A DNA stretch of 42,567 bases from Rubrivivax sp. (GTDB taxonomy: Bacteria > Pseudomonadota > Gammaproteobacteria > Burkholderiales > Burkholderiaceae_C). The stretch covers positions 1-42,567 of the forward strand of contig JAEUPE010000062.1 in assembly GCA_016790435.1 (NCBI GenBank), in the 5' to 3' direction. The notes beneath the pieces were generated by a model. That model worked only from the letters and a program-made list of their open reading frames with translations, ran no database searches and had not been told where the DNA came from. Positions within the stretch are counted from its first letter, which is position 1. The number at the start of each line of letters is the position of its first letter. This document shows, in pieces, positions 1 through 42,567 of the stretch. Made by a program: the position numbers and the translations under genes.

Positions 1-757
1 CATCGTCACCGGCGCCGGGCGCGCCTTCTGCGCTGGCGCCGACCTCTCGCAGGGCGGCAAGACCTTCGACTACGAGGCGCGCTCCGGCGAGGCCGGTCGC
101 CCTGCGGTCGGCCAGGCCATCGGCGCCGACGGCCGCATCGCCTGGAGCCACGACGCCGTGCGCGACGGCGGCGGGCGCGTCACGCTGCGCATCTTCAACT
201 GCCTGAAGCCGGTGATCGCGGCGGTGAACGGGCCGGCCGTGGGTATCGGCGCGACGATGCTGCTGCCGATGGACATCCGTCTGGCCAGCGAGGGAGCGCG
301 CTTCGGCTTTGTCTTCGCGCGGCGTGGCATCACGCCCGAGGCCTGCTCGAGCTGGTTCCTGCCACGGCTGGTGGGCATCAGCCGCGCGCTCGAGTGGACG
401 ATGAGCGGCCGCGTCTTCCCGGCCAGCGAGGCGCTGGAGGGTGGCCTCGTGCGCCAGGTGCTGGCGCCCGAGGCGCTGCTGCCGGCGGCGCGCGCCATCG
501 CCCGCGACATCGCCGAGAACACCGCGCCCGTCGCCGTGGCGCTGACGCGCCAGATGATGTGGCGCATGCTCGGCGCGCCGCACCCGATGATGGCGCACCG
601 GGTGGACAGCCGCGGCATCTTCTCCCGTGGCCGCTCGGCCGACGTGCGCGAGGGTGTCACCGCCTTCCTCGAGAAGCGGCCGGCGCAGTTCACCGACCGT
701 GTCACCGAGGCGATGCCCGAGTGGTTCCCGTGGTGGCAGGATCCGCGCTACGAATGA
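1..757 (+). CDS. Enoyl-CoA hydratase/isomerase (crotonase family), 5'-truncated by the window edge
   Basis: The reading frame is open from base 2, so the start codon lies outside the window. The visible part begins in the crotonase oxyanion region (an AFCAGADL motif) and continues into the second oxyanion region (PVIAAVNGPAVGIGATM), the standard signature of the fold that polarises the thioester carbonyl of acyl-CoA substrates. The C-terminal part is long and ends in an aromatic WFPWWQDP tail. Hydration of a 2-enoyl-CoA is the usual reaction, but crotonases vary and nothing here fixes the substrate. Its TGA overlaps the ATG of the next gene (ATGA), so the two are probably translationally coupled. 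The neighbouring thioesterase fits acyl-CoA metabolism. Confidence 0.9.
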   Translation, partial: IVTGAGRAFCAGADLSQGGKTFDYEARSGEAGRPAVGQAIGADGRIAWSHDAVRDGGGRVTLRIFNCLKPVIAAVNGPAVGIGATMLLPMDIRLASEGARFGFVFARRGITPEACSSWFLPRLVGISRALEWTMSGRVFPASEALEGGLVRQVLAPEALLPAARAIARDIAENTAPVAVALTRQMMWRMLGAPHPMMAHRVDSRGIFSRGRSADVREGVTAFLEKRPAQFTDRVTEAMPEWFPWWQDPRYE

Positions 758-1566
758 AGACTGCGACGATGAACCCTGCTGCCCAGACCACGACGGCCAC
801 CGCCTCCAGCGCGGCCACCGGCGCGCCGACCAGCGCGACCGCCAGCGCAACGACCAGCGCCACCGATACCGCGCTTGCCGTTTCCTCCGATGCGGCGCTG
901 CGCCCCACCTCCTTCATCGACAGCGATCACGCCGCGGTGCGCGCCTTCGCGGTCGAGCACGCCTGCGGCGTGACGGCGCGCGAACAGGCCGTGTCGCTGT
1001 ACCTGGCCGTGCGCGACGGCTTCCGCTACGACCCCTACCGCGTCGACCTCACGCCCGCGGGCCTGCGCGCCAGCACCGTGCTGGCCAACGGCTACGGCTG
1101 GTGCGTGCCGAAAGCGGTGCTGCTGGCCGCTGCCTGCCGCGCCGTGGGCATCCCGGCGCGGCTGGGGTATGCCGACGTGCGCAACCACCTCAGCACCGAG
1201 CGCATGCGCGAGGTGATGAAGACCGACCTCTTCATCTGGCACGGCTACACCGACATCCTGATCGAGGGCCGCTGGCTGAAGGCAACACCGGCGTTCAACC
1301 TGCAGCTGTGCGAGCGCTTCGGCCTCGTGCCGCTGGAGTTCGACGGCAGCGGCGATTCGATCTACCACCCCTACGACCGCGCCGGCAACCGGCACATGGA
1401 ATACGTGCACCAGCGCGGCAGCTTCGACGACCTGCCGCTGGCGCAGATGCTGGCCGACTTCGCCGCCCTGTACCCGGGCTGGGGGCCGAACGCCGGGAGT
1501 GCTGGCGAAGGCGGCGCGCTCGCGAAGGCAGACTTCCTGGCCGACGTGGCCAAGGAGGTGTCTTGA
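754..1566 (+). CDS. Transglutaminase-like (cysteine protease fold) family protein
   Basis: A 270-residue protein. Residues 1-45 are Ala/Thr/Ser-rich and look disordered. From about residue 58 the sequence matches the transglutaminase core: Cys117 in a GWCVPKA motif and His163 in a WHGY motif. The third position of the usual Cys-His-Asp triad falls in a WLKATPAFN segment, where Thr178 or Asn182 stands instead of Asp; by-eye alignment cannot settle which is equivalent. Family members act as transglutaminases, peptidases or amidases; the substrate cannot be inferred here. The start at 754 overlaps the upstream stop by four bases; Met6 is an alternative start. The downstream thioesterase gene also overlaps, so all three genes probably form one operon. 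Confidence 0.85.
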   Translation: MKTATMNPAAQTTTATASSAATGAPTSATASATTSATDTALAVSSDAALRPTSFIDSDHAAVRAFAVEHACGVTAREQAVSLYLAVRDGFRYDPYRVDLTPAGLRASTVLANGYGWCVPKAVLLAAACRAVGIPARLGYADVRNHLSTERMREVMKTDLFIWHGYTDILIEGRWLKATPAFNLQLCERFGLVPLEFDGSGDSIYHPYDRAGNRHMEYVHQRGSFDDLPLAQMLADFAALYPGWGPNAGSAGEGGALAKADFLADVAKEVS

Positions 1567-2069
1567 GCGCCGACGCCGGGCCCGAGCAGGCGCTGCCGGC
1601 GCAGGCCGCCGCCGAAGGGGCGGCCGCAGCGGCGGTGGAGGTGCCGGCGGGCTTCCGCCGCTTTCGCTCCACCACCGGCTTCATCGGCGTCAACGGGCCG
1701 CTCTACTTCGTGCACGAAGGGCCGCTCTTCAAGCTCGGCTTCCGCGTCGAGGAGCGGCACTGCAACCCGATGGGCATCTGCCACGGCGGCATGCTCGCCA
1801 CCTTCGCCGACATGCTGATGCCCATCGGCGCCATCACGCTCGTGCCTGAACTGCGCCAGCGCTTCCTTCCCACGGTGAGCCTGCAGGTGGACTTCATCGC
1901 CTCGGCCAAGCTCGGCGACTGGGTCGAGGGCGAGATGCAAGTGCTGCGCACGACGCGCTCGATGGTCTTCGCGCAGGGGCTCGTGACGAGCGGTGGCGCG
2001 ACGGCGATGCGCTGCAGCGGCGTGTTCAAGATCGGGCCAACCTTCGATCGCCAGAAGGCCACGCCGTAA
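1563..2069 (+). CDS. PaaI-type hotdog thioesterase, TTG start
   Basis: A 168-residue hotdog-fold protein of the PaaI/YdiI class, which hydrolyses acyl-CoA thioesters. The key motif is ICHGGMLATFADML near residue 75, the HGG helix with the catalytic acidic residue after it. I chose TTG at 1563 because a strong ribosome-binding sequence (AAGGAGG, 1552-1558) precedes it, it overlaps the upstream stop (TTGA), and no ATG or GTG lies in this frame near the domain start. The N-terminal 25 residues are Ala-rich. It is the last gene of the crotonase/transglutaminase/thioesterase set and converges with the next gene across only 14 bases. Confidence 0.85.
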   Translation: MSADAGPEQALPAQAAAEGAAAAAVEVPAGFRRFRSTTGFIGVNGPLYFVHEGPLFKLGFRVEERHCNPMGICHGGMLATFADMLMPIGAITLVPELRQRFLPTVSLQVDFIASAKLGDWVEGEMQVLRTTRSMVFAQGLVTSGGATAMRCSGVFKIGPTFDRQKATP

Positions 2070-2083
2070 GGCAACCCGCGCCT

Positions 2084-2791
2084 TCAGCGGTCCGGGTCCA
2101 CCTCGGTGCCGAACCACACGACGGCATAGCTCTCCGACAGGCCCACGCCCATGGCGCGCCAGGTCGAGTTCGCCCAGATGCCCTGGTTCATGATCACCCC
2201 GTAGTGCGCCGTGCTGCCGCGCCAGAGGTTGAGCGCGACTTCGGGCGTCATGCGGCCGCTGCCGCCGGCGGAGATCTCGAAACCCGAGCCGCGGTACCGG
2301 CCGCCGGTGATCTCGCCCGGCTTGCTCCACATGCAACGGGCCTGCGCGTGGTCGCTCGTGTAGCAGCAGGGTGTCCAGGGGCCGGCAGCCGACCAGCTGT
2401 GCATGTTGCAGGCCCCGGTGGGCGGGCGCGCCTGCAGGTCGCGCACATGCAGGTCGGCCACGCGGCCGAGCGAGCGCGACAGCGGCACCGGCAGCAGGCC
2501 GTGCCGCGCGCGCTCGGCGTTGAGCATCGCCGCCAGGCGTGTGGCATCGGCTGTCGCGGCCCCGTCGCCGCGAGCCGGGGATGCCGCCACCGGCGCCGTG
2601 CGCGGTGGCAGGGCGGGGGTGGGCTGCGGTTGCGTTTGCTGCTGCGGCTGCGGCTGCTGCGTCGGAGGCTGCGTCCGGGCCTGCGGGGCAGGTGCGCGCA
2701 CCCCCGCAGGGGCTTGCGGGGGCGACTTGCATCCCCACAGCAACATGGCCGCTGCCAGGCACGACACCACGGGTGAGTTGCCGAAGCGCAT
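2084..2791 (-). CDS. CAP-domain (SCP/PR-1-like) lipoprotein
   Basis: A 235-residue protein starting at 2791, where AAGGAGG stands 8 bases upstream. The N-terminus is a lipoprotein signal (hydrophobic stretch then LLWGC, Cys21 as lipidation site). Residues 22-75 are a Pro/Gln-rich linker. Residues 80-235 form a CAP domain: a helix with an LNAERARHGLLP start, a conserved HYGVIMN stretch and a C-terminal strand reading VVWFGTEV. Several Cys residues (CNMH, CCY, RCMW) could form disulfides, consistent with an extracytoplasmic location. CAP proteins of bacteria mostly have no known activity. It is divergent from the next exported protein. Confidence 0.85.
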   Translation of the reverse strand: MRFGNSPVVSCLAAAMLLWGCKSPPQAPAGVRAPAPQARTQPPTQQPQPQQQTQPQPTPALPPRTAPVAASPARGDGAATADATRLAAMLNAERARHGLLPVPLSRSLGRVADLHVRDLQARPPTGACNMHSWSAAGPWTPCCYTSDHAQARCMWSKPGEITGGRYRGSGFEISAGGSGRMTPEVALNLWRGSTAHYGVIMNQGIWANSTWRAMGVGLSESYAVVWFGTEVDPDR

Positions 2792-2914
2792 CAAGTCATC
2801 CTCCTTCAGGTCCCGCGCTGCATCGCGCCGCCTGTGACCGCCAAGTGCGTGATCGATCGTACGGAGACAAGAGCGCTGCGTGCAGGTGGCGATGCGGCTT
2901 CGTCGACGTTTCAG

Positions 2915-2934
2915 GCGGGATTCAGCGGGATTCA
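2915..2934. repeat. Two exact tandem copies of a 10-bp unit
   Basis: The unit GCGGGATTCA occurs at 2915-2924 and again at 2925-2934, between the divergent CAP-lipoprotein and DUF1579-like genes. It may be a regulator half-site pair or simple slippage; nothing further can be said. Confidence 0.6.
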
Positions 2935-2942
2935 GGGCCAGG

Positions 2943-2957
2943 CCAAGGACCTGAAGG
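2943..2957 (+). promoter_or_regulatory. 15-bp upstream element shared with the beta-helix gene (copy 1)
   Basis: CAAGGACCTGAAGGC lies 49 bases before the ATG of the DUF1579-like gene. The identical 15-mer lies at almost the same distance (51 bases) before the GTG of the beta-helix gene at 5507. Same strand, same spacing and the same class of product (secreted) suggest a shared promoter or operator, though the function is inferred only. Confidence 0.4.
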
Positions 2958-3006
2958 CGGCCGGGCCATAGCCTCTCCCGTCGAGATGGATCAAGAGGAG
3001 ACAACC

Positions 3007-3567
3007 ATGACCCGCACGCAGACGAAGCACACCTGGCTGGGCCTGGCCCTGCTGACGGTGGCCCACGCCGCCCTGGCACAAGGCGCGCAGCCTTCCGGGC
3101 CGCCCAAGGAGATGGCCCAGCTCGAGGCCTACAAGGGGTCGTGGGTCTGCCACGGCAATGTCCCCGCAGGCCCGTATGGCCCGGCGCGCAAGACGACGAC
3201 CACGTTGAAATTCGAGGGCGACCTCGACGGCCGCTGGATCTCCGGGCGCATCGCCGACATGCCGTCCAAGGGGAACCCGCAGCCCTTCAAGGGCGTGGCG
3301 CACATGACCTACGACTCCGCGGCCAAGCAGTTCTTCATGCTGTGGGTCGACAACACCGGCGGCCGTGCGACACAGACCGCAAGCGGGTGGGACACCGACA
3401 AGATGGTGTGGCAGGGCGAGGGGTCGATGGACGGCAAGAAGATGACGTCTCGCGACACGTTCACCAGGAAGGGCACCGATCTGCACCACCTCGGCGAGAT
3501 GCAGGCGGAAGGCAAGTGGGTCGTCGTGCAGGACGAGCTCTGCAAGCGCTCGGCGGGCAAGAAGTAG
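3007..3567 (+). CDS. Exported DUF1579-like protein
   Basis: A 186-residue protein with a signal peptide (positively charged start, hydrophobic core, probable cleavage after an HAALA motif near residue 24). The mature part reads like the DUF1579 family: a start around LEAYKGSWVCHG, then alternating beta strands with GRWISGRI, GVAHMTYDSAAKQFFMLWVDNTGG and VWQGEGSMDGKK. The family is a lipocalin-like beta barrel of unknown role. A purine-rich ribosome site (AAGAGGAG) precedes the ATG. It shares an upstream 15-mer with the beta-helix protein at 5507. Function unknown; periplasmic or outer-membrane location is inferred. Confidence 0.75.
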   Translation: MTRTQTKHTWLGLALLTVAHAALAQGAQPSGPPKEMAQLEAYKGSWVCHGNVPAGPYGPARKTTTTLKFEGDLDGRWISGRIADMPSKGNPQPFKGVAHMTYDSAAKQFFMLWVDNTGGRATQTASGWDTDKMVWQGEGSMDGKKMTSRDTFTRKGTDLHHLGEMQAEGKWVVVQDELCKRSAGKK

Positions 3568-3611
3568 GGCCGCGCTCGCCGCATCAGCCAACCGGCGAAA
3601 GGAGGCGAACC

Positions 3612-5307
3612 ATGCGGATCATCTCGTCTTTGCTGATCGTTCTGGCCCTCGCGCACGGCAGCGCCCAGGCCCAGGCCGGGCCGTTCATGGCCAGCGGCAA
3701 CAAGGTCATCAACGCAGAACGTCACCTACGTCGCCTACCGCACGACGAGTGGTGCCGTCGCCACGCTTGCCAAGGCGAACTTCCGCGACGAGACCTCGAA
3801 GAACTGGACCAGCAGCGCGGGCCTGAGCTGCAGCGAAACCGCCAAGGACGAATGGTCGGTCTACCTGGCCTGCGGATCCGGCGCTGGGCAGTCTCAGTTC
3901 ATCGTCAACCTGTACACCAAGACCGTCCGTCAGATGGCAGGCGCGACGACGCTGGCCAGCAGCGCGATCACGGACGCCAAGGACCAGCTCCAGGAAGCGC
4001 GCGTGTCGGGTGACGAGAGAAAGGTGGAGTACCGCCTGCCGCTTTCCAGGGAAGACACGACCAAGGTGATGCTCTGGATCGCCACCGAGATCACCCACGC
4101 CCACACGCCGTATTGCTACAAGGACCGTTACCCCAACCCGGCCTCGCAACCCATGACCTGCAAGCCGGGTTCGCAGCAGGAGACCCTCGGGCTGTGCAGC
4201 AAGGACTGCGCTGCGGGCGAAAAGGGCATCGCCGGTTCTTGCTACAGGAATTGCCCGGCGGGGTTTGCCGACAACGGCTTGTATTGCGGCAAACCGCAAC
4301 CCTACGGCCGCGGTGGTGGTTATGCCGTCTGGGACAAGGCCTTGTGCGAGAGGGACAACCCGCAGGGCTGCGAGCAGGTCGCGGCGCTCTTCTACCCGAA
4401 ATGCAGGCCCGGCTTCCAGGCCGCTGGCAGCAATGTCTGCAGCCCGGCCTGCCCCGCGGGTTGGGAGGACATCGGCGTCTCTTGCAAGAAGGCGAGCACC
4501 GCCAGGCCGATCGTGCCCGTCTCCGAGTGCCCGGCGGGCACGGAGAAGGACGCGACGGGTGCCCTTTGCTATCCCACGTGCAAGAGTGGCTTCAGTGTGG
4601 TCGGGCCCGTCTGCTGGCAGAAGTGTTCCGACACCCGCGTGCCGCTCGAATGCGGCGTCGGCTGCGCCAACAACCGCACCACCTGTGCCGAGGTCACTGC
4701 CAACATGGTGTTGGCGCCGATCAACATGGTCTTGCAGGTCGCCACCCTGGGCATGGAGGGCTTCGGGCGCAGCATTGCCAAGCAGGTGGCCGACCGGGCC
4801 GAGTTCATCGCCAGGGCGAACAACATTCCGCTGGCGCAGGCGAAGGAAATCGCGAACAAGGCGCTGAGGCTGCAGGCCATGGGCCCGGCGTTCCAGCAGA
4901 TCCTGGAAAACCTGGAAAAGGCGGAGGTCGCCCTCACGATCGGTTCGACCTCGAAGGACGTGGCCCTCTTGGCGAAGTCGATCCATGAAGGCCTCGAGGC
5001 CTACGCCGATGCCTACAACCTCTCGTTCAGCGCGGCCACCTCCGGGGACATCGACCGGAAGATCGACGAGGTCTTCGGCGGGCGCTTGGGGCTGGGCACC
5101 CGAACCATCAAGCGTGAGTGGGCGAAGTACCACCTGGTGACGACGCTGCAGGCCGAGAAGTGGGCCTTGACGAGCAAGATCGTCTTGAACAGCGCCAGTG
5201 CCGTGGACTTTCTCGGTCTGCAGGCGGTGGTCGCGGCGTTTGCGCAACCCCCCTGCGTGCAAGCCAACTCGAACCCCTTCCCGAACGTCAGAGTCCTCTA
5301 CAGGTAG
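3612..5307 (+). pseudogene. Exported Cys-rich repeat protein, interrupted by a frameshift near 3717
   Basis: Translation from ATG 3612 (AAGGAGG upstream) gives a clear signal peptide (hydrophobic core ending in SAQAQA) and about 35 codons. From 3718 the protein-like sequence continues in the +1 frame (NVTYVAYRTTSG onward) up to the stop at 5307, while the original frame turns Arg-rich. Removing one base near 3717 rejoins them, giving about 564 residues. The middle holds about seven Cys modules of the form C-x2-G-x(6-10)-C, most followed by x3-C (for example CPAGFADNGLYC, CRPGFQAAGSNVC, CPAGWEDIGVSC). The C-terminal third is helical without Cys. I do not recognise the family. The shift may be a real mutation or a sequencing error; an internal start at 3934 would omit the signal peptide. 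Confidence 0.7.
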
Positions 5308-5440
5308 CCGCCAGTCGACAAGGGCAACGCGCACCAGCCGGGCCGGGCGGAGCGGATGGTCGGGAAGCTTGGCTATGCGGAGGCTTGGCACGCTGCGCCC
5401 CCTCCATCCAGGGTGGGCCCCTCACGCTTCAGCCTTTGCC

Positions 5441-5464
5441 CAAGGACCTGAAGGCACCTTCAGG
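5441..5464 (+). promoter_or_regulatory. Shared upstream element (copy 2), here part of an inverted repeat
   Basis: The 15-mer CAAGGACCTGAAGGC (5441-5455) repeats the element at 2943-2957. Here it runs into a perfect 8-bp inverted repeat, CCTGAAGG-CA-CCTTCAGG (5447-5464), which could be an operator or a leader hairpin before the GTG at 5507. Copy 1 lacks the second arm. Confidence 0.4.
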
Positions 5465-5506
5465 CCCACATTCGCGCCGCGTTCAACCCTTTCGAGGAGA
5501 AGCTTT

Positions 5507-6934
5507 GTGAAGAAGAGACTGATGACACTGGGCGCCGTGTTGGCGCTGTTGATGGGCCTGGGGGCGGCGCAAGCGGCCACCTACACCGTGACCAACAGTT
5601 CCGACAGCGGCCCGGGCTCGCTGCGTGACGCGATCGATCAGGCGAACGCCACCGTGGGCGTGGCCGACACCATCGTCTTCAGCTTCAGCGGCACCATCGT
5701 GCTCGCCTCGAGGCTTCCGTTCATCACCGACGAGCTGACGATCGACGGCGCGGGGCGCAGCATCACGATCAGCGGCGGCGGCGCTGTGCAGGTGATGATC
5801 AACCTAAGCACGCTGACGCTCAACGCGCTGACCATCGCCCATGGGCGATGCGACGGATCTCTTTTTTGTTCGACAGGAGGAGCAGGCGTTTACTCCCAAG
5901 GAGGCACGCTGACCGTCACCAACAGCACGTTCTCGGGCAACACTGCAGACAGTCTTGGCGGCGGCGCCATTCGGGGCATCGGCACGCTGACCATTCGCAA
6001 CAGCACGTTCTCGGGGAACTCGTCGCCGTCGTCTTTCGGTGGTGCGATCGCTGTCGCAGGCAGCCTCACCCAGCTGACGATCACCAACAGCACGTTCGCC
6101 AACAACTCCGGCGATCTTGGCGGCGCCCTGTCCGTCATCGGCGGTGCCGTGGCGACGGTGACGCACAGCACCTTGTCCGGCAATGCCACCTCGCTATCCG
6201 GCCGAGGCAGTGCCATCCACGTGCAAAACGGTGGGTCCTCGCTCAGCCTGGCCAACAACATCGTTGCGGGCGGTGGTGCCAATGGCAACTGCAGCGCTGC
6301 GCCCTTCGGCGGTGTGCCGCCCATCGACCTCGGCGGCAACCTCAGCGACGACGCGACCTGCGGCTTCACGCAAGGCACGAGCGCGAGTAGCACCCTCGCG
6401 CAACTCGGCCCGCTGCAAGACAACGGCGGCCCGACGCTGACGATGCTGCCGCTCACCGGCAGCCCGGCCATCGGGCAGGGGGTGAATCAGCTCGCCATCG
6501 ACGCGGGCCTTGCGACCGACCAGCGCGGCACGGGTTTCGCCCGCATCAGCGGCGCCACGGTAGACCGCGGCGCCGTCGAGGTGCAGGTGCCGGCCGCCTC
6601 GGCGCTGACGGTGTCGCCGGGCACGGTGTCGTTTGGCACGGTGCACCGCTTGAGCCTGCGCTACCAGTTGCTGACGCTGAAGAACAACGGCACCACCGCG
6701 GTGACGTTGAACCCGCTGACGGTGACGCCCGCGCCCGGCACGACGGTCTGGGAATTCACCGCGTTCAGCTTGTGCCCGCGCACGCTGGCCGCGGGCAAGA
6801 GCTGCACGGTGAAGGTGGTGCTGTTCGCCGCCGAACTGGGCGCGCGCGCGGCCACGCTGACGATTCCCAGCAGCGCCAGCGGCAGCCCGCTCACGGTGCC
6901 GCTGAGCGTGACGGTGACGCGCATCGGCAACTGA
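5507..6934 (+). CDS. Exported right-handed parallel beta-helix protein with a choice-of-anchor Q region and C-terminal Ig-like domain
   Basis: A 475-residue protein. The GTG at 5507 has GAGGAG 7 bases upstream and starts a good signal peptide (MKKRL, hydrophobic core, cleavage after GAAQA). Residues 24-250 are a beta-helix: repeated rungs with NSTFSGN and GGAI motifs. These follow the typical first repeat of this family (TVTNSSDSGPGSLRDAI). Residues 285-345 match the choice-of-anchor Q segment (LPLTGSPAIGQG, then DQRGTGFAR and DRGAVEV). Residues 350-475 form an ASPM/SPD-2/Hydin-like Ig domain (VSFGTV, LTLKNNGT, AGKSCTVKV). Such proteins are surface or secreted; binding or polysaccharide-related roles are possible but unproven. 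No PEP-CTERM or sortase tail is present. Confidence 0.85.
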   Translation: MKKRLMTLGAVLALLMGLGAAQAATYTVTNSSDSGPGSLRDAIDQANATVGVADTIVFSFSGTIVLASRLPFITDELTIDGAGRSITISGGGAVQVMINLSTLTLNALTIAHGRCDGSLFCSTGGAGVYSQGGTLTVTNSTFSGNTADSLGGGAIRGIGTLTIRNSTFSGNSSPSSFGGAIAVAGSLTQLTITNSTFANNSGDLGGALSVIGGAVATVTHSTLSGNATSLSGRGSAIHVQNGGSSLSLANNIVAGGGANGNCSAAPFGGVPPIDLGGNLSDDATCGFTQGTSASSTLAQLGPLQDNGGPTLTMLPLTGSPAIGQGVNQLAIDAGLATDQRGTGFARISGATVDRGAVEVQVPAASALTVSPGTVSFGTVHRLSLRYQLLTLKNNGTTAVTLNPLTVTPAPGTTVWEFTAFSLCPRTLAAGKSCTVKVVLFAAELGARAATLTIPSSASGSPLTVPLSVTVTRIGN

Positions 6935-6980
6935 AGCCGCACGGGGGCGAGAGCGGGGCACGCTGTGCCGGCTCACCCCC

Positions 6981-8457
6981 TCACCCCATACTGCCCTCCG
7001 CCCCCTCCGCCCCCTCCGCGCTCCCCGCCAGCGCCGCCTGCGTGGCGTCATCGAAGAGCACGGCCTGGCTGCCGCCTGCGGCCTGCAGCTTCAGGCGCAG
7101 GGCCCGGTCCACCGGCTCGCCGACACAGGCATAGGTGGCGCGCTGGTGCGTGCCGGCCTGCCCGGCCACGACCTCGCCGCTGGCGATGCCGATGGCGATG
7201 CGCAGCGCTGGCTTGCCCTGCGCGGTGCGCTCGGCATTGAGCAACTCGATCATCTCCACCGCGTCGCGCGCCGCACGCGCTGCAGCGGCGGGCGCAGCGG
7301 CCGGATCGGGAAGGGGTTGAGGGGCGCCGAACAGCGCCGTGATCTCCGCGCCCACCATCTGATTGACCACGCCGCCATGCTGGCTGACGGCGTCGAAGAG
7401 CAGCAGGTAGCAGGTGTTCAGCAGATCGAAGGTTTCCTCCGCAGCCTGGGTCCCAGACGGATCGGCCAAGCCCAAAACGCCGCAGGCCAGCACCGTGGCC
7501 GGCAGGCGCCGGCCGCTGTTCTGGAAGCCGCCCAACGCCAGGTCCTGTGCCACCGCGGCGCCGGCAAAGCGCGCCGCCGCTTCGCGCTGCTGCTCGTGCC
7601 TTCGCTTCTTCGCGAGGCTCGCGTCGACGCGCGCCTTCAGCAGCACCGGGTTCACGGGCTTGTGCAGGTAGTCGTCGGCACCGAGCTCGATGCAGCGCGC
7701 CACGTTGGCGGTGCCTTCGAGGGAGCTCGTGACGATGACGGGCAGGTGGCGCCACTGCGGGTGCTCGACGAGCCGCTGCAGCAGCTCGAAGCCGCTCATG
7801 CCCGGCATGTCCAGGTCCAGCAGCATGAGGTCGAAAGGCGCCTCCTCGTGCAGCCGCTGCAGGGCCTGCAGGCCGCCTTCGGCGCTGGCCACCTCGTGCC
7901 CCTGCAGCTCGAGCATGCGCGCCAGCAGCAGCCGGTGCACGCGGTGGTCGTCCACCAGCAGCAGGCGCGCGCGCGGGCTGGCGGGCATCTGCGCCAAGGA
8001 CGCGTTCGCCACGCCGGCCGGCCCCGCACCGGCGGCGGCGCCAGTGGCGACGCCGCGGGTGGCGCTTCCCGCGCTGCCCGCGATGCCGGCGCCGGCCGTG
8101 GCGGTGGCCACCGTGCCGGCCGCGGCCGGCGTCGCCTCGGCCATGAAGCGGTAGCCGCGGCCGGGCACGGTGGCAATGAGCTGCGGCCCGAGCAGCTTGC
8201 GCAGCACCGAGATGTGCACCTGCAGGTTGTTGTCTTCCACCACGAGGCCGGGCCAGACCAGATCGAGCAGCTCGGCCTTGGACACCACGCGCTCGCGCCG
8301 CAGCACCAGCGCCGTCAGCACGTCGAAGGCGCGGCGGCCGAGCGGCGCCGGCTGGCCGTCGGCGAGCAGCAGCCCCTCGGCGCAGCGCAGCTCGAAGCGG
8401 CCGAAGGCGAAGATGTGCGCTGGCGCCGATGCCGAGGTCGCTGCCGCCGCGGCCCGC

Positions 8458-8465
<8 letters not shown>
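6981..8465 (-). CDS. Winged-helix / receiver / degenerate class III cyclase-like regulator
   Basis: A 494-residue protein. Residues 15-110 are an OmpR/CadC-type winged helix ([10 protein letters not shown], then [13 protein letters not shown] and a PGRGYRF end). An Ala/Gly-rich linker runs to 165. Residues 166-285 are an intact receiver: D172/D173, phospho-acceptor D217, S247 and K269. Residues 320-475 resemble the class III adenylyl cyclase domain, but both metal-binding Asp positions are changed (Gly329 and Ala373) and the transition-state Asn is Asp453, so catalysis is unlikely. The ATG overlaps the stop of the upstream hybrid kinase by 8 bases, so the two are coupled and probably form one phosphorelay. 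The C-terminus is a GAE repeat. Confidence 0.85.
6994..7020. repeat. Three 9-bp tandem units encoding a Glu-Gly-Ala repeat
   Basis: CCCTCCGCC at 6994-7002 and 7003-7011, then CCCTCCGCG at 7012-7020. On the minus strand these encode the EGAEGAEG tail of the cyclase-like regulator. The units are in frame, so slippage would change tail length only. Confidence 0.7.
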
Positions 8466-11055
<2,590 letters not shown>

Positions 11056-11182
11056 CGCGGTCGGATCGTACCGCCCGGTGGGGTCGGGCCGCGCCTCGGG
11101 CTTGTGTTTGCACGAATAGGCGACCGGCCGGCGGACGTGTTCAATCGGCCCGAACCCATCATCTAACCCAAGGAGGAGTGCC

Positions 11183-12151
11183 ATGAAGACCCGTCGCCGC
11201 GCCCTGCGCCGGCTCACCGAACTGGCCGCATTCGGCCCGCTGGCCGCGTTCGGCCTCGCCGCCGGCCCTGCGCGCGCCCAGGGCACCACGAAGATCGTCT
11301 TCGGCTTCACCGCGGTGACCGACTTCGCCTCGGTCTTCGTGGCCAAGGAGGAGGGCTACTTCAGCAAGCGCGGGCTCGACGTCGAGCTGAAGTTCATCCC
11401 CATCAACAGCACCATCCCGGCGGCCATCCAGTCCGATTCGCTGCAGATCGGCGGGCCGACGCCCAGCGTCTTCCTGCAGTCGGTGGACGGCGGGCTCGAC
11501 CACGTGGTGGTGGCCGGCGGCGGCGTCACGTCGAAGACGGCCACCGGCCTCGGCCTCGTCGCCGGCGCCGGTTCGGGCATCCGCAAGCCGCAGGACGTGC
11601 TCGGCAAGAAGGTGGGCGTGCCGGGGCTCGGTGCTTTCTTGCACGTCACCTTCCGCGCCTGGCTCAAGAGCTCGGGCGTGGACTACAGACGAGTGAACTT
11701 CGTCGAGGCCTCGTTCCCGCAGCACGGTGACCTGTTGCGTGGCGGCTCGGTCGACGCGGTGGTCACGGCCGATCCGTTCATGAGCCGCATCGTCGACAGC
11801 GGCGCGGGCTACGTGGCGAGCTATTACTCGACCTTTCTGCCCGACGGCCAGCCAACCATCATCCACGTCGCCAAGCGCGAGTGGGTGCAGAAGAACGCGG
11901 CCGCGGCCAGGGGCTTCCGCGAGGCGGTGCAGGAGGCGGCGGCCTTCATGACCAAGCCGGCCAACGACGCCAAGGTGCGCGCGCACATCGGCAAGTACAT
12001 CAAGCTGCCGCCCGAGGTGCTGGCCAAGGTGCAGATGTCGCCGCCCGGGCCGGTGGTGACCGAGAAGCAGCTCGCCTACTGGGTGGGGCTGATGAAGGAC
12101 CAGGAGATGCTGAAGACCGAGCCGCAGGTGGCGAACCTGCTCGCCAAGTAG
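11183..12151 (+). CDS. ABC transporter substrate-binding protein, NitT/TauT (SsuA/ThiY-like) type
   Basis: A 322-residue protein with an Arg-rich N-terminus (RRRALRRL) followed by a hydrophobic stretch and GPARAQG cleavage site; it could be a Sec or Tat signal. The mature part has the NMT1/THI5-like pattern: [29 protein letters not shown] and [23 protein letters not shown] strong AGGAGG precedes the ATG. It is the first gene of an importer operon with one ATPase and two permeases. Family ligands include sulfonates, nitrate and pyrimidine precursors; the adjacent cyclase-family hydrolase and fumarylacetoacetase hint at an organic acid or aromatic-derived ligand, which is inference only. Confidence 0.88.
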
Positions 12152-12159
12152 ACGCCAGG

Positions 12160-12919
<760 letters not shown>

Positions 12920-12942
<23 letters not shown>

Positions 12943-13768
12943 CACGGCACCGCTCGCGCCCTTGGCGCGCATGTCGCCCCTGGTGTCGCCCCTGGTGCGC
13001 CTGGGTGCCTCGACGCGTGCCTTCGCTTTCCCGCTCGCACTGCTGGCGCTGCTGGAGGCCTGGGCGCGCACGGCCGGCAAAGCGAGCGACGCGCTGGCGC
13101 CGCCGACGCAGGCGTTGCGCGCCTTCGGTGTGCTCGTCGCCGAAGGCAGCCTCCTCGGGCCCACGGCCTTCACGCTCGGCAGTGCGGCCCTCGGCTTGGC
13201 GCTCGCGGCCCTGGCGGCGGTGCCGCTGGGCACGCTGCTGGGGCTTTCGCGCCGCGCCGGCGCGGCCGCCTTCCTCTCGGTGGAGGCGCTGCGGCCGGTG
13301 CCTTCGGTGGCGTTGATCCCGCTCGCGATGCTGGTGTTCGGCTTCGGCGTGCGCATGGAGGTGGGCGTGATCGGATTTGCCACGTTCTGGCCGATGCTGG
13401 TGCTGGCACAGGCGGCGGCGCGCCAGGTGGAGCCGCAACTGCTGGAAGTCAGCGCCGCGCTGCAGCTGACGCCGTGGGCGCGCTTTACCCAGGTCGTCCT
13501 GCCGGCGATGGTGCCGCGCCTGTTCGTGGCGCTGCGCCTGGGCGTGGCCATTGCGCTCGTGGTGGCGGTGACGGTGGAGATCGCCGCCAACCCGCATGGC
13601 ATGGGCTACGCGATGATGATCGCGCAGCAGAGCCTCGACCCCGCGACCATGCTCGCCTGGCTGGCCTGGATCGGCTGCGTCGGCTGGCTCGTCAATGCGG
13701 GGGCGATGGCGCTGCAGCGGCGCGTGGCGCGGCGCATGGGCGAAGCGGCCCCGGGCGCGGCCGCATGA
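12920..13768 (+). CDS. ABC transporter permease (SsuC/TauC-like), first of two
   Basis: A 282-residue membrane protein with about six hydrophobic segments. The cytoplasmic coupling (EAA-type) loop is visible around LEVSAALQLTPWARFTQVVLPA, as in BPD_transp_1 permeases. ATG 12920 overlaps the ATPase gene by 23 bases; ATG 12935 (8-base overlap) is a possible alternative. Paired with a second, different permease downstream, it suggests a heterodimeric channel. Confidence 0.85.
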
Positions 13769-13778
13769 GGGCCGGCCG

Positions 13779-14540
13779 ATGAACCAGCGCGTGCGCCCGC
13801 ACGAACTCGCGGCTTCGCTGGCGGTGCTGGCCGCGCTGTTCGGTCTCTGGTGGTCGGCCAGCCACGGCGGCTGGATCAGTCGCGTCTTCCTGCCCACGCC
13901 CGAGGCCACCCTCGCCAGCCTCGCCGAGGGGCTGGCCGGTGAGTGGGGGGCCTACACCGCGGCCACCTTGCAACGCATGGTGCTCGGCTTCGGCCTCGCG
14001 GCGCTGCTCGGCGTGGCGCTGGGCGTGGCCATCGGCTCCTCGGCGCTGCTGCGCACGTGGATCGGGCCGACGCTCGAGTTCATGCGCCCGCTGCCCGCAT
14101 CGGCGGTGCTGCCGCTGGCCATCTCGCTCTTCGGCCTCTCGGGCGGCATGGTGCTCGCGGTGGTGGCGTTCGGCGCGATGTGGCCGGTGCTGCTGGCCAC
14201 GATGCACGGCATGGCCAGCGTGCACGAGCGGCTGCACGAGGTGGCGCGCTCGCTCGAGCTCTCGCGCGCCGCCTTCGTCTTCAAGATCGGGCTGCCCAAC
14301 GCGCTGCCCGACATCCTGGCCGGGCTGCGGCTGTCGCTCACGGTCTCGCTCATCGTCAGCGTGGTGGGCGAGATGATCGCCTCGCAAAGTGGCCTTGGCC
14401 AGGCGGTGCTGCTGGCCGCGCGCTCGTTCCGCGCCAGCGAGCTGTTCGCCGGCATCGTGCTGCTCGGGGCGCTGGGTTTCGCGAGCAACGCGCTGCTGGC
14501 GCTCGCCGAGCGCCGGCTGCTGCGCTGGCAGCGGCGCTGA
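13779..14540 (+). CDS. ABC transporter permease (SsuC/TauC-like), second of two
   Basis: A 253-residue permease with an N-terminal transmembrane helix, a WISRVFLPTPEATLASL periplasmic segment and a coupling loop around ARSLELSRAAFVFKIGLPNALP. It begins 10 bases after the first permease stops. Having two distinct permeases with one ATPase and one binding protein is usual for some NitT/TauT importers. Substrate unknown. Confidence 0.87.
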   Translation: MNQRVRPHELAASLAVLAALFGLWWSASHGGWISRVFLPTPEATLASLAEGLAGEWGAYTAATLQRMVLGFGLAALLGVALGVAIGSSALLRTWIGPTLEFMRPLPASAVLPLAISLFGLSGGMVLAVVAFGAMWPVLLATMHGMASVHERLHEVARSLELSRAAFVFKIGLPNALPDILAGLRLSLTVSLIVSVVGEMIASQSGLGQAVLLAARSFRASELFAGIVLLGALGFASNALLALAERRLLRWQRR

Positions 14541-14643
14541 AGTCGCGATGAGACTGCGATGAAGGCGCGATGACGTCGCACTGCCCGCTGATCCCACACC
14601 TGCTTTTCACGATCCCTTCGTTCCACACCCCAAGGAGAGCGCC

Positions 14644-15450
14644 ATGCCCCGCCGCTTTGTCGACCTGTCGATCTACCTCGAGAACGATGTGCTCTCGGAC
14701 CCGCCGGCCTTCGCGCCCAAGATCCAGTACTTCACGCACGACAACACCTTCGAGCAGATCGCGCCGTTCTTTCCCGGCCTGAAGAAGGAAGACCTGCCCG
14801 ACGGCGAGGGCTGGGCGGTGGAGCTGGTGCAGCTGTCAACGCACAACGGCACGCACCTCGACGCGCCGTACCACTTCCACTCGACCATGGACAAGGCGCT
14901 CGGTGCCAAGAAGCCGGCCATCGCCATCCACGACGTGCCGCTCGAGTGGTGCTTCCAGCCGGCGGTGAAGCTCGACTTCCGCCACTTCGCCGACGGCTAC
15001 GTCGTCACCGCCGCCGACGTGGAGGCGGAGCTCAAGCGCATCGGCCACGCGCTGAAGCCGCTGGAGATCGTCGTCGTCAACACGCGCGCCGGCTCGCGCT
15101 ACGGTCACCCCGACTACGTCAGCGCCGGCTGCGGCATGGGCTACGAGGCGACGATGTACCTGCTCGAGCGCGGCGTGCGCCTCACCGGCACGGATGCCTG
15201 GAGCTGGGACGCGCCATTCGTGCACACGGCGAAGAAGTACGGCGAGACGCACGACGCGAGCCTCATCTGGGAAGGGCACAAGGCCGGGCGCGACATCGGC
15301 TACTGCCACATCGAGAAGCTGCACAACCTGGAGTCGGTGCCGGCGGATGGCTTCTTCATCAGCTGCTTCCCGCACAAGATTCGCGGCGCCTCGGCAGGGT
15401 GGACGCGTGCCGTGGCGATCTTTGACGACGCGCTGATGGCGGCGGCCTGA
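14644..15450 (+). CDS. Cyclase-family (kynurenine formamidase-like) metal-dependent hydrolase
   Basis: A 268-residue protein of the cyclase/KynB family. The metal-binding motif HNGTHLDAPYHF (H67, H71, D73, H77) is complete. Other family members hydrolyse N-formylkynurenine, isatin or related cyclic amides, or act in polyketide cyclisation. Here no kynurenine-pathway gene is adjacent, so the substrate is open. It lies about 100 bases after the permease gene, with AAGGAGAG before its ATG, and may act on what the importer brings in. The fumarylacetoacetase gene follows 60 bases later. Confidence 0.85.
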   Translation: MPRRFVDLSIYLENDVLSDPPAFAPKIQYFTHDNTFEQIAPFFPGLKKEDLPDGEGWAVELVQLSTHNGTHLDAPYHFHSTMDKALGAKKPAIAIHDVPLEWCFQPAVKLDFRHFADGYVVTAADVEAELKRIGHALKPLEIVVVNTRAGSRYGHPDYVSAGCGMGYEATMYLLERGVRLTGTDAWSWDAPFVHTAKKYGETHDASLIWEGHKAGRDIGYCHIEKLHNLESVPADGFFISCFPHKIRGASAGWTRAVAIFDDALMAAA

Positions 15451-15510
15451 AGGCGCGCACAGGCCATCGCTCAACGCGCTTCCCCGTTCTTCATCAGGAC
15501 TCGACCGCCC

Positions 15511-16830
15511 ATGGCCCTCGACTTCACGCACGACCCGGCTCGCCGCGCCTGGGTGGCTTCGGCCCAGGCGGCGGGCAGCGACTTCCCGATCCAGAACCTG
15601 CCCTTCGGCGTCTTCCGTCGGCGCGGCAGCAACGAGCCCTGGCGCGGCGGCGTCGCCATCGGCGACCAGATCGTCTGCCTCGGTGCGGCGCAGGCCGCGG
15701 GCGCCTTCGAGGGTGTTGCCGCACGGGCCGCGCAGGCGGCGGCGGCGCCGGTGCTGAACGGCCTGCTCGCCCAGGGGCCGGCGGCGTGGCGCGCGTTGCG
15801 GCATGCGCTCTCGCAGGGGCTGTGCGACGGAGTCGCCGCGCCGCAGGCCGCGGCCCTGCGGGGCGCGCTCGTGCCGCAGGCCGAAGCCGAGATGGCCCTG
15901 CCGCTGGCCGTCGGCGACTACACCGACTTCTACACCTCGCTCGACCACGCGCTCAACATCGGCCGCCTGCGCGACCCGGCCAACCCGCTGACGCCCAACT
16001 TCCAGTGGCTGCCCGTCGCCTACCACGGCCGCGTCTCGACGATGGGCGTGAGCGGCCAGCGCTTCCGCCGCCCGTGGGGCCAAGTGATGGCGCCGGGCGC
16101 CAAGGCACCGGTGCTGCAGCCCTGCGGCATGCTCGACTACGAGCTCGAGCTCGGCATCGTCGTCGGCCAGGGCAACGCGGCGGGCGAGCCGGTGGCGCTC
16201 GACGCGGCGCTGGACCACGTCTTCGGCATCACGCTGCTCAACGACTGGTCGGCGCGCGACATCCAGTTCTGGGAGATGCTGCCGCTCGGGCCTTTCCACG
16301 CCAAGAACTTCGCCACCACCTTGTCGCCATGGATCGTGACGATGGACGCGCTGGCGCCGTACCGCATGGCGTGGACGCGGCCGGCCGACCATCCGCAGCC
16401 GTTGCCCTACCTCGAGTCGGCGGGCAACCGCGCGGCCGGCGCGCTCGACATCCAGCTCGAGGTGTGGCTCGAGCCCGAAGCCTCGGGGAGCGCGCCGAGC
16501 GCCTCGCGGCTGAGCCGCACGAGCTTTCGCCACCAGTACTGGACCATCGCGCAGATGGTGACGCACCACACCGTGGGCGGCTGCGCGCTGCAGCCCGGCG
16601 ACGTGCTCGGCAGCGGCACGATCAGCGGGCCCGGTGCAGGCGAGGCCGGCGCGCTCATCGAACTGTCGAAGTTCGGTCGCGAACCGGTGCGGCTCGAGGC
16701 CGGCGGCGAGCGCGGCTTCCTGCTCGACGGCGACACCGTCGTGCTGCGCGGCTGGTGCGAAGCGCCGGGCCGCGCGCGCATCGGATTCGGCGAGGCGCGG
16801 GGCACCGTGCTGCCGGCGAGGGCTGCCTAG
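15511..16830 (+). CDS. fahA: Fumarylacetoacetase
   Basis: A 439-residue protein that matches fumarylacetoacetase end to end: N-terminal SH3-like part (FPIQNLPFGVF), then DYTDFYTSLDHALNIGRLR, YELELGIVVG and NDWSARDIQFWEMLPLGPF, containing the acidic calcium/magnesium ligands and the active-site His. It hydrolyses 4-fumarylacetoacetate to fumarate and acetoacetate in the last step of tyrosine/homogentisate breakdown. Homogentisate dioxygenase, the usual partner, is not in the window. It ends 25 bases from the convergent bufC gene. Confidence 0.93.
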   Translation: MALDFTHDPARRAWVASAQAAGSDFPIQNLPFGVFRRRGSNEPWRGGVAIGDQIVCLGAAQAAGAFEGVAARAAQAAAAPVLNGLLAQGPAAWRALRHALSQGLCDGVAAPQAAALRGALVPQAEAEMALPLAVGDYTDFYTSLDHALNIGRLRDPANPLTPNFQWLPVAYHGRVSTMGVSGQRFRRPWGQVMAPGAKAPVLQPCGMLDYELELGIVVGQGNAAGEPVALDAALDHVFGITLLNDWSARDIQFWEMLPLGPFHAKNFATTLSPWIVTMDALAPYRMAWTRPADHPQPLPYLESAGNRAAGALDIQLEVWLEPEASGSAPSASRLSRTSFRHQYWTIAQMVTHHTVGGCALQPGDVLGSGTISGPGAGEAGALIELSKFGREPVRLEAGGERGFLLDGDTVVLRGWCEAPGRARIGFGEARGTVLPARAA

Positions 16831-16855
16831 CCGACGCCGCGGCCAGGGGATGCTC

Positions 16856-17686
16856 TCAGGGCTCCATCACCGTGCAGTGGCCGGCCAGCCATTGCGTGCC
16901 CAAGGCATGCGCGAGCCACTGGTCGAAGGCGAAATCCGGACCTGCCTCATCGAGCGCCGTTGAGAGCGGCTGGCACCGCAGCAGCGCGGTAGTGAACGCG
17001 GCGTCCGCGCCAGCCAGCGCCTGCACGTGCACGTGGTGGTGCGCATCGCGCCAGACGAAGGCATGTTCGGCCTGTCGCGCCCGCACGGCTGCGCCGGCGG
17101 CATCGAAGGGCAGCTTGCCCTGGTGCGCGAGCCACAGCGTGGCAATGGGGTGCTCGCTGGACACGACGGCCGCGCCAGCAGCCAACGCGAGGCGCAGGCA
17201 CGCGGGGTCGACGTGGGCCAGCGCGTGCAGCACAGAGGTGGTCCCGGTGCCGGAGTCGGCCGGCGTGGTGGTCGGTGGGGCGGTCCGTTGGGTGGCCAGC
17301 AGGTCGGCCGCCCGCGTTGCGCGGTGCACCGCCCAGTCGAGCCGTGCGCTGCCGGGCAGGTAGGGCACGTCGGCCAGCTGCTCGCGGGTGGCGATGAAGG
17401 CGGGCAGGTCGGCCCCCCACTCGCCCAGGTCACCGCGTTCTGGCGGATGCGCATGCCAGAAGTGCCGCGCGAGCGCAGCGAAGGCTTCGCTGCCCACCAG
17501 GGCCGCCACGGTCGGGAAGGCGGCCCCGAGCGCGCGCTCGGCCATCGCGCCGGCGTTGCCACGGTAGGCTGCCAGCGCCTGCGCGGCCGTGGCGCGGGCG
17601 GGGGTGTGCAGCCAGCCCTGCGGCACGGCTTCGTCGCGCCACAGCGCGCGCACGAGCATCTGCTGGCGCAGCGCTTCGCGGTTCAT
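16856..17686 (-). CDS. bufC: BufC/HvfC-like DUF2063 protein
   Basis: A 276-residue protein with the DUF2063 pattern in its N-terminal half: [26 protein letters not shown] and [24 protein letters not shown]2063 proteins are partners of DUF692 enzymes in bufferin and HvfA-type RiPP maturation, probably presenting the precursor. Its ATG overlaps the bufB stop (ATGA), so it is translated right after bufB. The C-terminal half (from about residue 130) is less conserved and holds a Thr/Pro-rich segment. It is the last gene; no DoxX-type bufD follows. Confidence 0.85.
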
Positions 17687-18567
17687 GCGGCAGCCCCAGG
17701 GCTTTCCGTGCCCAGCACGCGGTGCGCCACGTGGTCGGCAGCGCACGCTTCATCGAGCAGCACGCCGAAGGGCGGCAGCGCGGTGTCCCACTCGAGCAGC
17801 GTCGGCCGCGCGCCGAGGCGCCGCACCGCATGCGCGTAGACCGTCCACACCGGCGCGTGCACGCGGCTGCCGTGGTCGTCGATGACGAGGCCGTCGCCAT
17901 GGCTGTAGCCGGCGAGATGGATCTGGCCCACGTGCCGCGGCTCGATGGCGTCGACGAAGGCGTTGGCAGCGGCCACGGGGTCGGGCGCGTCGGCGTTGAG
18001 CGCGTTGACGACGAGGTTGTTCACATCCAGCAGCAGCCAGCAGCCTGTGCGCTGCGCAAGCTGATTGAAGAAGTCGGCCTCGGCCAGCGCATCGTCGGCC
18101 CAGCCGAGGTAGGCCGAGATGTTCTCCACGCCGATCGGCCGCGCGAGCCGCTCTTGCACGCGCTGCACGTTGGCGGCCAGCAGGGCCAGGCTGTCGGTGG
18201 TGAAGGCCACGGGCAGCAGGTCGCTCGCGTGCAGCGGCGCCTGGCCGGCACGCCGCTGCGCGCGCGCGAACGACGCGTGGTCAGAGACGCGCACCGGCTC
18301 GAACCGACGCACCAGCGCCGCGAGCTTTTCGAGGTGCCAGTCGTCGAGCCCGGCGGCCGAGCCGAGGGCCAGGCCCACACCGTGCAAGCTGACTTCGTAG
18401 CGCTCGCGTGCCGCGGCCAGCAGGGCCAGGGGCGCGCCGCCTTCGCCGAAGAAGTTCTCGGAGTGCACCTCGATGAAGGGCAGCGGCGGCCGGCGCTCGA
18501 GCAACTCGCGCTCGTGCGCGTGGCGCCAGCCGATGCCGCACAGGCCCGGCCGCACGGCGATGCTCAC
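17683..18567 (-). CDS. bufB: BufB/HvfB-like DUF692 multinuclear iron oxidase
   Basis: A 294-residue TIM-barrel enzyme of the MbnB/TglH/HvfB family (DUF692). Expected metal ligands are visible: H62, D96/H97, E148/N149, D181, H217, D230-H232 and E259/D261. Family enzymes use a two- or three-iron centre and oxygen to modify Cys residues of a small precursor peptide, giving oxazolone/thioamide or thiooxazole groups. The adjacent DUF2282 precursor and DUF2063 partner make this a bufferin-type system. The gene lies 19 bases downstream of the precursor and overlaps bufC. Confidence 0.9.
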
Positions 18568-18586
18568 GCCGCGGCTCGCGGGGCGG

Positions 18587-18865
18587 TCACTTCTTGCCGG
18601 CCTTGGCCTTCGCCTCTTCGGCCGTCATGCCCTTCAGGCTCTTGCAGGTGCCCGCGGCAACGTACTTCCATTCGCCGGAGTCGTTGTCGACCTTGCTCTG
18701 GCCGGCGCACGAGTGCGTGCCGGCGAGGTTGGCACAGTCGTTCTGGCCGGCTTTGGCGATGCCGTAGCACTTCTCCTTGGCCTTGTCCTGGGCAACGACG
18801 GTACCGGCCAGGCCCAGCGCCAGGGCGGACGCGAGGGCCGAGGAGATGACGAGACGGTGGTTCAT
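18587..18865 (-). CDS. bufA: BufA/HvfA-like DUF2282 bufferin precursor
   Basis: A 92-residue precursor. Residues 1-25 are a signal peptide (cleavage after TVVA). The mature core holds the four Cys expected for DUF2282: C33 (EKCYG), C44 (NDC), C53 (HSCAG) and C74 (GTC), plus a Lys-rich tail. In characterised bufferins the two central Cys are modified to chromophoric groups that bind copper in the periplasm. AAGGAG precedes the ATG. The upstream region holds a GTAAGG-N16-CGACC promoter candidate. Family and role are well supported; metal specificity here is inferred. Confidence 0.92.
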
Positions 18866-18922
18866 GGCGAGGCTCCTTGAAGCACGGGTGAAAGCAGGCC
18901 CCGGGTGGGCCGCCGCTGGCCA

Positions 18923-18950
18923 TGGTCGCTTGGCGCGGCGAGAACCTTAC
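18923..18950 (-). promoter_or_regulatory. ECF-sigma-like promoter of bufABC
   Basis: On the minus strand GTAAGG (18950-18945) is followed after exactly 16 bases by CGACC (18928-18924), about 60 bases before the bufA ATG. The same -35/-10 pair with the same spacing faces the other way at 19008-19034. Known bufferin operons are under an ECF sigma factor (SigF in Caulobacter, with a GTAACC -35 element), which the motif resembles. Assignment is by pattern only. Confidence 0.6.
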
Positions 18951-19007
18951 GCGGACGAGTCAGCGGGCGTGCGATGCGTCCGGTCGAACCCGGCGCCGGC
19001 CGCCTGT

Positions 19008-19034
19008 GTAAGGCGCCGATCCCGGGCAACGACC
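19008..19034 (+). promoter_or_regulatory. ECF-sigma-like promoter of the TlpA-like gene
   Basis: GTAAGG (19008-19013), 16 bases, then CGACC (19030-19034), about 30 bases before the ATG at 19065. It matches the bufABC promoter element base for base in both boxes and in spacing, so the divergent genes probably answer the same sigma factor. Confidence 0.6.
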
Positions 19035-19064
19035 CAGGCCAGGTGCCCGTCCAGGAGCAGCGTC

Positions 19065-19571
19065 ATGCCCAGCCGTCGTCTTGTTCTCATGCTGCCCTGG
19101 GCGCTCGGGCTGGCGCGCCAGCCGGCGTCGGCGGCGCCATCGGATGCGCCGACGTTGGCTGGCGTGACCAGCCGTGGCGAAAGCGTGAGCCTGCACGGGC
19201 TGCGCGGCTCGGTGGTCCTCGTCTTCGTATGGTCGACGCGATGCCCGGTGTGCCTGGACAAGCTGCCCGAACTGCGTCGCAATCTGGAAGGCTGGCGGGG
19301 CAAGCCGTTCGTCATCCTGGCGGTGAACCAGGATCGCTCTGCCGAGGAGATGTTGACCTACGAGCAGCTGCTCGAACGCACCGGGCCGGCAAGGCCGCAG
19401 CTCAAGCACCTGTGGCGCGGCGCGGCCGAACACCGGGACAGCTTTGGCGATCTGCCTCAGAACATGCCGACGACGATGATCTTCGACAAGGGGGGCTCAC
19501 TGCACAAGGCGGTGCGTGGCCGCGTGCCGGCCGAACTGTGGGACGACATCGCCGAGTTGGTGCTCGGTTGA
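19065..19571 (+). CDS. Exported TlpA/redoxin-family thioredoxin-like protein
   Basis: A 168-residue protein with an N-terminal signal (MPSRRLVLMLPWALGL, probable cleavage near SASA) and a thioredoxin fold. The redox motif is CPVC (C60, C63) in VWSTRCPVCLDKL, and the cis-Pro loop is MPTTMIFD. Periplasmic TlpA-like proteins reduce disulfides or metal-centre thiols. ATG 19065 has CAGGAG upstream. Its promoter matches that of the divergent bufferin operon, which suggests a job in copper or thiol stress, for instance keeping precursor Cys reduced; that link is inference. Confidence 0.85.
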   Translation: MPSRRLVLMLPWALGLARQPASAAPSDAPTLAGVTSRGESVSLHGLRGSVVLVFVWSTRCPVCLDKLPELRRNLEGWRGKPFVILAVNQDRSAEEMLTYEQLLERTGPARPQLKHLWRGAAEHRDSFGDLPQNMPTTMIFDKGGSLHKAVRGRVPAELWDDIAELVLG

Positions 19572-19649
19572 GGTCGGTGGCCCAGCGGAGCGGGCCTCGA
19601 ACCCTCAGGGAGAGGAAAGGCTGCGAGGTTCGCGTGGAGCGCGCGTGAT

Positions 19650-20792
<1,143 letters not shown>

Positions 20793-20830
20793 GGCGGGCG
20801 CGATGGTGCCAGATCGGCTGGCCGAGCTGC

Positions 20831-21448
20831 TCAGACCCCGATCAACCCCATCCTCAAGCCGATCGCCACCGCCTCTGCCCGGGTTGCTGCTCCCACCTTG
20901 CCGAGGATCTGCGCGACATGGAACTTGGCCGTGTGCGCCGAGATGCCGAGCACGCCCGCGACATCGCGGTTCGACAGCCCCTTGGCCAGCAACTCGAACA
21001 CCTCGAGTTCACGCGAGGTGAGGGCCTCCGCAACCTCGGAGGCCTCGGCCAGCGCCGCCGACGCCCGAAGCGGCGCGCCGCGGGCCGGCCAGGCGGCTGC
21101 GGCGTCGCGCACGGAAAGCCCCGCGAGCACGGCGGCCAGCGCGGCGCGCAGTTGCTCGGCACCGGCTTGCTCCGACAACTGCCCGACGGCCTGCGCGTTG
21201 TCGCCCGCGCCAGCCTCGGCGGGGACCGGCGCGGCGCCGATCCACAGCACCGGTGCCAGCGGCGGCAGCGCGGCGCGCAGCGTCGCCGCCTCGGCCTCGT
21301 CACGCGCGTGCAGCACGTAGGCGTCGGCGGCTTCGCCGGCCGGCTGCACGCGGAGCTCCCAGCGGGCTTGATCTGCCAACGCCGAGGCCAGGCCCTGCGC
21401 CAGCCAGGGAGCGGCGCCGACGATGGCGATGCGGGGAAGGCCAGCCAT
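20831..21448 (-). CDS. LuxR-family regulator with degenerate receiver
   Basis: A 205-residue protein. Residues 140-200 are a LuxR/GerE helix-turn-helix (LTSRELEVFELLAKGLSNRD, then ISAHTAKFHV). The N-terminal part keeps the outline of a receiver (PRIAIVGAAPWLAQGL) but the phospho-acceptor Asp and acidic pair are not visible, so it is probably phosphorylation-independent. It lies between an active HtrA protease and an HtrA-like pseudoprotease, suggesting regulation of the envelope-stress set, possibly of itself. Confidence 0.82.
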   Translation of the reverse strand: MAGLPRIAIVGAAPWLAQGLASALADQARWELRVQPAGEAADAYVLHARDEAEAATLRAALPPLAPVLWIGAAPVPAEAGAGDNAQAVGQLSEQAGAEQLRAALAAVLAGLSVRDAAAAWPARGAPLRASAALAEASEVAEALTSRELEVFELLAKGLSNRDVAGVLGISAHTAKFHVAQILGKVGAATRAEAVAIGLRMGLIGV

Positions 21449-21462
21449 CGGCAGGGCGGCGA

Positions 21463-22410
21463 TCAGTGGCAGCCCGACCGGGGCCGCTCGGCCACGTCCA
21501 CGGCCAGCGACAGGCGCTGGCCGGCACGCGAAACCAGCAGCGCCAGCGCTTCGCCTGGCGGCGTGTCGGCGATGGTGGCGCGCAGCGCTTCGAGTTCGCG
21601 CGCCGGGCGGCCACCCGCCTCGACGATGACGTCACCCACCAGCAGGCCGGCCTTCGCCGCCGGCCCGTCTTCGGCCACCGAGCTGACGAGCAGGCCCTCG
21701 ACGGCCGCGCCTTCGAGCGTGGCGCGCACCGGCTGCACGGCGATGCCCAGGTGCGAGCGCGGCACGCGGCCGTGCGCGAGCAGGGCGCCGAGCACGCGCT
21801 CGATGGTGGCGGCGGGCACCACCACGGCGTGGTGGCGGCTGAAGGCCGGGCTGGCGATGCCGAGCACCGGGCCGTGCAGCCCTGCCACCGCGGCGCCGGC
21901 CAGGCCGGGGTAGAGGCCGCCGTCGAGGCGGATGAGCGTGTCGAAGTGGCCGCCGCGCCAGCTGCGCCAGGCACCACCGGTGGCGCCGACATGGCCGAAG
22001 CTGGCGTGCACGCCGCCTTCGGGCTCGCGGCCGGCGGCGAAGACGAAGTCGCCGACACGCGCGCCACCGCGACCCGGGTCGCCCGGCACAGGATCGGCGG
22101 CCGCCGCTGGGGCGACGACTGTCGCCGCCGCAGGAGCGGGCCGGTCACCGGCGGCGAACTCCAGCACGGCGAGGTCGGTGCCGGGGTCGCTGCCGCGCAG
22201 CGTGCCCAGCACCGCCTCGCCGCCCGGCAGCACGATCTGCGCCCGTGGCGCCCGCCATAGCGCGCTGGCGCTGGTGACCACGATGCCGGGCCGCCAGACG
22301 AGGCCGGCGCCAGCGTGGCGGCGCGTGACCACCGCCACCACCGACGCGGCGACGCGGGCCACGGCGTCGGGCAGGCTGGGGTCCGGCGCGGGAGGCAAGG
22401 GGGAGTTCAT
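21463..22410 (-). CDS. HtrA-like pseudoprotease with PDZ domain
   Basis: A 315-residue protein from ATG 22410 (longer frames start at 22455 or 22482; none has a good ribosome site). The trypsin-like fold of HtrA is recognisable but catalytic residues are gone: the VVTNxHV motif reads VVTSASAL and the GNSGGP loop reads GLAGAAV, while the TDLAVL Asp is kept. A PDZ domain covers roughly residues 215-305. No clear signal peptide is seen at the short start. It is probably a non-catalytic binding or regulatory partner of the HtrA protease encoded two genes downstream. Confidence 0.82.
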   Translation of the reverse strand: MNSPLPPAPDPSLPDAVARVAASVVAVVTRRHAGAGLVWRPGIVVTSASALWRAPRAQIVLPGGEAVLGTLRGSDPGTDLAVLEFAAGDRPAPAAATVVAPAAAADPVPGDPGRGGARVGDFVFAAGREPEGGVHASFGHVGATGGAWRSWRGGHFDTLIRLDGGLYPGLAGAAVAGLHGPVLGIASPAFSRHHAVVVPAATIERVLGALLAHGRVPRSHLGIAVQPVRATLEGAAVEGLLVSSVAEDGPAAKAGLLVGDVIVEAGGRPARELEALRATIADTPPGEALALLVSRAGQRLSLAVDVAERPRSGCH

Positions 22411-22486
22411 GGCGGGCGGCGCCGGCGGGCGCGGTGGGGCGGCGAGGGCATCCATCGTGCGCCGCAGCGGCGCGGCTCGCATCGGT

Positions 22487-22527
22487 CACCCGGGCAGGGA
22501 CGTCGCACGAATCCGCCTGCCCGGGTG
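22487..22527. repeat. Perfect 12-bp inverted repeat upstream of the pseudoprotease
   Basis: CACCCGGGCAGG (22487-22498) and its exact reverse complement CCTGCCCGGGTG (22516-22527) are separated by 17 bases. No T-run follows on either strand, so an intrinsic terminator is unlikely. The position, about 80-120 bases before ATG 22410, suits an operator or leader structure. The region 22483-22709 holds no other feature I can support. Confidence 0.6.
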
Positions 22528-22709
22528 GGCAGTGCGCCTTCGCGAAAGTCAGAAGTGGAGGCGGGCGGCCGGCTTGCAAGGGAGGAACTGCCCGGCGACG
22601 CTGCCGCCCCGTTGACCGATCCAGCCCCTGCGCGGCCGCACCAGGAGCCCGCGGCGCTTGGCGAGACCCGCGACGTGCGGCACTGGCGGCCCCAGGCCGC
22701 TTCAGGTGC

Positions 22710-22970
22710 CTAGGCGCCGGTGTCCAGCGTGGCGGGCTCGGTCCGGCTGCCCGCTTCTTCGCTCGGCAGGTGGTACCAGGCCCGGTGCGGCGAGACCTTT
22801 TCGCAGGCGGGGCACTGCGTCGTCTTCCACTGGCGTGCGCAAGTGGGGCAGACGCCACCGGTCCAGAAGGTGTGCCACACCGTGCCACATTCGGCGACGC
22901 AGGCCCAGCGGTCCTCGAGCCGCGGCTTGTAGCCGCAGGCGGGACAGTGGATCTCGGGTTGGCGGACCAT
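22710..22970 (-). CDS. Small zinc-ribbon protein
   Basis: An 86-residue protein starting at 22970 with AGGAG upstream. It contains four Cys clusters: CPACG, CVAEC, CPTC and CPAC, enough to bind two zinc ions, with Trp/His residues between (WHTFW, WYHLP). The C-terminal 20 residues are variable. Small zinc-ribbon proteins often act in protein or nucleic-acid binding; no specific role can be given. Confidence 0.75.
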   Translation of the reverse strand: MVRQPEIHCPACGYKPRLEDRWACVAECGTVWHTFWTGGVCPTCARQWKTTQCPACEKVSPHRAWYHLPSEEAGSRTEPATLDTGA

Positions 22971-23044
22971 GCAAGCTCCTGGGCGTTCGTCCTGGCGAAG
23001 GATTCTGAACGGGTTCGGCCGCCGGCCGGCCGACGCGAGCCGGT

Positions 23045-23419
23045 TCAGCGGCTGCGCGGCGAGCCGGCGTCGGTGAGCGCCGCGCCGTGGTACATCCGGC
23101 CGACGCCTGCCGCAGCCGCCGCGGCCTCGCAAGCCGCGCAGGGGCGGGAGGTGGAGACGAGCACCGCACCGGCCAGCGAAGGCTGCCCGAGACGGCGCTG
23201 GGCGTCCCGCAGCGCCACGCGTTCGGCGTGCGCCGAAGCGTCTTGATCGACAACGACACGGCTCGGCCCGACGCCGACGATGACGCCACCGGCCACGAGC
23301 ACGGCGCCGTAGGACTGATCGCCCCAGGAGCGCGCCAAGTGCTCGAGTGCCGCTGCGGCGGCGTGGAAGCGCGGGTCGGGCGCGCCGAGCCCGGCGTCGG
23401 CGAACGTTGGCGTGGGCAT
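23045..23419 (-). CDS. CMP/dCMP-type zinc deaminase family protein
   Basis: A 124-residue protein with the cytidine/deoxycytidylate deaminase zinc site: HAE (H64, E66) and PCAAC (C94, C97). The core is shorter than typical guanine or tRNA adenosine deaminases (about 150 residues) and the C-terminal helix is abbreviated. Substrate is unknown; purine or pyrimidine bases are the usual targets. It starts at 23419 and ends 74 bases before the zinc-ribbon gene, with the small basic protein just upstream. Confidence 0.82.
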   Translation of the reverse strand: MPTPTFADAGLGAPDPRFHAAAAALEHLARSWGDQSYGAVLVAGGVIVGVGPSRVVVDQDASAHAERVALRDAQRRLGQPSLAGAVLVSTSRPCAACEAAAAAAGVGRMYHGAALTDAGSPRSR

Positions 23420-23436
23420 CGGCGAGCCCGATGCGG

Positions 23437-23610
23437 TCAGCGCTCGGCGGGCGGCGCCGGTGGGGCCGGGTCGGCAGCGCCGGCGTCCGCCGGGCCTTGG
23501 GCGTCCGACGGCGAGTCACCGCGCTGCTTGCGCTGCGCTTTCTCTTCCTTCTTGCGCTTTTTCTCCAACTCGCGTTGGCGCTTCTCGAAGGCGTAATTGG
23601 GTTTGGCCAC
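23437..23610 (-). CDS. Small basic coiled-coil protein, GTG start
   Basis: A 57-residue protein beginning VAKPNYAFEKRQRELEKKR, highly charged and probably helical through residue 30, then Pro/Ala-rich. I recognise the N-terminal pattern as a recurrent small conserved protein of Betaproteobacteria without known function. GTG 23610 has a purine-rich GAGGAAAG upstream. It is divergent from the membrane-fusion protein gene, with 155 bases between them. Confidence 0.7.
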   Translation of the reverse strand: MAKPNYAFEKRQRELEKKRKKEEKAQRKQRGDSPSDAQGPADAGAADPAPPAPPAER

Positions 23611-23765
23611 GTGTCTTTCCTCGATCGCGAAGCGACAGGGGGTGCAGCATACGCGAGCGCCGCGCCGCGAGGCCGGACTGAAGCCGCTTTCCCTGCCGTG
23701 GCGCAAACGGCGCGGATCTTCAGTGACCTCGGCCGGCGCCCCGGCAGCGGCCACAATGACGACCA

Positions 23766-25049
23766 ATGGTTCGCTTGCCCTCCGCCTGGCCCCTCGCGTT
23801 TCGGCGCCCGTGGGTCCTGGCCGTGTTTGTCGTCGCCGCGGTGGCGGCCGCTCTCGTGTGGAGCCGCACCCGGGCTGTACCGGTGCAGGTGCTGACCGCG
23901 CGCGCCGCGCCCCTCACGCAGAGCTTGGCCGTCAGCGGGCGCGTGGTGAGCGAGAACCGGGTCTTCGTCGGCAGCACGGTCACCGGCCGCGTCGCCGAGG
24001 TGACGCGCCGCGAAGGCGGCACGTTGCGCGAAGGAGAGCTCATCGTGCGGCTCGAAGACGCCGAGCTCGTGGCGGCCCTGCGCCAGGCCTCGGCCGCGCT
24101 GGTGTCGGCGCAGGCGCGCCTGGCCAGCCAGCGCCGCCTGGCCGCGCCGGTGGCCACGCAGCAGTTCGAGCAGGCGCGTGCCAACGCCGCCGCGGCCGAG
24201 CGCGAGGTGCAGCGCACGGAACAGTTGCTGGCGCAAGGCTTCATCGGCCAGGCGCGGCTGGACGAGGTGAAGCGCGCCGCCGAGGTGGCGCAGGCGGCGC
24301 TGCGTTCGGCGCAGGTGCAGCAGGAGGCCAACGTCAGCGGCACCGAGCTGCTGCAGGCCGAGGCGCGCGTGACCGAGGCACGCGCCGCGGTGGACCTGGC
24401 GCGCGCGCGCCAGGCGCAGACGCGCATCACCTCGCCCGCCGAGGCCACGGTGCTGGCCCGCCAGGTGGAGCCGGGGCAGATCGTGCAGCCGGGCACGCGG
24501 CTGGCCGAGCTCAGCGTGCGCGGCCCGGTGCAACTCGTGGCGCTGGTCGACGAGAAGTACCTCGCTCGCCTGTCGCCCGGCCTGGTGGCCAGCGTCGTGG
24601 CCGATGCCTTCCCGGGGCAGGCCTTCGCGGCGCGCATCGCGAGCATCGCGCCGCTGGTGGACGCGCAGCGCGGCGCCATCGAGGTCAAGTTCTCCCTGCC
24701 GGCCACCCTGCCGGCGCCCGTGGTGCTGAAGAACGACATGACGGTGTCGATCGAGGTCGTCACCGGCCGGCGCGACAGGGCCATCGCCCTGCCCAGCGAG
24801 GCACTGCGCGCCGGGCCGGCGGTGCTGGTGGTGCAGGACGGCCGTGCCGTGCTGCGGCCGGTGCAGACGGGCCTGCGCACGCTGAGCGCGGTGGAAGTGG
24901 TGCAGGGCCTCCAGGACGGCGAGCAGGTGGTGCTCGACGCCGCGGTGGTGGCCGGCGCCCGCGTGCGCCCGGTGGAGCGTGCGGCGGGTGCCGCTGCCGG
25001 CGAGGGGCTCGACGTGGGCGCGGCGATGCGGGGCCTGGGTCGGGACTGA
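23766..25049 (+). CDS. HlyD/MacA-type periplasmic adaptor (membrane-fusion) protein
   Basis: A 427-residue protein with one N-terminal transmembrane helix (residues 14-32), a lipoyl-like half (GRVAEVTRREGGTLREGELIVRLED), a long alpha-helical hairpin rich in Ala/Gln (about 95-215), the second lipoyl half (ATVLARQVEPGQIVQPGTRLAEL) and beta-barrel domains. It would link an inner-membrane ABC transporter to the outer membrane or the periplasm. The FtsX-like permease and LolD-like ATPase follow with 20 and overlapping bases, forming a MacAB-like tripartite system with the permease and ATPase on separate chains. Confidence 0.88.
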   Translation: MVRLPSAWPLAFRRPWVLAVFVVAAVAAALVWSRTRAVPVQVLTARAAPLTQSLAVSGRVVSENRVFVGSTVTGRVAEVTRREGGTLREGELIVRLEDAELVAALRQASAALVSAQARLASQRRLAAPVATQQFEQARANAAAAEREVQRTEQLLAQGFIGQARLDEVKRAAEVAQAALRSAQVQQEANVSGTELLQAEARVTEARAAVDLARARQAQTRITSPAEATVLARQVEPGQIVQPGTRLAELSVRGPVQLVALVDEKYLARLSPGLVASVVADAFPGQAFAARIASIAPLVDAQRGAIEVKFSLPATLPAPVVLKNDMTVSIEVVTGRRDRAIALPSEALRAGPAVLVVQDGRAVLRPVQTGLRTLSAVEVVQGLQDGEQVVLDAAVVAGARVRPVERAAGAAAGEGLDVGAAMRGLGRD

Positions 25050-25069
25050 AGCGGCCAAGGAATCGCCCC

Positions 25070-26313
25070 ATGGGCTTCGCCTACACCATCGCCTGGCGCT
25101 TCCTGCGCGAGGGCCGCTTCCAGAGCCTGCTCATCGTCGTCGGCGTGGCCGCCGGCGTGGCGGTGGTGACCTACATCTCAGCGCTCATCCAGGGCCTGCA
25201 GGGCAACACCATCGAGCGCACGCTCGGCACGCAGTCGCACCTGACCGTGCGGCCGCGCGACGAGCGCACCGCGCCCGCGCTTGCCGCGCCCGGTGGGGCC
25301 GCGGCGGCCGGGGTCGGCCCCGGCGCGGTGGCGCGCGACCTGCAGCCGCGCGCGCAACGGCTGCGCACGCTCGACGACTGGCGCGCCATCGAGGTCGAAA
25401 TGGCGAGCCTGCCGGGTGTGATCGCCGTGACCAGCATCGTCGGCGGCGCGGCGCTGGCGCAGCGGGGGGACGCGAGCCGGGCCATCTCGCTCTTCGGCAT
25501 CGATCTCGAAGGCTACGACCGCATCGTCGCGCTGCGCACGCGCATCGTGCAAGGCGAGGCACGCGTCGCCCCGGGCGAGGCACTGGTCGGGCGCGAACTG
25601 GCCGACGACCTGGGCCTGGTGCTCGGCGACCGCTTCGTCGTGCGGGCCGGCGGCGCCAATGCCGCCAGCGATAGCTTCAAGGTCGCGGGCCTCTTCGACC
25701 TGGGCAGCCGCGACCTGAACCGGCGCTTCGTCTACGTCACGCAGACCAGTGCGCAGAGCCTGCTCGGCATCCCGGGCGGCATGACCAACACCTATGGCCG
25801 CGTGAGCGACCTCTTCGGCGCTGCGCGCCTGGCCGCGACGCTGCGCGCGCGCACCGGGCTGGAGGTGGAGAGCTGGATGGACACCAATGCCCAGCTCCTC
25901 TCGGCCTTGCAGGCGCAGAGCATCAGCACCGGCCTCATCCGCATCTTCACCTCCCTCGTCGTGATCCTGGGCATCGCCAGCGTGCTCGTCGTCTCGGTGG
26001 TGCAGAAGCGCAAGGAGATCGGCATCCTGCGCGCCATGGGCGCCACGCGCGGGCAGATGACGCAGGTGTTCCTGCTGCAGGGGGCGATCGTCGGCTGGAT
26101 CGGCTCGCTGATCGGCATCGCGCTCGCGCAGGGCCTGCTCTGGGGCTTCTCGAACTTCGCCAAGGGCAGCGACGGCAAGCCGCTCTTCGTGATCGGGCTG
26201 CCGCTGGACATGGCGCTCGGGGTGGCGCTGGCCGCCACCGTGGCCGGCGTGCTGGCGGCCGCGGCGCCGGCGCGGCGCGCGGCGCGCCTGGACCCGGCGC
26301 AGGCGATCCGCCT

Positions 26314-26317
<4 letters not shown>
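25070..26317 (+). CDS. FtsX/MacB-like ABC transporter permease
   Basis: A 415-residue permease with one N-terminal helix ([21 protein letters not shown]), a large periplasmic MacB-PCD-like domain (about 45-270) and three C-terminal helices (from [32 protein letters not shown], a typical FtsX coupling segment, shown here in part). It belongs to the type VII mechanotransmission class, exporting or extracting lipophilic compounds or lipoproteins. Its stop overlaps the GTG of the ATPase gene. Confidence 0.88.
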
Positions 26318-27159
<842 letters not shown>

Positions 27160-27190
27160 GCCGATTCAGGCCGCCTCGGGCCGCCACACC

Positions 27191-27586
27191 TCAGCGGTGC
27201 CCCATCAGCGAGACGATGCGGCAGCCGATGACGCCCGCGATCTTGGACGCCACCACCGAAGCGTCGCCGTCGTCGTAGGTGCGGGCGATGGTGATGCGGT
27301 CGAAGAGGCTGCGGAAGAGCGTGATCGACCAGCTGCGCTCGCCGCGCCCGCCGGGAAAGGCGCCGATGTCCACCGACTGGATGCTGTCGAAGGTGGCCAA
27401 CTGCTGCCCGCCTTCCTGCACCACGCGTTGCTTGCGGTCGAAGACGAAGTTGCCGTGAGACGACTCGACGACGAGCACGTCGTCGTCGAACTGGCCGATC
27501 TCGACGAAGGGCTCGACGAGCGGCTCGCCGCGCGCGGCCTCCACCAGCGGCGACAGCTTGAGGGCGAGGCGGAGCGGGATCTTCAT
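27191..27586 (-). CDS. Conserved hypothetical protein
   Basis: A 131-residue soluble protein that I do not recognise. It is rich in beta strands (GQFDDDVLVVESSHGNFVFD, then ATFDSIQSVDIGAF) and ends with a helix, an outline that could fit a small bacterial PH-like domain. It follows the MeaB fusion gene on the same strand after a 124-base gap and converges on the ATPase gene. No motif gives a function. Confidence 0.6.
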   Translation of the reverse strand: MKIPLRLALKLSPLVEAARGEPLVEPFVEIGQFDDDVLVVESSHGNFVFDRKQRVVQEGGQQLATFDSIQSVDIGAFPGGRGERSWSITLFRSLFDRITIARTYDDGDASVVASKIAGVIGCRIVSLMGHR

Positions 27587-27710
27587 GGCGCGCGGGTGTG
27601 TGGGGGACGGCCGCCCGCCGGAAAGGGCAGCCAGGACGCCGCGATGCTAGGCGGTGGCGCCAACGGCGTAAAGCGCTCGCGCGCCCGCTGCACGGTGGTG
27701 CAGCAGCGGC

Positions 27711-28940
27711 TCAATCGTGGTGCTGCCCGGTGACGTAGACCGTGCCGGTGAAGCTGGAGACGGGCCTTCCGTCGGCGCGCGTCACGTCGACCCGGTACAC
27801 GGCCAGCTTGCGGCTGCGCGAGACCTCGCGCGCTTGCGCCGTCAGCGTCTCGCCGGCGCGGGCCGCCTGCTGGTAGGTGATGTGCGCGTCGATGCCGGCG
27901 GCCACTGTGCCGTGCGAGTTGGAGGCGAGGCCGAAGGCCGTATCGGCCAGCGCGAAGATCACGCCGCCGTGGCAGGTGCCGTTGAAGTTGAGGTGGTCGG
28001 GACGCAGCGTGAGTTGCACCTCGGCCCCGCCGGGCCCGCCGCGCACGCAGACGATGCCGGTGGCGCGTGCGTAGGGGTCGCCCGCGGCCAGGCGGAAGAC
28101 ACGTGCGCTGGCAGCAGCCGCTGCCGCGGCCTTGGGGTCGACGTGCAGGCGGCGGCCGTGACCCCCATGGCCGCCGTGCGCGAGGGCCTGGTCGGCGAGC
28201 GCCGCCATGCCCGCGCCCGCGCTGGCGTGAACGCTCAGCACCGGCACCTTCCATGCACCTGCCGCGCCCTGGGCGCGCAGGTGCAGCATCTCGCGCAGGT
28301 CGCGCGCCGCGGCGTCGGCACCGGGCAGGTCGGCCTTGCTGACCACCAGCAGGTCGGCGATCTCGAGGATGCCGGCCTTGATGGCCTGCACCTCGTCGCC
28401 CAGCCCCGGCGGGCAGACGACGATGCGCGTGTCGGCCACGGCCATGATCTCGACCTCGGACTGGCCGGCACCCACGGTCTCGACGATGATGGTGTGAAAG
28501 CCGGCCGCGTCGAGCACGTCGACGATGGCGCGCGTCGTGGGCGACAGGCCGCCGAGGTGCCCGCGCGAAGCCACCGAGCGGATGAAGACATCGGCGTGCG
28601 CGCCGTGTTCACCCATGCGGACGCGGTCGCCGAGCACGGCGCCGCCGCTGAGCGGGCTCGAAGGATCGACGGCGACGACGGCGATGCGCTGGCCGCGGGC
28701 GAGCAGCTCGCCGAGCAGCGCATGCACCAGCGTCGACTTGCCGGCCCCCGGAGCGCCGGTGATGCCGATGACGTGCGCCCGGCCGAGATGCGGCACGAGC
28801 GTTGCGCGCAGCGCCGCGGCGTCGGGCGCACCCTGCTCGATGCGGCTGATGGCGCGCGCCACGGCGCCGCGCTCGCCGCGCAGCAGGCCCGGCGGCAAGT
28901 GCAGGCCGGCCGCGCGGGCGTCGGCCGGATCCGTGCTCAC
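27711..28940 (-). CDS. meaB: MeaB-type G-protein chaperone fused to a PaaI hotdog thioesterase
   Basis: A 409-residue two-domain protein. Residues 1-255 are the MeaB/ArgK GTPase: Walker [10 protein letters not shown] (62-70), the [19 protein letters not shown] block, ETVGAGQ and the SKAD base-recognition motif (201-204). MeaB proteins load and protect B12-dependent acyl-CoA mutases. A His/Gly linker (HGGHGGHG, 255-262) leads to a PaaI-like hotdog (280-409) with [20 protein letters not shown]. The C-terminal dimerisation arm of stand-alone MeaB seems replaced by the hotdog. The ATG overlaps the mutase stop (ATGA). The stop-free junction shows a true fusion. Confidence 0.9.
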
Positions 28941-30661
28941 ACGAAGGCCTGCACGTGGCCGAAGCCGAGCTCGCGCCGCAGCGTGCCGCAGATCTCGCCG
29001 TGCGTGCAGCCGGCCTCCGCCGCCTCGACCACGCGGCCGAAGACGTTGTCGCCGGCCGGCCGTGCCTCTTCGCCCGCGGCCCGTGCCAGCGCGTCGAGCG
29101 CGCGCTGCACGTCGGCCTGCGAACGCGCCGCCTTGAAGGCGCGGAAGTCATCGAGGTACGCTTGCATCGTCGCGGGGTCGGGGCGGGTGTTGATGGCGCG
29201 GGCGCTGCGGTCTTCTTCCACCGGGTAGGCGTTGACACCGACCAGCGTCTGCTCGCCGCTGTCGATGCGGGCCTGGAAGCGGCGCGCCGACTCGCCCACC
29301 ATGCGCTGCACGAGGCCGGACTCCACCGCCTTGTACATGCCGCCGGCCTGCTCGACCTGGGCCATCACGCGCTCGATCTCGGCCTGCATCTGGTCGGTGA
29401 GCGCCTCGACGTAGTGGCTGCCGCCCAGCGGATCGATGACGTCGGTGAGGTGGGCCTCCTCGCGCAGGATGTTCTGCGTCGCGATGGCGATGCGCGCGCC
29501 GGCTTCGCCCGGCACCGACAGCGCCTCGTCGTAGGCGTCGGTGTGCAGCGACTGCAGGCCGCCGAAGATGCCGGCCATGGCCTGCACGGCGACGCGGGCG
29601 ATGTTGTTGAGCGGCTGCTGGCGCGTGAGGTCGACGCCCGAGGTCTGGCCGTGGAACTTGAAGCGCCAGCTGCGCGGATCCCCGGCGCCCAGCCGATCGC
29701 GGGTCACCTTGGCCCAGATGCGGCGCGCGGCGCGGAACTTGGCCACTTCCTCGAAGAAGCTGATCGAGATGTCGAAGAAGAAGGTGAAGCGCGGCAGGAA
29801 CTGGTCGGGGTCCATGCCGCGCGCCAGGCAGTCCTCGGCGTTCTGGATGGCCGTGCTGAGCGTGAAGGCCACCGCCTCGGCCGGCGTGGCGCCAGCCTGC
29901 TGCATGTGCTGGCCCACCACCGACATCGGGTTCCACTTCGGCACGAAGCGGTTGCAGAACTCGATGTGGTCGCCGAGGACGCGCCGCGCACCGGGCAGCG
30001 CGAGGCGGAAGAACATGTGGTTGGCCACGTAGTGGCTGAGGTAGTCGCTCTGGTTGCTGGTGCCGGTGATGGTGCGCCAGTCGGTGCCGCGCTTCCTGGC
30101 GGCGGCGAGCATGAAGGCCAGCAGCGTGAACGGGCTCGGATCGTTCATCGCACACGAGGTGGTGGCGAGGTCCACGCCCTGCAGCGCGCGGTCCATGTGC
30201 GCAGCCGTGTTGACCACGGTGCCGCAGGTGCCGAGCAGCTCGAAGTGCGACTCGTCCATGTCGTAGCCGCGGAAGACCGAGTTGCACGGGATCAGCGACA
30301 CGGCGTTCGCGCCGGCGCCCAGCACCTCGAGCAGGCGCGCGTTGTATTCGGCGGGCGTGCCGTGTCCGATGAGCTGGCGCTGAGTCCAGGTGCGGCCGCG
30401 GTGCATCGTGGCGTAGATGCCGCGCGTGTAGGGGGCCTGGCCGGGCAGGCCCATGTCGCTCTCGCGCTCGGGCTGCCAGTCGGCCGCCGTGTACAGAGGC
30501 TTGATCGGTACGCCCGAGCGGTTGGCCACCGGGCGGTCGGGGCCGATCTGCTCGGCGTAGTCGTGCTGCCAGCGCGCCAGCGCCGGGTCGGCGCCGGCGG
30601 GCACCTCGGCAGATGTCCCCGCAGGCATGGCGGCCAGGGGGGCGTCAAAGGGCTTGTTCAT
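28937..30661 (-). CDS. Acyl-CoA mutase large (catalytic) subunit, atypical substrate pocket
   Basis: A 574-residue catalytic subunit of the methylmalonyl-CoA mutase superfamily without a B12 domain, as in isobutyryl- and 2-hydroxyisobutyryl-CoA mutases. Conserved: [10 protein letters not shown] (CoA entry), PKWNPMSV, H252 (catalytic His244 of P. shermanii), and [11 protein letters not shown]. By-eye alignment shows unusual pocket residues: Leu97 at Tyr89, Ala213 at Arg207, Asn203 at Gln197, and [10 protein letters not shown] in place of FDLPTxxGYD. So methylmalonyl-CoA is improbable and the real substrate is open. ATG 30661 starts the conserved part; it overlaps meaB downstream and follows the small subunit by 106 bases. 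Confidence 0.88.
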
Positions 30662-30767
30662 GCGAGTGGCTCCAATGGACAGTGGGCGCGGCTGGAGGTT
30701 GGCGTGTGGCGGCTGGCGCGATGTGCGGCGCGGGTGAGCCGGGACGCGCACTCCGTCAGGCGCGGGC

Positions 30768-31196
30768 TCAGGCAACGGCGCGGCGCGCGCGCACGCCGGC
30801 GGCGAGCGCGCGCACGCTCGCGGCGATGTCGGCGAGCGCCGTGCCCGGGTGGAAGACCTGCGAAACACCGGCCTGCAGGAGCAGCGGCTCCTCGTCGTCA
30901 GGCACGATGCCGCCGACGATCACCGCCACGTCGCCCAGGCCGGCGGCGCGCAGCGCGTCCATCAGCTTGGGCACGATGAGGTGATCGGTGGCCAACGAGC
31001 TGATGCCGATCACGTCGACGTCTTCCTCGGTGGCCAGTTTCACCACGGTGGCGATCTCCTGCCACGGTGGCGTGTAGATCACCTCCATGCCCGCGTCGCG
31101 CAGCGCCGCGGCGACGATCCGGCTGCCGCGGTCGTGGCCGTCGAAGCCGATCTTGGTGATGAGCACCTTGGGGATGATCGAGGGCGCTTCGCTCAT
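30768..31196 (-). CDS. Acyl-CoA mutase small (B12-binding) subunit
   Basis: A 142-residue cobalamin-binding subunit. The DxHxxG motif is present (D19, H21, G24 in FDGHDRG); H21 would be the lower cobalt ligand. The later ISSL and [11 protein letters not shown] motifs line the nucleotide tail pocket. Its ATG overlaps the TetR stop (ATGA), an unusual coupling of regulator and enzyme. It pairs with the catalytic subunit encoded next. Confidence 0.92.
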
Positions 31197-31900
31197 GTCG
31201 TGGGGCTCTCCGGGGTTCTCGGGCCATGGGCCGCACTCTGGTGGACCAGGGCCGTGAATTGGCGCGCCAGCGTGCGCGGCGACGAGGTGCCGTCGGCGCG
31301 ATACCAGTTCTGGGCCCAGTTCAAGGCGCCCAGCAGCATCAGCCGCAGCGCCTTTCGGTCGGTGCGCCGGGCCAGCGGCAGCGCGGCGACGAGCGCGCTC
31401 CACAGCGCTTCGTAGCGGTCGCGCTGCGCCACCAGGCGGTCTGCGGCAGCGGGCACGTCGGCCGGACGTACGCGCACGACGACACGGGCGTAGTCGTCGT
31501 TGCGCAGGATGGCCTCGAGGTGCGCCACGCAGGCCGCCTCGAGGCGCTGCCATGGGTCGGCGAGGGGCAGCACGGCGGCCTCGACCGCGGCGCAGATCTG
31601 CTCCACGCCGCGCAGGTAGACGGCGACCAGCAGGTCGTCCTTGGTGGCGAAGTGGCAGTACAGCGAGCCTGGAAGCATGCCGGCGGCGCTGGCGATGTCG
31701 CGCACCGAGGTGCCCTCGAAGCCTTGGCGGCAGAAAAGGCGCGCGGCGGCGTCCAGCACCAGCGGCGCCCGGCTGTCGGCGTGCGGCTGCCGCGTCGCCG
31801 GGGCGACGAGCGAGCTCAGCGGCGCCAGGCCCGCGGTGTCGCGGCGCGGCGGCCGGGGCTCGCGACGCTTGGCGAAAGACGGGGCGAGGGCGCTGGGCAT
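31193..31900 (-). CDS. TetR-family regulator of the mutase operon
   Basis: A 235-residue regulator. Residues 1-45 are a basic/Pro extension; the HTH is at about 55-95 (VLDAAARLFCRQGFEGTSVRDIA, GSLYCHFATKDDLL). The ligand-binding half has the shape of fatty-acid/acyl-CoA TetR proteins. ATG 31900 is the first Met after the promoter; the longer frame to 32101 runs through the operator. It is the first gene of the operon and so is probably autoregulated by the 31937-31950 repeat, with an acyl-CoA as a plausible inducer. Confidence 0.87.
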   Translation of the reverse strand: MPSALAPSFAKRREPRPPRRDTAGLAPLSSLVAPATRQPHADSRAPLVLDAAARLFCRQGFEGTSVRDIASAAGMLPGSLYCHFATKDDLLVAVYLRGVEQICAAVEAAVLPLADPWQRLEAACVAHLEAILRNDDYARVVVRVRPADVPAAADRLVAQRDRYEALWSALVAALPLARRTDRKALRLMLLGALNWAQNWYRADGTSSPRTLARQFTALVHQSAAHGPRTPESPTT

Positions 31901-31929
31901 GGGGGCGGCGGCCAACGGGCCGTGTCGCC

Positions 31930-31950
31930 AATATACCAAACAACTGTTTG
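31930..31950 (-). promoter_or_regulatory. Promoter and TetR operator candidate
   Basis: On the minus strand a TATATT -10 box (31935-31930) lies 30 bases before the TetR ATG. Just upstream is the inverted repeat CAAACA-AC-TGTTTG (31937-31950) in an AT-rich island that stands out from the GC-rich surroundings. A repressor bound there would cover the -35/-10 spacer. A good -35 hexamer is not obvious. Confidence 0.6.
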
Positions 31951-32021
31951 TTAAAGACTCTGGCGGGCGCACGCGCTGGCGCGACAGTCCGCACCCTGGG
32001 TAGCGCAATGCGCCAGCGGCC

Positions 32022-32510
32022 TCAGGACACCACGAACGATGCCGCGCCGGTGGCGATGAGCTCGCCCTCGTCGTTGTGCAGCGCCATCTGGGTCGAGCCA
32101 ATGCGCCCGCCCAGGCGGGTGACCTGGGCCGTGGCGTCGAAGTGGCGGCCCAGGCCCTGGCGCAGGAAGTCGATGCGCAGGTCGATGGTGCCCATGCGCG
32201 CGAAGCGGTGCATCACCTGCATCGCGCCCTCGCCGCGGTGCCGCTCGGCAATGCCCACCATCAGGGCCAAGCCCGCCATCGCGTCGAGCACGGAAGAGAT
32301 CACGCCGCCGTGCAGGCGGCCGTAGGTGAAGTGCCCGACGAGGTCGGGCTTCATCTCGAAGCGGCCGCGCACGTCACCGGGCCGCAGGGAGAGGATCTTC
32401 AGCCCCAGCAACTCATTGAAGCGGATGTGCCGCTCGAACATCTCGCGCAGGCTGTGCTCGAAGCGCGCCTGCTCCTCGGCGCTGCGTGGCGCGGGCAACG
32501 GCGAGGTCAT
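32022..32510 (-). CDS. PaaI-type hotdog thioesterase
   Basis: A 162-residue hotdog protein with the motif YGRLHGGVISSVLDAMAG around residue 72. It would hydrolyse acyl-CoA, perhaps a dead-end intermediate of the adjacent pathway. Its ATG overlaps the stop of the beta-keto acid cleavage gene (ATGA), so it is the last gene of the carboxylation operon. A 121-base gap separates it from the mutase operon. Confidence 0.87.
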   Translation of the reverse strand: MTSPLPAPRSAEEQARFEHSLREMFERHIRFNELLGLKILSLRPGDVRGRFEMKPDLVGHFTYGRLHGGVISSVLDAMAGLALMVGIAERHRGEGAMQVMHRFARMGTIDLRIDFLRQGLGRHFDATAQVTRLGGRIGSTQMALHNDEGELIATGAASFVVS

Positions 32511-33403
32511 GCCAGCGCCGGCGCGCCCTTCAGCCCCAGGCGCGAACGCGCCTCGGCGGGGCTCGCGATCTCGCGCCCGCACTCGCGCGCCACGTGCGCC
32601 AGCGCCTCGATGAGGGGGCCGTTGCCCTTGGCACGCTCGCCGCCGGGCAGGTAGAAGGTGTCTTCCAAGCCGGTGCGCAGCATGCCGCCGAGCTCGGCCG
32701 TCTTGCGGTGCACGGGCCAGATCTCGGCGCGGCCGATGAGCGTGGTCTGCCACACCGCGTCTTTCGGCGCGTAGCGCGGCAGCAGCGCCAGCAGGTCGGC
32801 GTCGCAAGGCATGCCGCTCGCCACGCCCATGACGAAGTTGACCTCCGGCACGCCGGTGAACATGCCGGCCTTCAGGTACATGCCGACGCTGCGCACGATG
32901 CCGACGTCGAAGCACTCGAATTCCGGGTGCGTGTCGGCCTCGGCCATGGCGTCGAGCATCTGCTTGATCTTGCCCACCGGGTTGTCGAAGACCATCGGCG
33001 GCCACGCCCAGGTGCCGTCCTCCTTGATCTTGAGGTAGTTGAGGCTGCCGGCGTTGCAGGCCGCGGCTTCGGGCTTGACGCGCCGGATGCAGGCGATCGG
33101 GCCGGAGACGTCCTTGCCCACGACGCCCGTTGTGAGGTTGATGATGACGCCCGGGCAGGCGGCGCGGATGGCGTTCACCACGGCCTCGGCGACGTCGGGG
33201 TCCCAGCTCGGCATGTGGCCCATGCCCGGCTCCTGCGAGCGCAGGTGCACGTGCATGATGCTGGCGCCGGCGTTGAAGGCGTCGCGCGCCTCGGCGGCCA
33301 TCTGCTCGGGGGTCACGGGCACCGGGTGCTGCCGGGGGTCGGTGAGCACGCCGGTGAGCGAACAGGTGAGGATGGCCTTGTCGCGGTTCGGCGAGGCAGT
33401 CAT
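32507..33403 (-). CDS. Beta-keto acid cleavage enzyme (BKACE, DUF849)
   Basis: A 298-residue TIM-barrel protein of the 3-keto-5-aminohexanoate cleavage family. The zinc ligands HVH (H51, H53) and the RTGLED motif (R243, E247, D248) are present, as is EVNFVMG. Enzymes of this family react a beta-keto acid with acetyl-CoA to give acetoacetate and a shorter acyl-CoA. ATGA overlaps at both ends couple it to the biotin carboxylase gene upstream and the thioesterase downstream. Its presence in this operon suggests a keto-acid intermediate; no HMG-CoA lyase is in the window. Confidence 0.88.
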   Translation of the reverse strand: MTASPNRDKAILTCSLTGVLTDPRQHPVPVTPEQMAAEARDAFNAGASIMHVHLRSQEPGMGHMPSWDPDVAEAVVNAIRAACPGVIINLTTGVVGKDVSGPIACIRRVKPEAAACNAGSLNYLKIKEDGTWAWPPMVFDNPVGKIKQMLDAMAEADTHPEFECFDVGIVRSVGMYLKAGMFTGVPEVNFVMGVASGMPCDADLLALLPRYAPKDAVWQTTLIGRAEIWPVHRKTAELGGMLRTGLEDTFYLPGGERAKGNGPLIEALAHVARECGREIASPAEARSRLGLKGAPALA

Positions 33404-35349
33404 GGCGCGATCTCCAGTTCGACGAGCACGGCGCCGGCGGCCACCGATGCCTTGGGTTGCGTGTGCACGGCCTTGACGGTGCCGGCAGCGGTGGCGGTGA
33501 GCCACATTTCCATCTTCATGGCCTCCACGCACACGAGCTGCTGGCCGGCGGCGACCGTCTGGCCGACGGCGACGCTGACGTGGGCGACGACGCCAGCCAC
33601 GGGGGCGCGAGCGCGGCGAGGGTCGGTGGTCACGTCGTTGGCGGGGTAGGGCGAAGCCTCGCTGAAACGATGAACGGCACCATCGATGGCGAGCTGCAGC
33701 GTGCCGCTTTCGGCCCCCTCGCCGAGCACCGCCTGCAGGCGGCGCCGCACACCGTCGACCGTGCAGCGCAAGGCGTGGCCCGCGCGCGATTCGCCCGGCC
33801 ACCCCTCCTGCGATTCGATCTGCACGCCCTCGGGCGGCGCGCGCAAGGTGCGCTTCTCGCCTTGGCACTGGAGCGTGAGGTCGAAGCGCGCCACGCTGGC
33901 CGGGCGGCCGTTCGTGGCGCCGGCCCACAGTGCCGCGGCGACGCGCCAGGCGTCATCGGGCGGCGCCGGGCGAGCGAGCAGCGGTTCGCCCGCGTCCTGC
34001 CATTCGTCGAGCAGCGTCGTTGTCATCGTCGCGGCGGCGAAGCGCGGGTGGTTCACGAGGTCGCGCAGGAAGCGGCCGTTGTTGGTCGGGCCGAAGAGCG
34101 GCACCTCCTCCAGCGCGCGCGTCAGGCGGCGGATGGCATCGGCGCGGTCGCGGCCGTGCGCGATGAACTTGGCGACCATCGCGTCGTAGTAGGGCGTGAC
34201 CTCGCCGGCGGCGGCGATGCCGTGGTCGATGCGGATGCCGCTGCCGGCGGCGGCATCGGGCAACCAGCCGGTGATGCGTCCCGTCTGCGGCTTCCAGCCG
34301 TCGTAGGGGTCCTCGGCGTACAGCCGCGCCTCGATGGCGTGGCCACTGAAGCGGATGTCGGCCTGCAGGCCCGGAATCCAGTGCGTCAGCGGTTCGCCGG
34401 CGGCGATGCGCAATTGCCACTCGACGAGATCGAAGCCGGTGATGCACTCGGTGACCGGGTGCTCCACCTGCAGCCGGGTGTTCATCTCGAGGAAGTAGTG
34501 CTTCAGCTGCGCGTCGACGATGAACTCGACCGTGCCGGCGCCTTGGTAGCCGACAGCGAGCGCGGCGGCCACGGCATCGCGGCCCATCGCCTCGCGCATC
34601 GCGGGGCTGACGACGGGCGAGGGCGCCTCCTCGATCACCTTCTGGCGCCTGCGCTGCGCCGTGCAGTCTCGCTCGCCGAGGTGCACGGCGTGGCCATGGG
34701 CATCTGCGAAGACCTGGATCTCGATGTGGCGGCCGCCTTCGATGAGCCGCTCGAGCATCAGCGTGCCGTCGCCGAAGGCGCTCTGCGCTTCGCGCCGCGC
34801 GCCGGCCAGGGCCTCGGGCAGGGCGGCGAGTTCACGCACGAGGCGCATGCCGCGGCCGCCGCCGCCGGCCACGGCCTTGACGAGCAGGGGCGTGCCGAGC
34901 TGGCGGGCCTCGCCGGCCAGGCGCTCTTCGCGCTGGTCTTCACCCAGGTAACCCGGCGCGCAAGGCACGCCCGCCTCGCGCATGCGCCGCTTGGCAGCGG
35001 CCTTGTCACCCATGGCCGAGATGGCCTCGGGTGGCGGGCCGATGAAGACGAGGCCCGCCTCGGCGCAGGCGCGCGCGAAGTCGGCGCGTTCGCTGAGGAA
35101 GCCGTAACCCGGGTGCACGGCCTCGGCGCCGGTCTTGCGCGCAGCCTCCAGCAGCGCCGCGATGTTCAGGTACGACTCCGCTGCCGGCGGCGGGCCGATG
35201 CGCACCGCTTCGTCGGCCAGCGCCACGTGCGGGGCGTTTGCGTCGGCGTCGCTGTACACGGCGACGGTGCGGTGGCCGAGCCGATGCGCCGTGCGCATCA
35301 CGCGACAGGCGATTTCGCCGCGGTTGGCGATGAGGATCTTCCTAAACAT
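33400..35349 (-). CDS. Acyl-CoA carboxylase alpha subunit (biotin carboxylase + biotin carrier), AtuF/LiuD-like
   Basis: A 649-residue subunit. It begins FRKILIANRGEIACRV, runs through the ATP-grasp region (GGGGRGMR, RDCTAQRRRQKVIEEAPS, LQVEHPVTE) and ends with a biotinyl domain carrying K612 in VEAMKMEM. It carboxylates biotin and passes it to the carboxyltransferase encoded at 37628-39238. In MCC and geranyl-CoA carboxylase the alpha subunit has this architecture. Position after the hydratase gene matches atuF order. ATG 35349 sits inside the loop of a long inverted repeat (35306-35376), a possible translation control. Confidence 0.9.
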   Translation of the reverse strand: MFRKILIANRGEIACRVMRTAHRLGHRTVAVYSDADANAPHVALADEAVRIGPPPAAESYLNIAALLEAARKTGAEAVHPGYGFLSERADFARACAEAGLVFIGPPPEAISAMGDKAAAKRRMREAGVPCAPGYLGEDQREERLAGEARQLGTPLLVKAVAGGGGRGMRLVRELAALPEALAGARREAQSAFGDGTLMLERLIEGGRHIEIQVFADAHGHAVHLGERDCTAQRRRQKVIEEAPSPVVSPAMREAMGRDAVAAALAVGYQGAGTVEFIVDAQLKHYFLEMNTRLQVEHPVTECITGFDLVEWQLRIAAGEPLTHWIPGLQADIRFSGHAIEARLYAEDPYDGWKPQTGRITGWLPDAAAGSGIRIDHGIAAAGEVTPYYDAMVAKFIAHGRDRADAIRRLTRALEEVPLFGPTNNGRFLRDLVNHPRFAAATMTTTLLDEWQDAGEPLLARPAPPDDAWRVAAALWAGATNGRPASVARFDLTLQCQGEKRTLRAPPEGVQIESQEGWPGESRAGHALRCTVDGVRRRLQAVLGEGAESGTLQLAIDGAVHRFSEASPYPANDVTTDPRRARAPVAGVVAHVSVAVGQTVAAGQQLVCVEAMKMEMWLTATAAGTVKAVHTQPKASVAAGAVLVELEIAP

Positions 35350-35376
35350 CGGTGCTCTCCGCGGCGAGATCGCCTG
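35306..35376. repeat. 18-bp inverted repeat bracketing the biotin carboxylase start codon
   Basis: CAGGCGATTTCGCCGCGG at 35306-35323 (codons 9-15 of the gene, read on the minus strand) pairs with CCGCGGCGAGATCGCCTG at 35359-35376, 17 of 18 positions. The loop (35324-35358) holds the start codon. In mRNA this would be a very stable stem enclosing the translation start. Confidence 0.6.
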
Positions 35377-35421
35377 CGTGCGCTGTGCGCGCCAGGCGTT
35401 CTGGCTTCGCCGCAAAGGCGT

Positions 35422-35466
35422 GGCGACCGCTGTCGCCGCGGTTGGCCATCGGGATCTTGCGGAAGG
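35422..35466 (-). other. Decayed second copy of the biotin carboxylase N-terminus
   Basis: Right after the hydratase stop, the minus strand reads TFRKIPMANRGDSGR, close to the FRKILIANRGE start of the carboxylase gene 118 bases further on; the 14-mer GCCAACCGCGGCGA is identical in both. The frame soon loses similarity. It looks like the remnant of a partial duplication, or of an earlier carboxylase gene start. Both this and the nearby inverted repeat involve the same gene segment. Confidence 0.55.
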
Positions 35467-36315
35467 TCAAGGTGTGGCCGTCCCGTCGGCGGCGCGCGCG
35501 GGAGGGTCTTCGGGCACCCACTTCGGCTTGCGCTTCTGCACGAAGGCCATCGTGCCCTCCATGCCTTCGGTACCGAGCACGGCCTTCGAGAACACCGCCG
35601 CCGCCTCGGGCACGAGGGAGGCGGGCGTCTGGAAGCGGGCCTTGGCGAGCAATGCCTTGGTGGCGGCGAGCGCGCCCGGAGCGCAGGCGAGGATGCTCTT
35701 CAGCACGCGGTCCAGGGCCCAGTCCAGCGTCTCGGCGTCGTGCACCTCGTGCACCAGGCGCAGTCGCAGCGCTTCCTGGGATTCGACCTTGGCGCCGGTG
35801 ACGGCGAGTCGCTTGGCCTCGGCGTAACCCAGGCGCTCGACCAGGAACGGACCCACTTGCGCCGGCACGACGCCGAGGCCGGTTTCAGGCAGGCGGAAGA
35901 CCACGGTGTCGTCGGCGAGGGCGACGTCGCTCACGCAAGCCAGCCCGAAGCCGCCGCCCATCACCGTGCCCTGCAGCACCGTCACCAGCGCGAGGCCGGT
36001 GTTGGCATAGGCCACGCACAGGTCGCCGAAAGCGGCGTTGGTCTCGGCCATCGCGTTCGGGTGTTCGGCGAGCCGGCCGCGCGCCGCGGCCATGTCCTTG
36101 ATGTCGCCGCCGGCGCAGAAGTGGCCGCCTGCGCCGCTGAGCACGAGCACCCGCGTGTGCCCGTCCATCTCGGCTTGGGCGAGCACGGCACGCAGCTCAC
36201 GCACCATGGCCATCGACATGGCATTGCGCACGTCGGGACGGTTGAGGGTGACGTGCAGCACCGGCCCCTCGCGGTGCAGCAAGAGGGTCGTGAAGCTTGC
36301 GAGCTCGATGCTCAT
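35467..36315 (-). CDS. Enoyl-CoA hydratase, AtuE/LiuC-like
   Basis: A 282-residue crotonase with NRPDVRNAMS, the oxyanion motif HFCAGGDIKDM, and MGGGFGLACVSD plus a catalytic-Glu region at PETGLGVVPAQ. The GGHFCAGGDIKDM wording resembles isohexenylglutaconyl-CoA hydratase (AtuE) or methylglutaconyl-CoA hydratase, which fits its place between dehydrogenase and carboxylase genes. It would hydrate a carboxylated 3-branched enoyl-CoA. The start at 36315 has only a G-run from the adjoining hairpin repeat as ribosome site. Confidence 0.87.
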   Translation of the reverse strand: MSIELASFTTLLLHREGPVLHVTLNRPDVRNAMSMAMVRELRAVLAQAEMDGHTRVLVLSGAGGHFCAGGDIKDMAAARGRLAEHPNAMAETNAAFGDLCVAYANTGLALVTVLQGTVMGGGFGLACVSDVALADDTVVFRLPETGLGVVPAQVGPFLVERLGYAEAKRLAVTGAKVESQEALRLRLVHEVHDAETLDWALDRVLKSILACAPGALAATKALLAKARFQTPASLVPEAAAVFSKAVLGTEGMEGTMAFVQKRKPKWVPEDPPARAADGTATP

Positions 36316-36375
36316 GGCCCCCCCCGAAGCGACCTTCGGTCGCCTCCCCCCAGGGGGCGCCGCCAGCGGCCCGGC
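36316..36375. repeat. Burkholderiales-type intergenic hairpin repeat
   Basis: The segment contains GCGACC-TTC-GGTCGC (36329-36343) followed by a C5/G5 hairpin (CTCCCCCCAGGGGG) and a GCCGCCAGCGG tail. I recognise this paired-hairpin layout as a common intergenic repeat in Burkholderiales genomes. It lies between the dehydrogenase and hydratase genes and its G-run abuts the hydratase ATG on the minus strand, so it supplies the apparent ribosome site. No second copy is visible in the window. Confidence 0.65.
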
Positions 36376-36415
36376 GAAGCCGGTTCCGCGGCGGCCACTT
36401 GGCTGGTCGTGCCCA

Positions 36416-37570
36416 TCAATGCGCGCCTTTGGGGAGGGTTCCCTCGAGCTTGCAGATGATGCCGAGCATCACCTCGTCGGCGCCGCCGCCGATGGAGGTG
36501 AGGCGCCCGTCGCGGTAGGCCTGCGAGAGCGGGTTGTCGGCCGTGAAGCCCATGCCGCCCCAGTACTGCAGGCAGCTGTCGGCCACCTCGCGGCCCAGTC
36601 GCCCGGCCTTGAGCTTGGCCATGCTGGCGAGCTTGGTCACGTCCTTGCCGCCGATGTACATCTCCACCGCGCGGTAGGTCAGCGCCCGCAGCGCCTCCAC
36701 TTCCGTGCGCAGTTCGGCGAGGCGGAAGTGCACGACCTGGTTGTCGAGGATGCTCTTGCCGAAGGCCTTGCGCTGGCGCGTGTAGTCGACGGTGAGGTCG
36801 ATCAGGCGGTCCATGGCCTTCAGGCCGGCGGCGGCGCCCCAGAGGCGCTCTTCCTGGAACTGCAGCATCTGGAAGGCGAAGCCCATGCCTTCCTGGCCGA
36901 TGAGGTTGCGGCGCGGCACGCGCACGTTGTCGAAGAAGAGCTGTGCCGTGTCGGAGCTGTGCATGCCGATCTTGTGGATCTTCTGCTTCGTGATGCCGGG
37001 GCTGTCCATCGGCACGACGATGAGGCTCTTGTTCTTGTGCGGCGAGCCTTCGCTGGTGTTGGCGAGCAGGCAGCACCAGTCGGCCTTGAGCCCGTTGGTG
37101 ATCCACATCTTGGTGCCGTTGATGACGTAGTCGCCGCCATCGACCTTGGCGGTGGTCTTCACGGCGGCCACGTCGCTGCCGCCGCCGGGCTCGCTCACGC
37201 CCAGGCAGGCCACGTAGTCGCCGGCGATGGTGGGCACGAGGTACTCCTTGCGCAGCTCGTCACTGCCGAAGCGGGCGAGCGCCGGCGTGGCCATGTCGGT
37301 CTGCACGCCGATGGCCATCGGGATCCCGCCGCAGGCGCACACGCCCAGCGCCTCGGCCATGACGAGGCTGTAGGAGAAGTCGAGTCCCGCGCCGCCGAAC
37401 TCTTCCGGGTACTTCAGGCCGAGCAGGCCGAGGTTGCCGAGCTTCTTGAAGACCTCGTGGCTCGGGAACTGCTCGGCTTTCTCCCACTCAGGCACGAAGG
37501 GATTGATCTCCTTCTCGACGAACTTGATCACCGTGTCTTCGATCTGGCGGTGCTCTTGCGTGAACTTCAT
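36416..37570 (-). CDS. Acyl-CoA dehydrogenase, AtuD-like
   Basis: A 384-residue flavoprotein with ACAD signatures CLGVSEPGGGSDV (about 122-134), KMWITNG (154-160) and QRKAFGK. The usual base position near the C-terminus is Gly (IGGGADEV), while E241 in FQEERLW occupies the alternative position used by isovaleryl-CoA and long-chain dehydrogenases, consistent with branched or long acyl-CoA. The order relative to carboxyltransferase and hydratase genes matches atuD (citronellyl-CoA dehydrogenase). Substrate not proven. Confidence 0.9.
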   Translation of the reverse strand: MKFTQEHRQIEDTVIKFVEKEINPFVPEWEKAEQFPSHEVFKKLGNLGLLGLKYPEEFGGAGLDFSYSLVMAEALGVCACGGIPMAIGVQTDMATPALARFGSDELRKEYLVPTIAGDYVACLGVSEPGGGSDVAAVKTTAKVDGGDYVINGTKMWITNGLKADWCCLLANTSEGSPHKNKSLIVVPMDSPGITKQKIHKIGMHSSDTAQLFFDNVRVPRRNLIGQEGMGFAFQMLQFQEERLWGAAAGLKAMDRLIDLTVDYTRQRKAFGKSILDNQVVHFRLAELRTEVEALRALTYRAVEMYIGGKDVTKLASMAKLKAGRLGREVADSCLQYWGGMGFTADNPLSQAYRDGRLTSIGGGADEVMLGIICKLEGTLPKGAH

Positions 37571-37627
37571 GGTGTGGTCCTTGAGAGGGAGAAGGCGTTC
37601 TGGCGGGGCGGCGGGCGCGGCACGCAG

Positions 37628-39238
37628 CTACATGCGGGCCACGCCGAAGGTGTTGGGGCGCAAGGTGCGGGCGGCGGCCTCGGCGGCGATCTGCAGGCAC
37701 AGGCCGAGGATGCGGCGCGTGTCGCGCGGGTCGATGATGCCGTCGTCCCACAGGCGCGCCGTCCCGAAGAGCGCCGTGCTCTCCGAGTCGAGCCGGCGGC
37801 GCAGCGCGTCGCTCATGGCGGCCAGCGCCTCGTCGTTGGGCTGCTGGCCCATCTTCGCGAGCTTGTTGCGGTTGATGATGTCCATCACCTTGGCCGCCTG
37901 TGCGCCGCCCATCACGGCCGTGCGCGCCGAAGGCCACGAGAAGATGAAGCGCGGGTCGAAGCCGCGGCCGCACATGCCGTAGTTGCCGGCGCCGAAGCTG
38001 CCGCCGAGCACGACGGTGAACTTGGGCACACGGGCATTCGCCACGGCCTGGATCATCTTGCTGCCGTGCTTGATGGCGCCGGCCTGCTCGGCGGCGCGGC
38101 CGACCATGTAGCCGGTGGTGTTCTGCAGGAAGACGAGCGGCGTGCCGCTCTGGTCGCACAGCTGGATGAACTGCGCGGCCTTGGTGCTGCCCTGCGGCTG
38201 GATGGGGCCGTTGTTGCCGATGACGCCGACGGCGTGGCCGTGCAGGCGGGCGTGCCCGCAGAGGGTGTCGGTGGCGTAGGAGGCCTTGAACTCGAGGAAG
38301 TCGCTGCCGTCGACGAGGCGGGCGACGACCTCGCGCACGTCGTAGGGCTCGCGATCGTCGGCGGGCACCACACCCATCAGCTCCTCGGCGGGGAAGAGCG
38401 GTTCCGGCGCTGGATTGCGCGCGGCCACCGTGCCCCACGGCAGCTTGTCGATGAGCTCGCGCGCCACGGCGATGGCGTGGGCGTCGTTCTCGGTGAGGTA
38501 CTCGCCGAGGCCGGTGATGGAGGCGTGCGTCTCGGCGCCGCCGAGCTCTTCTTCGGTGGCGTCTTCGCCGATGGCCGCCTTCACGAGCGGTGGCCCGGCG
38601 AGGTAGATGCTGCTGCGGTTCTTCACCAGCACCACGTAGTCCGAGAGGCCCGGCAAGTAGGCACCGCCCGCGGTGGATGCGCCGTGCACGACGGCGATCT
38701 GCGGAATGCCGGCGGCCGACAGCCGCGCCTGGTTGGCGAAGGTGCGCCCGCCGTCGACGAAGATGTCGGCCTGGTACAGCAGGTTGGCGCCACCGCTCTC
38801 CACCAACGCGATCAGCGGCAGCTTGTTCTCGCGCGCGAGTTCCTGCGCACGAAGCCCCTTCTTCAAGCCCATCGGTGCGACGGTGCCGCCCTTCACAGCG
38901 CTGTCGTTGGCGGAGACCAGCACGCGCTTGCCGCAGACGACACCGATGCCGACGATGCTGCCGCCGCCCATCACGCTCTTCTTGCCGTCGTCGTCGTGCA
39001 TGCCGAGGCCGGCGAGCGTGCTGAGCTCCAGGAACTCGCTGCCACGGTCAATGAGCCGGGCGACGCGTTCGCGCGGCAGCAGCTGGCCGCGCTCCTCGAA
39101 CTTCTTGCGCTTGCTCTCGCTCTCGGCGACGACCAGGGCCTCAAGCCGGCGCACCTCCGCCAGGCGCTCCGACATGCGAGCCGCGTTGGCCCGGAAGGCG
39201 GCCGAAGCGGGGTTCAGCGTGCTGCTCAGTGTCGACAT
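37628..39238 (-). CDS. Acyl-CoA carboxylase beta subunit (carboxyltransferase), AtuC/LiuB-like
   Basis: A 536-residue carboxyltransferase. Visible: RGQLLPRERVARLID near the start, the CoA-binding oxyanion segment SGGANLLYQ, VHGASTAGGAYLPGLSDY and, in the C-terminal half, IGNNGPIQPQGS and FGAGNYGMCGRGFDPRF. Compared from memory with methylcrotonyl-CoA carboxylase, the segment after IFVD is about three residues shorter (GGRTFANQ), similar to geranyl-CoA carboxylase. It transfers CO2 from the biotin of the AtuF-like subunit to the gamma carbon of a 3-methyl-branched enoyl-CoA. Exact substrate is open. Confidence 0.9.
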   Translation of the reverse strand: MSTLSSTLNPASAAFRANAARMSERLAEVRRLEALVVAESESKRKKFEERGQLLPRERVARLIDRGSEFLELSTLAGLGMHDDDGKKSVMGGGSIVGIGVVCGKRVLVSANDSAVKGGTVAPMGLKKGLRAQELARENKLPLIALVESGGANLLYQADIFVDGGRTFANQARLSAAGIPQIAVVHGASTAGGAYLPGLSDYVVLVKNRSSIYLAGPPLVKAAIGEDATEEELGGAETHASITGLGEYLTENDAHAIAVARELIDKLPWGTVAARNPAPEPLFPAEELMGVVPADDREPYDVREVVARLVDGSDFLEFKASYATDTLCGHARLHGHAVGVIGNNGPIQPQGSTKAAQFIQLCDQSGTPLVFLQNTTGYMVGRAAEQAGAIKHGSKMIQAVANARVPKFTVVLGGSFGAGNYGMCGRGFDPRFIFSWPSARTAVMGGAQAAKVMDIINRNKLAKMGQQPNDEALAAMSDALRRRLDSESTALFGTARLWDDGIIDPRDTRRILGLCLQIAAEAAARTLRPNTFGVARM

Positions 39239-39254
39239 GTCAGTGTCGCCATGC
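39227..39254. repeat. 14-bp tandem repeat across the carboxyltransferase start codon
   Basis: CAGTGTCGACATGT (39227-39240) is followed by CAGTGTCGCCATGC (39241-39254) and a weaker third unit to 39268. Each of the first two units carries a minus-strand ATG (39238 and 39252). Since 14 is not a multiple of 3, the second ATG is out of frame with the gene. Confidence 0.55.
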
Positions 39255-39285
39255 CAGTGGCGTCAGTTTCGTCATGCCCGCACAG

Positions 39286-40185
39286 TCATGTCTTGAAGAC
39301 CTCGGGCGTGACGGCCCGGTGGAAGCCGTCGAACGGCTTCGAATGGGTCGCGTCCTGCAGCGGGAAGATGGCGCTGCCGAGCGATGCGGCGCCGTCGATC
39401 TGCACCGTCACGCCGGTGACGAACGAGGCCGCCGGCGAGAGCAGGAAGCAGATGACGCCGCTCACCTCGGCCTCCAGGCCCATGCGCTTGAGCGGCACGG
39501 CGTTCTTGAGCTTCTTCAAGAGCGGCTGCATCGCCGGGCCGTAGGTGTCCATGCCACTGGAGGCGATCCAGCCAGGGGCCACGGCGTTGACGCGCACGCC
39601 GGCGTAGGCCCACTCGAAGGCCGCCGTCATCGTCAGGTTGCTCATGCCCGCGCGTGCGGCGCCGCTGTGGGCCATGCCGGGCATGCCGTTGCGGAAATCG
39701 GCCGTCATGTTGACGACGGAGCCGCCGTGCTTCTCCATGCATTGCGTGAAGAGCTCGCGCATCATGAGGAAGCCACCGGTGAGGTTGTTGGCCACGACGG
39801 CGTCGAAGCCCTTCTTGGCGATGGCCGAGAGCGGTGACGGGAACTGGCCGCCGGCGTTGTTGACCAGGCCGGCCACCGGGCCGTGCGCGGCGATCACCTG
39901 GGCGACGCCGGCCTTCACCGCCTCTTCGTCGCGGATGTCGAAGGCGATGGTGTGGCAGCGACCGCCGTCCTCGGCGATCTCGGCGGCGACACGCTCGAGC
40001 TTCTCGACTTTGCGGCCACTGATGACGACGGTGGCGCCGAGAGAGGCCAGTTCGTGCGCGACGCAGCGGCCGATGCCGCTGCCGCCGCCAGTGACCCACA
40101 TCACCTGGCCGGCGAAGAGGCCGGGACGCAAGACGCTGCGGTAGCCGGCGCGGACCGGCGGGAAGGGCGGGGTGGGAGCGTCCAT
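39286..40185 (-). CDS. SDR-family oxidoreductase, peroxisomal trans-2-enoyl-CoA reductase (PECR)-like
   Basis: A 299-residue SDR with cofactor motif TGGGSGIGR (TGxxxGxG) and NNAGG. In place of the YxxxK catalytic pair it reads HSGAARAGMSNL, the pattern I know from mammalian PECR (HSGAARAGVYNL), along with APGWI and CFLLSPAASFVTG. PECR-type enzymes reduce 2-enoyl-CoA with NADPH. It is the first gene of the minus arm, at the position of atuB (also an SDR). The operator palindrome lies just upstream; no clear ribosome site precedes the ATG. Confidence 0.87.
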   Translation of the reverse strand: MDAPTPPFPPVRAGYRSVLRPGLFAGQVMWVTGGGSGIGRCVAHELASLGATVVISGRKVEKLERVAAEIAEDGGRCHTIAFDIRDEEAVKAGVAQVIAAHGPVAGLVNNAGGQFPSPLSAIAKKGFDAVVANNLTGGFLMMRELFTQCMEKHGGSVVNMTADFRNGMPGMAHSGAARAGMSNLTMTAAFEWAYAGVRVNAVAPGWIASSGMDTYGPAMQPLLKKLKNAVPLKRMGLEAEVSGVICFLLSPAASFVTGVTVQIDGAASLGSAIFPLQDATHSKPFDGFHRAVTPEVFKT

Positions 40186-40204
40186 CGCCGGTGATTGGAC
40201 CGGA

Positions 40205-40224
40205 GGGTGACGTTAACGTCAACC
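40205..40224. promoter_or_regulatory. Palindromic operator between divergent operons (likely LiuR/MerR site)
   Basis: TGACGTTAACGTCA (40208-40221) is a perfect 14-bp palindrome; with one mismatched pair the symmetry extends to 40205-40224. It lies 22 bases before the SDR ATG and 132 before the SCP2 ATG, next to a MerR-family gene of LiuR type. LiuR sites are described as ACGT-containing palindromes, so the match is plausible. TTGACG on the minus strand could serve as -35 for the SDR operon. Confidence 0.6.
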
Positions 40225-40353
40225 AGATGACATCTAGGGGATTGCGAGGGGGTTAGCGGCATGCGCGGGCGCTAGCATCGGCGCAGCCGGGCGGCGGCTG
40301 CGCTGCCCGCACTCCGGCGTCTTCCACATCCTCTCCATCCAAGGTTCCCTTCC

Positions 40354-40650
40354 ATGGACATGCAAGCCATCACCGAAGCCCTGCGCGCCAAGGTGGGTGA
40401 CTCCAGCGGCCTCAACGCCACCCTGAAGTTCGACTGCGGCGCCGACGGCGTCGTCGTCATCGACGGGAAGAGCGTGCCGAACACGGTGGACAACACCGAC
40501 CGCGAAACCGACTGCACGGTCGCCATCACGCACGAGAACCTGGTGGCGCTGATCACCGGCGAGCTCGAGCCGGCCACCGGCTTCATGATGGGCCGGTTCA
40601 AGGTCTCGGGCGACATGAGCGTGGCGATGAAGCTGCAGCGCGTGGTCTGA
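40354..40650 (+). CDS. SCP2 sterol-binding-domain protein
   Basis: A 98-residue single SCP2 domain (LRAKVGDSSGLNATLKFDCG, then GVVVIDGKSV and AFMKGRFKVSGD-like GFMMGRFKVSGDMSVAMKL). Such proteins bind lipids or acyl-CoAs and may present substrate or protect intermediates. It opens the plus arm and is 11 bases from the MerR gene, so the two share a transcript. Confidence 0.88.
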   Translation: MDMQAITEALRAKVGDSSGLNATLKFDCGADGVVVIDGKSVPNTVDNTDRETDCTVAITHENLVALITGELEPATGFMMGRFKVSGDMSVAMKLQRVV

Positions 40651-40661
40651 AGGGGCGCGCC

Positions 40662-41183
40662 GTGTTGCAGCGCGTGGCCCGCAAGCCGGCCCGGGATGCG
40701 GCGCGGGCGGCACCTGTGGCTGCATCTGCATCCACCTCTGCTTCGGCCTCCGCGCCGCCGCCGATGACGGCGCGCGAGGTGGTGGCCTCGCACCGCGAAG
40801 ACGACAGCGGCGAGCTCTTCGGCATCACCGAGCTGTGCGCCGAGTTCGGCATCACGCTGCGCACCATCCGCTTCTACGAGGACAAGGGGCTGCTCGCACC
40901 GCGGCGGGTGAGCGGCGCCCGCATCTACACGCGGCGCGACCGCGCGCGGCTGGCGCTCATCCTGCGCAGCAAGGCCATCGGCGCCTCGCTGGCCGACATC
41001 AAACACTACCTCGACCTCTACGGCACGCACGGCGAAGGCCGCGTGCAGCAGCTGAAGTGGGTGCTCGGCAAGACCGACGCGGCCATCCTCGACCTCGAGC
41101 AGAAGCGCTTGCACATCGAGGCTACGCTGGCCGAGTTGAGGCTGATCAACAGCGAAGTGCGCAAGCAACTCGAGTCGCGCTGA
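40662..41183 (+). CDS. MerR-family regulator, LiuR-like
   Basis: A 173-residue protein from GTG 40662 (or 139 residues from ATG 40764, a length closer to the family). The N-terminal 45 residues of the long form are Ala/Ser-rich. The winged HTH reads FGITELCAEFGITLRTIRFYEDKGLL, with RIYTRRDRARLALILRSKAIG after, and a coiled-coil dimerisation helix at the end. LiuR regulators control branched-chain and fatty-acid catabolism. It probably acts on the 40205-40224 palindrome. Confidence 0.85.
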   Translation: MLQRVARKPARDAARAAPVAASASTSASASAPPPMTAREVVASHREDDSGELFGITELCAEFGITLRTIRFYEDKGLLAPRRVSGARIYTRRDRARLALILRSKAIGASLADIKHYLDLYGTHGEGRVQQLKWVLGKTDAAILDLEQKRLHIEATLAELRLINSEVRKQLESR

Positions 41184-41220
41184 GCGCAGTGCCCGAAGCG
41201 CCTGCCAGCCAGGAAGCCCC

Positions 41221-42393
41221 ATGACCCTTCCGAACTTTCCGTCCCTGTGGATGACCGAGGAGCACGAGATGCTCCGCGAGTCGGTGAAGCGCTATATCGA
41301 GCAGAAGTGGGTGCCGCGCGCGGCCGAGTTCCGCGAGCTCGGCAGGCTGCCGCCCGAGGTGTGGCGCGAGGCGGCTGCCAACGGGCTGCTCTGCGTGTCG
41401 ACGCCGGCCGACTACGGCGGTGGCGGCGGCAACTTCGCGCACGAGGCCGTCATCCTGCTCGAGCAAGCGCGCGCCAACCTGAGTGGCTGGGGCGGCGGGC
41501 TGCACTCGGCCATCGTGGCGCCGTACATCATCCACCATGGCACCGAGGAGCAGAAGCGCCGCTGGCTGCCGAAGATGTGCACGGCCGAGTTCATCACCGC
41601 CATCGCGATGACCGAGCCCGGCACCGGCAGCGACCTGCAGAGCGTGCGCACGACCGCAAAGCGCGACGGTGACCACTACGTCATCAACGGCGCCAAGACC
41701 TTCATCACCAACGGCCAGAACGCGAACCTGATCGCCGTCGTCGCGCGCACCGGCGACGGTGGTGCCAAGGGCATGTCGCTGGTGTTCGTCGAGACCGACG
41801 CAGGTGGCGAAGGCCGTGACTCCACGCCGGGTTTCCGCCGCGGCCGCCAGCTCGACAAGGTGGGCATGAAGGCGCAGGACACGAGCGAGCTCTTCTTCGA
41901 CGACGTGCGCGTGCCGGCCGAGAACCTGCTTGGCATGAAGGAAGGCCAGGGCTTCTTCCAGCTCATGCAGGAGCTGCCGCAGGAGCGCCTGATCATCGCC
42001 GTGAGCGGCATCGGCGCCATGGAGCGCGCGCTCGAGGAGACGCTGAAGTACACGAAGGAGCGCAAGGCCTTCGGCAAGACGGTGTGGGACTTCCAGAACA
42101 CGAAGTTCAAGCTCGCCGAGGTGCAGGCCACGGTGCTGGCCACGCGCGCCTTCGTCGACGCCTGCATGGTTTCGCACCTGAAGGGCGAGCTCGACGCCGC
42201 CCGTGCCGCGCTGGCCAAGGCCTGGGTGAGCGAGCAGCAGTGCAAGGTGATGGACGAGTGCCTGCAGCTCTTCGGCGGCTATGGCTACATGATGGAGTAC
42301 CCGATCGCCGAGCTGTACGTCGATGCGCGCGTGCAGCGCATCTACGGCGGCACGAACGAGATCATGAAGGAGCTGGCCGCACGCTTCATGTGA
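41221..42393 (+). CDS. Acyl-CoA dehydrogenase, second in the divergon
   Basis: A 390-residue ACAD with AIAMTEPGTGSDL (about 127-139), KTFITNG and ERKAFGK. E255 in LPQERLIIA is at the alternative catalytic-base position of long-chain and isovaleryl-CoA dehydrogenases, and the classical C-terminal position is Gly (YGGTNEI). It sits 37 bases after the MerR gene, with AGGAAG upstream of its ATG, and precedes a thiolase gene. It likely oxidises a different chain length from the AtuD-like enzyme. Confidence 0.9.
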   Translation: MTLPNFPSLWMTEEHEMLRESVKRYIEQKWVPRAAEFRELGRLPPEVWREAAANGLLCVSTPADYGGGGGNFAHEAVILLEQARANLSGWGGGLHSAIVAPYIIHHGTEEQKRRWLPKMCTAEFITAIAMTEPGTGSDLQSVRTTAKRDGDHYVINGAKTFITNGQNANLIAVVARTGDGGAKGMSLVFVETDAGGEGRDSTPGFRRGRQLDKVGMKAQDTSELFFDDVRVPAENLLGMKEGQGFFQLMQELPQERLIIAVSGIGAMERALEETLKYTKERKAFGKTVWDFQNTKFKLAEVQATVLATRAFVDACMVSHLKGELDAARAALAKAWVSEQQCKVMDECLQLFGGYGYMMEYPIAELYVDARVQRIYGGTNEIMKELAARFM

Positions 42394-42438
42394 GCGTGCC
42401 CGCCCCTCCGGAACAGCGGTTCATGCAAGGAGACGACG

Positions 42439-42567
42439 ATGTCTGACGCATTCATCTACGACCACGTGCGCACCCCGCGCGGCAAGGGCAAGAAGGACGG
42501 CAGCCTGCACCAGGCCACGCCGGTGTGGCTGCTGCGCACGCTGCTGCAGGCGATGCAGCAGCGCAGC
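42439..42567 (+). CDS. Acetyl-CoA acetyltransferase (thiolase), 3'-truncated by the window edge
   Basis: Forty-three codons are visible, beginning MSDAFIYDHVRTPRGKGKKD. This matches the N-terminus of FadA-type acetyl-CoA C-acetyltransferases of Proteobacteria; the catalytic Cys lies beyond the window. AAGGAG precedes the ATG. As a partner of the dehydrogenase it would complete the beta-oxidation set. Confidence 0.85.
   Translation, partial: MSDAFIYDHVRTPRGKGKKDGSLHQATPVWLLRTLLQAMQQRS

Follow-up and report, generated by a model that had tools for sequence, protein, structure and literature searches.

Which substrate is handled by a B12-dependent acyl-CoA mutase that keeps the catalytic machinery of its family but departs from the characterised enzymes in its acyl pocket? 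The question is raised by a two-subunit mutase encoded in a 42,567-nt stretch of Rubrivivax sp. DNA (JAEUPE010000062.1, assembly GCA_016790435.1), the whole of which is called the window below. The genes that matter to the argument are as follows.

27711..28940, minus strand: MeaB G-protein chaperone (about residues 1–255) fused to a PaaI-like hotdog domain (about residues 284–409), from profile matches
28937..30661, minus strand: acyl-CoA mutase large (substrate-binding) subunit, probably of the pivalyl-CoA mutase (PCM) class, 574 aa (ATG at 30661, stop at 28937)
30768..31196, minus strand: B12-binding small subunit, 142 aa (ATG at 31196, stop at 30768)
31193..31900, minus strand: TetR-family regulator, from a profile match
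32022..32510, minus strand: hotdog thioesterase of the PRK11688 type (cluster present in 15 loci)
32507..33403, minus strand: beta-keto acid cleavage enzyme (BKACE)
33400..35349, minus strand: acyl-CoA carboxylase alpha subunit (biotin carboxylase and BCCP), type not diagnostic
35467..36315, minus strand: enoyl-CoA hydratase (best solved chains 4k3w and 4zu2)
36416..37570, minus strand: acyl-CoA dehydrogenase, substrate type not diagnostic
37628..39238, minus strand: carboxyltransferase of the geranyl-CoA carboxylase type (5ikl 721.5 bits, 3u9r 545.2 bits)
39286..40185, minus strand: short-chain dehydrogenase adjoining the carboxylase genes

Along the minus strand the order is TetR, B12-binding subunit, mutase large subunit and MeaB-hotdog fusion, with stops and starts overlapping along the row (the TetR stop with the start of the B12 subunit gene, and the mutase stop with the GTG start of the fusion) except for ~106 bases separating the two mutase subunit genes. 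The gene calls and coordinates of the first-pass annotation for 28937–31196 were correct, and the B12 subunit that it described is real, matching Pfam B12-binding at 84.2 bits. The large subunit matched Pfam MM_CoA_mutase (548.7 bits, 1.6e-164) and the NCBIfam acid_CoA_mut_N family (473.7 bits), with no named equivalog of Pfam/NCBIfam above its cut-off, and its nearest solved chain by sequence was the HCM large subunit 4r3u (362 bits), with human MCM second.

In MCM, Tyr89 and Arg207 serve the substrate carboxylate. We use MCM numbering throughout, together with the roles that we take positions 89, 197, 207, 243 and 244 to have, and we assume that positions 116, 119, 121 and 125 are close to the pocket or to the corrin; the columns were set by the 5req chain, whose Phe89 reflects its Y89F mutation rather than the wild type. 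Alignment by phmmer and MAFFT assigned Leu89, Gln197, Asn207, Gln243 and His244 to the window mutase, with IPCN at positions 116–119 where MCM has AFDL, and with SLIPCNSV in place of FDxPT. Leu89 occurred in all 87 family rows having that column, and Asn207, Gln197, Gln243 and His244 each in 88 of 88; with these positions fixed across the family, the different residue pattern is, as far as aligned sequences tell, not a product of chance.

The first-pass annotation had proposed that the catalytic His is retained while every position defining methylmalonyl, isobutyryl or 2-hydroxyisobutyryl specificity differs, and much of this held: the His is there, Leu replaces Tyr89, FDxPT is lost and so is Arg207. 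Its reading of position 197 as Asn and of position 207 as Ala, however, arose because a one-residue insertion in TGTSNQSD was ignored; both phmmer and MAFFT place this insertion (TSNQ) before Gln197, so that Gln197 is kept and position 207 becomes Asn, the loss of Arg207 standing under either alignment. A further pocket change, beyond those listed in that annotation, is Tyr243 to Gln. The mutase was modelled with AlphaFold2, but the model (Foldseek rmsd ~16 Å or more, mean pLDDT 69.6) was too poor for pocket analysis; its strand 199–203 ends at Asn, suiting the ungapped reading, and with a mean pLDDT of 65 over residues 201–210 and 57 over 211–220 the confidence there is too low for the model to settle where the gap belongs.

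Set against the known classes, the window mutase has Leu/Asn (Ala at 207 if ungapped) for the Tyr89/Arg207 of MCM, Leu and Ile for Ile90 and Asp117 of HCM (HCM numbering), which we take to be HCM hallmark residues, so that Ile stands at MCM position 116 where HCM has its acid, and Leu/Asn for the Phe/Gln that ICM/IcmF carries at 89/207 in the two IcmF rows compared. Its pocket motifs were unlike those of all 23 other aligned rows (four references and 19 other mutases). The loss of Arg207, of the HCM acid and of the ring at position 89 would leave room for a bulky non-polar acyl group, consistent with the branched acyl-CoA that had been suggested as substrate from the first reading of the sequence.

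The residue pattern coincides with a well-separated family. Among 126 mutase rows whose matches covered 380 or more query residues, some genes being represented more than once, 107 were at least 63.7% identical to the window protein and the remaining 19 at most 40.4%; the 88 distinct family rows were aligned. The genome scan contributed the best 80 of 164 relatives, which weights the sample towards family members close to the window protein; two further plasmid copies, from Pseudosulfitobacter (58.6%) and Sulfitobacter (58.5%), lie outside the alignment and tree. In a quick IQ-TREE analysis of 55 rows, 32 of them family members hand-picked for spread and none a named ECM, the family members grouped as a single clade (SH-aLRT 100), whose stem measured 2.54 changes per column; three HCM rows formed a group of their own, twelve rows grouped with three MCM references (the MCM references in alignment and tree including 6oxc_A, from M. 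tuberculosis), and two very long branches, L123 and the unlabelled L124, were of unsure place. Membership of MCM, HCM or IcmF was rejected on residues and tree together. Within the window's GTDB family, nine of 200 sampled genomes, the window's own counted, carried a member of at least 67% identity, and the two same-genus genomes sampled there carried none, so the gene is patchily distributed.

HCM (4r3u) resembles the window enzyme in its separate large subunit, its aliphatic residue at 89 and 37.7% identity over 504 columns, but the window enzyme lacks the acid at 116, has Asn for Gln at 207 and Gln for Tyr at 243, and belongs to a separate clade. IcmF (4xc6, and 5cjw with pivalyl-CoA) shares the fold family, but is a single fused chain with Phe/Gln at 89/207 and is distant from the window mutase. 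Replacement of IcmF Phe598, presumably the equivalent of MCM position 89, by Ala reportedly improved pivalyl/isovaleryl activity. IcmF itself interconverts pivalyl- and isovaleryl-CoA, according to two papers (PMC10481361, PMC9974510).

By contrast with these classes, Xaut_5043 of Xanthobacter autotrophicus Py2 was nested inside the family clade (IQ-TREE, SH-aLRT 100), with 67.3% identity to the window large subunit over 542 columns, and Xaut_5044 was 74% identical to the window B12 subunit over 130 aa. We take Xaut_5043/Xaut_5044 to be the characterised PCM, which reportedly has pivalyl-CoA/isovaleryl-CoA activity without isobutyryl-CoA activity and which Kitanishi, Cracan and Banerjee are said to have presented in 2015 as an authentic pivalyl-CoA mutase. 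Both systems have separate large and B12-binding subunits, their own MeaB-type chaperone gene, the gene order TetR-B12-mutase-MeaB-PaaI and identical residues at positions 89, 197, 207, 243, 244 and 285. The plasmid pXAUT01 continues this row (TetR-B12-mutase-MeaB-PaaD/PaaI-PaaK-AMP ligase-LIV transporter), whereas downstream CoA-ligase and LIV-type genes were not seen among the annotated window genes, and MeaB and PaaI, separate genes in Xanthobacter, are fused in the window. The two mutases also differ at 116/119/121/125, which read L,C,G,I in Xaut_5043 and three other members (L074, L098, L099) but I,N,V,Y in the window protein and 57 others, and at a few other positions; further patterns occur, and position 125 varies even among the closest Rubrivivax copies. 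The window enzyme may therefore act on a substrate that is not exactly that of Xaut_5043. A second pXAUT01 mutase, L100, was 83% identical to HCM over 506 columns and bears the HCM residues, so the family member is not the HCM of pXAUT01 and both classes share the plasmid. In a literature search, the phrase 'pivalyl-CoA mutase' was not found and Xaut_5043/Xaut_5044 were not mentioned among the matches listed; the accessible part of PMC11599936 held nothing bearing on PCM, and that of PMC6759758 mentions pivalyl- or pivaloyl-CoA.

Taking these observations together, we consider the window enzyme probably a heteromeric AdoCbl-dependent acyl-CoA mutase of the PCM class that acts on an alpha-quaternary acyl-CoA, most likely by an interconversion of the pivalyl-CoA/isovaleryl-CoA type, the class assignment depending on Xaut_5043/5044 being the characterised PCM. 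The earlier idea of another mutase class is then right in that the clade stands apart from MCM, HCM and IcmF, but the class, though distinct, is probably one already described, with Xaut_5043/5044 lying inside it; provided that this identity holds, the phylogeny called for in the first-pass annotation probably does place the enzyme in a known class.

AdoCbl radical chemistry is established for this mutase family, and quaternary carbons block beta-oxidation. In the reaction that we propose, homolysis of AdoCbl would give the 5'-deoxyadenosyl radical, which would take a hydrogen from a methyl group of the alpha-quaternary acyl-CoA, whereupon the thioester carbonyl group would move to the former methyl carbon to give a 3-methylacyl-CoA, the simplest case in the predicted direction being pivalyl-CoA to isovaleryl-CoA. 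MeaB, here fused with the PaaI-like hotdog, would load and repair the cofactor, and the product would be degraded by a dehydrogenase, biotin carboxylase and hydratase pathway for taking off beta-methyl branches. The carboxylase clusters nearby hint at how the mutase product is used, and the signature of Leu89/Asn207/Gln243 with the TSNQSD and PCN motifs, found in several bacterial classes, makes genomes searchable for the putative ability to handle quaternary carbons.

The gene surroundings bear on the size of the substrate. Of 83 relatives examined, 48 had flanks of 5 kb or more on each side; a carboxyltransferase lay near five of these, one of the methylcrotonyl type (L056) and four of the geranyl type (L005, L011, L017 and L026, typed only by a better match to the window's carboxyltransferase than to that of L056). 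CoA ligase genes lay near 15 of the 48 and at least a pair of LIV-type transporter genes likewise near 15, with a ligase or an LIV pair near 18, both near 12 and neither near 30. At L056, mutase, MeaB, methylcrotonyl-type carboxyltransferase (633 bits versus 425 for the geranyl type), hydratase, biotin carboxylase and dehydrogenase occupy ~8 kb of one strand, preceded by IcmF and a hotdog gene; the dehydrogenase is by best match not clearly of the isovaleryl type. In the window, the carboxyltransferase within ~10 kb of the mutase is of the geranyl type, scoring higher against 5ikl than against the methylcrotonyl-CoA carboxylase 3u9r, and the hydratase is closest to 4k3w, an unnamed hydratase, then to 4zu2, a putative isohexenylglutaconyl-CoA hydratase, so that this upstream cluster looks like one of the acyclic-terpene (Atu) type. 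An exclusive tie of the window copy to the leucine pathway was rejected, the carboxyltransferase being of the geranyl type.

A carboxyltransferase within 10 kb was found at six of 49 loci (window counted), versus ~0.7 expected by chance, or 0.52 by a rougher density, the density coming from the 89 of 114 carboxyltransferase matches that had at least 40% identity, spread over 26 genomes (~138 Mb by rounded sizes). These six neighbours fall in three arrangements and so are not six independent events; the neighbourhood was rejected as proof. Both carboxylase routes, in the leucine and Atu pathways, take a 3-methylacyl-CoA. The gene context supports, but does not prove, a 3-methylacyl-CoA product, and it fits the pivalyl/isovaleryl reading modestly. 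Against the PCM assignment stand the carboxyltransferase neighbour in only five of the 48 relatives, the absence of a ligase or LIV pair in 30, the geranyl rather than methylcrotonyl type of the window carboxylase, the L056 dehydrogenase, and the 116/119/121/125 residues, which differ from those of Xaut_5043 such that substrates could differ.

A broader proposal, rather unlikely in our estimate, is that the whole clade consists of 'neo-acid' mutases for 2,2-dialkylacyl-CoAs of various lengths, whose 3-methylacyl-CoA products would pass to modules of the methylcrotonyl- or geranyl-CoA-carboxylase type while the MeaB-fused thioesterase would free CoA from stalled esters; if true, this would amount to a two-step natural strategy for breaking quaternary carbons. 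Slightly less likely still is a specifically longer substrate in the window, with an alpha-quaternary (for example 2,2-dimethyl) acyl-CoA converted to a 3-methylacyl-CoA that the neighbouring geranyl-CoA-carboxylase-type cluster dismantles. The clear geranyl type of the carboxyltransferase, the second-best solved chain of the hydratase, the four relatives with geranyl-type neighbours and the residues unlike Xaut_5043 at 116/119/121/125 all suit such a substrate. The carboxyltransferase is, moreover, the only one of its group in the window's genome at E ≤ 1e-60, the other match there being 36% identical and putatively of the propionyl type, but this genome is only 80.8% complete. The neighbourhood, with any such carboxyltransferase at five of 48 relatives, is not conserved, and four mutase-bearing genomes (G219, G220, G223 and G224) carry an 83–92% identical carboxyltransferase outside the mutase flanks examined, so that the adjacency may be incidental.

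Were Xaut_5043 not the characterised PCM, the family could be a hitherto undescribed mutase class that catalyses a different rearrangement and has nothing to do with pivalyl chemistry. The dependence of the PCM link on the identity taken for Xaut_5043 and pocket motifs unlike the 23 other rows speak for this, but the residue pattern, the order of the genes and the row at L056 all agree with pivalyl/isovaleryl chemistry, and we regard a new class as improbable. An HCM, MCM or ICM with a drifted pocket can practically be dismissed, since the closeness of the HCM large subunit in sequence is outweighed by the separate clade, by the absence of the HCM acid, Arg207 and an aromatic residue at 89 with Leu89 and Asn207 invariant, and by the MCM-pattern mutases that coexist in members' genomes and the HCM-pattern one on pXAUT01.

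Next to the mutase lies an unusual chaperone. Of 83 loci considered, 57 had sufficient flanking sequence; among these the B12 gene lay near the mutase in 56, MeaB in 54 and TetR in 53, and MeaB carried the hotdog as a fusion in 37, whereas the hotdog was a gene of its own in 7 and not found in 13. The match of the MeaB part of the window protein to TIGR00750 reached no further than position 235 of 300, and that to Xaut_5042 (329 aa) stopped at residue 238; the C-terminal extension is missing, and the hotdog stands there instead. This extension is involved in MeaB dimerisation, and Ser69, Asp92, Asp105, Glu154, Asp182, Gln185 and Lys188 are functional residues, according to PMC9974510. All seven occurred at the same numbers in the window MeaB (matched by number, not by alignment) and were invariant across 10 fused copies. 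Self-association of the hotdog may replace the lost dimerisation tail. A literature search for a MeaB-thioesterase fusion returned none by title or abstract opening among the matches listed, and a MeaB with a PaaI-like hotdog domain in place of the dimerisation tail is, going by its sequence, what is new here, offering a connection of cofactor repair to CoA release that can be tested. The hotdog part scored 108.8 bits against TIGR02286, below the cut-off of 118.9, and has a separate counterpart in Xaut_5041 (38% identity over 125 aa). By its secondary structure, a model of the fusion (mean pLDDT 72.8, pTM 0.55) contains a part like a G domain and, after it, one like a hotdog.

In the window, MeaB, a G-protein chaperone, is encoded in one gene with a hotdog domain and lacks the C-terminal dimerisation extension. 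Among loci with enough flanking sequence, 37 of 57 carried this MeaB-hotdog fusion.

27711-28940, minus strand, window: fusion of the G-protein chaperone MeaB with a PaaI-like hotdog domain
32507-33403, window: beta-keto acid cleavage enzyme, member of the Atu-like cluster (geranyl-CoA-carboxylase-type gene group)
5812-9123, locus L056: fused isobutyryl-CoA mutase (IcmF-like)

None of the annotated genes in that cluster looked HMG-CoA-lyase-like, so the beta-keto acid cleavage enzyme may carry out the cleavage step instead.

Copies of the pivalyl-CoA mutase (PCM) class were also present in MAGs titled Propionibacterium (L066) and Desulfovibrionaceae (L060). The mutase tree, which took in L066 and left out L060, placed L066 among betaproteobacterial copies, and because of this grouping, MAG mis-binning is a possible origin of the L066 copy.

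At L056, the IcmF-like gene directly preceded the PCM-class genes upstream in the same direction. On a plasmid of Sphingobium sp. YC-XJ3 (L094), the mutase and MeaB genes occurred twice within ~13 kb; IS elements separated the two copies and also flanked them.
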